A stretch of DNA of 64,000 nt from Lysobacter avium. GTDB lineage: Bacteria > Pseudomonadota > Gammaproteobacteria > Xanthomonadales > Xanthomonadaceae. Below, piece after piece: positions 1-64,000 of this stretch. The stretch lies in the NCBI RefSeq assembly GCF_015209745.1, contig NZ_CP063657.1, positions 372,001-436,000 on the forward strand, read 5' to 3'. Position 1 is the first letter of the stretch. Each line of letters starts with the position of its first letter. A model generated the notes under the pieces. The model ran no database searches. It worked only from the letters and a program-made list of their open reading frames with translations, and was not told the origin of the DNA. The position numbers were made by a program, and so were the translations under genes.

Positions 1-1
1 C

Positions 2-154
2 TGGCTGGATGTGGGCGCCGATGCGGCTTTCATTGCTGAAGCGGTTCGAAGTCAACTGGGCGCCGCGCGCACGCAGCCGATCGATTGCGAAAGTCTGGCT
101 CCGTCTGCCGGACCCGAAGCGGTGGTAGTGGGGGATAATCCCGCGGCGCGGTAG
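2..154 (+). CDS. C-terminal fragment of an unidentified protein
   Basis: An open frame enters from the left edge and gives the last 50 residues of a protein ending in DNPAAR before a TAG stop. The 5' part is outside the window. The visible tail is acidic and alanine-rich, with no motif I recognise. It ends 12 bases before the tRNA-Thr gene. The frame is supported only by continuity and codon composition typical of the window, so the product is unknown. Confidence 0.5.
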   Translation, partial: WLDVGADAAFIAEAVRSQLGAARTQPIDCESLAPSAGPEAVVVGDNPAAR

Positions 155-166
155 AATGGGAGTTTC

Positions 167-242
167 GCCGGCTTAGCTCAGTTGGTAGAGCAACCGCCTT
201 GTAAGCGGTAGGTCGTCAGTTCGACTCTGACAGCCGGCACCA
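167..242 (+). tRNA. tRNA-Thr (anticodon TGT)
   Basis: A full cloverleaf is visible. The 7-bp acceptor stem GCCGGCT pairs with AGCCGGC. The D arm carries AGTTGGTAGAG, the anticodon stem-loop has the loop CTTGTAA (anticodon TGT), and the T arm contains GTTCGACTC. The discriminator A is followed by an encoded CCA. The sequence resembles enterobacterial tRNA-Thr(TGT) closely. It lies 16 bases upstream of the arginase start and has no terminator of its own in that gap, so the two may share a transcript. Confidence 0.96.
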
Positions 243-258
243 AGGCATGGAGGTCAGC

Positions 259-1182
259 ATGAAGCGCAGCTACTCACCCGTCTCGATCATCGGTGCACCC
301 ACGGACGTGGGCGCGGGTCACCAGGGCGGACGCCTGGGCCCGGAGGCGCTTCGTATCGCCGGTCTTGGCGAAGCCCTGCAGGCGCGCGGCGTCGATGTCG
401 TCGATCGCGGCAACCTGGACGGACCTCGCAATCCCTGGACCGGACCGGTTGATGGCTACCGCCACATCGACGAAGTCACCGAGTGGAACCGGCTGGCGAT
501 GGAAGCGGTGTATGCCGAACTTTCCGCAGGCCGCATGCCGATCCTGCTCGGTGGCGATCACTGCCTGGGCATCGGTTCGGTCACCGCGGTGGCGCGCCAT
601 TGCCGCGAAACCGGCAAGAAGCTGCGCCTGCTGTGGCTGGATGCGCACGCCGACTTCAACACCAGCGAGGTGACCCCGTCGGGCAATATCCACGGCATGC
701 CGGTCGCCTGCCTGTGCGGTCTGGGCCCACGCTCGCTCACGCATCTGGGGGGCGACGCGCCGGCGATGGATGCCTCGGCTGTGCGCCAGGTAGGCATCCG
801 CTCGGTCGATGATGGCGAGAAAAAGCTCATAAAGGAACATGGTCTGGACGTCTACGACATGCGCTACATCGACGAGGTCGGCATGAAGCGGGTCATGGAA
901 GAGGCGCTGGCGGGAATGGACGATGACACCCACCTGCATGTCAGCTTCGATGTCGACTTCCTCGACCCCAGCGTGGCTCCAGGCGTCGGCACGACGGTGC
1001 CTGGCGGTCCCAACTACCGTGAAGCGCAACTGGTTATGGAGATGATCGCCGACAGCGGACGGATGGCATCGCTGGACATCATGGAGCTCAATCCCATCCT
1101 TGATCGCGACAACATGACGGCACTGGTGGCGGTCGATCTGGTGGAAAGCCTGTTCGGTAAATCCACGCTGATGCGGGCCTGA
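259..1182 (+). CDS. rocF: Arginase (ureohydrolase family)
   Basis: Cytoplasmic Mn2+-dependent arginase that hydrolyses L-arginine to ornithine and urea. The 307-residue length fits the family. The metal-binding signatures are all present: GGDH around residue 101, DAHADFN around 128-134 and SFDVDFLDP around 229-237. The last is followed by the substrate-loop sequence APGVGT. I start at the second ATG because a strong GGAGGT lies 4 bases upstream; the ATG 12 bases earlier overlaps that ribosome site and has none of its own. A hairpin terminator overlaps the stop codon. Agmatinase is a relative, but the overall pattern (PTDVGAGHQGGRLGPEAL near the N terminus) is that of bacterial arginase. Confidence 0.92.
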   Translation: MKRSYSPVSIIGAPTDVGAGHQGGRLGPEALRIAGLGEALQARGVDVVDRGNLDGPRNPWTGPVDGYRHIDEVTEWNRLAMEAVYAELSAGRMPILLGGDHCLGIGSVTAVARHCRETGKKLRLLWLDAHADFNTSEVTPSGNIHGMPVACLCGLGPRSLTHLGGDAPAMDASAVRQVGIRSVDDGEKKLIKEHGLDVYDMRYIDEVGMKRVMEEALAGMDDDTHLHVSFDVDFLDPSVAPGVGTTVPGGPNYREAQLVMEMIADSGRMASLDIMELNPILDRDNMTALVAVDLVESLFGKSTLMRA

Positions 1183-1200
1183 ACGCCGGCCCGGTTTTTT
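1174..1200 (+). terminator. Rho-independent terminator of arginase
   Basis: The 6-bp stem CGGGCC/GGCCCG has an 8-base loop that contains the arginase TGA stop, and runs into GGTTTTTT. Because the stop codon is in the loop, the terminator overlaps the coding end. Confidence 0.8.
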
Positions 1201-1341
1201 ACCTTGGTTGCACGGTGGTGCACGCCGACTTCACATCCGGTCACGCGATGATGTCGCCAAGGTCGCAGACATAAGCGATCCGATCCATTCCACCCAGGTG
1301 AGCCGGCCATTCTGGTCGGCCCCGGCTAACAGGAGAAAGCG

Positions 1342-1494
1342 ATGAAGCGTGTTATTGCCCTGATGATGGTGTCGATGTTTTCGCTCGGAATGCTGACCGC
1401 GTGCAACACCATGGCCGGTGCCGGCCAGGACGTGCAGAAGGCTGGCGAGAAGGTTGAGAAGAAGGCCGAGGACTGCAAGGACGGTCGTTGCTGA
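1342..1494 (+). CDS. Entericidin-like small lipoprotein
   Basis: A 50-residue protein with an AGGAGA ribosome site 6 bases upstream. A short basic start (MKRV) is followed by a hydrophobic stretch and the lipobox LTACN, so the mature product is a diacylated lipoprotein of about 30 residues. The mature part is charged and helical (DVQKAGEKVEKKAED) and ends in a Cys pair (DCKDGRC). Size, lipobox and the N-T-M-x-G-x-G-x-D-V start of the mature chain match the entericidin A/B (EcnAB) family, cell-envelope lipoproteins linked to stress and stationary phase. It stands alone with its own terminator. The role is inferred from the family only. Confidence 0.82.
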   Translation: MKRVIALMMVSMFSLGMLTACNTMAGAGQDVQKAGEKVEKKAEDCKDGRC

Positions 1495-1543
1495 TTTCGA
1501 TTTGAACGATTGAGCCGCTGCATGCGGCTTGAGCGTGACAGGG

Positions 1544-1567
1544 AGCCGGGGCAACCCGGCTTTTTGT
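1544..1567 (+). terminator. Rho-independent terminator of the entericidin-like gene
   Basis: The 7-bp stem AGCCGGG/CCCGGCT has a stable GCAA tetraloop and runs directly into TTTTGTT. Confidence 0.85.
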
Positions 1568-1706
1568 TGTCTGGGAAACAGCGACGTTCAGGATGATGAA
1601 GGGTCTCGTGACGCGGCGATGACTCGCCCTGAACATGCATTCTGCGAAGGTGGATGCGTGGTCAACGAACCGCATTTTCCCCCATAGATATACGAGGTTA
1701 GACACC

Positions 1707-1907
1707 ATGAACAAGGACATCATTGCCGGCAAGTGGACCCAGGTGAAAGGCAAGGCGAAGGCCAAGTGGGGCGACCTGACCGACGACGTGTTCGACGTTG
1801 CCGAAGGCAACTCGGAGTATCTGGCGGGCAAGCTGCAGGAGCAGTACGGCTGGACCCGCGAGCGCGCCGAGGAAGAAGTGTCGAACTTCGGCCGCACGCT
1901 TGATTGA
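1707..1907 (+). CDS. CsbD family protein
   Basis: A 66-residue, highly charged soluble protein. It has the CsbD pattern: an N-terminal N-K-D-x-I-x-G-K-W-x-Q-x-K-G-K core (residues 2-16), W-G-D-L, and a second helix rich in E/R. CsbD proteins are general stress-response proteins (sigma-B regulated in Bacillus) of unknown biochemical function. I use the ATG 9 bases after ACGAGG; the frame is open further upstream, but those residues do not look like the family. It has its own terminator and sits beside the entericidin-like lipoprotein, another stress-associated small protein. Confidence 0.87.
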
Positions 1908-1970
1908 TTGCACAGTGGGTTGCACGGCCGTGCTGACAGCCGACGGTTGACGTCGCAAGTCGCATAGCCA

Positions 1971-1997
1971 ACGGGCCGGGAAACCGGCCCGTTTTTT
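1971..1997 (+). terminator. Rho-independent terminator of the csbD-like gene
   Basis: A perfect 9-bp stem ACGGGCCGG/CCGGCCCGT encloses a GAAA loop and is followed by a run of six T residues. It separates the csbD-like gene from trpS. Confidence 0.9.
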
Positions 1998-2082
1998 ATT
2001 GCCTGGACGCCGAGCAACCCGGCGCGCCCTGTTGCGCCGCATCTGCCGGGTACACTGGCCCGCCGCCAATCCCGTTCACCAA

Positions 2083-3420
2083 ATGCAGCCCACCCGCGTC
2101 CTCACTGGCATCACCACCTCCGGTACTCCGCATCTTGGCAACTACGTCGGCGCGATCCGGCCCGCTGTCGCCAGCAGCCTTCGCACGGACGTGGAAGCGT
2201 TCTATTTCCTCGCCGACTACCACGCCCTGATCAAGGTGCAGGATCCGGCGCGGGTGCAGCGTTCGACGCTGGAAATCGCTGCGACGTGGCTGGCCTGCGG
2301 CCTGGCGCCGGACACGGTCTGGTTCTACCGCCAGTCCGATGTGCCCGAAACCACCGAGTTGAACTGGCTGCTGACCTGCGTCGCCGGCAAGGGCGTGCTC
2401 AACCGCGCGCACGCCTACAAGGCCTCGGTGGACAAGAACCGCGAGGCAGGAGAGGACGATGACGCCGGGATCTCCGCCGGTCTCTTCATGTACCCGGTGC
2501 TGATGGCCGCCGACATCCTCCTGTTCAATGCGCAGAAAGTGCCGGTGGGGCGCGACCAGATCCAGCACATCGAGATGGCGCGCGACTTTGCGCAGCGCTT
2601 CAACCATCTGTACGCCGGCACCGGCGAGGACCACTTCGTGTTGCCCGAAGCGGTGATCGAGGAACAGGTGGCGACCTTGCCCGGCCTCGATGGACGCAAG
2701 ATGAGCAAGAGTTACGACAACACCATCCCCCTGTTCTGCCCGCGTCCGGAGCTGAAGAAGCTGATCTATTCGATCGTGACCGACTCGCTGGCGCCGGGCG
2801 AGGCCAAGGATGCGGACTCCTCCAACGTTTTCCAGCTCTACCAGGCGTTTGCGGATGCAGGCGAAACCGCATCGATGCGGCAGGCGTTTGCAGACGGGAT
2901 TGCGTGGGGCGAGGCGAAAGAGGCGCTGTTTGAGCGCATCGACGCGGAAATCTCGCCGCTGCGCGAGAAGTACGAGTCGTTGATGGCGAGGCCGAGCGAA
3001 ATCGAGACAATCCTGCGCGATGGCGCCTCCAGGCTGCGTCGCCAGCTGGCAGCCCCGCGCCTGGCGGCGCTGCGCGAGGCCGTCGGTCTGCGTCCGTTGT
3101 CGCACGCCGGCACGGTAGACGTCCCTGTGGCCCCCGGGAAGCCTTCACTGCCCGTGTTCAAGCAGTACCGCGAGGACGACGGGCGGTTCTACTTCAAGCT
3201 GATGGTCGACGAGCGCGTTCTGCTGCAGAGCGGCGGTTTTGATTCGCCGCGCGATGCCGGCCAGCACATCGCGGTCCTGCGCCGCGAAGGTTACGTGTCG
3301 GCCGATCCCGCGCTCACGCTGGGCGAGGGTGTTCTTGCCGACGAGGTGCGCGGGGCTTTGGCCACGCTGGCCGCGGAAGATGCCCGAAAGGCGGCGCAGA
3401 AGGCAGCGGACGCGCGCTAG
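2083..3420 (+). CDS. trpS: Tryptophanyl-tRNA synthetase with C-terminal extension
   Basis: Charges tRNA-Trp in the cytoplasm. The class Ib signatures are visible: TPHLGNYVG (HIGH-like) near residue 20 and GRKMSKSYDN (KMSKS) near residue 205. The protein is 445 residues, about 110 longer than the E. coli enzyme. The extra part, roughly residues 355-445, contains a segment (RFYFKLMVDERVLLQSGG plus DSPRDAGQHI) that resembles the DUF1508/YegP fold, followed by a charged helix. I place the start at ATG in front of QPTRVLTG because homologous enzymes begin there; the frame is open 28 codons further upstream. Longer TrpS proteins are known to me from Xanthomonadaceae; the function of the tail is unknown. 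Confidence 0.95.
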   Translation: MQPTRVLTGITTSGTPHLGNYVGAIRPAVASSLRTDVEAFYFLADYHALIKVQDPARVQRSTLEIAATWLACGLAPDTVWFYRQSDVPETTELNWLLTCVAGKGVLNRAHAYKASVDKNREAGEDDDAGISAGLFMYPVLMAADILLFNAQKVPVGRDQIQHIEMARDFAQRFNHLYAGTGEDHFVLPEAVIEEQVATLPGLDGRKMSKSYDNTIPLFCPRPELKKLIYSIVTDSLAPGEAKDADSSNVFQLYQAFADAGETASMRQAFADGIAWGEAKEALFERIDAEISPLREKYESLMARPSEIETILRDGASRLRRQLAAPRLAALREAVGLRPLSHAGTVDVPVAPGKPSLPVFKQYREDDGRFYFKLMVDERVLLQSGGFDSPRDAGQHIAVLRREGYVSADPALTLGEGVLADEVRGALATLAAEDARKAAQKAADAR

Positions 3421-3492
3421 ATTCTGATGCGCAGATGACCGCGTCGGCCGCGCCCGCCCGCGGAAGTTGGACTCCAACCGTCACCGCACACA

Positions 3493-3522
3493 GCATGAAG
3501 CCGGGTCGCCCCGGCTTCATGC
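3493..3522. terminator. Hairpin between convergent trpS and E2 genes
   Basis: A perfect 13-bp inverted repeat (GCATGAAGCCGGG and its complement) encloses a TCGC loop in the gap between the converging trpS and dihydrolipoamide acyltransferase genes. There is no long T run on either side, so intrinsic termination is not certain. Its place suggests a bidirectional transcript end or 3'-end stabiliser. Confidence 0.6.
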
Positions 3523-3555
3523 GTTACAGCGGCTGCCAAAGGCCGGAGTCTTCGG

Positions 3556-4965
3556 TCAGTTGGGCAGCGCCAGGTCGTCCAGCAGCGCCTTCAGGAACCG
3601 CGCGGCCTCGCCACCGGTTGCGGCGCGATGGTCGAAGGTCAGCGAGATCGGCATCCGCCGGTGCACCTCGATGCCACCGATCACCGCCACAACGTCGTGG
3701 GAGAGCTTGCCCGCGCCCACGATCGCCACCGTCGGCGGTACCACCACCGGCGTGGCGTAGCGGCCGGCGAACATGCCGAAGTTGGACAGGCTGATGGTGT
3801 AGCCCGACAGCTCGCTGGCCGGGATCGAACGGTCCTCGACCTGCGCGCGCAGGCGCTTGATCGCCGAACGGATGCCGTTGCCGTCGAGCACGTCCGCGTT
3901 GCGCAGGGCGGGCACGAACAAACCATCGTCGGTGTCCACCGCAATGCCGATGTCGACATGCGGATGCATCGTGCGCACCAGCTTGTCGCCATCGAACCAC
4001 GCGTTGAGCGCCGGGACTTCCTTGCAGGCATTGCAGATGGCGCGGATCAGGCGCGCGGTGATGTCCTGCTTGCCGATCCACCCATGCAGGTCGGCGTCAT
4101 CGACCAGGGTTGTCGGCACGACCTGCGCGTGCGCGGCGGCCATCACCCGGGCCATGTTGCGACGCACGCCCTTGAGCTGCTCGGGCTGGCCGCTGGCGGC
4201 GACGCCCGGCGGCTGGGTGCGCATCGGCTTGCCCGACTGCGACAGCGTGCTGCGGGCGGCAGCGGGCGCTGCGGAAGTCTGTGCAGCCGGGGCCGGCGCA
4301 GCAGCGGGTGCCTGTCGGGCCGGTGCCGCGCCCACGGCCGCGCTGCCGTCGGCCGCGGCCTGCTTGACGTCGGCCATGGTGACCACGCCGTCGGTGCCGG
4401 TCGCGGTAACCCGTGCCAGGTCGACCTTCAGCTTGCGCGCCAGTGCGCGCACCGCCGGCATCGCCTTGACGCCGCCCACGGTGCTGGCCTGCTCGCTGCG
4501 GATGGCATCGGAGGACTGCATCGCGCCAACGACGGTGCCGCTGTCAGCGCGGGGCTCGCCTTCCGGCGGTGTCTCACCCTTATCGCTGATCGCGCCGCCA
4601 TCGTCGGAGGCAACCACCTTGTCATCGCTGGCCGGATCCTCGCTGCCCACGCCCTTGCCCGGCGGAGGCGGGCCGTGGCCGTGGCCGGTGTCCTGTCCGG
4701 CGGAGCGCTGCGGAAGCGAGGCATCCACCTCGAACTCGGCCAGCATCGCTCCGGTGGTGATGACATCGCCGGCTTCACCAGCCAGCCTGGTCACCTTGCC
4801 CGAGACCGGGGACGGCACCTCGACCACGGCCTTGGCGGTTTCCATCGAGACCAGCGCCTCGTCCAGGCGGATGGTGTCGCCCACCTTTACCGACCATTCC
4901 ACGATGGTCGCGTCCGGCAGGCCCTCGCCCAGATCGGGCAGGTAGAACGTGTTCTTGTTGCTCAT
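3556..4965 (-). CDS. Dihydrolipoamide acyltransferase (E2) of a 2-oxoacid dehydrogenase complex
   Basis: E2 core of a pyruvate or branched-chain 2-oxoacid dehydrogenase: takes the acyl group from E1 on a swinging lipoyl arm and passes it to CoA. The 469 residues comprise one N-terminal lipoyl domain (about 1-82, lipoyl lysine K45 in ETAKA), a long Gly/Pro/Ala/Asp-rich linker, a peripheral subunit-binding domain (about 168-205) and the C-terminal catalytic domain (about 240-469). The active-site motif reads DHRAATGG: the catalytic His-Arg is present, but the usual Asp of HRxxDG is Thr. A good ribosome site (AAGGA, 5-base spacing) supports the start. It is third in an operon after E1 alpha and E1 beta. 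No E3 gene is in the window. Confidence 0.9.
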   Translation of the reverse strand: MSNKNTFYLPDLGEGLPDATIVEWSVKVGDTIRLDEALVSMETAKAVVEVPSPVSGKVTRLAGEAGDVITTGAMLAEFEVDASLPQRSAGQDTGHGHGPPPPGKGVGSEDPASDDKVVASDDGGAISDKGETPPEGEPRADSGTVVGAMQSSDAIRSEQASTVGGVKAMPAVRALARKLKVDLARVTATGTDGVVTMADVKQAAADGSAAVGAAPARQAPAAAPAPAAQTSAAPAAARSTLSQSGKPMRTQPPGVAASGQPEQLKGVRRNMARVMAAAHAQVVPTTLVDDADLHGWIGKQDITARLIRAICNACKEVPALNAWFDGDKLVRTMHPHVDIGIAVDTDDGLFVPALRNADVLDGNGIRSAIKRLRAQVEDRSIPASELSGYTISLSNFGMFAGRYATPVVVPPTVAIVGAGKLSHDVVAVIGGIEVHRRMPISLTFDHRAATGGEAARFLKALLDDLALPN

Positions 4966-5048
4966 GGCAGTCCTTCTATGTGCTTGGGCCTATCTGCGTG
5001 GGCGCCCGGGCGCCCGGCATGGCATCGGTGGAATTCTGGCGCGTTGGC

Positions 5049-6050
5049 TCAGCTGGCCGCCATCGCGCGCCGGGCCGCCTCGACCACCCGCTCAACGCTG
5101 GGCAAGTACTTCATCTCCAGGCGGAACAGCGGGATGTGGGTGTCGTAGCCGGTGACGCGCTCGACCGGGGCGACCAGGTCGTACATCGACTCCTCGGCCA
5201 GACGCGCGGCGATCTCCGCGCCGAAGCCGGCGGTCTTGGGCGCCTCGTGCACGATCACGCAGCGGCCGGTCCTGGACACCGACTCGGCGATTGTCGCGAA
5301 GTCCAGCGGTCGCAGGGTGGCGACGTCGATGACCTCGGCGCTGATCCCTTCGGCGTCCAGCTTCTCGGCGGCCTCCAGCGCTTCCTTCACCTGCGCGCCC
5401 CAGGTCACCAGGGTCACGTCGGTGCCGTCGCGCAGCACGTAGCAGACGTCCAGCGGCAGGGCCTCGCCGTCGTCGGGCACGACCTCCTTGTACTGGCGGT
5501 AGATGCGCTTGGGTTCGAAGAAGATCACCGGGTCGGGCTCGCGGATCGCCGCCAGCAGCATGCCGTAGGCGCGCTGCGGCGATGACGGCATGACCACGCG
5601 CAGGCCGGGCACGTTGGTGAAGATCGCCTCGTTGGCCTCGCTGTGGTGCTCCGGCGCACGGATGCCGCCGCCCCAGGGCACGCGCAGCACCATCGGGCAG
5701 GTCAGCCGGCCGCGGGTGCGATAGCGCATGCGCGCGGCGTGGCAGACGATGAAGTCGACCATCGGGTACATGAAGCCGTCGAACTGGGCCTCGGCGATCG
5801 GGCGCATACCCTGGCTGGCCATGCCGACGGTCAGGCCGGCGATGGTGGTCTCGTCCAGCGGCGTGTCGATGATGCGCTCGGAGCCGAACTTGGCGTGCAG
5901 GCCGGCGGTAGCGCGGAACACGCCGCCGTTGACGCCGACGTCCTCGCCCAGCACCACGACGCTGTCATCGGCGCGCAACTCGTAGTCCATGGCCTGGGTC
6001 AGTGCCTCGATCAGGGTGATCGCGGCAGGTGCATTGGTGGTGGTGCTCAT
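5049..6050 (-). CDS. 2-oxoacid dehydrogenase E1 component, beta subunit
   Basis: Transketolase-like beta chain (333 residues) that completes the thiamine-diphosphate site of the heterodimeric E1 and decarboxylates pyruvate or branched-chain 2-oxoacids. Characteristic segments are VVLGEDVG, FDTPL-type IIDTPLDE, the EAQFDGF/YPMVDFI stretch near residue 95-110, and the C-terminal transketolase domain with VIDVATLRPLD. The start ATG overlaps the alpha-chain stop by 4 bases (ATGA), so the subunits are translationally coupled. An in-frame extension upstream lies inside the alpha gene and is not needed. The sequence alone does not decide between pyruvate and branched-chain substrates. Confidence 0.92.
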   Translation of the reverse strand: MSTTTNAPAAITLIEALTQAMDYELRADDSVVVLGEDVGVNGGVFRATAGLHAKFGSERIIDTPLDETTIAGLTVGMASQGMRPIAEAQFDGFMYPMVDFIVCHAARMRYRTRGRLTCPMVLRVPWGGGIRAPEHHSEANEAIFTNVPGLRVVMPSSPQRAYGMLLAAIREPDPVIFFEPKRIYRQYKEVVPDDGEALPLDVCYVLRDGTDVTLVTWGAQVKEALEAAEKLDAEGISAEVIDVATLRPLDFATIAESVSRTGRCVIVHEAPKTAGFGAEIAARLAEESMYDLVAPVERVTGYDTHIPLFRLEMKYLPSVERVVEAARRAMAAS

Positions 6051-7120
6051 GCCCGGCCCTCCCGGTCGATGGCTTGTTGGCGCTGTTCCAGCAGGTCCGG
6101 TGGCGGATCGGCGTAGAGGTAGTCGAACATCGCCTCGACCGGCTGCACCGGGGTTTCCAGATAGGCGTTGATCTCGATGTCGACCAGGCGACCGCACTCC
6201 TCGATCCACTCCGCTTCCTGCTCTTCCGACCACAGGCCCTGGTCGGTCAGGTAGGTGCGCAGGCGCAGCATCGGCTCGCGGGTCCAGCCGTCCTTGACCT
6301 CGGCTTCGTCACGGTAGCGGCGGGCGTCGTCGGCGGTGGTGTGGTCGTGCAGGCGGTAGGTCATGAACTCCAGCACGGTGCCGCCTTCGCCGTTGCGCGC
6401 GCGCTCGGTGGCCAGGCGCATCGCCTCCAGCACCGCGATGAGGTCGTTGCCATCGACCTGCAGGCAATGCAGGCCGCCGGCCAGGCCCTTCTGGGCAAGG
6501 GTCTCGGCGCCGGTCTGGGCGTGGCGCGGCACGGAGATCGCCCAGCCGTTGTTGATCACGCACAGCACCAGCGGCGATGTGAACGCGCCGGCGGAGTTCA
6601 ATGCGGCGTAGAAATCGGTCTTCGACGAGCCGCCATCGCCACAGCAGGCGACCGCAACGCGCGGCTGCTTGCGCAGCTTGAACGACAGCGCCGCACCGGC
6701 CGCCATCAGGCACTGGGTCGAGATCGGCACGCACCAGGGGTAATCGTGCGGCGCGTCGGCGAAGTCGTTGCCACGCTCGTCGCCGCCCCAGTACAGCAGT
6801 ACTTCGCGCGGCTTCACCCCGCGCATGAACTGGGCGCCGTACTCGCGGTAGCTCGGCGCGAACACGTCCTCGGGCCTCATCGAGGCGCCGATGCCGACGT
6901 GGGTGGCCTCATGCCCCAGGCTGGCCGCGTAGGTCCCCAGCTTGCCGGTGCGCTGCAGCTTGATAGCCTTGCTGTCAAAGGTGCGCACGAAGAGCATCTG
7001 CTTGAACAGCGGCACCAGCGCCTTGGGATCGCGGAAAGCCTCGGGCAGCTCGCCGACCGGCTTGCCGTCTTCGCCAAGGTATTGCATGTACTTGATTTCA
7101 AATGTCGCAGCAACCTTCAT
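6047..7120 (-). CDS. 2-oxoacid dehydrogenase E1 component, alpha subunit
   Basis: Thiamine-diphosphate-binding alpha chain (357 residues) of a heterodimeric pyruvate or branched-chain 2-oxoacid dehydrogenase. The ThDP motif runs from CCGDGGSS (about residue 175) to VINNGWAIS about 30 residues later. The family stretch LGHEATHVGIG is near residue 70, and YRLHDHTTADD is in the phosphorylation-loop region. I start at MKVAATFEIKYMQYL rather than 16 codons upstream because that is where similarity to the family begins. It is first in the E1 alpha-E1 beta-E2 operon and divergent from tryptophan 2,3-dioxygenase, with 135 bases between them. Confidence 0.9.
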   Translation of the reverse strand: MKVAATFEIKYMQYLGEDGKPVGELPEAFRDPKALVPLFKQMLFVRTFDSKAIKLQRTGKLGTYAASLGHEATHVGIGASMRPEDVFAPSYREYGAQFMRGVKPREVLLYWGGDERGNDFADAPHDYPWCVPISTQCLMAAGAALSFKLRKQPRVAVACCGDGGSSKTDFYAALNSAGAFTSPLVLCVINNGWAISVPRHAQTGAETLAQKGLAGGLHCLQVDGNDLIAVLEAMRLATERARNGEGGTVLEFMTYRLHDHTTADDARRYRDEAEVKDGWTREPMLRLRTYLTDQGLWSEEQEAEWIEECGRLVDIEINAYLETPVQPVEAMFDYLYADPPPDLLEQRQQAIDREGRA

Positions 7121-7255
7121 TGCTTGATTCCCAGGAGCCCACGAAAGTCGCCCATGATACCGGCCCAACGTTGAAAGACCGTTGCGCGCTGCGGCAAAAC
7201 CCGTCGCTACGTCGTTTTGATGGGTTAGGCTTGGGAGTTAGCTGAGGGAGCGGTC

Positions 7256-8113
7256 ATGACTTCGGACACCAACGAGCGCGCACTGGAAACCGGCATCCAC
7301 ACCGATCTGGCCGGACGGATGAGCTACGGCGGTTACCTGCACCTGGACCGCCTGCTCGATGCGCAGAAGCCGGTGTCCGATCCGCCCGAACACGACGAGA
7401 TGCTGTTCATCGTCCAGCATCAGGTGTCCGAGCTGTGGCTGAAGCTGATCATCCACGAGTTGAAGGCGGCGATTGTCCATCTGCGCGCCGATGACCTGGG
7501 CGCCTGCCAGAAGGGATTCGCGCGTTGCAAGCAGGTGCTCCGGCAACTGACCGAGATGTGGTCGGTGCTGGAAACGCTGACGCCGGCGGACTACATGAAA
7601 TTCCGCGACACGCTGGGCCCGTCTTCAGGCTTCCAGTCGCTGCAATACCGCGAGATGGAGTTCCTGCTCGGCAACAAGAACGCCGGCATGCTGCAGGTCT
7701 TCGCCCATGATCCGGCAGCCGAGGCCACGCTGCGCGCCGCCCTGGAGGGCCCGAGCCTGTACGACGAGGCGCTGCGCTATCTGGCCCGCCACGGCCACGA
7801 CGTGCCCGCGCACCTGCTGGATCGGGACTGGACCCGCAGCCACGTATCGGACCCCGCCTTGCTGCCCGTACTCGAGCGGATCTACGAGGAGTCCAGCGAC
7901 CACTGGCAGGCCTACCACCTGTGCGAGGACCTGGTCGACCTGGAGAGCCAGTTCCAGCTCTGGCGCTTCCGCCACATGCGCACGGTGATGCGGATCATCG
8001 GCTTCAAGCGCGGCACGGGTGGCTCATCCGGCGTGGACTTCCTGAAGAAGGCCCTGGACCTGACGTTCTTCCCGGAGCTGTTCGAGGTAAGGACCCGGAT
8101 CGGCATCGACTGA
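7256..8113 (+). CDS. kynA: Tryptophan 2,3-dioxygenase
   Basis: Heme enzyme opening the indole ring of L-tryptophan to N-formylkynurenine, the first step of the kynurenine route. The 285 residues match the bacterial family. Signatures are [12 protein letters not shown] near the N terminus, [15 protein letters not shown], the [13 protein letters not shown] substrate region and the C-terminal [18 protein letters not shown], which holds the proximal heme histidine. GAGGGAG precedes the ATG by 5 bases. No kynurenine formamidase or kynureninase is nearby. It lies among other amino-acid catabolic genes (arginase, hpd, hmgA). Confidence 0.96.
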
Positions 8114-8289
8114 CCCCCATTCAGCCTTCACCGCGGTTGACGCGCCAGCGCGTGGTGGTTAAACCTAGTCGCTTCGTCCGGCGAGCTGCCGGTCGGACCC
8201 GCCCGTACTGAATGCCGCGCAGCGGTCAGGGCATTTCCAGACAGGCGGCCGTCACGGCGTCGACCACTTCCCGGGGAGAAGCAACAGCA

Positions 8290-9921
8290 GTGGCCAGCCA
8301 TCCAGGTTCCAACATCGGGGAAAAGACCTTCCTCGGCCATCCGCGCGGTCTGTTCGTGCTGTTCTTCGCCGAGATGTGGGAGCGCTTTTCCTACTACGGC
8401 ATGCGGGCCATCCTGGTTTTCTACCTGCTGCAGCATTGGCTGTTCGCGGAAGAGAAGGCCTACGTCATTTACGGCGCCTACACCGCGCTGGTCTATATCA
8501 CCCCGGTGGTGGGCGGCTACATCGCGGATCGCTGGCTGGGGCAACGCAAGGCCGTGCAGTTCGGCGCGATCCTGCTGGTGATCGGCCATGGGTTGATGGC
8601 GTTCGAGGGTCCCGGGCCGGCTGCGGGCCTCGATGCCACGATGATGCAGTCCTCCATCCACATCGATATTTTCTGGCTGGCACTGGCCTTCATCATCATG
8701 GGCGTGGGCTTCCTGAAGGCCAACATCTCGGTGCTCGTCGGGCAGCTTTACCGCCAAGGCGACGCACGACGCGATCCGGCGTTCACGATCTTCTACATGG
8801 GCATCAACGTCGGTGCGGCGTTGGGCTCGCTGCTGGTGGGCTATCTGGGGCAAAGCGAAGACTGGGGCTGGAGCTGGGGCTTTGGACTGGCTGGCGTCGG
8901 CATGCTGCTGGGCCTGCTGGTGTTCGTCCTCGGCCGGCCGTACCTGCAAGGCAAGGGCGAGGCTCCTGATGCCGAGCTGCTCGCGCGTCGCAGCGTGGCC
9001 GGCCTGCCGACTGAGTGGTTGATCTACTTGGGCTCGCTGGCCGGTGTCGTGCTGGTGTGGTTCCTGGTCCAGTACCAGTCCGTGGTGGGCGGTCTGCTGG
9101 GGGTCACCGGCGCACTGGTGGTCATCTGGCTGCTCTACAACGTGGTGGCCAAGCTGGACAAGATCGCGCGCGACCGCATCCTCGCGGCGATGTTCCTGAT
9201 CGGCCTGCAGCCGCTGTTCTGGGCGCTGTTCGAGCAGGCGGGTTCGTCGCTGAACGTGTTCACCGACCGCCATGTGGATCGTGTGCTGTTCGGTTGGACC
9301 GTGCCGGCCAGCATGTTCCAGTCGATCAACTCGATCTACATCATCACCCTGGCGCCGATCTTCGCCTGGCTGTGGACCTGGCTGGCGCGACGCGGCCTGG
9401 AGCCCTCCACCCCGGCCAAGTTCGGCCTGGGCCTGGTCCAGCTGGGCGGCGGTTTCCTGGTGCTGGTCGCCGGCGCCGCGGCCGTCGGGACGGACAACAT
9501 GACCCCGGTGATCTTCATCTTCCTGATCTACCTGCTGCACACGATGGGTGAGCTGTGCCTGTCGCCCGTGGGCTTGTCGGCAATGACCAAGCTGGCGCCT
9601 GCCAGCATGCTGAGCCTGATGATGGGTACGTGGTTCCTGTCCAGCGCGGCGGGCAACTTCATTGCCGGCCTGATCGCCAGCGCGACCGGAGGCGGGGGCG
9701 ATGAGGGCCTCACCGACGCCGCGCCCGTGCTGTCGGTCTACGCCACCATCGGCTGGGTCGCGATCGGCGTCGGCGTGGCCGTGATTGTGATATCGCCGCT
9801 GGTCCGGCGCCTGATGCACGAAGGCGTGGATATCAACGGCGTGGACTACGCACTGGCAGGCCAGAACGAAATAGGCGAGCCGGCAGCGGCCGGTACCCAT
9901 CCGGAGCGCGAGCAGAAGTAA
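8290..9921 (+). CDS. POT/PTR family proton-coupled di/tripeptide transporter
   Basis: Inner-membrane proton symporter of the peptide-transporter (POT) branch of the major facilitator superfamily, 543 residues with about 12-14 hydrophobic segments. The N-terminal POT signature EMWERFSYYG is intact, followed by MRAILVFYL; the second family signature is FYMGINVGA. I choose a GTG start because GGGGAGAA lies about 9 bases upstream and the protein then begins shortly before the first helix; the frame extends 26 codons further upstream without family-like sequence. It would feed peptides to the neighbouring amino-acid catabolic enzymes. A 10-bp hairpin separates it from the converging marR gene. Confidence 0.9.
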   Translation: MASHPGSNIGEKTFLGHPRGLFVLFFAEMWERFSYYGMRAILVFYLLQHWLFAEEKAYVIYGAYTALVYITPVVGGYIADRWLGQRKAVQFGAILLVIGHGLMAFEGPGPAAGLDATMMQSSIHIDIFWLALAFIIMGVGFLKANISVLVGQLYRQGDARRDPAFTIFYMGINVGAALGSLLVGYLGQSEDWGWSWGFGLAGVGMLLGLLVFVLGRPYLQGKGEAPDAELLARRSVAGLPTEWLIYLGSLAGVVLVWFLVQYQSVVGGLLGVTGALVVIWLLYNVVAKLDKIARDRILAAMFLIGLQPLFWALFEQAGSSLNVFTDRHVDRVLFGWTVPASMFQSINSIYIITLAPIFAWLWTWLARRGLEPSTPAKFGLGLVQLGGGFLVLVAGAAAVGTDNMTPVIFIFLIYLLHTMGELCLSPVGLSAMTKLAPASMLSLMMGTWFLSSAAGNFIAGLIASATGGGGDEGLTDAAPVLSVYATIGWVAIGVGVAVIVISPLVRRLMHEGVDINGVDYALAGQNEIGEPAAAGTHPEREQK

Positions 9922-9980
9922 CGCCGGAATTTGAACTGGAAGTGGTCCGGGCCGTCGTCATCGGAGGCGGGCCCGGGAAA

Positions 9981-10010
9981 CAGGACGGCGGCCCTCGGGT
10001 CGCCGTCCTG
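9981..10010. terminator. Hairpin between convergent peptide transporter and MarR genes
   Basis: The perfect 10-bp inverted repeat CAGGACGGCG/CGCCGTCCTG has a 10-base loop and lies between two converging genes. There is no T run, so it may be a weak or factor-assisted terminator. Confidence 0.5.
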
Positions 10011-10023
10011 CGTTATGGCGGTG

Positions 10024-10548
10024 CTATTTGGTGACGCCGGACGCCCGGCCGGACGCAGGTTCCGAGTCCGCATCGGCTTCGTGCTCTGCGTCAGCTTCGA
10101 TGTCGAGGGCGTCCAGGCGGTCCAGCAGGTCAAACAGTCGGGTCAGCTGCGCGGGATCGATGTCACCAAACAGGCGCTGTTCGAACTCCAGCGCCATCGG
10201 CGCCACCTCGTCATACACCGCATGGCCGGCGGTGCTCAGGCGCAGCACGGAGCGCCTGCGGTCCTCGGCATGCAGACTGCGCTCCAGCCAGCCCGCTTCG
10301 ATCAGGCGGGCGACCGCGCGGCTGACGGCGACCTTGTCCATGGCGGTGCGCCCGGTAACCTCGCTGGCGGACAGGTCCGGGTAACGGCCCAGCACTGCCA
10401 TCACCCGCCATTCCGTCATCCCCAGCGAGAAACGCTCGGCGTAGAGCCGCGCAATCGCGGCACTGAGGCGGTTGGACAGCACCGACAGCCGATAGGGAAG
10501 AAAGCGCTCCAGTTCGAGCTGCGCGGGGCCGGGAGGCTCGCTGTTCAT
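10024..10548 (-). CDS. MarR family transcriptional regulator
   Basis: A 174-residue winged-helix regulator. The MarR core is clear: LGMTEWRVMAVLGRYP (helix 2-3), ASEVTGRTAMDKVAVSRAVARLIEAGWL (recognition helix region) and the wing AEDRRRSVLRLSTAG. A charged Asp/Glu-rich tail follows. The gene is divergent from hpd, and the 98-base gap holds a near-perfect palindrome placed between the -35 and -10 elements of a candidate hpd promoter. The simplest reading is a repressor of the tyrosine/homogentisate pathway and of itself, with a pathway intermediate as ligand; that ligand is inference. The start is the ATG just inside the intergenic region. Confidence 0.9.
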   Translation of the reverse strand: MNSEPPGPAQLELERFLPYRLSVLSNRLSAAIARLYAERFSLGMTEWRVMAVLGRYPDLSASEVTGRTAMDKVAVSRAVARLIEAGWLERSLHAEDRRRSVLRLSTAGHAVYDEVAPMALEFEQRLFGDIDPAQLTRLFDLLDRLDALDIEADAEHEADADSEPASGRASGVTK

Positions 10549-10561
10549 GCTGCATCGCACC

Positions 10562-10590
10562 TTGCATATGGTTTCATATGAAACTATAAC
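10562..10590 (+). promoter_or_regulatory. Promoter and palindromic operator of hpd-hmgA / marR
   Basis: A candidate -35 (TTGCAT, 10562-10567) and -10 (TATAAC, 10585-10590) are separated by exactly 17 bases. The spacer consists of the 14-bp perfect palindrome GTTTCATATGAAAC (10571-10584), which extends to 20 bp (10568-10587) with one mismatched pair. MarR dimers bind palindromes of this size, and occupancy here would block RNA polymerase. The position between divergent marR and hpd fits joint regulation. Confidence 0.75.
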
Positions 10591-10646
10591 GCTCTTATCC
10601 GGCGCAGGTGCAATCCCGCCCAGCCGCACGTCCCCCAGGAGTTCCC

Positions 10647-11738
10647 ATGAGCGCACAGCCCAACCTCGGCATGCAGGTCACCACGTTTGAAAACCCGCTG
10701 GGTATCGACGGCTTCGAGTTCGTCGAGTTCGCCGCGCCGCAGGGCCAGGGCGAGATGCTGCACGACTACTTCCGCAAGCTCGGCTTCACCGCCGTGATGC
10801 AGCACAAGACTCGGCCAATCACGCTGTACCGCCAGGGCGGCGTCAACCTGCTGGTCAACGACGATCCCGACAGCTTTGCCGCCGACTTCGCCAAGGCCCA
10901 CGGCCCCTGCGCCACCGGCTTTGCGATCCGCTTCAAGCAGCCCGCCGACCACGTGTATTCCACGGTGCTGAGCAACGGCGGCGAAGCGATCACCCACAAG
11001 GCCGACACCAGGGCCATCGATGCGCCGGTGATCAAGGGCATCGGCGACTGCATGCTGTACCTGGTCGACCAGTACGGCGCGAAGGGCAGCGCCTACACCG
11101 ACTTCCTGCCGGTGCAGGGTGCGGACCAGAACCCGGTCGGGTTCGGGCTGACCTTCATCGACCACCTGACCCACAACCTGTACTTCGGCAACATGGCCAA
11201 GTGGTCGGAGTACTACGAGAAGCTGTTCAACTTCCGCGAGATCCGCTACTTCGACATCAAGGGCGCCAAGACCGGTCTGGTGTCGAAGGCGATGACCGCG
11301 CCGGACGGCATCGTGCGCATTCCGCTGAACGAGTCCGACGATCCGAAGAGCCAGATCAACGAGTACCTGGACGCGTACAAGGGCGAGGGCATCCAGCACA
11401 TCGCCTGCTTCACCGACGACATCTACGAGACGGTGGAGAAGATGCGCGAGGCGGGCGTCGAGTTCCTTGACACGCCGGATGCCTACTTCGAGGTGATCGA
11501 CCAGCGCATCCCCAACCACGGCGAGGACGTCGCGCGCCTGGCCCGCAACAAGATCCTGATCGACGCGGATCCTGAGACCAAGCAGCGCAAGCTGCTGCAG
11601 ATCTTCACCACCAATGCGATCGGACCGATCTTCTTCGAGATCATCCAGCGCAAGGGCAACGAGGGCTTCGGCGAGGGCAACTTCCAGGCGCTGTTCGAGA
11701 GCATCGAGCGTGACCAGATGAAGCGCGGCGTGCTCTGA
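10647..11738 (+). CDS. hpd: 4-hydroxyphenylpyruvate dioxygenase
   Basis: Fe(II) enzyme converting 4-hydroxyphenylpyruvate to homogentisate in tyrosine and phenylalanine degradation. The 363 residues match the bacterial family. Two vicinal-oxygen-chelate halves are visible, with the iron ligands expected in IDHLTHN (His, about residue 172), [12 protein letters not shown] (His, about 251) and FFEIIQRKG (Glu, about 332). AGGAG lies 5 bases before the chosen ATG; an in-frame extension of 13 codons upstream lacks support. The gene faces the MarR regulator across a shared operator, and hmgA follows after about 100 bases. Confidence 0.96.
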
Positions 11739-11842
11739 TCACGAGGCGGCAGCGGTTTCCCGTGGCCGGCGTTGCGCCGGTCGCGGTTCGGGCATCTAAG
11801 GCGGCGCGGTGCGTCGTCGTCAAATCGGGTGAGGAGCGGAGC

Positions 11843-13144
11843 GTGCACGGAAACGGATACATGAGCGGCTTCGGTAACGAGTTCGCCACGCAGGCGCTGC
11901 CCGGCACGCTGCCGGAAGGGCGCAACTCGCCGCAGAAGGTCGCCCACGGGCTCTACGCCGAGCAGCTGACCGGCACGGCGTTCACCGCGCCTCGGCATGC
12001 CAACCGGCGCAGCTGGCTGTACCGGATCCGCCCGGCGGCGATGCACGGGGCGTTCTCACCGTTCGAGCAGCCGCGCTTCCACAATGACTTCCAGTCCGGC
12101 CCGGTCACCCCCGACCAGCTGCGCTGGGACCCGCTGCCGATGCCCGAGCCGCCCACCGACTTCGCCGAGGGCCTGTTCACCATGGCCGGCAACGGCTCGG
12201 CCGAGGCGCAGGCCGGCATCGGCATCCACCTGTACGCGGCGAACCGGTCGATGCAGGACCGCTTTTTCTACAACGCCGACGGCGAGCTGCTGATCGTTCC
12301 CCAGCTCGGTCGCCTGCGCATCGCCACCGAGCTGGGCGTGCTGGAGGTCGAGCCGCAGGAGATTGCGCTGATTCCGCGTGGCGTGCGTTTCCGGGTCGAG
12401 CTGCTCGACGGGACCGCCCGGGGCTATGTGTGCGAGAACTTCGGTGCGATGTTCCGGCTGCCCGATCTGGGCCCGATCGGCAGCAATGGTCTGGCGAATG
12501 CGCGCGATTTCCTGATCCCCGAGGCCGCCTTCGAAGACATCGATGCGCCCGAGGGCAAGCCGTTCGAGCTGATCGGCAAGTTCCAGGGCCACCTGTGGCG
12601 CGCAGACATCGGCCATTCGCCGCTGGACGTCGTCGGCTGGCACGGCAATTACGCGCCATGCAAATACGACCTGCGCCGCTTCAACACGATCGGCACGATC
12701 AGCTACGACCACCCGGATCCGAGCATCTTCCTCGTGCTGCACTCGCCCAGCGACACGCCGGGCACCAGCAACATCGATTTTGCGATCTTCCCGCCGCGCT
12801 GGCTGGTGGCCCAGGACACGTTCCGGCCGCCTTGGTTCCATCGAAACATCGCCAGCGAGTACATGGGCCTGATCCACGGCGCGTACGACGCCAAGGCCGA
12901 GGGCTTCGTGCCCGGCGGCAGTTCGCTGCACAACTCGATGACGGGGCACGGGCCGGACGCGGCGACCTTCGACAAGGCGTCCAAAGCCGACCTGTCCATG
13001 CCGGACGTCATCAGCGGGACGATGGCTTTCATGTTCGAGACGCGGGCGGTGATCCGGCCGACGACGCAGGCGCTGGCGGCCAGGCATCGGCAGCGCGATT
13101 ACCAGGCGTGCTGGGCGGGTCTGGAAAAGCACTTCATCGGCTGA
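11843..13144 (+). CDS. hmgA: Homogentisate 1,2-dioxygenase
   Basis: Opens the homogentisate ring to maleylacetoacetate, the step after Hpd. The 433 residues match the family. The N terminus [13 protein letters not shown] is characteristic, as are [17 protein letters not shown] and [11 protein letters not shown], which carry the metal-binding histidines. I use a GTG start because GAGGAG lies 6 bases upstream and homologues begin at this point; the frame is open 27 codons further but without family sequence. It probably shares the MarR-controlled hpd promoter. Maleylacetoacetate isomerase and fumarylacetoacetase are not in the window. Confidence 0.96.
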
Positions 13145-13165
13145 GGGCCCGACCCGCAGGCCCTC
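13143..13165 (+). terminator. Hairpin at the end of hmgA
   Basis: The 7-bp inverted repeat GAGGGCC/GGCCCTC starts in the stop codon of hmgA and has a 9-base loop. There is no T run, so termination activity is uncertain. Confidence 0.4.
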
Positions 13166-13259
13166 GACTCTAGCCCGCGCGTCTAGCCCGCGCGCGCGGC
13201 CTCTCGCCGCGTTCACGCCGACCCGCTAGCCTCGCCGTCATTGCTGACGGGAGATTGGA

Positions 13260-13916
13260 ATGCGCGCTTATCGATTGTTTCCGACCGCTGTGTCCCTCGC
13301 GGTCGTTCTGGCCCTGACGGCGTGCAACGCTCCTGCGCCGGAAGGCGCCCGGACCGATGTCGCCAACACGGAATCCCCCGCTCCCGGTCGGATGGACCAG
13401 CCCTACGAGGACGTGCCTCCGGCCACCGCGCCGCCGGGCAGCATCATGCCTGGCCACGGTCCTGCGGCGGACAGCCAGGCGCACTGGGACGGTTTCGGGG
13501 ACGCCCAATTCGGGATGGACGACGAACAGGTGAAACTGGTTTGGACCGGCGAGCTCGTGGGCTCGGCAGAGCAAGGCTCCAGTTGCTACCACCTCAGCCC
13601 GGCGGGACAGACGGATATCTCGCGCTTTGCGATGATGTTCGAGGACGGTTCGTTCGTGCGCTACTCGGTAGCCGATGCAGACATCGTCGCCCCCGGCGGC
13701 GGCAAGCGCGGCATGGACACCGCGCAGATCGACGCCCTGTATCCCGGCAAGGTCACCTCGTCGGCGCACAAATACGTCCCCGAAGGCCAGTATCTGCGGG
13801 TCGAGGAAGGCGGTGGCCCGCACGTGCTTGTTTTTGAGACCGATGCCGCCGGCACCGTGACCGAATGGCGGGTCGGATCGCCGCCGCAAGTGGACTACGT
13901 CGAGGGCTGCAGCTGA
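13260..13916 (+). CDS. Predicted lipoprotein of unknown function
   Basis: A 218-residue protein with a signal peptide and lipobox LTACN at about residue 22, so it is an envelope lipoprotein. A Pro/Ala-rich low-complexity linker (about 24-75) leads to a compact domain (about 80-218) with the start W-D-G-F-G-D-A-Q-F-G-M, two cysteines (in SSCYHL and near the C terminus in EGCS) that could form a disulfide, and G-x-x-V-x-x-W-R-V near the end. The A-x-F-G-M-x-x-x-x-V pattern with a conserved cysteine resembles a family of small periplasmic proteins common in Xanthomonadaceae, but I cannot name it. It stands alone between hmgA and the converging thiamine locus. Confidence 0.75.
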   Translation: MRAYRLFPTAVSLAVVLALTACNAPAPEGARTDVANTESPAPGRMDQPYEDVPPATAPPGSIMPGHGPAADSQAHWDGFGDAQFGMDDEQVKLVWTGELVGSAEQGSSCYHLSPAGQTDISRFAMMFEDGSFVRYSVADADIVAPGGGKRGMDTAQIDALYPGKVTSSAHKYVPEGQYLRVEEGGGPHVLVFETDAAGTVTEWRVGSPPQVDYVEGCS

Positions 13917-13954
13917 GCGTGCAGCCCTGCGTAGCGGACCGCCGCCGCTTCGGG

Positions 13955-14545
13955 TTACTGATTCGCGCTGCCCAGGCGGTGTGGTTCTTTCCCGGCTGCC
14001 GTCCACGCCCGCAACCCGTTTACGGCCAACCCGAGGAACACCAGGTAGAGCGCGGCGGTCAGGTCGAGTGACTTGACCACGTACATGCCGACATACACCA
14101 CGTCGACCGCGATCCACAGCAACCATGCGGCAGCGTGGCGGCGCGCCTGCCACCATTGCGCAACCAGGCTGAGCGCGGCGAGCATCGCGTCCAGCCACGG
14201 CAGCGCGGCGTCGGTAAAGCTGTGCATTGCCGCCCCCAGCGCGATCCCGAAGGCGACGCCGATGCCCAGGTCGCGGATCCGATGTCCTCGCGGCAGCGGG
14301 GCGATGACGACGCGCCCGTCGGGCTGGGCCTGGCGGTGCCAGTGCCACCATCCGTACAGCAGGAAGCCGGCGAACCCGATCTGCAGCAGCGCATCCGAAT
14401 AAAGCCTGGCCTCGGTGAACACCAGCGCATACAGCACGACGGAGACCACGCCGACCGGCCAGGCGAGCATGCGCCGCTGCGCCATCAGCCAGACGCCGAG
14501 GATGCTGAAGGCGACCGCGGACCACTCCAGCACGCTGGCGCTCAT
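13955..14545 (-). CDS. PnuC/PnuT family vitamin transporter, probably for thiamine
   Basis: Integral membrane protein of the PnuC superfamily (196 residues, about 7 hydrophobic segments), with the family stretches GVWLMAQRRMLAWPVGVVSVVLYA (split across helices 1-2) and YGWWHW. PnuC proteins import nicotinamide riboside; the PnuT subgroup imports thiamine. The ATG overlaps the stop of the TonB receptor gene by 4 bases, so it is co-translated with a gene behind a TPP riboswitch. That context makes thiamine (PnuT) more likely than nicotinamide riboside. Substrate assignment is inference from regulation; the family call is firm. Confidence 0.85.
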   Translation of the reverse strand: MSASVLEWSAVAFSILGVWLMAQRRMLAWPVGVVSVVLYALVFTEARLYSDALLQIGFAGFLLYGWWHWHRQAQPDGRVVIAPLPRGHRIRDLGIGVAFGIALGAAMHSFTDAALPWLDAMLAALSLVAQWWQARRHAAAWLLWIAVDVVYVGMYVVKSLDLTAALYLVFLGLAVNGLRAWTAAGKEPHRLGSANQ

Positions 14546-16719
14546 AACGCGACGGTCACCGCCAGCCGGAGCTGGCGCGGAGCGCCGGGGAACAGGTAGT
14601 AATCACCCGAACTGCTGCCGGTATCGCTCCAGTAGAAGCGATTGAAGACGTTGTCCACCGAGAGGTTCCAGCTGACGGCCTGCCCGCCCAGCTGGTGCCG
14701 GAAGCGCACACCGGCATCGACGACGCTGTAGCCGGGTGCGCGGGTGCGGCCGTCAGCGGTGGCCACGTTGGACGAGGCATGGCGCCAGCCGCCGGCAAGG
14801 GTCAGTCCCGGCGCAAACGGGAGCTGGTAGTCGACGTGCACGCTCGCGCGCGTCCTGGGCACATTGATCAACTGATGGCCGTGGTAGGCCGGAGTGCCGG
14901 TATCGCGCGCCCGCGCCTGGAGCATCGCTGCGCTGGCGGACAGGTGCAGGCGATCGGTGATGCGTCCGTCGGCGGTCAGTTCCAGACCGGTATGGACCTG
15001 GCGGCCTGCTTCGACAAAGGTGTAACCCGCATCGCTCCCGTCGGGGCTGGCGTACTGGAAGGGCCGTGTGGTGCGGAATACCGCGGCGCCGAGGTTTAGC
15101 GCATCCGATGCCGCGAACTTGGCCCCCACCTCGATCTGGCGCGACAGCATCGACGGCAGGAAGGTGCCGTCATTGGAGGTCCAGAACGGTGCCTCCTGAC
15201 CCAGATCGAGGCCGCTCACGTAGCTGGCATAGGCGTTGATGCTGCTGTTCGCGCTCCAGATCAGCGCCGTCTGCGGCAGGAAGCGCGACAGCGTGTCGTT
15301 GCGCTCCGGCGCGCCGCGCTTGCTGTAGCTGCGCTCGTCCAGGCGCACATAGCGTCCCCCCAGCAGCCACTGCCAGTCATCGCCGAAGCTGATTCGGTCC
15401 AGCAGGAAGGCCGCCGTCTGCCGGCTGTCCAACCGCGGGACCGACGGGCCGGGCATCAGCGGTGACGGGGCAAACTGCGGTACGTGCGCATCGTGGATGT
15501 TGCCGGTGCCGACGTAGGCGTTGACGTTGCGGTGCTTGTCCACGGTGCGATCGAACGCGTCGACCCCGACGGTCAGTTCATGGCCGATGGCGCCGGTCGC
15601 GAAACGTCCGCGCAGTTCGGCGCGCACCTCGCGGTTTCGACGGGTGTCGTCGGGGCTGCGGTAGTCGTAGATGTCGTAGTCGCCGTTGGGCGCGAAGGCA
15701 TTGCCCGGCACGTTGCCGTCGGCACATTGCGCGGCGTAGTAGCAACCGTAGGCAAAGGCGACGCGGTCATCGATCACCGTTCGGCTCTGGCTGGCGGACA
15801 CGCGTGACTGCCAGTCCGGGCTGAAGTCGTAGGTGTGCAGCGCCGTGATGTTGGTGCTGTCGATCCCGACCGGCTGCTGCCAGGACTGGTAGCCGAGCAT
15901 GTGTTCGCGATCGACGCGGCCTGGCAGCGCCACCCCGCCCAGCAACTGGTAGCCGGAGGCGGATCGCTGCGCGCTGGTCTGGTAGTTGGCGTCGACCTCC
16001 AGCTTGCCGCGCTCGCCTACCAGCCAGTCGGCGGCCAGCGAATAGAAGTTGCGCCGTCCATCGGCGTGCTCGATATAGGAAACGCTGTCATCCCAGGCCG
16101 CGTTGAGGCGCACGCCGAAACGCGGCGTCAGCCAGTGGCCGAAATCGACCGCGGCATAGCGCGACCCTTCGGCGTCGGTGCCCAGGGTCAGCGTGCGGAC
16201 CTCGGCCGGGCGCTTGCCGACGTAGTTGATGATGCCGCCGGGCGCCATGACGCCCGCCGCCAGTCCCGCCGCGCCCTTGAGGATTTCCACCTGTTGGATG
16301 TGCTCCAGGGGGACGCGTTGCTCACCAGCGATGGCCAGGCCATTGAAGCGGTAGCCGGTGCCGGTATCCAGCGCAAACCCGCGGATCGCGACGTTCTGGT
16401 AGTAGCCGACCGGCGCGTAGCTGTCGCCCAGAGAGTCGTCGTTGCGGGCCAGCTCCGACAGGGTGCGCACCTGCCGGTCCTCGATCAGCGCGCGGTCCAG
16501 CACGCGGGTGGACGCCGGGGTGTCCTTCCAGTCGCCGGCCCCGAAACTGCTGAATGGCGCGGGGCTGTCCTGCGTCGCGGGTCTGTCGGCCTGCACCTGG
16601 ACGGAGGCGAGCTCGGTCGGGGTGCGGTCGAAGGCGTCAGCTGCGGCGTCGTGGGCGTGCAGCGGCAGGACCACGCACAGCGCAGCGGTCAACAGCGGGA
16701 GTCGGTGGTAGCGGTTCAT
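14542..16719 (-). CDS. TonB-dependent outer-membrane receptor under TPP riboswitch control
   Basis: A beta-barrel receptor of about 725 residues. A signal peptide (MNRYHR, then a hydrophobic core and HAHDAAADA) is followed by a plug domain with VAIRGFALDTGTGYRFNG, VEILKGAAGLAAGVMAPGG and INYVGKRP. The barrel ends in an aromatic-terminated strand (LRLAVTVAL, atypical in ending on Leu). Overall it looks like the FhuA/FpvA-like siderophore-receptor class. A canonical TPP riboswitch sits upstream and a PnuC/PnuT permease gene overlaps its end, so the likely cargo is thiamine or a derivative rather than a siderophore. An alternative start lies four codons upstream; neither has a strong ribosome site, which would suit riboswitch control at translation. 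Confidence 0.88.
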   Translation of the reverse strand: MNRYHRLPLLTAALCVVLPLHAHDAAADAFDRTPTELASVQVQADRPATQDSPAPFSSFGAGDWKDTPASTRVLDRALIEDRQVRTLSELARNDDSLGDSYAPVGYYQNVAIRGFALDTGTGYRFNGLAIAGEQRVPLEHIQQVEILKGAAGLAAGVMAPGGIINYVGKRPAEVRTLTLGTDAEGSRYAAVDFGHWLTPRFGVRLNAAWDDSVSYIEHADGRRNFYSLAADWLVGERGKLEVDANYQTSAQRSASGYQLLGGVALPGRVDREHMLGYQSWQQPVGIDSTNITALHTYDFSPDWQSRVSASQSRTVIDDRVAFAYGCYYAAQCADGNVPGNAFAPNGDYDIYDYRSPDDTRRNREVRAELRGRFATGAIGHELTVGVDAFDRTVDKHRNVNAYVGTGNIHDAHVPQFAPSPLMPGPSVPRLDSRQTAAFLLDRISFGDDWQWLLGGRYVRLDERSYSKRGAPERNDTLSRFLPQTALIWSANSSINAYASYVSGLDLGQEAPFWTSNDGTFLPSMLSRQIEVGAKFAASDALNLGAAVFRTTRPFQYASPDGSDAGYTFVEAGRQVHTGLELTADGRITDRLHLSASAAMLQARARDTGTPAYHGHQLINVPRTRASVHVDYQLPFAPGLTLAGGWRHASSNVATADGRTRAPGYSVVDAGVRFRHQLGGQAVSWNLSVDNVFNRFYWSDTGSSSGDYYLFPGAPRQLRLAVTVAL

Positions 16720-16800
16720 TCGATTCGTCATCAGCGGAGGGAGACGAAGCGAAGGCACGCAGGCGCACCGTGCCACGGAGGCGGCGTGCCTGCTGCTCAA

Positions 16801-16880
16801 AGCTCCCTACGCCGGTGCAAACCGGATCAGGTTCCAAGGGACTCTCTCAGCCTGAAAAAACCAGGCACCCCCGCTTCAGG
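16801..16880 (-). promoter_or_regulatory. TPP (THI-box) riboswitch
   Basis: Read on the minus strand, the conserved THI-box blocks appear in order: GGGGGTGCC, GGCTGAGAGAG, CCCTTGGAACCTGATCCGG and ACCGGCGTAGGGA. These form the P1-P5 scaffold and the pyrimidine- and pyrophosphate-sensing loops of a thiamine-pyrophosphate aptamer. It precedes the TonB receptor/PnuT pair. About 80 bases separate it from the receptor start and contain a GGCACGC/GCGTGCC repeat (16754-16790) that could be part of the expression platform. TPP binding is expected to switch the downstream genes off. Confidence 0.96.
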
Positions 16881-16922
16881 GCGCTATTTCACCACAAATG
16901 GTGCGTACCTGCCCGCGACGGT

Positions 16923-18059
16923 TCATGCGGCCTCGTACAGCACCGCCAGCAGCGACTGCCCGGCACCCGTCCTGAACCAGTCGGCGTGACCGAGCAGGAA
17001 GTCGTGATAGGCCAGGTCCGCGTCTGCGCTGGAGCCGGTGACGCCGTGGAAATACTCGACTTCCGACAGCGCAAAATCCACGTGCACCAAAGGCAGCAGG
17101 TCAGCCAGCAGGAGCACCCGCTGCGCCGACAGCGGCAGCACTTGACGGTAGCCATCCAGCAGGGCGAGTGCCGTATCGGCATGCACCGCATGCGCGTCGC
17201 GCTCCGGCGCCAGCCAGGCGATGGCGTTGCGTTCGATTGCGGTGGCCAGGTCGAACAGCGCACTGGTGGGGGAGGCAAGTCCGAAGTCGAATACCGTGTC
17301 GACGACCATGCCGTCACCCTCCCGGCGCCAGAGCAGGTTGGACGCATGCCAGTCGTTGTGCGCCCAGAGGACTGGCTCGGTTTGCACGCGTGCAGCGATC
17401 CCCGCGTGCCACGGCACCATCGATTGCCGCAGATCGCTCTCCCAGGATTTGTTCGCCAGATAGTCGGCCAGCGCCGGGCGATCGTGCAGTTGCCGCTTGA
17501 GCGTTGCGATCGGATCGGCAGCCCGGATCAGGTCGTCGCGCGCTACCAGCAGATGGGTACTGCGCTGGGGCGCGCAGTAGCCGGTTGATCCACCATGCAG
17601 GGTTGCAAGCATCCGGCCGGCCTCCCACGCCTGGGCGAGGTCGGTCAGTGGAGCCCACGAGGGTGCGTCGCGATACAGGTCCAGCCCCGCGCACACCGCG
17701 TGCACCTCATAGGTCCAGTCGCCATGCTCCAGCGCGGTGCTGCCGCCATGGTCGCGCAGGACGTGAACCACCGGCACGCCCGCGGCTCCCAGGTGCGCGA
17801 TGAAGCGATGCTCCTCCGTCAGGCTGGCAGCGGTGCGTACGCTGCGGTGCTGGCGCTTGACGAAAACCCGTCCCGCCCGGCTTTCGACAATGGCGGCCGC
17901 CGACAGCGGGCGCGGGCTGCGCCACAGCAGGCGGGAGTCGCCATCGATCTGGGGGAATCGACCGCGCAACCAGGCGATCTCGCTGTCGCTGATCGTAGGC
18001 CAGTCGGCCGCCACGGCATCGTTGCGCAGGCCCTGGACGAGGTGGTCGCTGGCGTTCAT
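16923..18059 (-). CDS. APH/ChoK-type phosphotransferase (aminoglycoside-phosphotransferase family)
   Basis: A 378-residue kinase-like protein. The catalytic loop HNDWHASNLLW (about residue 230) and the Mg2+-binding FDFG (about 252) are intact, and the N-lobe has the plausible ATP-binding lysine in FVKRQHR. The family includes aminoglycoside, choline, homoserine and thiamine kinases. It ends 43 bases before the TPP riboswitch on the same strand, so it is next to a thiamine transport operon without being downstream of the switch. Thiamine phosphorylation would fit the context but is only a guess. It starts about 30 bases after the end of the antiporter operon, which runs on the same strand. Confidence 0.82.
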   Translation of the reverse strand: MNASDHLVQGLRNDAVAADWPTISDSEIAWLRGRFPQIDGDSRLLWRSPRPLSAAAIVESRAGRVFVKRQHRSVRTAASLTEEHRFIAHLGAAGVPVVHVLRDHGGSTALEHGDWTYEVHAVCAGLDLYRDAPSWAPLTDLAQAWEAGRMLATLHGGSTGYCAPQRSTHLLVARDDLIRAADPIATLKRQLHDRPALADYLANKSWESDLRQSMVPWHAGIAARVQTEPVLWAHNDWHASNLLWRREGDGMVVDTVFDFGLASPTSALFDLATAIERNAIAWLAPERDAHAVHADTALALLDGYRQVLPLSAQRVLLLADLLPLVHVDFALSEVEYFHGVTGSSADADLAYHDFLLGHADWFRTGAGQSLLAVLYEAA

Positions 18060-18088
18060 TGAGAGCTGACAGGCGCGAGCAGCGATGC

Positions 18089-18475
18089 TCAGTGGTTCTC
18101 GTCGGGCGCGCCGTCGGGGCGCGGCGGCACATGGGTATCCTCGTCGCCGCCCGGCAGTCGCGGGCGTTCATCCAGACGCAGTGACAGGCCGGCCTTGGCC
18201 AGCAGGTGCGCACTGATCGGCGCGGTGAGCAGCAGGAAGGCGGTGATCAGCAACTCGCGCGGTTGCGGGTCGGTGCCGCTGAAGGCGTGATAGCCGACTG
18301 AGGCCACCAGCATGCAGCCCACGCCGAGCGTGCTGGCCTTGGTCGGTCCGTGCAGGCGTTTGAAGAACTCCGACAGCCGGATCAGGCTGAACGCACCGAT
18401 CAGGGTGAAGAAGCTGCCCGTCGCCAGCAGGGCGATCAGCAGGATTTCGAAAATGATGTCGATCGTGGTGCTCAT
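18089..18475 (-). CDS. mnhG: Na+/H+ antiporter subunit G (Mrp/Mnh)
   Basis: Last subunit of the Mrp-type cation/proton antiporter, 128 residues with three hydrophobic segments (about 8-30, 45-65, 68-90) and a hydrophilic, acidic C-terminal tail. The family stretch FSLIRLSEFFKRLHGPTKASTLG (split here over residues 27-49) is diagnostic of MnhG/PhaG. Its ATG overlaps the stop of mnhF by 4 bases. Confidence 0.93.
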   Translation of the reverse strand: MSTTIDIIFEILLIALLATGSFFTLIGAFSLIRLSEFFKRLHGPTKASTLGVGCMLVASVGYHAFSGTDPQPRELLITAFLLLTAPISAHLLAKAGLSLRLDERPRLPGGDEDTHVPPRPDGAPDENH

Positions 18476-18771
18476 TCCACGATGTCCCGGCGCAGCACGT
18501 ACTTGCACAGGACCACGGTGCTGACAAAGCCCAGCATCGCGATGATCAGCGCAGCCTCGAAATAGACCGGGGTCTGCAGGTGCATGCCGAACAGCACGAG
18601 CTGCGCGATGGCGGTCACGCTGAGCGTGTCCAGGGCGAGGATGCGGTCCGGCACGGTCGGCCCGCGCAGCAGGCGCCACAGCGCCATCAGCATCGCCACG
18701 CCGACGACGGCCATGGACCCGAGCACGGCGGCATCCAGCACGCTGGTGCCCATGATGTGGATGTGGCTCAT
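18472..18771 (-). CDS. mnhF: Na+/H+ antiporter subunit F (Mrp/Mnh)
   Basis: A 99-residue membrane subunit with three helices. The family motif GPTVPDRILALDT, which links helix 1 to helix 2, is intact. The ATG overlaps the mnhE stop by 4 bases (ATGA). A start six codons later (MGTSV) is possible but would lose the coupling. Confidence 0.92.
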   Translation of the reverse strand: MSHIHIMGTSVLDAAVLGSMAVVGVAMLMALWRLLRGPTVPDRILALDTLSVTAIAQLVLFGMHLQTPVYFEAALIIAMLGFVSTVVLCKYVLRRDIVE

Positions 18772-19259
18772 GGGAAGATCTCCATCAGCGGGACCTCGTA
18801 ACGACGCTTGATCCCCGCGATCACCTCGTCCGCATCCTTGAGGTTCAGCACGTGGATGAGCAGGTACTTGCGGTCCTCCGAGAGCGCCGCCGACACGGTC
18901 CCCGGGGTCAGGGTGATGAAACTGGTCAGGGCGGCGATGCCGTGGATGTTGGCGATGTCCAGCGGCAGCCAGATGAAGCCCGGGGTGATGTTGGACTCGC
19001 GCCCCAGCACCAGCCGCGCAACCTCGACGTTGCTCACGATCACGTCCCAGATCAGCACGCCGATCATCTTCGGCACCAGCCGCACATTGCCGATGCGGGC
19101 GAACTCGCGGTCCAGCCGCGCCGCGAACAGCGGGATCACCACGCCCAGCGCGATCGCGAACAGCCACTGCACCAGGCTCAGGTCGGCGACCATGATCATC
19201 CAGAACGCGATGACGGTGACGGTCAGCGGCAGCGAGGGCAGCACGCGGCGGAAATTCAT
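18768..19259 (-). CDS. mnhE: Na+/H+ antiporter subunit E (Mrp/Mnh)
   Basis: A 163-residue membrane subunit. Two N-terminal helices are followed by a soluble C-terminal domain with the MnhE landmarks VARLVLG near residue 80 and SFITLTPGTVS near residue 115. A long in-frame upstream extension lies entirely inside mnhD and is ignored. Start and upstream stop overlap by 4 bases. Confidence 0.93.
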   Translation of the reverse strand: MNFRRVLPSLPLTVTVIAFWMIMVADLSLVQWLFAIALGVVIPLFAARLDREFARIGNVRLVPKMIGVLIWDVIVSNVEVARLVLGRESNITPGFIWLPLDIANIHGIAALTSFITLTPGTVSAALSEDRKYLLIHVLNLKDADEVIAGIKRRYEVPLMEIFP

Positions 19260-20824
19260 GGCGCCCTCCGTTGCGGCGGGGTGGCTTTCAGCTTGCCGAC
19301 GTAGTCGCCCGGTACCATCAGCTGGGCACCGGCATCCTGCGCATAGGCGATCATCGGCGCGGCATAGATGCTCATCGCAATACCGTAGCCGAGCAGCAAA
19401 ACGATCGCTGCCGTCTCCAGCGGCCTGGAGGCATGCCGCGAAGGGCCGTGCACGGTGCTGGCGGCCGGATCGGTCACGTGCCCGGCGGCCAGTTCCTTGG
19501 CCGGAGTGCGCCAGAACACGCGGCTGCCGGCGCGGGTCAGGCCGACGATCACCATCAGGCTGCTGACCAGGATCGCGGTCCAGACCCAGCCCACGTCGGC
19601 GTCGGGAACGGCCTGCAACAGCGCCAGCTTGCCGATGAAGCCCGACAGCGGCGGGATGCCGGCCACCGACATCGCCGCGACCAGGAACAGTCCGGCGACC
19701 AGGCCGCGTGCGGGCAGCGGCGCCAGCAGTTCGGTGAAGTCGCCGGCGTCGCCACGGGCGCGGCGGACGAAGTCGGCGATCATGAACAACGCCGCCGCCA
19801 CGAAGGTGCTGTGGGCAAGATAGTAGAGTCCGGCGCCGATGGTGTCGGGCTGGCGCAGGCCGAAGGCGATCAGCAGGGTCGCGGCCGACACCAGCACCAG
19901 GTAGGCCGCCAGCATCCGCAGTCGCGATGCGGCCAGCACTCCCAGCGCGGCCATGGCCAGCGTCGCAACGGCTGCCGGCAGCAGCCAGTCCCAGCCGTAG
20001 CCGGCCAGCTCGCCGGCCGGCTCGCCCAGCAGCAGTGAACCCACCCGCAGCACCGCGTAGATGCCGACCTTGGTCATCACCACGAACAGTGCAGCGACCG
20101 CCGCCGGCGCACGGGTGTAGGTTTCCGGCAGCCACAGGTACAGCGGCAGCACGGCGGCCTTGCCGCAGAACACCGCCAGCAGGATGCCGACCGCGGCCTT
20201 CGCCAGGGACTGGTCATGCGCCGGCAGGGCGGCGATGCGCACCGCCAGCTCGGCCATGTTGAGCGTGCCCAGCAGGCCGTACAGCAGCCCCAGACCGATC
20301 AGAAACAGGGTCGAGGCGGCGACGTTGAAGGCGACGTAGTGCATGCCGGCGGCCATCCGCACGCCGCGCCCGCCGCTGAGCATCAGCCCGTAGGACGCGA
20401 TCAGCAGGACCTCGAAGAACACGAACAGGTTGAACACGTCGCCGGTCAAAAACGCACCGTTCAGGCCGACCAGCTGGAACTGGAACAGCGCATGGAAATG
20501 CGGCGCACGCCGGTCCCAGCCCGAGCACGCGTGCAGCAGGCAGGCGACGGCCAGCAGCGCGGTCACCAGCACCATCAGCGCCGACAGCCGGTCCACCATC
20601 AGGACGATACCCAGCCGCGCGGGCCAGTCGCCGAGCAGGTAGATGAGGATCTCGCCGTCTGCGGCACGCATCACCAGGGCAAGCGACGCGGCGAGGGTGG
20701 CCAGCATCGCCACCCAAGCCACCGAGCGCTGCACCGTGGTGCCGATGCGCCGGTGCTCGACGAACAGCGAGGCCGCCGCACCCAGCAGCGGCAGCAGGAT
20801 CGGAAGGACTGCCAGGTGGTTCAC
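19256..20824 (-). CDS. mnhD: Na+/H+ antiporter subunit D (Mrp/Mnh)
   Basis: A 522-residue proton-translocating subunit homologous to NuoM/NuoN of complex I, with about 14 helices. Seen directly are the N-terminal MVDRLSALMV, the NLFVFFEVLLIASYGLM segment carrying the conserved Glu of helix 5, and KAAVLPLYLWLPETYTRAP with the conserved Lys. The start is GTG, overlapping the mnhC stop as GTGA. Confidence 0.94.
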   Translation of the reverse strand: MNHLAVLPILLPLLGAAASLFVEHRRIGTTVQRSVAWVAMLATLAASLALVMRAADGEILIYLLGDWPARLGIVLMVDRLSALMVLVTALLAVACLLHACSGWDRRAPHFHALFQFQLVGLNGAFLTGDVFNLFVFFEVLLIASYGLMLSGGRGVRMAAGMHYVAFNVAASTLFLIGLGLLYGLLGTLNMAELAVRIAALPAHDQSLAKAAVGILLAVFCGKAAVLPLYLWLPETYTRAPAAVAALFVVMTKVGIYAVLRVGSLLLGEPAGELAGYGWDWLLPAAVATLAMAALGVLAASRLRMLAAYLVLVSAATLLIAFGLRQPDTIGAGLYYLAHSTFVAAALFMIADFVRRARGDAGDFTELLAPLPARGLVAGLFLVAAMSVAGIPPLSGFIGKLALLQAVPDADVGWVWTAILVSSLMVIVGLTRAGSRVFWRTPAKELAAGHVTDPAASTVHGPSRHASRPLETAAIVLLLGYGIAMSIYAAPMIAYAQDAGAQLMVPGDYVGKLKATPPQRRAP

Positions 20825-21198
20825 GTGCGGTCCTTCTTCGCCAACGGCGGCGTGGCTACGCGTTCCTCGCGGCCGTCGACGTGGTCGGTGTCGTTGTCGG
20901 CGCGGCTGCGCATCGCCAGCACGATGGTCACCGCGGTCATCGCGAAGGCGATCACGATGGCAGTCAGCACCAGCGCCTGCGGCAGCGGGTCGGTGTAGTT
21001 GGCCAGCGTTGCCGGCAAGTCCTCGCGCAGCACCGGCGGCTTGCCGACCACCGGCCGGCCTCCGGAGAAGATCAGCAGGTTGGTCGCGTAGGTGAGCAGC
21101 GTCAGGCCGAGGATCAGGTCGAAACTGCGCGAGCGCAGCATCAGGTAGACCGCCCCGGCGACCAGGATGCCGATGGCGCTGGCAATGGCGATTTCCAT
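20821..21198 (-). CDS. mnhC: Na+/H+ antiporter subunit C (Mrp/Mnh)
   Basis: A 125-residue NuoK-like subunit with three helices; LILGLTLLTYATNLLIF is the family signature. I use the ATG that shares one base with the mnhA stop (TGATG); a GTG one codon upstream would give a 4-base overlap and is equally possible. A hydrophilic charged tail follows the last helix. Confidence 0.92.
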   Translation of the reverse strand: MEIAIASAIGILVAGAVYLMLRSRSFDLILGLTLLTYATNLLIFSGGRPVVGKPPVLREDLPATLANYTDPLPQALVLTAIVIAFAMTAVTIVLAMRSRADNDTDHVDGREERVATPPLAKKDRT

Positions 21199-24026
21199 CA
21201 CGCGACCTCCCCGGTGACGGCCGATCGGGCGGACGGGTCGATGGTGCCGCGACGGGCGACCATCTTCTTGGACGGCTTGATGGTGCCCATCATCGAGAGC
21301 ATCAGCATCGTGCCGCCGAACACGACCAGATAGACGCCGACGTCGAACGCCGCCGCGCTCGCCAAGCCGATCGTGCCCAGCAACGGCAGTACCAGGTCGT
21401 GGTGGCCACTGGTCAGGAACGGCACCCCGAACAGCATCGAGGCCGCGCCGCTGACCACCGCGACCGTGAGGCCGGCGCCGATCAGGCGGATGTAGTCGAA
21501 ACCAAAGCGCGACTCCACCGATTTCGCCCCCTGGATCACGTACTGGACCAGCAGCGGCACGGCCAGCGTCAGGCCGGCAATGAAGCCGCCGCCGGGCGCG
21601 TTGTGGCCGCGCAGGAACAGGAAGATCGAGACCACCAGGGTCAGCGGGAAGATGATCTGCGCCAGGTCGGCCGGCACCGGCAGCGGGATCGGCGGTCCGG
21701 GCATCTTCTTCTCCGGGGCGGCGCGCGCGCGGCGCAGCATGGCGTGCACCACCAGGGCGGCGATCGCGTAGACGGTGATCTCGCCGAAGGTGTCGTAGCC
21801 GCGGAAGTCCACCAGGATGACGTTGACCACGTTGGCCCCGAACGCTTCGGGCAGCGAGCGTGCAAGCAGCTCGCTGGCGACCGTGTTCGCGGGCCGCGTC
21901 ATCATCGTCCAGGCCAGGGCCGCGACGCCGCCACCGGCGGTGATTGCGATCGCCGCGTCACGCATTCGCCGCCCGTGCGATCGGCCCTTGGGCGAATCCT
22001 TGGGCAGGTAGTTCAGGCCCAGCAGCATCAGCGCCAGGGTGACAATCTCCACCAGCAGCTGGGTCAAGGCGAGGTCCGGAGCCGACAGGGCGACGAAGGT
22101 CATGCTGATCGACAGTCCGACGCCACCCATCGCGATCAATGCCAGCAGCCGCGTCCGGTGCAGCGCGACCGCGCCCAGTGTGGAACCCACCATCACGATC
22201 CACAGCACCCAGGCCATCAGCGGCATGGATTGCGAGACACGCGCGACCGCCGGCGATGGCTCGCCCCAACCGTCCACGAACGGCGCCGCGCCCACCGCGA
22301 TCGCCACCAGCACCAGCGCCAGCATGCTGCGCTGCACGCTGTCGTTGGCCACCACGTGGGTCAGGCGCCGGGCAAGCCGGAACAGCGCTTCGACGTTGAT
22401 GCGGAACAACCGCCGGCCGAGCGAGCGCTTGACGTTGGCATGCAGGTCGAGGAGCCGACGCAAGCCGAAATACAGGATCACACCGCCGACCACGCCGCCC
22501 AGGCTCATCGCCAGTGGCAGGTTGAAACCGTGCCACACCGCCAGGCTGTACTCGGGCACGTTGGCACCCAGCACGCCATACGCGGCCGCAGCCAGCATCG
22601 GCGCGACCGTCCACTGCGGCACGATGCCCACCGCGATGCAGGTGATGGCGAGGATCGCGACCGGCACCTGCATGAAGCGCGGCGGCTCACTGATCGGCAG
22701 CGACACCCCGCGCGGGCCCTCGCCGAAAAACGTCTCGTGGACGAAGCGCAGGCTGTAGGCCACGCCAAACACGGCGAACAGGAACGCGGACACGCCGATG
22801 CCAATCCGCGCCAGGTCATGGCCCTTGATCTCCAGCGCCTGGGCGAAAAACATCTCCTTGGACAGGAAGCCGTTGAGCAGCGGGATGCCGGCCATGGCCA
22901 GCGAGGCGATGATCGCCAGCGCGCTGGTCCACGGCAGGTAGCGGCGCAGGTTGCCCAGCAGGCGCATGTCGCGGGTGCCGGTCTCGTGGTCGATGATGCC
23001 GGCGGCCATGAACAGCGAGGCCTTGAAGGTCGCGTGGTTGAGGATGTGGAACAGGCCGGCGACCACCGCGAACGGCGTCGACAGCCCGAACAGCAGGGTG
23101 ATCAGGCCCAGGTGGGAGATCGTCGAGTAGGCCAGCAGGCCCTTCAGATCGTGCTGGAAGATCGCGTTCCAGGCGCCCAGCAGGAGGGTGATCGCGCCGA
23201 TTCCGCTGACCACGTAAAAGAACAGGTCGGTGCCGGCCAGCACCGGGTGCAGCCGGACCAGCAGGAACACGCCCGCCTTCACCATCGTCGCCGAATGCAG
23301 GTAGGCCGACACCGGCGTCGGCGCGGCCATCGCGTGCGGCAGCCAGAACTGGAACGGGAACTGCGCGCTCTTGGTGAACACGCCCAGCAGGACCAGTCCC
23401 AGCATCCACGGATACAGCGCGTGGGCCCGGATCAGATCGCCTGCGGCCAGCACCACGTCCAGCTCGTAGCTGCCGACCATGTGGCCGATCATGATCACGC
23501 CGGCCAGCAGCGCCAGGCCGCCGCCGGCGGTGATCGTCAGCGCCATCCGGGCGCCCTCGCGCGCGTCCTGGCGTTGCGACCAGAAGCCGATCAGCAGGAA
23601 CGAGCTGATCGAGGTCAATTCCCAGAAGACCGCCAGCAGCAGCAGGTTGCCGGCCAGGACCATGCCCAGCATCGATCCCATGAACAGCAGCAGGAAGGCG
23701 AAGAAGCGCTGGGCCTTTTCCTGCCGGCCCAGGTAGTAGTGCGAATACATCACCACCAGGCCACCGATGCCCAGCACCATCGAGGCGAACATCCACGCCA
23801 GCCCGTCCAGGCGCAAGGAGAACGCCAGCCCCAGTTGGGGAATCCACGGCACGCTCCAGCGGATAACGTCCCCGGAGACCAACTGCGGTGCCAGGGCGAG
23901 CATTGCAGCCATGCCCGCCAGTGGAGCGATGCCCGCCATCCAGGCCAGCAAGCGGCGATTTCCTTCAGCGGGAATCATCACCAGAGCGGCGAAAACGAAC
24001 GGCAGGGCTAGCACTAATGGCAGCAA
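21198..24026 (-). CDS. mnhA: Na+/H+ antiporter subunit A/B fusion (Mrp/Mnh)
   Basis: A 942-residue NuoL-like subunit fused to an MnhB domain. The first 500 residues carry the antiporter core ([51 protein letters not shown] in the window's 225-260 region). A long helical linker follows, and the last 170 residues are MnhB-like ([26 protein letters not shown]). Proteobacterial Mrp/Pha systems often have this A-B fusion. The first codon is TTG, supported by AGGA 6 bases upstream; no in-frame ATG lies just upstream. It heads the operon A/B-C-D-E-F-G, which exports Na+ or K+ in exchange for protons. Confidence 0.93.
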
Positions 24027-24211
24027 TGGAAGTCCTGTGGCATCGGGGGATGTCGCGCCAGCCGCGCTGCAAGCTTTCGGCGGGGGTGCCCGATTCTAAC
24101 CGAGCCATTGCGACCGCACCCTTGCCGATTCACGGCAAACCCCGCCCGCGGGCGCGGAATCGCGCCCGTCGCCTCGCTATGCTGTGCGGTCATTTGGTCC
24201 GGACGACACCC

Positions 24212-25087
24212 ATGCGCGAGGCCCTGGTATTTGGTGGCAGCGGCCAGATCGGCAGTGCACTGCTCGCGCGCCTGGCGCCGGCCGAGTGGCGGGTGACTGC
24301 GGTGTCGCGCCAGGCCCGTCCAGAAAACCCGGACGAGCCCGGTAACGGCGTGCGCTGGCTCACCGGCGAGCTGGACGCACCGCCCGCCCTGCCAGCGCGG
24401 GTCGACGCGATCTTCAGCTGCGGTCCGCTGGACGGCTTCGCGCGCTGGTACGCCGCTGCCGGAATGGACGCGGCGCGGGTGGTGGCCTTCGGCTCCACCA
24501 GCGTGGAGACCAAGCAGCGCTCCGACGACCCCTTCGAGCGCGACCTGGCGGCACGGCTGGCCAACGCCGAGCACGCGTTGTTCGCCCGCGCAAAGGAGCG
24601 CGGCGCCGCATTGACCATCCTGCGCCCGACACTCGTCTACGGCGTGGGCCGCGACGCCAACCTGACCCGGATTGCGGCGCTGGCGCGGCGCTGGGGGTGG
24701 TTTCCGCTGCCAGGCGGCGCGACCGGGTTACGCCAGCCGGTGCACGTGGCCGACCTGGCCGAAGCCGCGTTGGCATGCCTCGACCGCCCGGCCAGCCACG
24801 GCCGCGCCTACGCGGTGCCGGGCGGGGAGTCACTGAGCTATCGCGAGATGGTGGCGCGCGTGCTGGCCTGCCTGCAGCCGCCGGCACGCCTGCTGGAACT
24901 GCCACGTCCGCTGTTTGCTCTGGCGCTGCACGCTGCCCGCATCAGCGGCCGGGCCAGCGGGCTCGGCGATGCCGCGATCGCACGCATGCAGGACGATCTT
25001 GTTTTCGATCCCGGTCCCGCGCAGCGCGACTTCGACTACTGTCCGCGACCGTTCGAGCCGGTCGATGCGATGTTCCGCCGTCCCTAG
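24212..25087 (+). CDS. NAD-dependent epimerase/dehydratase family protein
   Basis: A 291-residue Rossmann-fold protein of the extended short-chain dehydrogenase class. The nucleotide-binding motif GGSGQIGS is at residues 8-15. The usual active-site YxxxK is not obvious; instead the sequence has ILRPTLVYGVGRDANLTRI (about 133-150) and VHVADLAEA typical of NAD(P)-binding epimerase-like proteins. Loss of the catalytic Tyr/Lys would suggest a reductase-like or regulatory role, but I cannot fix one. It ends on a CTAG shared with the converging permease gene. Confidence 0.8.
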   Translation: MREALVFGGSGQIGSALLARLAPAEWRVTAVSRQARPENPDEPGNGVRWLTGELDAPPALPARVDAIFSCGPLDGFARWYAAAGMDAARVVAFGSTSVETKQRSDDPFERDLAARLANAEHALFARAKERGAALTILRPTLVYGVGRDANLTRIAALARRWGWFPLPGGATGLRQPVHVADLAEAALACLDRPASHGRAYAVPGGESLSYREMVARVLACLQPPARLLELPRPLFALALHAARISGRASGLGDAAIARMQDDLVFDPGPAQRDFDYCPRPFEPVDAMFRRP

Positions 25088-25971
25088 ATATCGCGCGCCA
25101 GCGGCATCGTGCGCGCCTTGCGCAGCGCCCGCAGCGCCACGCCCAGCACACCGCCGAGCACCATCGCGCCGCCGATGAACAGCCGCGGCCCCGGGCGGTC
25201 ACCCCAGAACGCGATGCCCAGCCCGACCGCGATCACCGGCGTCAGCAGCAGCCACGGCGTGACCTGGGCGACCGGGTAGCGCTGCATCAACACGTAGTAC
25301 AGGCCGTGGCCCAGCAGCGAGGACACCAGCGCGGCGTAGACCACGCAGGCCCAGGCCACCCAGCTCGCCGACGGCAGCGTCGCAAAGCCGCCCGGCTCGA
25401 TCGCCGCGCTGATCGCCAGCAGCGGGAAGATCGCGATGATCGACGTCCAGCCCTGCATGCTGAAGGTGTCCAGCCCTTTCAGGCCCTTCATCAACACCGT
25501 GCCGATGGCCAGGAACAGCGCGGCCGCGAGCATCAGCAGCACTGCCATCCAGTTGCCCAGCACCGAGGGATCCAGTCCCAGCACCAGCACGCCGGCGAAG
25601 CTCACCGCGATCGCCAGGCCTGTACGCCAGGCGAAGCGCTCGCCCAGCACGACCCACGCCAGGATCGCCGTCATCGGGATGTAGCTTTGCACCACGATCG
25701 CCGGCGAGGACAGGTCGCCGGACATCTTCAGGGCGACAAAGCTCAGGCCGAAGTGGGCCACGCCGATGCACAGGCACACACTGATCAGCCGCGGCCACTG
25801 CCCCGGCGGCGGCCGTTTGGTCCAGAACACCAGGGCGGCACCGAGCGCGGCAAAGCGCAGCGCGGTGAACAGGAAGGGCGGAATCTCCTGCAGCGCGATC
25901 GCCGAGGTGAGGAAGTTGCCGGCCCATGCGAAACAGATCAGCAGGACCAGGGAAATATCACGCGGGGACAT
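25084..25971 (-). CDS. EamA/DMT family permease
   Basis: A 295-residue inner-membrane protein with ten hydrophobic segments in two repeats of five (EamA domains, about 8-138 and 150-285), typical of drug/metabolite exporters such as RhaT or YdcZ relatives. FLFTALRFAALGA in the first repeat and GHGLYYVLMQRYPVAQVTPWLLLTPVIAV in the second (split over residues 215-245) are characteristic. The substrate is unknown. Its stop codon is the reverse complement of the neighbouring epimerase stop: both read TAG from the same CTAG. Confidence 0.88.
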   Translation of the reverse strand: MSPRDISLVLLICFAWAGNFLTSAIALQEIPPFLFTALRFAALGAALVFWTKRPPPGQWPRLISVCLCIGVAHFGLSFVALKMSGDLSSPAIVVQSYIPMTAILAWVVLGERFAWRTGLAIAVSFAGVLVLGLDPSVLGNWMAVLLMLAAALFLAIGTVLMKGLKGLDTFSMQGWTSIIAIFPLLAISAAIEPGGFATLPSASWVAWACVVYAALVSSLLGHGLYYVLMQRYPVAQVTPWLLLTPVIAVGLGIAFWGDRPGPRLFIGGAMVLGGVLGVALRALRKARTMPLARDI

Positions 25972-26014
25972 GCGGGCTCAACGAATTGCGCCCGCGGTGC
26001 GGGCAGGGGAGTGG

Positions 26015-26044
26015 TACTGCGGGGAAACGTACTGCGGAAAAACG
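26015..26044. repeat. Tandem repeat, two 15-bp units
   Basis: TACTGCGGGGAAACG is followed immediately by TACTGCGGAAAAACG, differing at two positions. It lies in the 109-base gap upstream of the permease gene and downstream of the Mpo1-like gene. Confidence 0.75.
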
Positions 26045-26080
26045 TGCGCGATCGTGCCGGAAGTGCTGTGCCGGCATGGC

Positions 26081-26557
26081 TCAGTAGCACAGGCCCATCT
26101 TGCGGTAGAGCTTGGACAGCACCCAGGCCGGGCCGATCAGCAGATAGGTCAGGTCGGTGAGGAAGCTGGGCTTGCGACCCTCGATTTTGTGACCGACGAA
26201 CTGGCCGATCCAGGCGACCACGAACACCGCGATCGCGCTCCACAGCAGCGCGCGCATGCCGTGGGTCTCAAAGATGTAGCCCGACAGCAAGGCCATCAGC
26301 AGGAACATCCCCAGCATCCCCAGTCCCAGCCGGCGCGACTGGCGGTAATAGAACAAGGTGGCGGCAACGATCGCCAGGCCGGCCCAGAATCCGGGCCGGA
26401 ACCAGGTGCCCGGGGCCGGGATGCACCACAGCAGCGCCACCACGCTCCAGGCAATTGCCGGCACGCAGACCACGTGGATCCACTGGTTGGTGCTGTTGCG
26501 ATGGTCGTCCGAGTAGCTGGCAAACCAGCGGTCGATCCTGCGCGTGCCTGCGCCCAT
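26081..26557 (-). CDS. Mpo1-like (DUF962) membrane protein
   Basis: A 158-residue protein with four hydrophobic segments. It has the DUF962/Mpo1 landmarks: Y-S-D-D-H-R-N-S-T-N-Q-W-I-H near residue 12-25, an E-T-H-G in a loop, and G-H-K-I-E-G-R-K-P-S near residue 125. In yeast, Mpo1 is an Fe-dependent dioxygenase of 2-hydroxy fatty acids, and the conserved histidines match the metal ligands. Bacterial members are mostly uncharacterised. I use the ATG after GCAGGTGAC; an alternative start 12 codons upstream would overlap the purC stop by one base (TGATG), so coupling to purC is possible. Confidence 0.85.
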   Translation of the reverse strand: MGAGTRRIDRWFASYSDDHRNSTNQWIHVVCVPAIAWSVVALLWCIPAPGTWFRPGFWAGLAIVAATLFYYRQSRRLGLGMLGMFLLMALLSGYIFETHGMRALLWSAIAVFVVAWIGQFVGHKIEGRKPSFLTDLTYLLIGPAWVLSKLYRKMGLCY

Positions 26558-26592
26558 GTCACCTGCTCCCTGCGATGGTTCCGCGCCGGCCA

Positions 26593-27534
26593 TCAGTCGA
26601 CGCTGATGCCGGCCAGCTTCTGCAGCGCATCCGCGTAGCGCGCGCGGGTGCGTTCGATCACCCCGGCCGGCAACACCGGTCCGGGCGGCATCTTGTTCCA
26701 CTCCAGCGTTTCCAGGTAGTCGCGCACGATCTGCTTGTCGTAGCTCGGCGGGCTGCTGCCGACCTGGTACTCGTCCGCCGGCCAGTAACGCGAGGAGTCC
26801 GGCGTCAGCATCTCGTCCATCACATACAGATGGCCGTCGACGTCGGTGCCGAACTCGAACTTGGTGTCCGCCAGCAGGATGCCGCGCTCGGCGGCAAAGT
26901 CGGCGGCGAAGCGGTACAGGCGCAGGGTCGCATCGCGCACCGCCTCGGCCAGCTCGGCGCCGCACAGGCGCACGGCGGTATCGAAGTCGATGTTCTCGTC
27001 GTGCTCGCCGGCGTCGGCCTTGGTGGAGGGAGTAAAGATCGGCTTGGCCAGTTTTTCCGCCTGGCGCAGGCCGTCGGGCAATTCGATGCCGCTGATGCGA
27101 CCGGTGCGCTGGTAATCCTTCCACCCACTGCCGATCACGTAACCGCGGGCGATGCACTCGATCGGCACCGGCTTCAGGCGTTTGGCGACCACCGAGCGGC
27201 CCACGTACAGCGACGGATCCACACCGGCGGGCAGCACCGAGGCGACATCGATGCCGGTCAGGTGGTTGCGCGCGATGTGCTCGGTTTTGTCGAACCAGAA
27301 ATTGCTGATCTGGCAGAGCATCTCGCCCTTGCCCGGGATCGGATCGGGCAGCACCACGTCGAACGCGCTCAAGCGGTCGGTGGCGACGATCAGCAGGTAG
27401 TCACCCGGCGGAGTGTCGGCAGGCAGGGACGCGGACGGCAGGTCGAACACATCACGGACCTTGCCGCGGTGGCGCAGCGGCAGGCCTGGCAGATCGGATT
27501 CGGATAGCGAACGTCGCAGCATGGTCGTGGACAA
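26593..27534 (-). CDS. purC: Phosphoribosylaminoimidazole-succinocarboxamide synthase
   Basis: SAICAR synthetase of purine biosynthesis, 313 residues, of the longer type that resembles the eukaryotic/yeast enzyme (E. coli PurC is about 237). Landmarks are HRGKVRDVF near residue 20, [32 protein letters not shown] and [10 protein letters not shown] take a TTG start because GAGGGG lies about 6 bases upstream and it gives the N terminus MSTT found in Xanthomonas relatives as I recall them; the next in-frame ATG is four codons later. It is divergent from the small dnaJ-like gene. Confidence 0.93.
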
Positions 27535-27689
27535 ATGGAGCCCCTCGGTGTCACGCACAGCATTGCAGAAACCTGCCGCGGAGCGCCGCTGGATTCGCGC
27601 GCCGGCGCGACAGGGCCGGCCAGTGTACGCCGGGTCGGGGCGGCGTGCAGGTACACTGGCGATCGATCCACGACCGTCCCCGGAGCGCG

Positions 27690-28025
27690 ATGAAACGCTG
27701 GTATGGAAAACTGCTGGGCCTGTTTGCCGGAGCCGCCTTGCTGCGGTTCAACCCCTTGCTGGGCGGCCTGGTAGGCCTGCTGATCGGCCACGCGTTCGAC
27801 ACCGACTGGTTCCAGCTGCGCCGGGACAATCCCTATGCCGTGCTGGGCCTGACCCCGGAGGCCACCCAGGCCGAGGTCGAGCAGGCCTATCGCCGCTTGA
27901 TCTCCCAATACCACCCTGATCGGATGCCCGGCGTCGCCGATGAGCTGCGCAAGCAGGCCGAGATCCGGGCCGGCGAGATCAACCGCGCCTACAAGCAGAT
28001 CAAATCCAAACGTCCGCGCGCCTGA
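27690..28025 (+). CDS. Small membrane-anchored DnaJ-domain protein
   Basis: A 111-residue protein with one or two N-terminal hydrophobic segments rich in Gly/Leu (residues 6-34), followed by a C-terminal J domain (about 46-108) with an intact HPD motif at residues 75-77. It resembles a short form of DjlA: membrane anchor and J domain without the TerB-like middle. It would stimulate DnaK at the inner membrane. GGAG lies 4 bases upstream of the ATG. The rpe gene follows on the same strand after 19 bases, so they are probably co-transcribed. Confidence 0.86.
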
Positions 28026-28044
28026 GCCTTCCACGAGTCCCGCC

Positions 28045-28719
28045 ATGCAGCCTACCGTCATCGCCCCGTCCATCCTCTCGGCCGACTTCGCCCGCCTCGG
28101 GGAGGAAGTCGACAACGTCCTCAAGGCCGGTGCCGACTGGGTCCATTTCGATGTGATGGACAACCATTACGTGCCCAACCTGACCATCGGGCCGATGGTC
28201 TGCCAGGCGCTGCGCAAGCACGGCGTCACCGCGCCGATCGACGTCCACCTGATGGTCGAGCCGGTGGATCGCCTCGTGCCCGACTTCGCCAAGGCCGGGG
28301 CCAGCATGATCAGCTTCCATCCCGAGGCCAGCCGCCACGTCCACCGCACCATCCAGATCATCAAGTCGCACGGCTGCCAGGCCGGCGTGGTGCTCAATCC
28401 GGCGACGTCCCTCGACGTGCTGGACTGGGTGCTGGAGGACCTCGACATGGTCCTGCTGATGTCGGTCAATCCCGGATTTGGCGGCCAGTCTTTCATCCCC
28501 GCGACGCTGGACAAGTTGCGCGAGGCGCGCCAGCGCATCGATGCCATCGGCAAGCCGATCCGCCTGGAAATCGACGGCGGGGTAAAGCCCGACAATATCG
28601 CCGAGATCGCCAAGGCCGGCGCCGATACGTTTGTCGCCGGCTCGGCGATATTCAACGCGCCTGATTACGCCGAAGTGATCGGGCGGATGAAGGCGGCGGT
28701 CGAAGGCATTCGGGAATGA
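28045..28719 (+). CDS. rpe: Ribulose-phosphate 3-epimerase
   Basis: Interconverts ribulose 5-phosphate and xylulose 5-phosphate in the pentose phosphate pathway. The 224-residue TIM barrel carries the family signatures [11 protein letters not shown] near the N terminus, [16 protein letters not shown] (metal ligands His/Asp), [18 protein letters not shown] and EIDGGV. The start at MQPTVIAPS fits homologues. It follows the dnaJ-like gene; a toxin-antitoxin operon with its own promoter begins downstream. Confidence 0.96.
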
Positions 28720-28743
28720 AACCGCGGACAGTTTTGGCTTGAC

Positions 28744-28774
28744 TTGATTTATGGGGATCTATCCCCGAGTATAG
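28744..28774 (+). promoter_or_regulatory. Promoter and candidate operator of the Xre-RES operon
   Basis: TTGATT (28744-28749) and GAGTAT (28767-28772) form a plausible -35/-10 pair with a 17-base spacer. The spacer contains the inverted repeat GGGGAT-CT-ATCCCC (28753-28766). Toxin-antitoxin promoters are usually repressed by the antitoxin or the complex at such palindromes. The -10 match is weak. Confidence 0.55.
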
Positions 28775-28798
28775 GTGACGCATACACAGGAGAGGTCC

Positions 28799-29203
28799 GT
28801 GAGCGTCCCCGCCAACGAGGTTTTGAATCTCCAGTCCGACCAGACCCGCAAGGACCTGGCGCGCACGGTGGCGGCGCTGTTCGAAAAATGGGGACTCTCG
28901 GCTGAGGAGCAGTTGATCCTGCTCGGCATGAGTCCGGAAAGCCGGAAGGTCCTGCCGCAGTACCGTCGTGGTGAAAGAGCGCTGCCTAACGCGCCCGACA
29001 CGTTGGCCCGGGTCGGCTACCTGCTGGGCATCCACAAAGGCCTGCGCCTGCTTTTTCCGGAAAGCGAGGCCCTGCGGTTTGGCTGGGTGAAACTGCGCAA
29101 CCGGGTGCTGGAAGGCCACACGCCGCTGGAAGTGATGTTGACCGACGGCCTGCTGGGGGTCGCGCGCATCGCGCGCTTCATCGATTTCCAGCGGGGCCAG
29201 TAG
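28799..29203 (+). CDS. Xre/MbcA/ParS-type antitoxin
   Basis: A 134-residue antitoxin of the RES-Xre class. The N-terminal half (about 10-75) is a helix-turn-helix region with SPESRKVLPQYRRGER. The C-terminal half is the MbcA/ParS/Xre toxin-binding domain (LGIHKGLRLLFPESEALRFGWV, split at residues 82-103, and G-H-T-P-L-E-V-M near 112). I start at a GTG preceded by AGGAGAGG; another GTG eight codons upstream is possible. Its stop overlaps the toxin start by one base (TAGTG), so translation is coupled. Confidence 0.88.
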   Translation: MSVPANEVLNLQSDQTRKDLARTVAALFEKWGLSAEEQLILLGMSPESRKVLPQYRRGERALPNAPDTLARVGYLLGIHKGLRLLFPESEALRFGWVKLRNRVLEGHTPLEVMLTDGLLGVARIARFIDFQRGQ

Positions 29204-29907
29204 TGGAGGTTCTGGACACGCTGTCCCGCGTGGACGCGCAGCTGTTCCGGAACATCACTTCACTGCGACTCAGCGAAAATCTCTTCGATGATCTGGTGCC
29301 CGACCGGGCCGGCCAGGACGCGGCGATCGCGGCCGAGATGGCCGTGCGAAAGACCGCCCCGGGCGTGATCGAGCGCGGCCTGTATTACTCGCAGGCCATC
29401 GACTACCCCTTCGCCAGCGACCCGGTCGTAGGCTCGCGCTTTGGCGACGGCACGATCCGCGTCTGGTACGGCGCCTTCGACGACGCAACCGCGCGCGCGG
29501 AGACGTGCTGGCACGCGCTGCGCCAGGGCAACGACCTGATCGACCCGCCGGAAACCGTGTTCGTGCGCTACCGGGCGGTGTACACGGTGCGGGCGCGGGG
29601 GCTGTTTGCCGACCTTCGCGGCAAGGAGGTCGCCTTCCCCGAACTGGTGGGTGATGACTACGCGCCGACCCAGCCGATCGGCCGGTATGCCGCCAACCAG
29701 GGGCTGGCCGGGCTGGTCTATCCCTCGGCCCGTTGGCCCGAGGGCGAGTGCCTGGCCGCCTTCCGCGCCGTGCCGCTCTCCGACGCCGCGCTGGCGTACT
29801 ACCTGACCTACCGGATCGACCTGGATACGCAGACGGTCGCAATCGAGCGGACCCCCGGTGTGGTCGACCAGCGCCTGCACATCAGCGAGCTGCGGCGCTC
29901 ACGCTGA
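29203..29907 (+). CDS. RES-domain toxin
   Basis: A 234-residue RES protein. Characterised members (MbcT, ParT and relatives) are NAD+ phosphorylases or ADP-ribosyl-transferases that deplete NAD+ or modify host proteins. The RES landmarks are present: an Arg near the N terminus (LFRNITSLR), the GSRFGDGTIRVWYGAFDD core around residues 83-98 and A-T-A-R-A-E soon after, which carries the catalytic Glu. The start is GTG, overlapping the antitoxin stop. The gene ends one base before the stop of the converging P-type ATPase gene, which leaves no spacer. Confidence 0.88.
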   Translation: MEVLDTLSRVDAQLFRNITSLRLSENLFDDLVPDRAGQDAAIAAEMAVRKTAPGVIERGLYYSQAIDYPFASDPVVGSRFGDGTIRVWYGAFDDATARAETCWHALRQGNDLIDPPETVFVRYRAVYTVRARGLFADLRGKEVAFPELVGDDYAPTQPIGRYAANQGLAGLVYPSARWPEGECLAAFRAVPLSDAALAYYLTYRIDLDTQTVAIERTPGVVDQRLHISELRRSR

Positions 29908-31785
29908 TCAAGATCGCGAGGACACCAGCCGCCGATCGCTTCGCGCGTTACCCAGCGCTCGCGATGCGTTGATGATCGTCGCAAGGTCGACCACTTCCTG
30001 CAGCGCCGCGCCAAGGATCGCCGGCAGGAACCCGAACGCCGCGAACAACATCAGTCCGACGCTCAAGGCGATACCGAGCCAGATGCTCTGCAGCGCCACC
30101 TGCATGGTGCGCTGGGCGATCGCCATTGCCGTCGCGGTTTTCGACACGTCATCGACGGTGATGATCACATCGGCCGACTCGCTCGCCGCCGTCGCGCCCC
30201 GGGCGCCCATGGCGATGCCGACGTCGGCCACCGCAAGCACCGGCGCATCATTGACGCCGTCGCCGACCATGACCACCGGCCGCTCGCTGATCGCCTGGAC
30301 GATCCGGACCTTGTCTTCCGGCAGCAGTTCGGCCTGGATGTTGCCGATCCCGAGATCGCCGCCCACGTGGCGGGCCGTGGCGTCGGCGTCGCCGGTGAGC
30401 ATCAGGACGCGCTCGACGCCCAGCGACAGCAGCCGATCGATGGTGGAGCGGGCATTTCCCCGGACCCGGTCGCTGAGCAGGATCGTGCCGGCGAAGCGGC
30501 CATCGACGGCGACGTAGACCGCCAGCTCGCCGCTGGCAATCGACGCCGCGCGCGCCTCGGGTGCGAAGGACGCGACGAACGCCAGCTTGCCGACCACGAC
30601 TTCGCGCTGGTCGATGGTTGCGACGACGCCGTTGGTCGCCTCCTCGCGCGCCTCCGCGGCCTCGCGCGGGGTCAGGCCGCGCTCCTGCGCCGCTTCCACG
30701 ATCGCCGTGGCCAGCACGTGCGAGGAGTACTGTTCGGCCGAGGCGACGAGGGTGAAAAGCTCGTCCTGCTCGAAGTCGGCGGCGGGCTGCACCGCGACCA
30801 CGGTCGGGTCCCCGTAGGTGAGGGTACCGGTCTTGTCGAAGGCGACCGTGCGCGCGCGCGACAATTGCTCCAGCGTGCCACCGCCCTTGACGATGATGCC
30901 GTGCCGGGAGGCCCGGCTCATGCCGCCCATGAAGGCGACCGGGGCCGCGATCAGCAGTGGGCAGGGGGTCGCAACGACGAGCACCTCGGCAAATCGCACC
31001 GGGTCCCCGGACACCCACCAGGCGATCCCGGCAATCAGCAGCGATCCGAAGGTGAAGGGCACGGCGAAACGGTCCGCCAGCCGCACCAGCGGCGCCCGGC
31101 TCTCCGCGGCCTCCTCGACCAGCGCGACGATGCGCTGGTACTGGCTGTTGCTCGCCGCCGCCGTGGCCTCGATGACGACCGCAACCTCGCTGTTGAGCGA
31201 GCCGCTGAGCACGGCGGCCCCGCGGCCGCGCTCGACCGGAAGGCTCTCGCCGGTCAGCGATGACTCGTCGAAGCTGCCGCTCGCCGACACCAGCACCCCA
31301 TCCACCGGAACGACTTCCGACGGCCGCACCAGCAGGCGATCGCCAATGGCCACCTCCGATACCGGGACGTCCTCGACCTGACCATCCTCGCCCAGCATGC
31401 GGTGGGCATCGCGGGGCGCACGATCCAGCAGGGCGCCGAGCTCCCTGCGCGCGCGGCCGGCGGCGTACTCCTCCAGCGCCTCGCCGCCGGACAGCATCAG
31501 CACGATGACCAGACTGGCCCAGTATTCGCCGACCGACACCGTGGCAATGATCGCCATGATCGCCAGCACGTCGATGCCCATCCGCCCGGCCAGCAGGTTG
31601 CGCAGCATCCCTACGGCCTGCGACGCGGCGATGGCAAGCGCGAACGCGCTGATCAGCCAGCGGGCGACGTTGCGCTCGGCAAGGACGCCCTGCCCGAACA
31701 GCTCGATCGCACCGGCGATGATGCCGACCAGCAGGGTGAGGGCGACGATCGGATAGCGCCTGGTCAGGCTGGCGACTTTGTTCAT
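29908..31785 (-). CDS. Heavy-metal translocating P1B-type ATPase
   Basis: A 625-residue transition-metal pump. In order: two N-terminal helices, a pair of helices, the actuator motif TGES (178-181), the metal-site helix motif T-P-C (273-275) where Zn/Cd/Cu pumps have CPC, the phosphorylation site DKTGT (Asp317) and the hinge GDGVNDAP (about 515). There is no N-terminal HMA metal-binding domain and no Cys- or His-rich tail. TPC-type sites are reported in the P1B-5-like group (Fe, Ni or Co), but the metal here is unknown. I use the ATG; a TTG four codons upstream is possible. A PEP-mutase-like gene lies 45 bases upstream on the same strand. Confidence 0.9.
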   Translation of the reverse strand: MNKVASLTRRYPIVALTLLVGIIAGAIELFGQGVLAERNVARWLISAFALAIAASQAVGMLRNLLAGRMGIDVLAIMAIIATVSVGEYWASLVIVLMLSGGEALEEYAAGRARRELGALLDRAPRDAHRMLGEDGQVEDVPVSEVAIGDRLLVRPSEVVPVDGVLVSASGSFDESSLTGESLPVERGRGAAVLSGSLNSEVAVVIEATAAASNSQYQRIVALVEEAAESRAPLVRLADRFAVPFTFGSLLIAGIAWWVSGDPVRFAEVLVVATPCPLLIAAPVAFMGGMSRASRHGIIVKGGGTLEQLSRARTVAFDKTGTLTYGDPTVVAVQPAADFEQDELFTLVASAEQYSSHVLATAIVEAAQERGLTPREAAEAREEATNGVVATIDQREVVVGKLAFVASFAPEARAASIASGELAVYVAVDGRFAGTILLSDRVRGNARSTIDRLLSLGVERVLMLTGDADATARHVGGDLGIGNIQAELLPEDKVRIVQAISERPVVMVGDGVNDAPVLAVADVGIAMGARGATAASESADVIITVDDVSKTATAMAIAQRTMQVALQSIWLGIALSVGLMLFAAFGFLPAILGAALQEVVDLATIINASRALGNARSDRRLVSSRS

Positions 31786-31830
31786 GCTGTCGGTCAAGCT
31801 CCCAAGCCGCTCATTACGGCGTGTTCGGTT

Positions 31831-32694
31831 TCAGCCTTCGTATTGCTGCCCCAGCGCCAGCAGTTCCGGCGTGCCGATCAGCTCGTTGAGCTGGTCGAAA
31901 TCCAGCATGGCGTCCTTGAACGGCGCGGTGCTGTGATGGCTGTGCAAGCTGGCATAGTAGCCGCGAAGGGTATGCGCCACCGCGCGCGCGGTGCCGCCGG
32001 GGAAGATCACGATCCGGTAGCCGATCTCGCCAAGCACGTCCGAGCTCTGCACCGGGGTCTTGCCGCCTTCGACCATGTTGGCCAGCAGCGGGATCCGATC
32101 GGCGAAGCGGGCGCAGACGATGTCCATCTGCTCGCGACTGCGGACCGCCTCGATAAACAGCGCGTCCACGCCGCACTCCAGGTACGCCTCGGCACGGTCC
32201 AGCGCCGCCTCGAAACCTTCCACGGCAACGGCGTCGGTGCGCGCGAGGATCAGGGTCTGCTCGCTGCTGCGCGCGTCCAGCGCCGCGCGCAACTTGCCGC
32301 ACATCTCCCCGACCGGAACGACGCCCTTGCCGTCCAGATGCCCGCAACGCTTGGGAAAGGTCTGGTCCTCCAGCTGGATCATCGCGGCGCCGGCGCGTTC
32401 AAACGCGCGCACCGTGCGCTGCGTGTTGAGCGCATTGCCGAAGCCGGTGTCGGCATCGACGATGACCGGCGTGCGGACCCGCTCGGTGATGCGCGCCAGG
32501 GTGTCAGTGACCTCGGTCGCAGTGGTCAGACCGATATCGGACCGGCCCAGCCGCGTGTAGGCGATGGAGGCGCCGGAAAGGTACAGCGCCTCGAACCCGG
32601 TCTGCTCCGCGATCAACGCGGTGAAGGCATCGTAGATGCCGGGCACGAGGATGGCGTTTGGCTGCTGCAGGCGTTGCTTGAGGGTGGTTTTCAT
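31831..32694 (-). CDS. Isocitrate lyase/PEP mutase superfamily enzyme
   Basis: A 287-residue TIM-barrel enzyme that cleaves or forms C-C or P-C bonds in 2-oxo or hydroxy acids. The signature KRCGH (about residue 115) and the metal-binding DADTGFG (about 85-91) are present, with YLSGASIAYTRLGRSDIG near residue 40. The closest characterised types would be 2-methylisocitrate lyase, oxaloacetate decarboxylase and dimethylmalate lyase; the sequence alone does not choose. No 2-methylcitrate synthase gene is nearby, which argues against a propionate operon. It may be co-transcribed with the metal ATPase gene. Confidence 0.85.
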   Translation of the reverse strand: MKTTLKQRLQQPNAILVPGIYDAFTALIAEQTGFEALYLSGASIAYTRLGRSDIGLTTATEVTDTLARITERVRTPVIVDADTGFGNALNTQRTVRAFERAGAAMIQLEDQTFPKRCGHLDGKGVVPVGEMCGKLRAALDARSSEQTLILARTDAVAVEGFEAALDRAEAYLECGVDALFIEAVRSREQMDIVCARFADRIPLLANMVEGGKTPVQSSDVLGEIGYRIVIFPGGTARAVAHTLRGYYASLHSHHSTAPFKDAMLDFDQLNELIGTPELLALGQQYEG

Positions 32695-32970
32695 TCGCAC
32701 GGATCAAAGGCGGGGAATTGAAGAGGTATAGCGCCACGCGCCGGTGCCCGCGCTCGGGGCGCGGGATGTCCGGACATTTGGGCTGGGCGGGTCAGAGGAT
32801 ACCGAGTCTCGGTGGGCTATGCCCGCGCTCGCCTGAAGGTCGATCAAGCGGATATCGCTCAAGCTTCGCACGGGCAGGAGGATCCGTTTTGGGGGTCGCT
32901 TCGAATGCGACCTGAGGCTACTCATCGGTCCCTCTTTTCCATCGGGTTTTCGACCGACGCAGAACGGTGA
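32695..32970. other. 276-base intergenic region, no gene found
   Basis: Between the start of the PEP-mutase-like gene and the stop of the HEPN gene, both on the minus strand. It contains a CCCGCG/CGCGGG hairpin with a 7-base loop near 32748-32766 and stop codons in all frames often enough to exclude a sizeable gene. A promoter for the PEP-mutase-like gene is expected here, but no clear -35/-10 pair was seen. Confidence 0.5.
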
Positions 32971-33627
32971 CTAGAACTCCCTAACCAGCGGATAGGCAAC
33001 TCCCTCGAACTCCTTTGCCGGGTCATCAATCAGCAGGTCGATGATGATCGGCATGAGGGTCATGAGGATCGATGCACCATCCCGGACCTGGGCGCGGTTG
33101 GCGCCGCTGTTCCAGGTCGCGCCGCCATGGACGAGTTGGTTGCGCAGGACGTAGAGCCGATCCAGGACGATGGAGAGCACCACATCCGTCTGCCGTCCCA
33201 TCAGCGCCTTCATGGCGACCCGCTTGCTGGCGGCGAATTGGGTTTCCCAACGATCGCTGCTGTCGTGCTCGCGCATTGCCCGCCAATAGGGCTCGAACAC
33301 GAACCGGTTCTCGATCATCGTGCGGATGGGGCCAGTGAACTTCTGGAACGCCGCGTCCTGCAGGCGGCCTTCCTGATCATTCGCCAGCACTCTGCCAATG
33401 AAGGCGCGCGTCTGCTCACGCTCGCTTTGTTCGAAGCCGAAGTCGGCCGCATAGGCGGCATTCAATGAGATCCACAGAAAGATGAACTGCGCATCCAGGT
33501 CCGCCGTTTCCTGCTCGGCCCGCGCCAGCCAGCTGATCGCCCGATGGATCCGCACCCGCAGGTTCTCGGGCTGGTTATCCCTGACGTGTCGGTGTTTGGC
33601 CTTGAGCGCTTCTGCGTTGAACGTCAT
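32971..33627 (-). CDS. HEPN-domain protein of unknown function
   Basis: A 218-residue, mostly helical protein. Near residue 162 it has R-N-Q-L-V-H, the R-x4-H motif of HEPN domains, which in many toxin, defence and CRISPR proteins forms a metal-independent RNase site; H-G-G-A-T follows. The upstream part contains FIFLWISLNAAYA, a pattern common in RiboL-PSP/Apea-like HEPN proteins. AGGGGGAA lies 5 bases before the ATG; a 19-codon upstream extension is rejected. It is divergent from a VWA-HD gene pair whose first gene uses an almost identical ribosome site. RNase activity is a family-based possibility, not shown. Confidence 0.72.
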   Translation of the reverse strand: MTFNAEALKAKHRHVRDNQPENLRVRIHRAISWLARAEQETADLDAQFIFLWISLNAAYAADFGFEQSEREQTRAFIGRVLANDQEGRLQDAAFQKFTGPIRTMIENRFVFEPYWRAMREHDSSDRWETQFAASKRVAMKALMGRQTDVVLSIVLDRLYVLRNQLVHGGATWNSGANRAQVRDGASILMTLMPIIIDLLIDDPAKEFEGVAYPLVREF

Positions 33628-33712
33628 GACATTTCCCCCTGAACGTGTCGCAATGTGTGAGACGTCTTTGCTGCATCGTCGCACCTGATGTCAACCACAG
33701 GGGGAGAGTGAG

Positions 33713-34357
33713 ATGAGCGACCGCAGCCATATCAGCGTGATCCTGGACCGCACCGGATCCATGCAGGACATTCGCGACGACGTCGTGGGGGGATTCAATG
33801 CGTTCCTCGCGGCTCAGAAAGCCAGCCCCGATCCGGCGACTTTCACCTTGGTGCAATTCGACTCGCAGGATCCCTACGAGGTGCTGCACCGCGGCGTCGG
33901 CATTTCCGATGTGCCGCCGCTGACCCTGGCCCAGTACGTACCTCGGGGCGCAACGCCGCTCTACGACGCCATGGGGCAGGGCATCCTCGAGCTGGAGGCG
34001 GGCTTGGCGGGGATGGCTGACGACGAGCGGCCCAACAAAGTCATCTTCGTGGTGGTCACTGACGGGCAGGAGAATGCCAGCCGCGAGTTTGATCGGGCCC
34101 GGTTGTCGAAGTTGATCGCAGCAAAGAAAAAGATTGGGTGGGATTTTGTTTTCCTCAGCGCTGATCTTGAAGCATTCGAAGATGCCGACCGTATGGGGGT
34201 GGAACTCTCGTCCCGGCTGATGTTCAACAAGTCCAAGCAGGGCAACGATCGGGCCTGGTCAGCGGCCTCGGCGAGGATTCTCGATCGGCGGTCAGGCGTT
34301 TCGGCGTGTGTGGCTTTCGATGAGGTGGATCGGAAAGCCCAGGACAATCCGGACTAG
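33713..34357 (+). CDS. von Willebrand factor A domain protein
   Basis: A 214-residue stand-alone VWA protein, cytoplasmic (no signal or membrane helix). The metal-ion-dependent adhesion site is readable: DRTGSM (residues 12-17), A-T-P-L-Y-D-A (about 82-88) and V-V-T-D-G-Q-E-N (about 113-120). VWA proteins mediate protein-protein contacts, and similar small ones occur in phage and defence regions. GGGGAG lies 6 bases upstream. A 6-base gap separates it from the HD-domain gene, so the two form an operon. Its function in this trio is unknown. Confidence 0.82.
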   Translation: MSDRSHISVILDRTGSMQDIRDDVVGGFNAFLAAQKASPDPATFTLVQFDSQDPYEVLHRGVGISDVPPLTLAQYVPRGATPLYDAMGQGILELEAGLAGMADDERPNKVIFVVVTDGQENASREFDRARLSKLIAAKKKIGWDFVFLSADLEAFEDADRMGVELSSRLMFNKSKQGNDRAWSAASARILDRRSGVSACVAFDEVDRKAQDNPD

Positions 34358-34363
34358 CAGCTG

Positions 34364-34876
34364 ATGAAGCACGATCGGGCCGTGTCGCCGGACCTGCTGC
34401 GCGAGATCCGCAGCCAATTCCGGCTCGACTGGACTGGACACCATGGCTTCCCGCACTGGGCGCGCGTCTATCGCCATGGCCTCTACGTTGGCCGGGCGGT
34501 GGGCGCGGATTTGCGGGTCGTCGAGTTGTTCGCGTTCCTGCATGACTCGCAGCGGGAGAACGAGTACACCGATCCCGAACACGGTTCCCGCGCGGCCGAC
34601 TATGCCTGTTGGCTTCGATCCAAAGGAAGGTTTGAGCTTGATGCGCCGGCTCTCGATTTGCTGGTGGCCGCCTGCCAGGGGCACAGCGACGGGCACCAAC
34701 TGGCAGATCCGACCGTCATGGCGTGCTGGGACGCGGACAGGCTGGACCTGGGGAGGGTGGGGATCCGCCCGGACCCGCGCCGCCTGTGCACTGCTCCCGC
34801 CCGTGATCCCGCTTACCTGGCGCGTGCGTGGCGTCGTGGCGTGGCGCACCGGGACCGCATCCACCGGATGGCGCAC
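34364..34876 (+). CDS. HD-domain protein, putative phosphohydrolase
   Basis: About 171 residues, ending in HRMAH. A metal-site pattern of the HD superfamily can be read: H38, H60-D61 (FLHDSQREN), H73, and a histidine-rich stretch G-H-S-D-G-H (106-111) followed by D-A-D-R (124-127). E-N-E-Y-T-D-P-E-H-G around the HD pair is typical of a family of small HD hydrolases I cannot name. HD proteins hydrolyse phosphomonoesters, nucleotides or cyclic nucleotides. It follows the VWA gene after 6 bases with no clear ribosome site, suggesting translational coupling. A tRNA-Met terminator on the other strand follows immediately. Confidence 0.75.
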
Positions 34877-34899
34877 TAGCGTCTCCGATCATCGCCCAC

Positions 34900-34923
34900 A
34901 AAAAACCCCGCAGATCCGCGGGG
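34900..34923 (-). terminator. Rho-independent terminator of tRNA-Met
   Basis: On the minus strand, CCCCGC-GGATCT-GCGGGG is followed by TTTTTT. It lies 41 bases after the mature tRNA end. Confidence 0.88.
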
Positions 34924-34964
34924 TTGGCCGGCATTCCGGGTCTCGACCCGGAGTCATCGTCGTG

Positions 34965-35041
34965 TGGTGGCTATGGGTGGACTCGAACCACCGACCCCAG
35001 CATTATGAGTGCTGTGCTCTAACCGGCTGAGCTACATAGCC
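34965..35041 (-). tRNA. tRNA-Met (anticodon CAT, elongator)
   Basis: Minus-strand cloverleaf of 77 bases including CCA. The acceptor GGCTATG pairs with CATAGCC, the D arm contains AGCTCAGCCGGTTAGAGC, the anticodon loop is CTCATAA, and the T arm contains GGTTCGAGTCC. The body matches the elongator tRNA-Met of enterobacteria, and the paired first acceptor base distinguishes it from the initiator. tRNA-Ile2 also has a CAT anticodon before modification; the overall sequence favours Met. Confidence 0.93.
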
Positions 35042-35189
35042 GACGATCTTCCGCCGCAAGCGCGCAGCGAGCCGGGAATTTTGAGCGCGCCGGGGGGCAT
35101 TGTCAAACCTGACTGGACCGGGCCCCGTCGCTTGTGGGATGGCGGGGGGCGTGGCAGAGTCAGAGTCAGTCCAATCCGGAGTCCGTCTC

Positions 35190-35777
35190 GTGATCGATCC
35201 GGACGGTTATCGCCCCAATGTAGGCATCGTGCTGATGCATTCCGACGGACGCCTGTTCTGGGCGCGGCGGGTGCATAGGGATGGCTGGCAGTTCCCGCAG
35301 GGCGGGATGAACACCGACGAGACGCCGGTGGAGGCGATGTATCGCGAGCTGCGCGAAGAGACCGGCCTGCAACCCGACCACGTCGAAGTGCTGGGCGCCA
35401 CGCCCGGTTGGCTGCGCTATCGCCTCCCGCAGCGCTCCATCCGTCGCAACGATCGCCTGGTGTGCATCGGCCAGAAGCAGGTGTGGTTCCTGCTCCGGCT
35501 GACGGGCAAGGAGTCCGACCTGCAGCTGGACGTCACTGAGAAGCCGGAGTTCGACCACTGGCGTTGGGTCGACTTCTGGTACCCGCTGGAGCATGTGGTG
35601 ACGTTCAAACGCCACGTCTATGCCAGTGCACTGCAGCACCTCGCCCCGTTCGCGCGCCACGTCGCCGGTGATCAGGCAGTACCGCCAGCCGGGCCGGTCC
35701 TGGCAGGGTGGTCGCGCCATCGCAGCAGGCCCCGTCCCACGCGACAGCACCCGGCGCAGGGCGGCAAGGGCGGCTGA
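35190..35777 (+). CDS. rppH: RNA pyrophosphohydrolase
   Basis: Nudix enzyme that removes pyrophosphate from 5'-triphosphorylated RNA and so starts mRNA decay. It is 195 residues long. The start [15 protein letters not shown] (GTG codon, CGGAG about 8 bases upstream) is typical of RppH. The Nudix box runs from GGMNTDETP through REEETGL-like RELREETGL (about residues 38-60), and [11 protein letters not shown] follows, all as in E. coli RppH. The C-terminal 35 residues are a basic Pro/Arg-rich tail beyond the catalytic domain. The gene is divergent from tRNA-Met. Confidence 0.94.
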
Positions 35778-35812
35778 AACGCGCTCCAGACTGAACCCGA
35801 ACCCGCAGCTGA

Positions 35813-35841
35813 TTGACAATCATTCGCATCTGTAGTGTGAT
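35813..35841 (+). promoter_or_regulatory. bfd promoter with Fur-box-like sequence
   Basis: A perfect -35 TTGACA (35813-35818) is followed after 17 bases by TGTGAT (35836-35841, 4 of 6 matches to the -10 consensus). The stretch ATTGACAATCATTCGCATC overlapping the -35 partly matches the Fur consensus (GATAATGATAATCATTATC), with GACAATCATT in the right register. bfd genes are typically induced on iron starvation through Fur. Confidence 0.55.
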
Positions 35842-35883
35842 TGCGATCGTAGCCGATCCGGCTGCCAACCCGGTCCAGTCAAC

Positions 35884-36087
35884 GTGTACGTCTGTATCTG
35901 CAACGGCATCACCGATCACGAAATCCGCCAGGCCGCCGAGGCGGGCTGCGACTCCATGGCCGAACTCACCATGCGCACGGGCGCCGGTTCGTGCTGCGGC
36001 AGTTGCGTGGACATGGCCAGTGAGATTCTGGACGAGACCCGCGCCGCGCGTGCGCTGCCACTGCCGGTGCTTCGACAAGCCGCCTGA
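35884..36087 (+). CDS. bfd: Bacterioferritin-associated ferredoxin
   Basis: A 67-residue [2Fe-2S] protein that reduces and releases iron stored in bacterioferritin. The four cluster cysteines fit the Bfd pattern C4-x-C6 ... C38-x2-C41, with the family stretch T-G-A-G-S-C-C-G-S-C. The start codon is GTG. It is followed by bfr after about 130 bases on the same strand, the standard partner gene. A Fur-like site overlaps its promoter. Confidence 0.94.
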   Translation: MYVCICNGITDHEIRQAAEAGCDSMAELTMRTGAGSCCGSCVDMASEILDETRAARALPLPVLRQAA

Positions 36088-36215
36088 GAACCTTCGCCGC
36101 TGATCCTGCAGGCGACAATGGTTCGCGCTTGCAGCTGCACCCGATTCGCATTCCGCCGATCCATGGCATGACCGTTTAGAGTGGTGAGATCCCCACGCAA
36201 AAACGGAGCATTGCC

Positions 36216-36686
36216 ATGAAGGGCGACGCCAAGGTCATCGAGTCCCTCAACAAGGCGCTCTACAACGAGCTGACCGCGATCAACCAGTATTTCCTGCACG
36301 CCAAGATGCTGAAGAACTGGGGCCTGAAGGAACTGGCCGACCACGAGTACGAGGAATCCATCGACGAGATGAAGCACGCCGACCAGCTGGCGGAGCGGAT
36401 CCTGTTCCTCGATGGGCTGCCGAACTTCCAGGCGCTGGGCAAGCTGCGCATCGGTGAGAACCCGCGAGAGGTGTTCAACTGCGACCTGGCGCTCGAGATG
36501 GACGGACTGCCGCTGCTGCGCGACGCGATTGCCCACTGCGAAAGTGTCAGCGACTACGTCAGCCGCGAGCTGTTTGTCTCGATCCTGGAGTCCGAGGAAG
36601 AGCACGTCGACTGGATCGAAACCCAACTCGGCCTGATGGACCGCCTGGGCGACCAGAACTACCTGCTGACCCGTACCCAGAAGTAA
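36216..36686 (+). CDS. bfr: Bacterioferritin
   Basis: A 156-residue four-helix iron-storage subunit that assembles into a 24-mer with heme between dimers. The heme ligand Met52 is present. Ferroxidase-centre residues E18, E51, H54, E94, E127 and H130 are all in place ([29 protein letters not shown]), so this is the active, heme-binding type. The gene follows bfd, which mobilises its iron. Confidence 0.96.
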
Positions 36687-36704
36687 CCCGGATTGAAGTA
36701 ACCC

Positions 36705-37295
36705 TCAACGCTGTGGGGTCGCGGCGGCGGATCGGCGACGGCGGAAGATCATGCGCCAGACCCACCACAGCACGAGGGCCAGCACGATACTGGTCGCCAC
36801 GACCAGCCCGAAGGCCACCCACGGGTAGCTGAACACCAGTGCCAGCCCGCCTACGGTGGCGACATCCTCGGTGAGGCTGGCCGTCCAGTTGGTCACCGGC
36901 TCGGGCGAGGTATTGAGCACCGCCCGCGAGCCGGATTTGAGCGCGTGGCTGGCAAACGCGACGCCGGCACCGGTGGCCAGTGCGCCCGCCCCGAGGCTGC
37001 CGTCGGGTGACATCGCCGCCGCGGCCAGGAACGCACCCGCGGGAATGCGCAGCACCGTGTGCAGCAGGTCCGACAGTGAATCCACCCCGGGGATCTTGTC
37101 GGTGAGGAATTCCGCTGCCGCCAACACGCCCGAGATCCCCATCACCCAGGGCGATGCGGTGACTTCCAGGGCCTGGGGCAGGTCCAGCCAGCCGAAGAAT
37201 CCGGCCAGCCCGATCCCGAACACCGTCATGTAGACGCGAACGCCGGCCAACCAGGCGAGAACTACGCCAATTGCGAACAGGTGCGCATCAGACAT
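36705..37295 (-). CDS. DUF4126 family membrane protein
   Basis: A 196-residue integral membrane protein with about five hydrophobic segments. The family features are the N-terminal G-x-R-V-Y helix (AWLAGVRVYMTVFGIGLAG, in two parts), A-E-F-L-T-D-K-I-P-G-V-D and a Gly/Ala-rich middle helix with SHALKSGSRAVLNTSPEP. A basic Arg-rich C-terminus follows the last helix. Function unknown. It converges on bfr and is divergent from the coiled-coil protein gene to the right. Confidence 0.82.
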   Translation of the reverse strand: MSDAHLFAIGVVLAWLAGVRVYMTVFGIGLAGFFGWLDLPQALEVTASPWVMGISGVLAAAEFLTDKIPGVDSLSDLLHTVLRIPAGAFLAAAAMSPDGSLGAGALATGAGVAFASHALKSGSRAVLNTSPEPVTNWTASLTEDVATVGGLALVFSYPWVAFGLVVATSIVLALVLWWVWRMIFRRRRSAAATPQR

Positions 37296-37325
37296 CGGGC
37301 AACCTCGCTAGAATCGGGGCCGGGT

Positions 37326-38060
37326 ATGGGGAAAACAGAAACCACACGTTATGTGATCGTGCCGCATCGGCGCGGTCGCCGCACGATGTTGCTGTCGGCG
37401 CTCGTCGCCGGCTGGCTGGGATCACTGCTGCTTGTCTGGGCGGCGACCAGTCTGCATGCGGCGCCGCAGCTGCCGGGCCTGAAGACCGCCGCGGCCACGG
37501 CGCAAACCGAGCTGGCCGCGGCCAGGGCCAGCCTGCACGAACTGAGCCAGCGCGCGGCGACGCTGGAGCGCTCCGACCAGATCAGCCGCGTCGCCAACCA
37601 GGAGCTGCAGGAAGAAATGTCCCAGCGCGAGGAAGAAATCAGCGGCCTGCGCGCCAACCTGGCCTTCTATGAGCGCGTCGCCGGGCCGGCCGCCAAGCAG
37701 CGCAAGGGGCTGACTGTGCATTCGCTGGAGTTCAAACCCGAACGCGCCGGCACGTGGCGCTATCAGGCGGTGCTGACCCAGAACCTGGCCCAGGGCGCGA
37801 TCAGCAGCGGCAAGCTGCGCTTCGCCATCGAGGGGGTACGCGACGGCAAGTTGGCCACTGTCGGTTGGACCGATCTCCACCAGAGCAGCGCCGCGCCGCC
37901 GCAGGACTACGCGTTCCGCTACTTCCAGCAGCTCGAAGGCAGCGTCATGTTGCCTCCCGGGTTCACGCCGCAACGGGTGCGCGTCGCATTGCGCGGCGGC
38001 AGTGCCAACGTCGACCAGGCGCTGGCGTGGACCCAATCACCGCAACATGGAGAGACCTGA
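37326..38060 (+). CDS. Membrane-anchored coiled-coil protein (DUF6776-like), first copy
   Basis: A 244-residue protein: short basic cytoplasmic start, one transmembrane helix (about 21-42), a coiled-coil of about 70 residues (45-115) and a C-terminal beta-rich domain (about 125-235). The segment TLERSDQISRVANQEL, then QREEEISGLRANLAFYER and GLTVHSLEF, is strongly similar to the protein encoded 500 bases downstream, so these are paralogues. The family resembles what I recall as DUF6776 of Xanthomonadaceae. A bactofilin gene follows after one base, so they are one operon. The role may be to anchor or position the bactofilin at the envelope; that is inference. Confidence 0.78.
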   Translation: MGKTETTRYVIVPHRRGRRTMLLSALVAGWLGSLLLVWAATSLHAAPQLPGLKTAAATAQTELAAARASLHELSQRAATLERSDQISRVANQELQEEMSQREEEISGLRANLAFYERVAGPAAKQRKGLTVHSLEFKPERAGTWRYQAVLTQNLAQGAISSGKLRFAIEGVRDGKLATVGWTDLHQSSAAPPQDYAFRYFQQLEGSVMLPPGFTPQRVRVALRGGSANVDQALAWTQSPQHGET

Positions 38061-38061
38061 C

Positions 38062-38496
38062 ATGCTCAAGAAGAAGGCGAGTGTTCCCGCCAGCCAGATC
38101 GATACGCTCATCGGTGCCCAGGTGGTGATCCGGGGGGATTTCCACTTCAGCGGCGGTCTCTACGTGGAGGGGCGAGTCATCGGCAAGCTGATTGCCGACG
38201 ACGGTGAGAAAGCGGTCCTCACCCTGGCCGACAACGGCATCGTGGAGGGCGAAGTGCGCGCGCCGGTGATGGTGATCAACGGCACGGTCAACGGCAACGT
38301 GTACGCCACCGAGCGCATCGAGTTGGGTTCCAGGGCGCGCGTCGACGGCAATGTGCACTACAAGGTGGTGCAGATGGCGGCGGGCTCGGTGTTGACCGGT
38401 CGGCTGTTGCATGTGGATTCCGAGCACGCCTACGCCGGTGTGGAAGAGATGGCCGAAGCTGAAGGGATGCCCCGCCTGGCGACCGTGAACGGCTGA
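38062..38496 (+). CDS. Bactofilin (polymer-forming cytoskeletal protein)
   Basis: A 144-residue bactofilin (DUF583): beta-helical core of about 15-115 with Gly-rich six-residue repeats (V-I-R-G-D-F-x-F-S-G, G-L-Y-V-E-G-R-V-I-G, G-x-V-x-G-N-V-Y-A-T-E-R-I-E-L, D-G-N-V-H-Y), flanked by short disordered termini. Bactofilins polymerise without nucleotides and organise cell-wall synthesis, stalks or chromosome segregation. GGAGAG lies 7 bases before the ATG, inside the end of the preceding gene. It is sandwiched between two paralogous membrane coiled-coil proteins, the most likely interaction partners. Confidence 0.92.
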   Translation: MLKKKASVPASQIDTLIGAQVVIRGDFHFSGGLYVEGRVIGKLIADDGEKAVLTLADNGIVEGEVRAPVMVINGTVNGNVYATERIELGSRARVDGNVHYKVVQMAAGSVLTGRLLHVDSEHAYAGVEEMAEAEGMPRLATVNG

Positions 38497-38564
38497 CGCT
38501 CAAGCAACACCGGGGTAGGCTGGCCGCAGACGCCCAGCCGGGGCGGAGCGACCGATACCCCGCC

Positions 38565-39473
38565 ATGAACCCATCCGAACCGCCTTCGGAACCCAGTCCC
38601 ACCGAACCTGCAGACTCGTCGACTCTCGCGCCGGCGGACACTCCTACGGAGTCGCCCGAGGCCGCGCGCGAGCGGGATGGGCACGATTCGAGCGGACGCG
38701 ACCCCAACGTGCATGACTCCACCGCGCACGGCCCGGCGCCGGAGCACAGGCCGCCGTCAGCCGGGTTGTCTGCGCCACCGGCGGCCATGCTCTGGGGCGT
38801 GCTTGCCATCGCGGTGCTGTTCGGCGGCTGGGGACTCTGGCGCGCGCTTGGGGGGGGTGGTGATGTGCATGCGCGGCTGAGCGCCAGCGAGCAGAGCAAC
38901 CAACAGTTGCAAGCCCGCCTGGACGAGATGCAACAGAATGTCGCCACCCTGACCCGCTCCGACCAGATCAGCCGGGACGCCAATCGCGACCTGCAGGGCG
39001 CGCTGGCCGAGCGCGAAGAGGAAATCGCCGGCCTCCGCGCCGACGTCGCCTTCTACGAACGTCTGGTCGGCGCGACCTCGCAGCGCCGCGGCCTGACCGT
39101 GCATGCCTTGCGGATGTCGCCGCAGAACGGCAACGCGTGGGAGTTCCAGACCACCCTGACCCAGAACCTCAACCGTGGTGCGGTCAGCAGCGGCCGGCTC
39201 AGCCTGGTCATCGAAGGCACCCTGGACGGCAAGCGCGAGGAACTGGTCTGGAGCGAGCTGCGCCAGGGGGATGAGGCAGGGGGTACCCCGTTCTCGTTCA
39301 AGTACTTCCAGCAGATCAAGGGCGACGTGTTCCTGCCCGACGGGTTCGCGCCGGTACGGGTGACGGTCAAGCTGCAACCGCGGTCGGGCTCGCCGATCAG
39401 CGAGTCCTTCAACTGGTCGGAGGTCATCGGCAACGGCCCGCAGGGCGGTGTCCCGCCCGCCGAAGCTGACTGA
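38565..39473 (+). CDS. Membrane-anchored coiled-coil protein (DUF6776-like), second copy
   Basis: A 302-residue paralogue of the protein encoded upstream of the bactofilin. It has an extra N-terminal cytoplasmic region of about 70 residues rich in Pro/Ser/Glu, then a transmembrane helix (about 73-95), a coiled-coil (100-160) and the same C-terminal domain (165-285). Shared blocks are [55 protein letters not shown] and IEGTLDGK. Domain order is identical to the first copy, with different N-terminal tails, as expected after duplication. Function unknown; see the bactofilin. Confidence 0.78.
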
Positions 39474-39532
39474 AGCGCGCGCAAGGTCGCGGCGAGCTTG
39501 AATGCCTGCTGGTAACCCCCCATCCTGAGTGG

Positions 39533-39922
39533 ATGGACAGTCAGTTTATTCCGATGCCCGGCCTCGACAGCGCCCCGGGATACCAGTCGCTCGACAACGC
39601 GTTGCAGTTCACCTCCGCCGCCGCCGCGAAAGCGGCCGAGCTGGTGGCCGAGGAGGGCAACCCCGCGCTCAAGCTGCGTGTGTTCATCCAGGGCGGCGGT
39701 TGCTCGGGCTTCCAGTACGGTTTCGAGTTTGACGAAGAACAGGCCGAGGACGACCTCGCGGTGAAAACCGATGCCGCCACCCTGCTGGTGGACCCGCTGA
39801 GCCTGCAATACCTGATGGGCGCGGTGGTCGATTACACCGAAAGCCTGCACGGCGCGCAGTTCGTGATCCGTAATCCGAACGCGAAGACCACCTGTGGCTG
39901 CGGTTCCTCCTTCGCCGCGTGA
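39533..39922 (+). CDS. erpA: Iron-sulfur cluster insertion protein ErpA
   Basis: A-type carrier that delivers Fe-S clusters to apo-enzymes, essential in many proteobacteria for isoprenoid synthesis. The 129 residues include the three cluster cysteines in [10 protein letters not shown] and the C-terminal T-C-G-C-G-S-S-F. The [19 protein letters not shown] block is typical of ErpA rather than IscA. Its TGA overlaps the nudC start (GTGA). Confidence 0.94.
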
Positions 39923-40929
39923 CGGGTGACGGGGCGCCGTTCGCATTCGTTGAGACCGGCGCATTTGCCGGGATAGACGCCGCGTTCCGTCGCGGCGACA
40001 GCACGCTTTTGCCGCATGCCGACCAGCCCGAGTGCCACGGGGCGCTGGACCGTGCCGATCGCCTTCGTGGCGATCCGAGGGCACTGGCCGGGCTGTGGGC
40101 GAATGCCCGGGTGCTGCTGCTGGACGACGACGGCCGCGCGCTTGCAGAAGCGGATGGCAGCCTGTTCGCACCGACCGGGGCACAGATCAGCCAGGGACCC
40201 GGCGGCACCGGTGCGGCGATTTTCCTCGGCGTCGATGGCAGCGGGCGCGGCTGGTTCAGCCTCGACGCGAAGCTGGTGGCCCTGCACGCGCCCCGGCGCG
40301 TCGACCTGCGGACCGCGGCCGCTGAGTGGCCGGCGTTCGAGGCCGGCGTGTACGCGCAGGCACGCGCCCTGCAGCACTGGCGTGGCCGCTACCGCTACTG
40401 CAACGTCTGCGGCGGAGAGATCGGGTTCGAGCGCGGCGGCTGGCTCGGTCGCTGCCACCAGTGCGGCCAGGAGCATTACCCGCGCACCGACCCTGCAGTG
40501 ATTGTCGCGGTGACCGACGGTGAGCGCCTGTTGCTGGGTCGGCAGCCGGGATGGGCGCCGCGCCGGTATTCGGTGCTGGCGGGATTTGTCGAGCCCGGGG
40601 AGACCCTGGAGCAGACCGTCGCGCGCGAGGTCATGGAGGAATCCGGCGTGCGCGTGCGTGCGTGCCGCTACCTGGCCTCACAGCCGTGGCCGTTTCCCGG
40701 TCAGTTGATGCTCGGCTTCATTGCGCTGGCACATCCCGATGAGCCGCAGGTCGATGACGAGCTGGAAGACGCGCGCTGGTTCAGCGTGGACGAGGTGCGT
40801 GCCGCCACTGCCGGTGATGTCGACGACGGCAGCAGCCTGCGCCTGTCAGCCACCATCTCGATTTCGCGCTGGTTGACCAACTGCTGGCTGCAGACGATGG
40901 ACGCCAAGCGCACCAGCACGCCACGCTGA
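39919..40929 (+). CDS. nudC: NADH pyrophosphatase (NAD-RNA decapping hydrolase)
   Basis: A Nudix hydrolase of 336 residues that cleaves NADH and removes the NAD cap from RNA. It has an N-terminal domain, a four-cysteine zinc ribbon (CNVCGG and CHQCGQ, about 155-185), a Nudix box ([17 protein letters not shown] and M-E-E-S-G, about 214-236) and the NADH-specificity motif SQPWPFPGQ (about 254). The start is GTG overlapping the erpA stop by 4 bases, so the genes are coupled. The usual SQPWPFPxS has Gly-Gln at the end, a conservative variation. Confidence 0.92.
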
Positions 40930-41068
40930 GTCTGGCCGGTCGCCGGCAGCGACTGCGGCGCGCGTCCGGCACCCGCAGTGCCGCTAGAATCGGGGAATGT
41001 GCGCAATCGAAGCGCCGCGCTATCGCGCGACCTGAACTGCGCGGCGTGAACCCGGAGGAACCCAGCCA

Positions 41069-41992
41069 ATGTCCATCACCCTGATCGCCACCATCGTGGC
41101 GCTCGTCCTGGGCCATCTGGCACCGTCGTTCGCGGCCACCGTCCGCAATTTCGGCTGGTACCGCGACCTGATCGCCTGGTGCAACGGTCGCTTTGGCGAG
41201 GACGGATTCTGGCGGGGTCGCTGGGGCGTCGTGCTGATCCTACTGCCACCGGTGCTGGTCATCGGCGTGTTGCAGGCGTCGGTGGATGGCGGGCTGTGGG
41301 GGATTGCCGGGCTGTTGTTCGGTACCGCGGTGCTGTTCCTGTCCTGGGGGCCGCGTGATCTGGACCGCGATGTCGATGCGATCCTGGACGCTCCCGACCG
41401 CCCCAGCAGGCGCGAGCGCATCGCGCAGATGGTCGCCGAGGCGCAGACCCCCGGTGGCGGCTCCGGCCTGGTGGAAGCGGTGTTCCGCAACGCCCTGCGA
41501 CGCTGGTTCGGGGTGCTGTTCTGGTTCCTGGTGCTCGGCCCCGTGGGCGCGATCACCTATCGCCTGAGTGTGCTGGCCGCGGTCGGCCCCATCGCCGGCG
41601 AGGTGCCGTCCACCACCCGCGAGGGCGCGCGCATCTGGCTGGCGGTTCTGGAGTGGCCGGTGGCGCAGTTGATGACCCTGTCACTCGCGCTGGTGGGCAA
41701 CTTCGATAGCGTGCTGAGCGCGTGGCGCAACGCCGAGGGTGCGTCCTTGCGGCTCAGCAGCCGCTTCCTTGGCGCCGCGGCGCGGGCCAGCGTCAACAGC
41801 GAACTGAGCGAGCAGGGCGATGTCTGGGTATCGGATGAGGAAGACACCGAGAGCGGGATCGTTGCGCCTGCAGTCGGCATTGCGCCCCCGGACCTCCCCG
41901 AGCTGCGCGATGCCATGAGCCTGGTCTGGCGCAGCCTGCTGGCGTGGCTGGCGGTGCTGGCGCTGTTCGTGATTGCCGGGTTCGTCAGCTGA
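41069..41992 (+). CDS. ampE: AmpE-like inner-membrane protein
   Basis: A 307-residue membrane protein with about four or five hydrophobic segments (2-20, 50-80, 150-175, 195-215, 285-305). It has the AmpE landmarks: a fourth-helix FWFLVLGPVGAITYRL and a cytoplasmic middle region. AmpE is a predicted sensory partner of AmpD in beta-lactamase/cell-wall recycling regulation, but no ampD gene is adjacent here. CGGAGGAA precedes the ATG. Confidence 0.82.
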   Translation: MSITLIATIVALVLGHLAPSFAATVRNFGWYRDLIAWCNGRFGEDGFWRGRWGVVLILLPPVLVIGVLQASVDGGLWGIAGLLFGTAVLFLSWGPRDLDRDVDAILDAPDRPSRRERIAQMVAEAQTPGGGSGLVEAVFRNALRRWFGVLFWFLVLGPVGAITYRLSVLAAVGPIAGEVPSTTREGARIWLAVLEWPVAQLMTLSLALVGNFDSVLSAWRNAEGASLRLSSRFLGAAARASVNSELSEQGDVWVSDEEDTESGIVAPAVGIAPPDLPELRDAMSLVWRSLLAWLAVLALFVIAGFVS

Positions 41993-42013
41993 CCTAACGA
42001 GGTCAGACCGCGC

Positions 42014-43990
42014 TCAGGCGTGATCCCCGCGCAGTTCGCGCACCTTCGCCTCCAGCATCCCGGCATCCACCTGCGCGCCGTCCATCGGCGCCGCGGCAAC
42101 CACTTCGACCCGCGCGCGGAAGCCACGCGGGGCGCGCATCCGCCCCAGCCGTCCCGCTTCTGCGCGAGCGCTGCGCCGGCTCCACATGCTGGTCCACATG
42201 CCGCGCAGCGCCATCGGGATCACCGGGACGGGGCGGCGTTCCAGGACTTTCTCGACCCCCGCCTTGAAGGTGGCGATTTCCCCGTCCCGGGTCAGCGAGC
42301 CTTCGGGGAAGATGCAGACGATCTCGCCCTCGGCCAGCGCCGCGTCGATATCGTCGAACGCACGCTGCATCAGCTCCGGATTCTCGCGCGCACCGGCAAT
42401 CGGGATCGCCTTGGCGGTGCGGAAGAACCAGTGCATCACCGGCACGTGGAAGATCCGGTAATACATGACGAAGCGCACGGGCCGCGGGATGCAGGCGGCC
42501 AGGATCAGCGCGTCCATGTAGCTGACGTGGTTGCAGACCACCAGCGCTGCGCCCTCGTCGGGAATGCGGTCGATGCCGCTGGGCCGCAGCCGGTACAGCG
42601 TGCGCACCAGCATCCAGCTCAGGAAGCGCATCAGGAATTCGGGAACGATGGTGAAGATCCACAGCGCCACCGCCGCGTTGGCGATGGCCAGTGCCAGGAA
42701 CACCTGCGGGACGTCGAGCTCGGGCATCGGCACGCGCACGCCAGCCACCTCGAAGGACGGCAGTTGCAGCGTGAGTCCGAGCACCGCGGCCAGCACGATG
42801 AAGCCCGAGTTCTGGATGTTCAGCCCGGCGAACACGCGCGACATCTCGGACTTGGGCGTACGGCTCTGGATCAGCGCAAACAGCGGCACCACGAAGAACC
42901 CGGTGAACAGGCCGATGCCGAGCAGGTCGATGGTGGTCCGCCAGCCGCCCGGTTGCTGCAGGAAGCCCATTACGTCGAGGCCGGTCAAGCCCGCCGCGTC
43001 GGGCCGCGAGAGCGACAGATCGAGCAGGAACGCGGTCATGCCGAACGCGCCCAAGGGCACCAGCCCGATTTCCACCGTGCGCGCCGACAGCTTCTCGCAC
43101 AGCAAGGAGCCCACGCCGGTGCCAACCGAGAACATCGCCAGCGCGAAGATGTAAAGCGTCGCCGAACCGCCCAGGTTGACCTCCGCGTAGGTGGGCAGCT
43201 GCGAGGTCAGCACGGTGCCGACGAACCAGAACCACGACACGCCGAGCACCGCGTTGCGCACCGCCAGTTGCTTCTTGGCCAGGCGCAACACGGCAAAGGA
43301 TTCGGGAATAGGGTTCCAGTTGATCTTCAACTCGGGCGCACCCGCGCTCGCCGGCGGAATGGCCCGGCTGACCAGATGCCCCGTGACGGCCAGCGCAATC
43401 ACCAGCGCGCCGGCGACCCACGGTCCGTTGTCGCCGGCGGCGTTGAACACCATGCCGCCGATGATCATCCCGACCAGGATCGAGATCGAGGTGCCCATCT
43501 CGACCAGCCCGTTGCCGCCGGTCAGCTCGCGCGGGTGCAGCACGGTCGGCAGGATGGAGTACTTCACCGGGCCGAACAGCGTCGACTGCAGGCCGGTGCC
43601 GAACAGGGCAACCAGCAGAACGGTCAGGTTCTGGGTCATGAAGCCAACCGCGGCCAGCGACATGATGGCGATCTCCATCGCCGTGGTGATCCGGATCAGC
43701 CTGGACTTTTCGACCTTCTCCGCGATCTGCCCCGCGAGCGCGGAGAACAGGAAATACGGCAGGATGAACAGCGCCGGCGCCAGGTTGGTGTAGAGCGTCT
43801 TGTCGGCGCTGCTCACCCCCAGCCAGAACAGCATGCCGATGATAGCTTGCCGGTAGACGTTGTCGTTGAACGCGCCCAGCGCCTGGGTCAGGAAAAACGG
43901 CAGGAAGCGGCGCTGGCGCAGCAGTGCGTATTGGCTGTGCGAGCTGCCCGGTGGCGGCGTCCCGTCTGCCGGCGGCGTTCCGTCTGCCAT
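42014..43990 (-). CDS. LplT-type MFS permease fused to a PlsC-type acyltransferase
   Basis: A 658-residue fusion. The N-terminal ~400 residues are a major-facilitator lysophospholipid flippase-like domain of about 12 helices (FFLTQALGAFNDNVYRQAI near residue 32 is diagnostic of LplT). The C-terminal ~200 residues are a PlsC/Aas acyltransferase with the HxxxxD box (NHVSYMD) and FPEGSLTRDG. It lacks the acyl-ACP synthetase domain that completes the triple fusion of the Aas/LplT proteins I know. It should re-import lysophospholipids and re-acylate them, using acyl-ACP or acyl-CoA made elsewhere. GGGGAA lies 5 bases upstream of the ATG. It is 105 bases downstream of purD on the same strand. Confidence 0.87.
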   Translation of the reverse strand: MADGTPPADGTPPPGSSHSQYALLRQRRFLPFFLTQALGAFNDNVYRQAIIGMLFWLGVSSADKTLYTNLAPALFILPYFLFSALAGQIAEKVEKSRLIRITTAMEIAIMSLAAVGFMTQNLTVLLVALFGTGLQSTLFGPVKYSILPTVLHPRELTGGNGLVEMGTSISILVGMIIGGMVFNAAGDNGPWVAGALVIALAVTGHLVSRAIPPASAGAPELKINWNPIPESFAVLRLAKKQLAVRNAVLGVSWFWFVGTVLTSQLPTYAEVNLGGSATLYIFALAMFSVGTGVGSLLCEKLSARTVEIGLVPLGAFGMTAFLLDLSLSRPDAAGLTGLDVMGFLQQPGGWRTTIDLLGIGLFTGFFVVPLFALIQSRTPKSEMSRVFAGLNIQNSGFIVLAAVLGLTLQLPSFEVAGVRVPMPELDVPQVFLALAIANAAVALWIFTIVPEFLMRFLSWMLVRTLYRLRPSGIDRIPDEGAALVVCNHVSYMDALILAACIPRPVRFVMYYRIFHVPVMHWFFRTAKAIPIAGARENPELMQRAFDDIDAALAEGEIVCIFPEGSLTRDGEIATFKAGVEKVLERRPVPVIPMALRGMWTSMWSRRSARAEAGRLGRMRAPRGFRARVEVVAAAPMDGAQVDAGMLEAKVRELRGDHA

Positions 43991-44095
43991 GGAATTCCCC
44001 GAAATAATGCCGGCGAGACTAGCAGACCGGTTGCGTGCAGCGGTGCGCGAGCGACTCATTCCCGCCCGCTGGTCCACTCCGATCGCGAGCTGATG

Positions 44096-45391
44096 TCAGT
44101 CGCGCGCGATCGCCCGCCAGCCGATGTCGCGGCGGTGGAACTCCCCGTCCCAATGAATCCGGTCAACGACCCGGTACGCATTGCGCTGCGCGGCCGCCAC
44201 ATCCTCGCCGAGTGCGCACACGCAGAGCACGCGGCCGCCGGAGGTGACAACCCGGCCGTCCACCAGCCTGGTGCCGCCGTGGAAGACCTTGCTGTCGCCG
44301 CCGTTGTCGGTCTCCGGCGGAATGCCGGCCGGGAAACGGATCACGTCGCCGGTACGCGGCGTGTCGGGATAGTTCGCCGCCGCCATCACCACTCCCAGCG
44401 AGGGTCGCGGATCCCACTGCGCCTGCTCCTGGTCAAGGCGCCCATCGATGCCAGCCTCGATCAGATCGAGCAGATCCGACTGCAGGCGCAGCATGATCGG
44501 CTGGGTCTCCGGATCACCGAAGCGGACGTTGAACTCGATCACCTTCGGCGTGCCGTCGGCGTCGATCATCAGTCCGGCGTAGAGGAAACCGGTAAACGGG
44601 ATGCCGTCGGCGGCCATGCCCTGCACGGTCGGCTCGACCACCTCGCGCATGATCCGCGCGTGGATCTCGTCGGTGACGACCGGGGCGGGAGAATAGGCGC
44701 CCATGCCGCCGGTGTTGGGGCCGGTGTCGCCGTCGCCGACGCGCTTGTGGTCCTGGCTGGTCGCCATCGGCAGCGCGGTCACGCCGTCCACGAGCGAGAT
44801 GAAGCTGGCTTCTTCGCCGGTCAGGAACTCCTCGATCACCACCTGCGACCCGGCCGCGCCGAACGCGTTGCCCTGCAGCATGTCGATGACCGCCGCTTCG
44901 GCCTCGGCCAGCGTCATCGCCACGATCACGCCCTTGCCGGCAGCGAGGCCGTCGGCCTTGATCACGATCGGCGCGCCTTTCTCGCGGACGTAGGCGAGCG
45001 CAGCATCGACCTCGGTGTGGACGGCGTAGTACGCGGTGGGGATGCCGTGGCGGGCGAGGAAGTCCTTCGCGAACGCCTTGCTGCCTTCCAGCTGGGCAGC
45101 GGCGGCGCTGGGTCCGAAGATCCGGTGGCCGGCGGCGCGGAAGCGGTCAACGACCCCGGCCACCAGCGGCGCTTCGGGCCCGACCACGGTCATGTCGATG
45201 TTTTCGCGGGCGGCGAGCTCGAGCAGGCCGTCAATGTCCGTCGCGGCCAGATCGACGTTGCGGCACTTGGCCTCGGTCGCGGTGCCCGCATTGCCCGGAG
45301 CGACCAGTACCTCGGAGACGCGCGCTGACCCGGCCAGCTTCCACGCCAAGGCGTGCTCACGGCCGCCGGAGCCGATGACGAGGATTTTCAT
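44096..45391 (-). CDS. purD: Phosphoribosylamine-glycine ligase
   Basis: GAR synthetase, second step of de novo purine synthesis, 431 residues. The N-terminal GSGGREHAL phosphate loop, the ATP-grasp block with PIVIKADGLAAGKGV, and M-G-A-Y-S-P-A-P and the late NVRFGDPETQ carry the ATP/Mg2+ contacts. In Xanthomonas relatives purD usually follows purH; here purH is about 8 kb away, on the same strand, with the VgrG cassette, MATE exporter and TIGR01777 epimerase genes between them. Confidence 0.96.
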   Translation of the reverse strand: MKILVIGSGGREHALAWKLAGSARVSEVLVAPGNAGTATEAKCRNVDLAATDIDGLLELAARENIDMTVVGPEAPLVAGVVDRFRAAGHRIFGPSAAAAQLEGSKAFAKDFLARHGIPTAYYAVHTEVDAALAYVREKGAPIVIKADGLAAGKGVIVAMTLAEAEAAVIDMLQGNAFGAAGSQVVIEEFLTGEEASFISLVDGVTALPMATSQDHKRVGDGDTGPNTGGMGAYSPAPVVTDEIHARIMREVVEPTVQGMAADGIPFTGFLYAGLMIDADGTPKVIEFNVRFGDPETQPIMLRLQSDLLDLIEAGIDGRLDQEQAQWDPRPSLGVVMAAANYPDTPRTGDVIRFPAGIPPETDNGGDSKVFHGGTRLVDGRVVTSGGRVLCVCALGEDVAAAQRNAYRVVDRIHWDGEFHRRDIGWRAIARD

Positions 45392-45424
45392 TGCGGTGTG
45401 TTCCCTGACGCGTGGCCCGCGATT

Positions 45425-46420
45425 TTACCCGACCCGCTCGATCGGCCGGACGGGTCCGCACAACGATGCCAGCGCCGGCCGGATATCGGGGAAGTCGAAC
45501 ACGAAAACCGAGGCGGTCAGTGCCGTGGGCGCAACGCGCTGGCCTTCCAGCACGAGGTCGGATTGCTCGCCCAGCGCCAGCCGCAGCAGCCATGCGGGCG
45601 TCGGCAGCAATGCGGGTCGGTGGAGAACACTGGCCGCGGCGTTGGTAAAGTCGGCCTGATGGACGGCGCCGGGAGCGACGAAGTTGTAGGCCTCGATCGG
45701 CGCGGGCGACGCCTGGCTGCTCTCTTCCCCGCGCGTGGTCTCGCGCGGCCAGAGATGGGCCATGCCGCGCAGCAGGTCGTGGATGTGGATCCAGGACAAC
45801 CACTGCCGCCCGGTCCCGGTCCGTCCGCCCAGGCCGAGCTTGAAGGGCAACAGCATCATCGGCAGCGCGCCGCCGTGCCCCAGCACCAGCCCGAAGCGCA
45901 TGCACGCCACACGGACCCCGCAATTGGCGGCCTTGGCGGCTTCCGCCTCCCACGCCTGGCACAGCTGCGACATGAATACCGGCTGCGGTGAACTGTCTTC
46001 CGAGAGTGGCGTGTCGTCGCCCTGGCGCTGTACGCCGTAGTAGCCGATCGCCGAGCCGTTCAGCAGCAGCGCCGGTTTGTGCGTGCTGCGCGCGATCCAC
46101 TCCACAAGGCTGCGGGTGGTGCCGATCCGGCTCTGCATCAACATCTGTTTGCGCCGATCCGTCCAGCGCGGGCCGAGGATCCGTGCGCCGGCCAGGTTCA
46201 CGATCACGTCGACACGATGATCGTCCGGCAGAGATGCCATGTTGCCAACGGCGTTGACCGAGCCATCGAACAGCGAACGCGCACGCTCCGGATCACGCGA
46301 GAGCGCGGTCACCGTGTGGCCGTCGTCCAGCAGGGCGCGAACGAGTTCCTGGCCAATAAAACCGGTGGCGCCGGTCACCAGGACGTGCTGTTGCTCATCG
46401 CAGAATCTGATCGGTTTCAC
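45425..46420 (-). CDS. TIGR01777 family NAD(P)-binding epimerase (YfcH-like)
   Basis: A 331-residue Rossmann protein. It begins VLVTGATGFIGQELV (nucleotide-binding G-x-T-G-F-I-G near residue 16), and contains ALLLNGSAIGYYG (S/Y active-site region) and C-terminal EGQRVAP as in YfcH and related proteins. The family has no established reaction. I chose a GTG start with GGAG about 6 bases upstream; the frame extends about 50 codons upstream but the residues there are not family-like. It runs opposite to vgrG, with about 255 bases between their starts. Confidence 0.85.
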   Translation of the reverse strand: MKPIRFCDEQQHVLVTGATGFIGQELVRALLDDGHTVTALSRDPERARSLFDGSVNAVGNMASLPDDHRVDVIVNLAGARILGPRWTDRRKQMLMQSRIGTTRSLVEWIARSTHKPALLLNGSAIGYYGVQRQGDDTPLSEDSSPQPVFMSQLCQAWEAEAAKAANCGVRVACMRFGLVLGHGGALPMMLLPFKLGLGGRTGTGRQWLSWIHIHDLLRGMAHLWPRETTRGEESSQASPAPIEAYNFVAPGAVHQADFTNAAASVLHRPALLPTPAWLLRLALGEQSDLVLEGQRVAPTALTASVFVFDFPDIRPALASLCGPVRPIERVG

Positions 46421-46675
46421 GGGCTGCTCCGTTAGAGCGGGACGGCGGGCGCGCCGCCGGGCGTGCGCCAACAGCCGCCCAAGCGTGCGTCCTGTGTATA
46501 TCAGGGCCGGGCGAAAGCCCGCGTGTTGGGCACCGTCGCCGAACCCACGCCGTTTCGCTGCAAACACCTACGCTTGCGCGTGCATTCCGTTCACCAGGGC
46601 ACCCGCTTTCAGCGCCCGCCCCGGATGCAAGGCGTCGGCCACTGCCCTAGTATTGAGCTGTCCATGGAGAGGCAC
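46421..46675. other. 255-base divergent intergenic region
   Basis: Lies between the TIGR01777 epimerase gene and vgrG and should contain the promoters of both. No clear -35/-10 pair and no repeat were seen. The vgrG ribosome site (GGAGAGG) is at its right end. Confidence 0.4.
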
Positions 46676-49600
46676 ATGAGCAGCGGAGTATCTGTTCCCC
46701 AGGCCGTGCTGGCCGCATTGTCCCGGTATCGCGACGCCGACCGCCTGTACGCACTGGCGGTGGGCGGCGCGTCGTCCGATCTGATCGTGGAGCGCTGGCA
46801 GGGCCGCGAGAGCCTCTCGCAGGGCTTCGAGTGGTGGATTGACGCGCTCTCCACCGACGCCGGCCTGGACCTGGACGCGCTGCTCGGCCAATCGGCCACC
46901 TTCTCGACCCGCGCCGCGGACGGCGGACGCATCCCGCGGTCGGGACTGATCCGCCAGGCCGAGTGCGTCGGCAGCGACGGCGGCTTGGCCAGGTACCGCC
47001 TGTGCCTGGTGCCGTGGACCTGGCTGCTTACCCAAGGCCGCCACAGCCGCGTATTCCAGGACCGCACGGTGCTGGAGATCGTCGAGGCGGTGTTCGATGA
47101 CTATGCGCCGCTGGCAAGCTGGCAGGTCGGCGACGAGGTCGGCCCGTTCCTGGCGGAGGTGCGCCCGCGCAGCTATTGCGTGCAATACCGGGAAACGGAT
47201 TTCGACTTCGTCAGTCGCCTGCTCGCGGAAGAGGGCCTGGGTTGGCGGCTGCAGGAGACGGGCGAGGCTGGTCACGAGTTGGTACTCTTCGCGCGCAGCG
47301 GCAATTGCCCGCAGGATGAGACCGCTGCAGGCGGTGGTGGCATCCGCTTCCACCGCAGCGACGCGACCGAGTCCAGCGATACCGTGCAGTCCCTCGGCGC
47401 GCAGCATTCGATTGCCGCCACCGACATCACCCTGCTCAGCCACGACTACAAGAGCATGTCGCTGGGGGCCAGCGTTCCGTTGGATGAGAGTGCGACCGAC
47501 CTGCGGCTGGAGTCGTATGACCCCACCGGTGCCTACAGCTTTGCCAGTCAGGCCGAGGCCGCGCGCTACGCCGGGTTGCTGGCAGATGCGGCACGAGCTC
47601 AAGGGGCGCGCTGGCTGGGCCGCTCGACGGTGCGCAGCTTTCGCGCAGGCCAGTGGTTCGCGCTTACCCAGGCGCCGGTCAACGGCGATGCGCCGCCGGA
47701 GCTGCTTCTGGTGGACGTACAACAGGCCGGCATCAACAACCTGCCCGACGCCGTGCGCGAGCGTGCTTCGGAGCATTTGGGCGCCGCGCCGCCGATCGCG
47801 GAACCGGATGCCTTTGGAGCGGGCGGGGCTCGCGCGGCGTCACTTTCGGCCGGCACTGGCGCCTTGATCGCGTCCGCTGCAGATGGGAACGGATCGGACG
47901 CAAAGAACTGGCAGGCAATCTGGGCCCGCGCCGAAGCCATCGGCTATGCGAACAGTTTCATTGCCGTCCCGCGCGAGCTGCCGTGGCGACCGGTGCTGGC
48001 TGATGACACCGGCCTGCGCATCAACCCGCGCCCTACAGCGCCTGGTTACCAGAGCGCCATCGTCGTCGGCGATGGTGGCTCCCCGCACGCGTCGGGAGTG
48101 AAGGAGTTGCACTCCGATGCACTGGGTCGGGTGCGGGTGAGGTTCCACTTCCAGACCGACCAAGGCACTTCGACTGCCGCCGACAGCTGCTGGCTGCGCG
48201 TCGCCCAACGCTATGCCGGCCCCGGCGTGGGCAGCCAGTTCCTGCCTCGCATCGGCCAGGAAGTGCTGGTGGGCTTCCTGGACGGCGACATCGACCGCCC
48301 GATGGTCGTCGGTGCGCTGTACAACGGCCAGGGCGAAGGCGGCATCGCCCCGACCCCGGGTGGCGAGGCGGCGTCAAGCGAAGCCAACGACCTGTTTGCT
48401 CAGGCCGGCGACCATCGGCCCGGCGCCCAGGCCAACCGCGCCGGCGGCAACGCGCCGGCTTGGCACGGCATGAGCTCGGACGCCGACGGCCACCGCAACG
48501 CCGCCGCGATGAGCGGGTTCAAATCCCGGGAGTTCGGTGGCGATGGCCATAACCTGTTGGTCTTTGACGACAGCGACGGCCAGCTGCGCCTGCAACTGGC
48601 GACCACCCACGCCGCCACCCAGCTCAACCTGGGCCACCTGATCCACCAGTCCGACAACTACCGCGGCAGCTTCCGTGGCGAGGGCTTCGAGCTGCGTACC
48701 GACCAGTGGGGCGCCGTTCGGAGCGAGCGCGGCCTGTGGATCAGCGCCACTGCCAACGATGCCGAGGCTCCGGCGGGCGAACACGTCGCCGCATTGGCTC
48801 TATTGAGGCAGGCCAGCCAACTGGCCGGTTCGTTCAACGAGATGGCCACCACCCACCAGACCGTCCGTCTGGCCGCGCATCAGGGCGCGACAGCCGCAAA
48901 CAGCTCGCGACTGATAGAGAATCAGGCCCCGTTGGAGGCACTGCTGGCAAGCGCGGGAACCGTGGTGACCGGTGCCGCGTTCGGAGAAGGCACTGACGAG
49001 GCCCCCGAACGCAACCCGGCCGGTGGTGACGGCCGCGTTCCCCACAGCGGCGACGCCATCATTGGGCTGACGGCCCCAGCCGGCATCGGAATCGTGGCGG
49101 GACAGAGCCTCCACTGGATCGTCGGCGAAACCCTGACGGTGGCCAGCGGCGAGGTCAGCAACCTGGCCGTCGCCGGCGACCTGCGCATCCACGCCGGCCA
49201 GGCGATCGGTTGGCTGGCCGGCGCAGTCGAGGGCAATGTCACCAGCGAGCACGCCCTGGCACTGGTGACCGCCGAAGGCGAGCTGGACATCCAGGCGCAG
49301 AAAGACGCGATCAAGCTGCAGTCACGCGACCGGCTCAAAGTGGTCAGCGCCAACGCCGAGGTCGATCTTGCGGCCGGCAAGACGGTGCACCTGGCGACCA
49401 GCGGCGGGGCAAGCATCACCATAGAAGGCGGCAACATCGTTATCGAATGCCCCGGCAACATTACCGTGCATGCGGCGAAGAAGTCGTTTGTGGGGCCGGC
49501 ACAGCTGAGTCGGGAGATGAACAGCTGGCCGGAGACGAAATTCGACCAGAGCTACGTGGTACGCCATCGCGCGACCGACGAGCCCATGGCCGACACCCGG

Positions 49601-49723
49601 GTGGAACTGACCCGTGCCGATGGTGCGCGCATGTCGCTGGTCACCGACGCTGAGGGCAAGCTACCGATACAGAAGGGTCTGGGCCCGGAGAAGGTTGTAA
49701 TCAAGATCCTCGGAAAGGAATGA
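46676..49723 (+). CDS. vgrG: Type VI secretion tip protein VgrG with C-terminal TTR-like domain
   Basis: A 1015-residue trimeric spike protein that caps the T6SS tube and carries effectors. Order: gp27-like domain (about 10-375), gp5-like OB domain with HSDALGRVRVRFHF and F-L-P-R-I-G-Q-E-V-L-V-G-F (about 475-540), DUF2345-type beta-helix (about 770-930), and a short C-terminal domain of about 75 residues (PMADTRVELTRADGA) resembling transthyretin-like adaptors that bind lipase effectors. I start at the ATG closest to GGAGAGG; another ATG four codons upstream is possible. The adjacent lipase and immunity genes form an effector cassette with it. No other T6SS structural gene is in the window. 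Confidence 0.95.
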   Translation: MSSGVSVPQAVLAALSRYRDADRLYALAVGGASSDLIVERWQGRESLSQGFEWWIDALSTDAGLDLDALLGQSATFSTRAADGGRIPRSGLIRQAECVGSDGGLARYRLCLVPWTWLLTQGRHSRVFQDRTVLEIVEAVFDDYAPLASWQVGDEVGPFLAEVRPRSYCVQYRETDFDFVSRLLAEEGLGWRLQETGEAGHELVLFARSGNCPQDETAAGGGGIRFHRSDATESSDTVQSLGAQHSIAATDITLLSHDYKSMSLGASVPLDESATDLRLESYDPTGAYSFASQAEAARYAGLLADAARAQGARWLGRSTVRSFRAGQWFALTQAPVNGDAPPELLLVDVQQAGINNLPDAVRERASEHLGAAPPIAEPDAFGAGGARAASLSAGTGALIASAADGNGSDAKNWQAIWARAEAIGYANSFIAVPRELPWRPVLADDTGLRINPRPTAPGYQSAIVVGDGGSPHASGVKELHSDALGRVRVRFHFQTDQGTSTAADSCWLRVAQRYAGPGVGSQFLPRIGQEVLVGFLDGDIDRPMVVGALYNGQGEGGIAPTPGGEAASSEANDLFAQAGDHRPGAQANRAGGNAPAWHGMSSDADGHRNAAAMSGFKSREFGGDGHNLLVFDDSDGQLRLQLATTHAATQLNLGHLIHQSDNYRGSFRGEGFELRTDQWGAVRSERGLWISATANDAEAPAGEHVAALALLRQASQLAGSFNEMATTHQTVRLAAHQGATAANSSRLIENQAPLEALLASAGTVVTGAAFGEGTDEAPERNPAGGDGRVPHSGDAIIGLTAPAGIGIVAGQSLHWIVGETLTVASGEVSNLAVAGDLRIHAGQAIGWLAGAVEGNVTSEHALALVTAEGELDIQAQKDAIKLQSRDRLKVVSANAEVDLAAGKTVHLATSGGASITIEGGNIVIECPGNITVHAAKKSFVGPAQLSREMNSWPETKFDQSYVVRHRATDEPMADTRVELTRADGARMSLVTDAEGKLPIQKGLGPEKVVIKILGKE

Positions 49724-49730
49724 AGCAGGC

Positions 49731-51359
49731 ATGCCACGGAAGGAAGACGAAATCAGGATTGGCTCCCATGAAACCGACGGGAAGGGGAGTCCGGTAACCC
49801 ACACAACGCTGAGCCCGACCAGCGACATCCGCCAGCGGGCCATCCTTGCCCAGCCCACCGCCGTGATCCCGATCATTTTCTTACCGGGGATCATGGGTAC
49901 CAACCTCAAATCCAATACAGGCTCCAAAGTCTGGCGGCCGCCCAACACCGACGGCGTATTCCCGATCCTTGGTGCGATGGGGCAGATGTTCGCCTATGTG
50001 TTCCGTGGGCCCGCGACCCGGCAACGGATGCTGGATCCAACCAAAGTGGAGGTGGATGACCGAGGGTCCATCGATACCGGTGGCGCGCTTGAAAAGGCCG
50101 TCGCAAAGGACCGCGGCTGGGGCGCGGTGATGCGCTCTTCCTACCACCCCGTGATGGCGCTGATGCAGAAACGCCTCAACAACATCATGGAAGCGGGCGG
50201 ATTGCTGGACTGGTGGAGTGAAGAGGGGCAGCACAGCCCGGCCGACTACGGCGACGAAAAGGCGAGTACAGCGCTTAGTGTTGATGATTTCAAGCACGCT
50301 GCCGGCTATCGATATGAAGTCTGGGGCGGCGGCTATAACTGGCTGCAGTCCAACGAAGATTCTGGACAGGACTTGATCGATTACATTGATAACGTCGTGC
50401 TCGCCCATCACCGCGCCAAAGGGCAAGACGTGAAGAAGGTGATCCTGGTGACCCACTCGATGGGTGGGATTGTCGGTCGAGCGATTGCCAGGGTCCACGA
50501 GTACGGCAAGCTGCTCGGGGTCGTCCACGGCGTAATGCCGGCCACCGGCGCGCCTGCCACATATCACCATTGTCGATGCGGTTATGACGGCGTCTCCCAG
50601 ATCATCCTGGGACGAAACGCAAAGGAGGTCACTGCAATCGTGGGCAACTCGCCAGGCGCACTGGAGTTGCTTCCCAGCGCCGACTACGGCGATGGGCGCG
50701 CATGGCTGAAGATAGGCGGACCTGAAGATAATCCATCTCATGCACTCCCGGTATCCGACCCATACACCGAGATTTACCACAGCAGGGAATGGTACGGACT
50801 CGTTCCGGAGGAAAGCATGGAGATGCTCGATCCAGCGGGGCTGCATTCAGAGCCTGAATTCGAAGGGGCTGAAGCGGTCGGGTATGAACGCTTCACCCGC
50901 CTATTGAGTGACACCCAGCGCTTCCATGAGTCAGTTTCCGGCAAATATCCCGAGCCCGCATTTGTGCACTATGGCGCTGACGAAAGAATGCATGGGTGGA
51001 CTGACGTCCATTGGCAAGGGGCCCATCTGCCTTCGCTGGAAGGAACGAGGGGCAGTAAGGATAACGGCAACGGGAAGATTAGCATCAAAAACGGTGGCCA
51101 AGTCGTCCAACTCAATTTCGGGGAGGCGGATCAACCCGGCGATGGCACCGTTCCGACAGTTTCCGGCGAGGCTCCCAGCAGGGCAGGAGTATGCGCAAGC
51201 TTCAGGCAGGGTAGTCAAGGGGCAGGCGCGCGCGTCGTAACTAACGGAAAAGGGAAGGATAAGGGTTACGACCATCAGGATAGTTACAACGACTCGCGGA
51301 GCCAGTGGGCGACGCTTTTCAGTGTGACGAGGATTTCGCGAGAGGCAGACTGGGCATGA
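49731..51359 (+). CDS. T6SS lipase effector, Tle4-like (PGAP1/LCAT-type alpha/beta hydrolase)
   Basis: A 542-residue antibacterial phospholipase candidate. Signatures are F-L-P-G-I-M-G-T-N-L (residues 50-59, LCAT/PGAP1-type oxyanion region), the nucleophile elbow T-H-S-M-G-G (Ser243), G-D-G-T-V-P (Asp471) and Y-D-H-Q-D (His515), which form a plausible Ser-Asp-His triad. The usual GxSxG has Thr at the first position. No signal peptide is present, as expected for cargo loaded on VgrG. It sits 7 bases after vgrG and overlaps the immunity gene start (ATGA). Base composition is lower in GC than most of the window, most of all in the 3' half, which suggests transfer. The Tle4 class is inferred from the Tli4-like neighbour and PGAP1-like motifs. 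Confidence 0.88.
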   Translation: MPRKEDEIRIGSHETDGKGSPVTHTTLSPTSDIRQRAILAQPTAVIPIIFLPGIMGTNLKSNTGSKVWRPPNTDGVFPILGAMGQMFAYVFRGPATRQRMLDPTKVEVDDRGSIDTGGALEKAVAKDRGWGAVMRSSYHPVMALMQKRLNNIMEAGGLLDWWSEEGQHSPADYGDEKASTALSVDDFKHAAGYRYEVWGGGYNWLQSNEDSGQDLIDYIDNVVLAHHRAKGQDVKKVILVTHSMGGIVGRAIARVHEYGKLLGVVHGVMPATGAPATYHHCRCGYDGVSQIILGRNAKEVTAIVGNSPGALELLPSADYGDGRAWLKIGGPEDNPSHALPVSDPYTEIYHSREWYGLVPEESMEMLDPAGLHSEPEFEGAEAVGYERFTRLLSDTQRFHESVSGKYPEPAFVHYGADERMHGWTDVHWQGAHLPSLEGTRGSKDNGNGKISIKNGGQVVQLNFGEADQPGDGTVPTVSGEAPSRAGVCASFRQGSQGAGARVVTNGKGKDKGYDHQDSYNDSRSQWATLFSVTRISREADWA

Positions 51360-52393
51360 GTATTTGCAAGGTTCCAATAATCGCTTTCGCTGTCGCCATA
51401 CTTATTGCAATAACAATACCTGTAGCTGCCGGGCAAGGATCAAAAATGACAACTTACGACCATGGACAAACGGCCACACATTGCTTCGGTCGCCATTTGC
51501 TCGATCTTCCCTCCAGCAGCACTGTCAAGTCGAGCTTCGTCGTTGGCGGAGCATCTGTTGAAGTGCGCCGTGGGATAGATGCGCACGAGTTTGCCGCGCT
51601 GGTGGAGGCAAACGAGAAGAGACTGCGAACAGCACCCCACAAAACTGAAGGATCCATGTTTCGCGATCGCGTCGACTTTCAGCCTGATCGTATTTTGCTC
51701 TCCTCGTGGTTCAGCCCCAACAGTACGGCCACGAACAAGGACATGCTTTATACCCGTATGGCCGACGCTTCGGTCATGCACGTGTTTTCCGTTGAGGGAA
51801 GTGGCAGCAACCCGGCAAGGGCCAAGGAATACATGCTGCGCGTTTCGAGAAACCTGAGTCATCGGGCGACGGGTGAAACTCCGGAGGCTCCTGGATTCTG
51901 CATCGATCAAGGCCTGATTACTATGAGCAAGCTCAACAAGGAGGAGGTCACTGCGAGTGTCCGAATCAAGGAGCGGCCAGGGCTGACACTCCACTTTATG
52001 TCGTACGTCACCGGCGCACCCGACAAGCCGCTGCTGCGCCGCAACTCACGGATCCCGCCCGGCTACGAAGGCACCGCTGCCGGGATGAAGCGTCTCCGTC
52101 GCGGAGACCGCAATATAGGTCCGATCAAGGGGCAGGAACTGCTCGTCAGGGGAGACGCAGGCGGCAAGCGCAGCTACGAGTTCCTGTGGGAAAGCCAGGG
52201 TGAGAAAGCATCAATCGAGCACCCGTTCCTTTCACTGCGCATGTCAACGACAGACGACACGGACGAGAATGGCGAGATCATGGATGCACCGTTCCAGGAA
52301 GACGCCGAGGCGCTGGCCTTGTGGGACTCGATCCTGAGCACACTTCAACTGCGCCCCGGCGCAATCAACCCCGGTGGCGCTGACCTTCGCTAG
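51356..52393 (+). CDS. T6SS immunity protein, Tli4-like
   Basis: A 345-residue exported protein with an N-terminal signal (residues 1-25, hydrophobic, then a cleavage region at V-A-A-G-Q) that should place it in the periplasm, where phospholipase effectors act. The sequence is typical of the Tli4 family: C-F-G-R-H-L-L-D-L-P near residue 45, and a C-terminal domain with P-G-Y-E-G and H-P-F-L-S-L-R-M. Its ATG overlaps the lipase stop. The low GC content and atypical codon use of the first ~200 bases stand out against the neighbours. It should neutralise the adjacent lipase. Confidence 0.87.
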   Translation: MSICKVPIIAFAVAILIAITIPVAAGQGSKMTTYDHGQTATHCFGRHLLDLPSSSTVKSSFVVGGASVEVRRGIDAHEFAALVEANEKRLRTAPHKTEGSMFRDRVDFQPDRILLSSWFSPNSTATNKDMLYTRMADASVMHVFSVEGSGSNPARAKEYMLRVSRNLSHRATGETPEAPGFCIDQGLITMSKLNKEEVTASVRIKERPGLTLHFMSYVTGAPDKPLLRRNSRIPPGYEGTAAGMKRLRRGDRNIGPIKGQELLVRGDAGGKRSYEFLWESQGEKASIEHPFLSLRMSTTDDTDENGEIMDAPFQEDAEALALWDSILSTLQLRPGAINPGGADLR

Positions 52394-52442
52394 GCCCCCG
52401 TCTGGATGTCGTGCTAAGCCGCGGCCGGCTTGAGCGGGCATC

Positions 52443-53822
52443 ATGCCCGTCATGCCCGCAGCCACACCCCTGAACGCGTCTATCATCACGCGCCGCGCGA
52501 TTGCGCGGCAGGCGTGGCCGATCATTCTTGCCAACGCGGCGGTTCCGACGCTGGGACTGATCGACACCGCTGTGATCGGGCATTACGGCAGCGCCGCGGA
52601 ATTGGGTGCGTTGGCGTTGGGCGCGTTGCTGTTCAACTTCGTCTATTGGAGCTTCGGGTTCCTGCGCATGGGAACTACCGGCTTCACCGCGCAGGCGGCG
52701 GGGGCGGGCGACGAGGCGGAGGTGCGTGCGACGGTCGGGCGCGCGATTTTGCTGGCGGTCGGCCTGGGCATTGCGTTGATGGCGCTGCAGGGTCCGACAA
52801 CCTGGCTGTACTTCGGGCTGATGGATGGCAGCGACGAGGTGGAATCGATATCCGAAGCCTATTACCGTGCGCGCATCTGGGGCGCGCCGGCAGCTCTGGC
52901 CCTGTTCGTGTGCAGTGGCTTGTTGATTGGGCTCGGGCGCAGCCGGACATTGCTGGGTGTGCAGTTGCTGCTGAACGGACTGAACGCCGCGCTCGACATC
53001 TGGCTCGCGGGTGCACTGGGGATGGGCGCCCGCGGCATCGGGCTTGGAACGGCCATCGCGGAGTGGCTTACCTGCGGCGTGGCGGTGTTGGTGGTGGTGC
53101 GTCTGCTGCGGGAGCGGCATCACGACAAGGAACCATTCCTGCCATGGGTGCGGATCCGCAACCTGGCTCGGCTGCGTCAGGCCATGGCCGCCAACGGCGA
53201 CATCATGGTGCGGACCTTGTGCCTGTTGTTCGGCTTTGGCTGGTTCGCCAATGCCGGAGCCCGCTTCGGCAATGTGGTTCTTGCTGCCAACCACATCCTC
53301 TTGCAGCTGGTGTCGTTCAGCGCGTTCTTCCTGGACGGCTTTGCCTTTGTGGCCGAAGCACTGGTGGGCGCGGCCTGGGGCGCGCGCGACCGGGCCGGGT
53401 TTTCCCGCGTCGTGCGCCTGAGCAGCGAGCTGGCCGCGGTTACCGCGCTGGCCCTGGCCGCGCTGATCCTGCTGTTCGGCGGAACCGCGGTGGCGGGCCT
53501 GACCAACCTGCCGGCGGTGCGCGAGGTGGCCATCGCGCATCTGCCGTGGACGGCGCTGTACGTCGTGTTGTCGGTCGCGGCGTTCCAGCTCGATGGCGTG
53601 TTCATCGGTGCCACGCGAACGCGTGAAATGCGCAACGCCAGCCTGCTGTCCCTCGGCGTCTACCTGCTCGCCGCGTGGCCCATGACGGCCTTTTGGGGCA
53701 ATCACGGGCTCTGGGCCGCGTTTGTGGTGTTCGTCGTCGCCCGGGCGCTGGCGCTGGTGCCGTACTACCGAAAATTGGGCACCAGCCCCGCACTCAATGG
53801 CGGAAGTGGCGCACTCCGGTGA
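52443..53822 (+). CDS. MATE family efflux transporter (DinF-like)
   Basis: A 459-residue inner-membrane protein with 12 hydrophobic segments in two pseudo-symmetrical halves. The first helix pair [31 protein letters not shown] (split over residues 30-60) and [11 protein letters not shown] are typical of the DinF subgroup of MATE exporters, which use Na+ or H+ to expel organic cations. A second ATG three codons later is an alternative start. Its 3' end overlaps the converging purH by 29 bases. Confidence 0.9.
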
Positions 53823-55362
53823 ACACCATCGCGATGCCGTGCTCATCCGCAGCCGCGATCACTTCCTTGTCGCGCATCGAGCCGCCGGGCTGGATGACCG
53901 CCTTGATGCCGGCCGCGGCCGCAGCATCGATGCCATCGCGGAAGGGGAAGAATGCATCGCTCGCCATCGCCGAGCCCGGGACCGACAGGCCCGCTTCCTC
54001 GGCCTTCAGTCCGGCGATCTTTGCCGATACCACGCGGCTCATCTGGCCGGCGCCGATGCCGATGCTGCGCAGGTCGCGGGCGTAGACGATCGCGTTGGAT
54101 TTGACGTACTTGGCGATCTGCCAGGCGAACATCAGGTCGTCCAGCTGCGCCGCGGTGGGCGCCAGGGTCGAGACGACGGTGAGCTCGTTGCGGCCCACCT
54201 GGCGGTTGTCGGCCGACTGCATCAGCAGGCCCGAACCGATGCGCTTGAGGTCGAACCGGTTCCGCCCGTCGCCGTGGGGGATCTTCAGCACGCGCACGTT
54301 GGCCTTTTTGGTGCAGTAATCCAGTGCGCCCTGTTCGTAATCCGGTGCGATGAGCACCTCCACGAACTGGCGGTCGAGGATCGCCTTGGCCGTGGCTTCG
54401 TCCAGGGTGTGGTTGAACGCCAGGATGCCGCCGAATGCCGACGTCGGGTCGGTGCCAAACGCCGCCTCATAGGCCTCGGCGTTGCTGGCCGCGACCGCGA
54501 CCCCGCACGGATTGGCGTGCTTGACGATGACGCAGGCCCGCGCGTCGAACTGGCGCACGCATTCCCAGGCGGCATCCGCATCGGCCAGGTTGTTGTAGCT
54601 CAGCTCCTTGCCCTGCAGCTGGGTAAAGGTGGCCATCGTGCCCGGCAGCGGGTGCGCGTCGCGGTAGAAGGCGCCTTGCTGATGCGGGTTCTCGCCATAG
54701 CGCAGGTCCATCACCTTGATGAAATGGCTGTTCTCCTGCGCCGGGAACACGGAGCGAGTGCCATCTTCGCTGACCGACGACAGATAGTTGCTGATGCACG
54801 CGTCGTAGGCGGCGACGCGGTTGAATGCCGCCACTGACAACGAGAAACGGGTTTTTGCCGACAGCGCTCCGTTGTTGTCCGCCAGCTCGCCGAGCAGGGC
54901 GGCGTACTGGGCCGGATCGGTCGCCACCGCGACGCGGGCATGGTTCTTCGCCGCCGAGCGCAGCATCGCCGGCCCGCCGATGTCGATGTTCTCGATGATC
55001 TCCTCCATCGAGCTGTCGGGATCGGCCGAGACCTGCTCGAACGGATACAGGTTCAGCACCAGAAGGTCGATCGCATCGATGCCGTGCTCGGCCATCACAG
55101 CGTCATCGATGCCCGCGCGCCCCAGCAGGCCGCCATGGATTATCGGGTGCAGGGTCTTGACCCGTCCGTCCATCATCTCCGGGAAGGCGGTGGCCTCGGA
55201 CACGTCGGTCACCGCCAGACCCGCCTCGCGGATCGCCTTCGCGGTGCCGCCGGTGGAGAGCAGCTGCACGCCGTGGGCGGTCAACGCGCTGGCAAGGTCG
55301 ATCAGCCCGGTCTTGTCGGATACGGAAAGCAGGGCACGGCGAACGGGAACAAGGTCGGTCAT
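53794..55362 (-). CDS. purH: Bifunctional AICAR formyltransferase/IMP cyclohydrolase
   Basis: Last two steps of de novo IMP synthesis. The 522 residues show the N-terminal IMP cyclohydrolase domain ([41 protein letters not shown]) and the C-terminal transformylase ([25 protein letters not shown], and [12 protein letters not shown] near the end). I start at the ATG before [10 protein letters not shown]; a GTG three codons upstream is possible. It follows fis by 53 bases on the same strand. Confidence 0.96.
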
Positions 55363-55415
55363 TGCGGGCACGGGGGCTGCGGTGGGGCAGGTATTGTAAG
55401 GGCGCCGGCCGCGGG

Positions 55416-55688
55416 CTATACCAGACCGTACTCGCGCAGCTTCTTGCGCAGGGTAGCGCGGTGGATGCCCAGCATCGCGGCGGCGCGGCTCTGGTTGCCA
55501 TCGCAGTGCGTCAGGACTTCGGCGAACAGGGGGATTTCCAGCTCGCGCAGGGCGATCTCGTAGAGGTCCGCGTTCGCGCTGCCGTCGAGGTCGCGCAGGT
55601 AACGCCGGATCGACGTTGCGACGTGATCGCGCAGGGGCACCCGATTGCCGGAACGGATGGTGTCGGTGCGAGTGGCTGCAGCATTCAA
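55416..55688 (-). CDS. fis: Fis family transcriptional regulator
   Basis: A 90-residue nucleoid protein whose C-terminal half is a Fis-type helix-turn-helix ([29 protein letters not shown]). The N-terminal half has the dimerisation helices. I assign a TTG start: it is preceded by GGGGGA about 6 bases upstream and gives the N terminus N-A-A-A-T-R-T-D, as in Xanthomonas Fis-like proteins as I recall them. No other start codon there has comparable support; the frame is open further upstream but through unrelated sequence. Located between purH and a zinc-ribbon protein. Confidence 0.9.
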
Positions 55689-55806
55689 GTCGTGTCCCCC
55701 CAGACAGTGACCGCCTGTCGCGTACGATGCGCCGCGTTGTGCGGGGCGACGACAGTCGATGAGTCTAGCCTGCGCGGCCGCTCGACAAAACCCGCGGCAG
55801 TGGTTT

Positions 55807-56709
55807 TCATCGGAAATCGAAGTTGAAGGCGACGATCGGGGTCGCCGGTTCCGCGATCCGGAACGACACGCTGGCGCTCTGGCCGGAGGCGAGTGCGGCC
55901 TCGTGCGCGGTGTCGGAATGGTAGTCGGTCGGCTGCAGCATCCGCGCGGCCACGGCCTGGCCATTGACGTCGGTCAGTTGCAGGTAGAGGACGGGCCAGG
56001 CCTGCGGCAGGGGAGCGTCGTTGCGGAAGCTGGCGCTGACCTCAAGCACGCCGGACTCGTCGGAAGCCGGGCGGACATCGCGCGCGAGCATCGTGTATGC
56101 GGCCGGCTCGTGCCACAGCGGGACCTCGCAACCCAGCGCCGCGCATACGCTGGCGATAACGGGGCGCCAGCGCGCACTGGCCGCCAGTTCCGCCCGCTGC
56201 AGCAACAGCAGTTGCAGTATCAGGAGCGCCGCAAGCAGGCCGAAGGACACGACCCATGGCCAACGCGGTCCGTGGAGGCGGGCAGGCGTGCCGACGGTGC
56301 GCGCAAACGTCGGGCGCCGGTGGCCGGCGCGCGGATGGCTGACCTTCGCGGTGCTCCGTCCCGCAGGGGGCGACAACTCGGTGCTCGCCTCGCCGCCGAC
56401 CGCGGACTGGATATGCGCACCTGGTTTCGTCGCACCACGATCCGGCCCCGCGCCTTGACCGGTCGGATGTGCCGATGACGGCGACGGGGGCGGTGCATCG
56501 CTCGCGGGACCGGCCTGGGGGCTCGCAGCCGTGCGGACCGGCGTCGTCTCCTGCGTGTCACCGACGTCTGCCTTTGCCGGATCCATGGCGTCGGCAGCCA
56601 CAACCGGGGTGTCGAGTGCTTTTCCGCAGCGCGGGCACGACTGCGTTGTGTCGCCGCGACCGACGATGAGCGCAACCAGGAATCCGCAGTGGGGGCAGGG
56701 TACGAACAT
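55807..56709 (-). CDS. Zinc-ribbon and DUF3426-domain membrane protein
   Basis: A 300-residue protein. The N-terminal MJ0042-type zinc ribbon has C-P-H-C (residues 5-8) and C-P-R-C (25-28). A long Pro/Ala/Ser-rich region (35-145) follows, then one transmembrane helix (about 150-172) and a C-terminal DUF3426 domain (about 180-300) with G-C-E-V-P and S-F-R-N-D. This arrangement is common next to prmA and fis in gammaproteobacteria; the function is unknown. The fis start is 118 bases downstream. Confidence 0.88.
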
Positions 56710-56787
56710 CGCCGCAGTTTAGCCGAGGCGCGCGGGCAGATGACTGCCTGCAAGGCTTGCGCAATCAATCACGGGAAGGCGCGCGCG

Positions 56788-57711
56788 TCAGCGCCGACGA
56801 ACGCCGTCGATGCGGATCCAGTCGTCCAGCCGCGCGAGCTGCAGCTGCTCGAAGGCCCTCTCGAATCGCGCGATCACCTCGTCTTCCTGGCCGGCGAGGA
56901 TGCCCGACAGTGCGATCCGGCCGCCGGGAGCGACGCGGGCGGCCAGCTCGTCGGCCAGCGAAATCAGCGCGGAGGCCAGGATGTTGGCGACCACGACTGG
57001 ATAGCGCATCGCGGCCGGCTCGTCATCCGGCAGGTAGACGGCCAGGCGGTCGCGCACGTTGTTGCGCTCGGCGTTGTCGGCAGTCGCGATCAGCGCCTGG
57101 GGATCGTTGTCGACACCGACCGCGCCGGCCGCGCCGAGCTTCAGCGCCGCCAGCGCGAGGATGCCCGAGCCGCAACCGAAATCCAGCACGGTGGCATCGT
57201 CCAGCTCGCCGCGACCCGCCAGCCCGTCCAGCCATTGCAGGCACAGGGCGGTGGTCTGGTGCGTGCCGGAGCCGAATGCGAGCCCGGGATCCAGCCGCAC
57301 CACGGCACTGCCGTCGCGGTCGGCGCCTTCGGGCAGCGCATGGTTCCACGGCACGATCCAGGTGCGCTCGCCGAATTTCAGCGGCTCGTACTGGTCCATC
57401 CAGGCCCGTTCCCAGTCCTGGTCGGCGACCTCGCGGAATTCGACATGCGACCAGTCGATCCCGTCGTCGGCCGCCTCCAGCGCGTGCAGCAACAACTCGC
57501 GCGGCGTGGTGCCGGGAAACAGCGCGGTCAGCGACAGTTCGGCCCACAAGGGCATCGCGCCGACGCCGGGCTCGAAGATCGCCTGCTCGTCGGGCGCGTC
57601 GGCATGGGCGTCGCTGAGGGTGACCGCCAGCGCGCCGACATTCTCCAGCGCCCGCTCGTAGCGGGGCTGCTCGACTTCGGTGCACGGCAGGGTGAGTTCC
57701 AGGAATGGCAT
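56788..57711 (-). CDS. prmA: Ribosomal protein L11 methyltransferase
   Basis: SAM-dependent trimethylation of ribosomal protein L11. The 307 residues show the N-terminal recognition domain followed by the methyltransferase fold, with [12 protein letters not shown] (about residue 173) binding SAM and N-I-L-A (NPPF-like) near 237. [12 protein letters not shown] is the family hallmark near 147-158. It starts 7 bases after accC in the same operon. Confidence 0.95.
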
Positions 57712-57718
57712 GGTCGGC

Positions 57719-59086
<1,368 letters not shown>

Positions 59087-59096
59087 CGCCGCGGCC

Positions 59097-59564
59097 TCAG
59101 CCAATCACGAACAGGGGCTGGTCGAACTCGACCGGCTGACCGTTCTCGGCCACCACCTTGACGATGGTGCCGGACGCATCGGCCTCGATCGGGTTGAACA
59201 TCTTCATCGCCTCGATGATGCCGATGGTCTCGCCGGCGGTGACCGTCTGGCCGACCGTCACGAAGGCAGGCTTGTCCGGCGACGGCGATGCATAGAAAGT
59301 GCCAACCATGGGCGCGCGCACCACGTGGCCGTCGGGCAGCTCATTCCCGGTTGGTACGCTGCCGCCGGTGGCGGCCTCGACCGGTGAGGCCATGGGCATC
59401 GGCACTGGCGCTGCAACGGGCTGTTGGGGCGCGGGCGCGGCCATGACGGTGCCGCGTGGTGACCGTGCCAGGCGGACGGACTCCTCGCCCTCCTTGATCT
59501 CGATCTCGGCCAGGTTGGACTCTTCCAACAGGTCGATGAGTTTCTTGATTTTGCGCAGGTCCAT
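59097..59564 (-). CDS. accB: Acetyl-CoA carboxylase, biotin carboxyl carrier protein
   Basis: 155 residues: an N-terminal helical segment, a flexible Pro/Ala/Met linker (about 42-75) and a C-terminal biotinyl domain with the biotinyl lysine K121 in E-A-M-K-M and the thumb-region V-G-T-F-Y. GAGG lies about 7 bases upstream. Operon accB-accC. Confidence 0.96.
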
Positions 59565-59617
59565 GGGAGGTCCTCGGTAGTTGTGTCGATGGGCCGCATT
59601 GGGCGGCCGAAGGGGTT

Positions 59618-60067
59618 TCAGGCCCGCGTCGCGGCCAGTCGGCGCAGCGCCGCATCCAGTGCGCAGCGATAGCCGGCGGGGCCCAACCCGGCGATCACGC
59701 CGACGGCCAGGTCGCTGAAGTAGCTCGCGTGGCGGAACGGCTCGCGGGCATGCGGATTGGACAGGTGGATCTCGTAGAACGGTATCTCCACCGCCGCCAG
59801 CGCGTCGCGAAGGGCAACGCTGGTGTGGGTGAACGCCGCAGGGTTGATCAGGATCACCGCGGTGCCATCGCTGCGCGCCGCCTGGATGCGGTCGACCAGC
59901 ACGTGCTCGGCGTTGGACTGCAGGCTGTCCAGTTCATGGCCTGCGGTGTCCGCGATGCCCCGCAGCTCCGCGTCGATCTCTGCGAGCGTGGTTCGGCCAT
60001 AGATCTCCGGCTCGCGTTCACCGAGCAGGTTCAGGTTTGGGCCGTGCAGGACCAGCAGTTTTGCCAT
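59618..60067 (-). CDS. aroQ: 3-dehydroquinate dehydratase, type II
   Basis: Dehydrates 3-dehydroquinate in the shikimate pathway. The 149 residues are typical for type II. Landmarks are H-G-P-N-L-N-L-L-G near residue 7, R-E-P-E-I-Y-G with the catalytic Tyr, N-P-A-A-F-T-H-T-S and [11 protein letters not shown] with the catalytic His. I use the ATG before AKLLVLHG; an upstream in-frame start adds six residues unlike the family. It precedes accB. Confidence 0.95.
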
Positions 60068-60208
60068 GGGGCAGCCGCAGTGCAAAGCACGGAAGTGTGG
60101 CGGAGTGACACGCCAGTGTCCAGAAAATGCGGGGTAAATCGCCGAAGTTACGTTGATTTAAGCGACTGTTTGAATTTCGGAGCGGTTGCGGCCTGCTGGA
60201 ACCCCGCC

Positions 60209-60805
60209 TCAGTGATCGGCCCACGAATCGATTTCACCATCGCGAAATGGGCCGATCTTCTGTTTGAGCAGGCGGCCCTGTGCGTCGAGCAGAACGGTGT
60301 AGGGCAGGACGCCCTTGACGTTGCCCAGTTGCACGCCAGCATCGGCCGGTCCGGCCGCGTCGATCAGGATCGGGTAGCGCACCGGCACGCGTTCAAGGAA
60401 GGCGCGCACCGCGTCGGCGTCGTCCAGCGCAATGCCGACCACCTGGGTTCCTTCACCGCCCTGCTGGTTGGCGAATCGGTCCAGCTCGGGCATTTCCTCG
60501 ATGCACGGCCCGCACCAGCTGGCCCACAGGTTGATCAGTTGCGGGCGCCCCGCGTGGGCCTGCGGCAATTGCATCAGCGCGCCATCCAGTGCAGGTAGCT
60601 CAAACGTCGGGATCGCTTCGCCCCGACGCGCGATCGCCAGACCGTCGGGCGGGGTCGGCGCCGTGGCGGCGAGCACGTCCTGGAGCGCACGCTGGCCGAT
60701 CTCGGTCCGCATCAACGGTGCAGGCGGGTTCAGCCATAGGCTCAGGCCGACGCCTGCCAGGGCAGCGAGCACTGCGGCGATCACGATTTTGCCGTTCTGG
60801 CCCAT
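60209..60805 (-). CDS. TlpA-like membrane-anchored thioredoxin-fold protein
   Basis: A 198-residue protein with an N-terminal membrane anchor (residues 6-24) and a periplasmic thioredoxin domain. The active site W-A-S-W-C-G-P-C is near residue 95, and a cis-Pro region (V-L-P-Y-T-V) is at about 166. TlpA/ResA-like proteins reduce disulfides, for example in cytochrome maturation. Its ATG follows the dsbD stop directly (TGA-ATG, no gap), so it is translationally coupled to a likely electron donor. Confidence 0.91.
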   Translation of the reverse strand: MGQNGKIVIAAVLAALAGVGLSLWLNPPAPLMRTEIGQRALQDVLAATAPTPPDGLAIARRGEAIPTFELPALDGALMQLPQAHAGRPQLINLWASWCGPCIEEMPELDRFANQQGGEGTQVVGIALDDADAVRAFLERVPVRYPILIDAAGPADAGVQLGNVKGVLPYTVLLDAQGRLLKQKIGPFRDGEIDSWADH

Positions 60806-63304
60806 TCAGAACGCTTCCACGGCGGCATCGGCCAGAGCCTGGCGGACGATGTCGGGCGTCAACACGGTGGGCAGGATCTGTCCCTCGCCGCCGCCGCGCG
60901 GGAACACCACGTAGAGCGGCACGCCGACCGCATTGTGGCGTTGCAGGAACGCGGTGAGCACCGGATCGACGTTGGTCCAGTCGCCGACCAGGTACGCGGC
61001 GTCGGCATCGTCGAGCGCGCGCTTGAATCCCTCGCGACCCAGCACGGTCTTCTCGTTGGCCTTGCAGGTGACGCACCAGTCGGCGGTCATGTTCACGAAC
61101 ACTACCCGGTTCGCGGCGCGCAGATCGGCCAGGCGCTGCTCGCTGAAAGGTACCTTCACAAGTTGATCTTCGCCGACTGCGGTGTGCTCCAGCACCTTTT
61201 CCGGGAGAGGGTGTGTATGGATAAGCCACAGTGTCCAGCCCGCGCCCAGCAGCGCGATCACCGCCAGTGAGGTCGCCCATCCACGGGCATGCGTCCGCGA
61301 GTGGTTCCAGGCCCAGGCGCCCAGCGCCACCAGGACCGCTGCGACCATCCACAGGCCGACGGCGTCCGCGCCCAATTGCTTGGCCAGTACCCAGGCCAGC
61401 CACACCGCAGTCAGATAGAGCGGGAAGGCCATGATCTGCTTGAAGGTTTCCATCCACGCGCCGGGGCGCGGCAGTGCGCGGGCGAGGGCCGGCACGAAGC
61501 CGATCAGCAGGAAGGGCAACGCCAGGCCGAGTCCGAGGGCGAGGAACACGGCCGGCGCGATCGCGGCCGGCGCAGTGAATGCCCAGGCCAGCGCGGCGCC
61601 CATGAACGGCGCGGTGCACGGCGTGGCGACCACGACTGCCAGTACCCCGGTAAAGAAGTCTCCCGCCGGGCCCGAGCGCGTGGTCAGGACGTGGCCTGCC
61701 CCGGTCCAGCGGCCGGCCAGTTGCCAGACACCGGACAGGCTCAGGCCGAGCGCAAGCATCAGCAACGCGAGCAGCGCCACTACTATTGGTTGCTGCAGCT
61801 GGAAGCCCCAGCCCAGTGCCAGTCCCGCCTGTCGCAGACCCAGGGCAAGAGCACCCAGTGCCGCGAAGCTGACCATCACCCCGGCGGTGTACCAGAGCGC
61901 CTGCCTGCGCGCCGCACCGGGCGTGTGGCCGTTGCCGGCCAGCGACAGCACCTTCAGTGACAGCACCGGCAGCACGCACGGCATGAGGTTGAGGATCAGC
62001 CCGCCGATGAGGGCGAACAGGAGGATCAGCATCAGGCCCGGCGCGGAGTCCGGTGTGCCAGCGCTGGTCTGGGACGATGCGGGAGATGGGGACGAGGCAG
62101 CGGCGCCGGCGTCGATCGCGCCGAGTGATTCGTCAGTGCCCAAAGCAGCGCCGCTGGCCACGACCGTGGCATCGATTTCCCCGGCGCCCGGCAGTTGCCC
62201 CGCGGCACCGTCCGTTTGCGTGCCAGTCGCGTCGCCGGCCGCCGCCGCCACAGGGGAAGTCGTCCCGGCGGCGTCGGCAGCGGGCTTTGTCGTCGCCGTT
62301 ACCGTCCCCTTCGGCAGGTCGATCTCGACCTTGCGGGTCATCGGCGGGTAGCAGATGCCGTCGTTCTGGCAGCCCTGGAAGGTGGCGGTCAGCTTGACGG
62401 TCGCGGCGTCGGCACGTTCGCGCAGCAGCGGCACCGGGACGTCGATCTGGTCGAAATACACCACCACATCGCCGAAATGCTCGTCGCGATGCTGGCGACC
62501 GGTGGGCCAGCGCGGCTTGCCCAGGGCGATGCCGCCGTCGGCCGATTCCAGGGTCAGGCGGGTGTTGTCGCGATACAGGTAGTAGCCCGATGCGGGGCTG
62601 AAGCGCAGCAGCAAGGTGTCGCCATCACCGGCGATCGCCTCGAAGCCGAACGCCTGCTCGGCGGGCAAGGGCATCGCGTCGGCGCCGCCCGCAGCACCCG
62701 GAAACAGCGCGTTGCCGCCCAGACCGCTGCTGGCCAGTGGCTTGCCGAGAAGGTTGGTGCCCTTGCTGGCGGCGGGTGCGCGGGCCGGCGGGACCGAAGG
62801 CAGCGCCACGGTCAGCTTGCGTGTCTGTGGCGGGTAACAGATGCCGGCGTCGGCGCAGCCCTGGTATTTGACCGTCAGGGTGGTGCTGGCACCGCGCGCC
62901 TCGCCCGGCAGCTGCGCCGTCAGGCGCTTGCGGTAGGTCTCCACCTTGCCGAAGAACTCGTCCTCGTGCGGCTCGCCGGGCGGCAGCTGCAGCTCACCGG
63001 CCGCAAATCCGGCATCGCTGGTCACCGAGGTGCGGTGGCGATACAGGTAATACCCGTCGGCGATCTTCCAGTGGATGGCGACCGCGCCCTGGTCGCTGGC
63101 GCGGGCATCCACGGCGAAGGCCTCGTCAACCGGCAACAGGTCATCGGCATTGACCGCCGCCAGCGCCGGTAGTGCCAGCCCGGCGAGCAACGCCAGTCCG
63201 CCCAGGCTCGCAGCAACGCGACGCCCAAGGCGGGTGCGTGGCGGGTCGCTGGGGACAGAGGGCAGGAAGGCGTGCAGGGACAGGCGCGTGCGGGGTTCAG
63301 TCAT
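60806..63304 (-). CDS. dsbD: Thiol:disulfide interchange protein DsbD with two N-terminal domains
   Basis: Carries electrons from cytoplasmic thioredoxin across the inner membrane to periplasmic thiol proteins. The 832 residues have a signal peptide, then two tandem DsbD-alpha-like domains, each with its own cysteine pair (G-C-A-D-A-G-I-C near 149-156 and G-C-Q-N-D-G-I-C near 311-318). An Ala/Thr/Gly-rich linker (about 335-420) leads to the eight-helix membrane domain with P-C-V-L-P and P-C-T-A-P, and the C-terminal thioredoxin domain has C-V-T-C (744-747). E. coli DsbD has a single alpha domain. The start overlaps cutA by 8 bases; the next ATG upstream by one codon is equally possible. Confidence 0.92.
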   Translation of the reverse strand: MTEPRTRLSLHAFLPSVPSDPPRTRLGRRVAASLGGLALLAGLALPALAAVNADDLLPVDEAFAVDARASDQGAVAIHWKIADGYYLYRHRTSVTSDAGFAAGELQLPPGEPHEDEFFGKVETYRKRLTAQLPGEARGASTTLTVKYQGCADAGICYPPQTRKLTVALPSVPPARAPAASKGTNLLGKPLASSGLGGNALFPGAAGGADAMPLPAEQAFGFEAIAGDGDTLLLRFSPASGYYLYRDNTRLTLESADGGIALGKPRWPTGRQHRDEHFGDVVVYFDQIDVPVPLLRERADAATVKLTATFQGCQNDGICYPPMTRKVEIDLPKGTVTATTKPAADAAGTTSPVAAAAGDATGTQTDGAAGQLPGAGEIDATVVASGAALGTDESLGAIDAGAAASSPSPASSQTSAGTPDSAPGLMLILLFALIGGLILNLMPCVLPVLSLKVLSLAGNGHTPGAARRQALWYTAGVMVSFAALGALALGLRQAGLALGWGFQLQQPIVVALLALLMLALGLSLSGVWQLAGRWTGAGHVLTTRSGPAGDFFTGVLAVVVATPCTAPFMGAALAWAFTAPAAIAPAVFLALGLGLALPFLLIGFVPALARALPRPGAWMETFKQIMAFPLYLTAVWLAWVLAKQLGADAVGLWMVAAVLVALGAWAWNHSRTHARGWATSLAVIALLGAGWTLWLIHTHPLPEKVLEHTAVGEDQLVKVPFSEQRLADLRAANRVVFVNMTADWCVTCKANEKTVLGREGFKRALDDADAAYLVGDWTNVDPVLTAFLQRHNAVGVPLYVVFPRGGGEGQILPTVLTPDIVRQALADAAVEAF

Positions 63305-63620
63305 CATCTCGGGTCTGTTCCACGACCCAATCCAGGTAGGGGGCGAGTCCGCCAACGGCTTCGACCGCGATCAGCTCGGGGAGTTCATAGGGGTGCAAGG
63401 CGCGGACCCGGGCGGTCAGCGCGTCCAGCTGCTCCCTGGTCGTTTTGATCATCAGCAGGACTTCGTTGCCATGCTCGACCCGGCCCTCCCAACGGTAGGT
63501 GGAGCGCACGCCGGGCATCTCGCTCACGCACGCAGCCAGGCGTTCGGCCACCAGTGCGCGGGCCATGACGTCGGCGCTGGCTGCATCGGGACAGGTGCAA
63601 TACGCGATCAGGACAGACAT
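63297..63620 (-). CDS. cutA: Divalent cation tolerance protein CutA
   Basis: A 107-residue trimeric ferredoxin-like protein linked to copper tolerance. The family sequence is clear: C-T-C-P-D near the N terminus, L-V-A-E-R-L-A-A-C-V, S-x-Y-R-W-E-G and H-P-Y-E-L-P-E-L near the end. Its stop overlaps the dsbD start, as in many proteobacteria. I start at MSVLIAYCTC; upstream in-frame residues are not family-like. Confidence 0.95.
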   Translation of the reverse strand: MSVLIAYCTCPDAASADVMARALVAERLAACVSEMPGVRSTYRWEGRVEHGNEVLLMIKTTREQLDALTARVRALHPYELPELIAVEAVGGLAPYLDWVVEQTRDDD

Positions 63621-63834
63621 GGTGCTGATTGTACCGAGGCCAGCGGGGCGGCGTTCGCGCCCTGATCCATGATGTTGCAGCGCCTGGTGGCGCGACACGA
63701 CTCGGGTCGCCATCGCGTCTGCGGTGTCCGGATCGCGCGCCTGGCGTCGTCTCTGGGGATGGAATCAGCCGCCGTGCCAAGGCCGCCGGCCGAGCAAACG
63801 ATCTACCTGGAAGCACTTCAAGGAGACCTGCACG

Positions 63835-64000
63835 ATGGACACACCGATGCCGCACAAGAACCGACTCACCCTCGCCATCCTCGGCGCCGCACTGGCGATG
63901 ATGACGCTTCCCGCGTGCGCCGCTGACGCGGGCGCTGGCTTTGCGAGCGCGCCGGGCTACGTCGAGGTCGACTTCGACAACCTGCAGTGGGACGACTACT
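63835..64000 (+). CDS. N-terminal part of an exported protein, possibly a lipoprotein
   Basis: The first 55 residues of a protein cut by the window edge. AGGAG lies upstream of the ATG. A signal sequence (basic MPHKNR, hydrophobic to residue 27) ends in L-P-A-C-A-A, which can be read as a lipobox or as a signal-peptidase-I site. The mature part begins D-A-G-A-G and continues G-Y-V-E-V-D-F. Too little is visible to name the family; some short secreted DUF4252-like proteins look similar. It is divergent from cutA across a 214-base gap. Confidence 0.6.
   Translation, partial: MDTPMPHKNRLTLAILGAALAMMTLPACAADAGAGFASAPGYVEVDFDNLQWDDY

Follow-up and report, generated by a model that had tools for sequence, protein, structure and literature searches.

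A HEPN-like, VWA and HD gene trio in Lysobacter avium and a palindrome that it has in common with repair-type genes

The stretch of Lysobacter avium DNA analysed here (the window, 64 kb) contains a compact group of three genes that encode a HEPN-like protein, a stand-alone VWA protein and a small HD-superfamily protein (Table 1). A preliminary description of the locus, made from the sequence alone, had reported three open reading frames in a divergent layout, with 85 bases between the HEPN and VWA starts and the sequence AGGGGGA upstream of both, and we find exactly this arrangement. Its gene coordinates also hold, except that the end given for the group (34876) omits the HD stop codon and should read 34879. 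For the HEPN-like gene, a GTG at 33684 is a possible alternative, longer start. Between the divergent genes lies a palindromic operator-like site whose distance to the start codon is 19 bp for HEPN and 49 bp for VWA; it is the sole copy of this palindrome within one mismatch in the window. Neighbouring genes encode a PEP-mutase-family protein (PF13714), an E1-E2 ATPase, an Xre-RES pair and RppH. The toxin-antitoxin pair and the tRNA that had been noted on either side of the group are both real: the former is the Xre-RES pair, recognized by Pfam about 3.1-4.2 kb to the left of the trio, and the latter is a tRNA-Met.

Table 1. Features of the locus, in window coordinates
Feature	Coordinates	Strand	Remarks
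Xre-RES toxin-antitoxin pair	28775-29907		Pfam: Xre PF09722, E 3.6e-6; RES PF08808, E 6.3e-22
Block without nucleotide match in sister genome G457	32712-34893	.	holds exactly the HEPN, VWA and HD genes
HEPN-like predicted RNase, 218 aa	32971-33627	-	ATG at 33627; motif R162-N163-x3-H167
Palindromic operator-like site GTCGCA-N5-TGAGAC	33647-33663	.	one mismatch relative to GTCTCA-N5-TGAGAC
Stand-alone VWA protein, 214 aa	33713-34357	+	MIDAS residues D12, T14, S16, T81, D117
Small HD-superfamily hydrolase, 171 aa	34364-34879	+	residues H31, H60-D61, D123/D125
tRNA-Met (CAT)	34965-35041	-	RppH adjoins in the genus genomes compared; other side varies

Homologue totals (5076 for HEPN, 2915 for VWA and 6854 for HD) and a comparison with the genus relative G473, in which protein identity (95-97%) exceeds DNA identity (92-94%), indicate that the three reading frames are not chance occurrences. 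All three are also selected by our own codon-usage gene caller.

The HEPN-like protein carries an intact R-x4-H motif (R162-N-Q-L-V-H167), as originally described. In an alignment of 55 members that was restricted to full-length copies of 185-300 aa and extends down to 37% identity, with a few members drawn from a scan whose pattern included LRNQ, R162 and H167 are present in 55/55 and N163 in 54/55. G169, which follows H167-G168, is invariant in a 50-row alignment and at least 95% conserved in the larger family alignment. The accessible part of PMC3710099 places the motif of HEPN proteins at the end of a helix and the start of the following loop. A structure prediction, which the preliminary description had proposed as a check, gives a model (pLDDT 92) in which helix 147-167 ends at H167 and the next helix spans 175-200. 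The family thus combines a conserved R-x4-6-H with a polar residue after the arginine, and in the predicted model the motif closes a helix with the loop beginning after it, as in the HEPN superfamily. No HEPN model in Pfam or NCBIfam matched the window protein, and fold searches of the PDB with its model returned chance-level rows only and no known HEPN. Ten further proteins were checked, the tenth being an unrelated neighbour, and one of the nine relatives, the distant member L211, matched PF18735 (HEPN_RiboL-PSP) below Pfam's cut-off (E 3e-5, score 24.5 against 28.4). The original HEPN assignment is supported by motif and helix position, and the window protein, of which neither sequence nor model matched a known HEPN, is probably a member of the superfamily. 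Some copies in other genomes contain internal stops (L019, G395, G378, G051 and the fragments in G427 and G475); at L019, the adjacent VWA frame is open. No phage record matched the HEPN protein at E 1e-3.

Searches of the three window proteins against Pfam, NCBIfam, PADLOC and PHROGs gave no match above cut-off save that of VWA to phrog_7371, a family of unknown function (E 7.6e-51), which accompanies below-cut-off profile matches for the same protein. PADLOC-DB 2.0.0, a collection of described anti-phage systems, yielded no model at E<=1 for any of HEPN, VWA or HD. The metal site of the VWA family (MIDAS; D-x-[ST]-x-S, T, D) is present, with T81 and D117 in 62/62 members and D12 and S16 in 55/62, the remaining seven being gaps; since the scan patterns contain D12-S16 and T81, only the conservation of D117 is unbiased. 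In the HD family, H31, H60, D61, D123 and D125 occur in 48/48 members, which gives the H...HD...D signature of the superfamily and agrees with the motif first proposed. The patterns that retrieved many of these 48 members cover H31 and D123-R126, leaving H60, D61 and H107 as the bias-free positions. The protein also conforms to the HD fold. The HD family is frequent on viral contigs (97 confirmed stretches), where HEPN (5) and VWA (7) are rare. Many of these contigs are short, and their HD proteins are about 47-50% identical (L113-L134).

We surveyed the three families in samples of genomes from the order (121 genomes), class (203) and family (198). At threshold, the order sample contains HEPN in 11 genomes, VWA in 1 and HD in 7, with the window's own HD alone being strong and the other six scoring 26-33 bits; the class sample contains HEPN in 10, VWA in 2 and HD in 6 (3 strong); and the family sample contains HEPN in 21 (two of them fragments), VWA in 11 and HD in 7. 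HEPN mostly occurs without VWA or HD, and 13 of the 21 family-sample HEPN genomes (a total that includes the two fragments) have no VWA. Conversely, 8 of the 11 genomes with VWA also have HEPN (Fisher p 5.5e-7, with no correction for phylogeny), and in 6 of these 8 the two genes lie within 2 kb of each other, across three genera and two layouts: divergent in G000, G473, G488 and G434, and on one strand about 1 kb apart in G328 and G459. The remaining two have the genes about 213 kb apart (G454) or on separate contigs (G349). HD accompanies HEPN and/or VWA in 5 of the 7 HD genomes (G000, G473, G488, G328 and G460); in G395 a partial HD is distant from its HEPN, and in G467 HD stands alone. G179, a genome of another family in the class sample, has HD directly after HEPN with 17 bp between the matches. 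HD is joined to HEPN and/or VWA in four layouts.

Linkage of HEPN and VWA recurs in five lineages, namely the window's genus, L018, L019, L024 (= G434) and the genus of G328/G459. (Locus and genome handles overlap and apparently denote the same genomes: L013 = G473, L014 = G488, L017 = G460, L020 = G459, L022 = G328, L024 = G434.) A VWA scan of named genomes found HEPN at 7 and HD at 4 of the best 80 of 150 loci. Across 87 VWA loci no neighbour cluster other than VWA itself occurs in more than 9, and beyond the Lysobacter family no gene accompanies VWA constantly. From the three samples and the VWA scan we conclude that the association is real but loose and that the trio is no fixed system; the family-sample counts reject an obligate one. 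The preliminary description had treated the three genes as a possible unit and had held that finding them apart in relatives would count against this. Co-occurrence and linkage in varied orders bear out part of that proposal, while the many genomes in which the genes are separate go against it. At two loci from two genera (L020 and L024), recC follows VWA at a distance of about 60-120 bp; it was assigned by Pfam in L024 and by similarity in L020. L266 has a RecC-like gene three genes away from HEPN. A gene for a metallophosphoesterase, which may replace HD, begins within 10 bp of the end of HEPN in L185, follows VWA in L019 and is three genes away from HEPN in L196.

Comparison with close relatives shows that a sister genome lacks the trio as a block. 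In G457, the closest genus genome compared (96.1% over 3.5 kb), the order of the neighbouring genes is preserved, and 111 bp stand in place of the 2182 bp that hold the trio in the window, although on visual inspection the match on the left does not fade until about 32811. The trio is present in Lysobacter sp. A03 and L. antarcticus at 92-94% DNA identity, and in G473 and at the A03 locus (90-91% to the window) its identity resembles that of the flanks. Since G457 is the closest genome and yet these more distant ones have the trio, loss of the whole block in G457 is the simplest account, and gain in the window is less simple. The Xre-RES pair was considered as a part of the trio and rejected: G457 has the pair without the trio, and L013 and L014, which keep the neighbouring P-type ATPase, carry the trio but no such pair at this position (the compared window segment being 28775-31797). 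On the side opposite RppH, the tRNA-Met has different surroundings in the six other genus genomes compared. Two of these have nearby what we take, from GSGKS and DEAH features, to be a type I restriction-like protein, and one has what is presumably a lexA2-imuAB-dnaE2-like set. In another genus, HEPN alone adjoins the same tRNA-Met/RppH (L264 and L265). We rejected the idea that the tRNA-Met is a site served by an integrase of its own, there being no integrase among the called genes from PEP-mutase to RppH.

We compared the surroundings of HEPN with those of other places in the same genomes. The 144 proteins encoded within two genes on each side of 37 chromosomal HEPN loci matched 122 PADLOC models at 1e-8, against 13 for 124 control proteins from 31 regions (for 31 of the 37 loci) taken near one fixed, non-random place per genome; these counts are of models, several of which can match one protein. 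Among the 25 Pfam families listed of the 153 found beside HEPN are WYL (4) and DUF2779, GmrSD_N, NERD, dynamin and metallophosphoesterase (2 each), none of which appears in the control list, which gives 25 of 201 families and includes every control family with two or more members. The 38 VWA-only loci, mostly from other phyla, gave 75 PADLOC models for 142 proteins, so VWA too may sit in defence-rich regions and the enrichment need not be specific to HEPN. The idea of a conflict or stress module, raised in the preliminary description, agrees with the defence-rich surroundings of HEPN, but these surround no fixed three-part system.

HEPN also matches 24 plasmid records, with at least 80% of the protein covered in 20 of them, and 14 of the 24 are predicted to be conjugative. 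Of 14 plasmid regions, one of which is unannotated, 5 have an annotated WYL gene, 5 a TM0106 RecB-like nuclease and 3 DUF3883. HEPN, WYL and the TM0106 RecB-like nuclease form a recurrent set that was met on plasmids of alphaproteobacteria and on one viral contig (L208, L209, L210, L213, L214 and L100). A DUF2779 protein adjoins HEPN in L188, L189 and L195, by Pfam in L188 and L195 and by similarity in L189. WYL genes are found near many HEPN loci, and none lies beside the window trio.

The palindrome in the window, which the preliminary description did not mention, is also found in related HEPN-VWA spacers. Allowing two mismatches to GTCTCA-N5-TGAGAC, it lies upstream of 16/96 VWA genes (13 within one mismatch) and 9/58 HEPN genes (7 within one mismatch), being absent from the other 49, and upstream of 0/58 HD genes; among 3309 other genes it precedes 31 (13 within one mismatch), and for some of them the same site also precedes a divergent VWA. 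All of the 12 best loci of the VWA scan (L013-L024) have the palindrome before VWA whether or not HEPN is present, 11 of them within one mismatch and L023 at two; the L014 site came from a single one of the palindrome searches. At L022, HEPN and VWA are apart and each has its own palindrome. VWA genes with the palindrome also occur where HEPN was not found (L017, L021 and L073, and likewise L015 and L016, where contig ends are nearby), and the site therefore tracks VWA more than HEPN.

Sites of this kind are not confined to the trio. In 11 genomes, namely G457 and all but one (G349) of the 11 family-sample genomes with VWA, we found 64 sites within one mismatch, against 4 for the reversed pattern. 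The VWA palindrome has two mismatches in G454 and G470, and the VWA gene of G349 has none at two mismatches. We viewed 39 of the 64 sites in context, taking genes that start within 260 bp and grouping them by clustering. In 8 genomes the palindrome precedes the gene of a large helicase, at 22-41 bp from its start, although the G460 copy may be a paralogue. A radical-SAM-like gene follows it in 4 genomes (21-22 bp), a dnaB-like one in 4 (82-127 bp) and an mraZ-like one in 2 (232 bp). VWA follows it in 5 and HEPN in 2, numbers that are low because only part of their loci entered this table. Single cases include RecC-like, lexA2-like (G457, 22 bp), umuD-like, uvrB-like, Cas3-like and WYL genes. 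Several sites precede genes without an evident repair link (pilin-like, membrane or lipoprotein, and, in 2, response-regulator-like), and a few have no convincing gene nearby. Most of these gene names are our own assignments from sequence features, RecC (L024) alone being confirmed by Pfam; the gene 54 bp after the palindrome in G459 (L311), for example, is presumably Cas3-like. Taken together, the genes after the palindrome read as a DNA-repair regulon. A palindrome common to HEPN/VWA and repair-type genes is new here.

Two candidate regulators lose ground on closer inspection. In the lexA2-like promoter (L331), the palindrome lies beside a different TACTA/TAGTA repeat, and a second lexA2-like gene (L251) has no palindrome at three mismatches, which weakens the palindrome as a lexA2 box. 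A second LexA nonetheless stays a candidate, since Xanthomonas axonopodis has two LexA regulons with different binding sequences, according to the excerpt of PMC9578287 consulted. As a target of the WYL genes near HEPN, the palindrome is weakened in turn, with only 1 of the 25 WYL hits listed (L266) having it upstream within two mismatches.

The block and the presence of its palindrome before apparent repair genes suggest a damage-triggered defence or shutdown module. The account we tentatively prefer, while placing it somewhat short of probable, is that the trio is an accessory module of the Lysobacter group in which a HEPN RNase is induced by damage or phage and acts with VWA and HD partners. 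Such a module would often be gained or lost within the group. HEPN would be its effector, a metal-independent endoribonuclease, and would stand with the divergent VWA-HD operon under one 17-bp palindromic operator. An unnamed regulator would bind this operator and also control the helicase, radical-SAM-like, dnaB-like, recC-like and lexA2-like genes; DNA damage, or a phage that breaks or exposes DNA, would cause it to induce HEPN and VWA-HD together. Cleavage of RNA by HEPN would then slow or stop the cell. VWA could use its metal site to hold HEPN or a partner in repair, serving as an adaptor, and HD might hydrolyse a nucleotide or phosphodiester product and so limit or end the response. This account is weakened by the 49/58 HEPN upstream regions without the palindrome, the palindromes before VWA where HEPN was not found, the lack of a site of HD's own, the mostly partnerless state of HEPN, its missing fold match and the stops in some copies, as well as by the restriction of context to 39/64 sites, several of which precede no repair-linked or no clear gene, the repair-gene names taken mostly from sequence features and the 75 PADLOC models at VWA-only loci. 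A broader formulation, which we consider doubtful, is that GTCTCA-N5-TGAGAC marks an undescribed Xanthomonadaceae damage regulon, perhaps distinct from the LexA box, that couples what we take to be repair genes (helicase, radical-SAM-like, recC-like, dnaB-like, lexA2-like and, in one genome, Cas3-like) to HEPN, VWA and HD, with the trio as its damage-triggered RNA shut-off arm.

Other explanations divide the same evidence differently. HEPN could be a self-contained mobile defence effector with many partners, VWA and HD having reached its side by drift in a variable spot and having no function in common with it. The diversity of its neighbours (WYL regulator, TM0106 nuclease, DUF2779, GmrSD, metallophosphoesterase), the plasmid matches, the HEPN genomes without VWA and the lone HEPN by the tRNA-Met/RppH of L264 and L265 all fit this idea, but the recurrence of HEPN-VWA linkage in five lineages and two layouts, and the palindromes kept by both genes at L022 where they are apart, do not, and we regard it as somewhat unlikely. 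Less likely again is a housekeeping DNA-repair or stress checkpoint rather than an anti-phage function, in which VWA, with HEPN if present, would serve a repair regulon, for example beside recBCD. Here VWA's position just before recC in L020 and L024 and the palindromes before RecC-like, helicase, dnaB-like and G457 lexA2-like genes count in favour, and the regulator may be one of the two LexA proteins (compare the available part of PMC9578287); a housekeeping role sits poorly with patchy presence (VWA 11/198, HEPN 21/198), the defence-type neighbours of HEPN and the lexA2-like gene L251 without the palindrome. We think it very improbable that the genes form a toxin-antitoxin pair, with HEPN as toxin and VWA or HD as antitoxin or modifier in the manner of HEPN-MNT. 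Small adjacent genes and the operon-like HEPN-HD pair of G179 would suit such a pair, but HEPN often has neither partner nearby and so seems not to need them, the window holds no nucleotidyltransferase partner, and no tyrosine stands two residues after H167.

HEPN effector modules are already known, and the regulon is possibly new. A large HEPN-like family, whose tested members fall below Pfam and PADLOC cut-offs, lies among defence genes and is also carried by conjugative plasmids; its members in the Lysobacter group stand under a palindrome common to repair-type genes. If the account we prefer is correct, RNase shut-off would be coupled to the response to damage by a logic other than the usual toxin-antitoxin one. 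The 17-bp site offers a handle for finding the regulator. Titles and the opening parts of abstracts in the open-access literature retrieved for HEPN with VWA, WYL, DUF2779 or damage, and for Xanthomonas LexA, mention neither the trio nor the palindrome.

The nearest known proteins are the HEPN superfamily RNases, which share with the window protein the R-x4-H motif, a polar residue after the arginine, the position at a helix end before a loop and an all-helical architecture, and from which it differs in matching no HEPN model (the nearest in Pfam being PF18735) and no PDB fold. HEPN-MNT systems (HepT-MntA) likewise place a small enzyme gene beside a small HEPN RNase. The HepT motif is R-x4-H-x-Y, whereas the window protein has H167-G168-G169 and no tyrosine two residues after H167. 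Its partners are VWA and HD, and the window neighbours (VWA, HD and the PEP-mutase-family gene) include no adjacent MNT nucleotidyltransferase. The HD protein differs from YpgQ/2pq7-type small HD hydrolases in being shorter, in forming a separate subfamily and in occurring on many viral contigs. WYL regulators are found in phage-defence islands, as the consulted part of PMC9122601 reports, and the HEPN family resembles these islands in its defence-rich surroundings, some with a WYL gene, whereas the window trio has no WYL neighbour. WYL-domain proteins also govern SOS-independent damage regulons, DriD and PafBC being examples in the portions of PMC12340889 and PMC11804915 at hand; the DriD regulon includes recJ, dnaG and the nuclease gene bapE and has the consensus ATACGAC-N7-GTCGTAT (same portion of PMC12340889). 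That consensus differs from GTCTCA-N5-TGAGAC (GTCGCA-N5-TGAGAC in the window). As far as these excerpts describe the DriD and PafBC regulons, the likeness lies in a palindrome that precedes repair and replication genes together with a death effector, and in the WYL genes near many HEPN loci.
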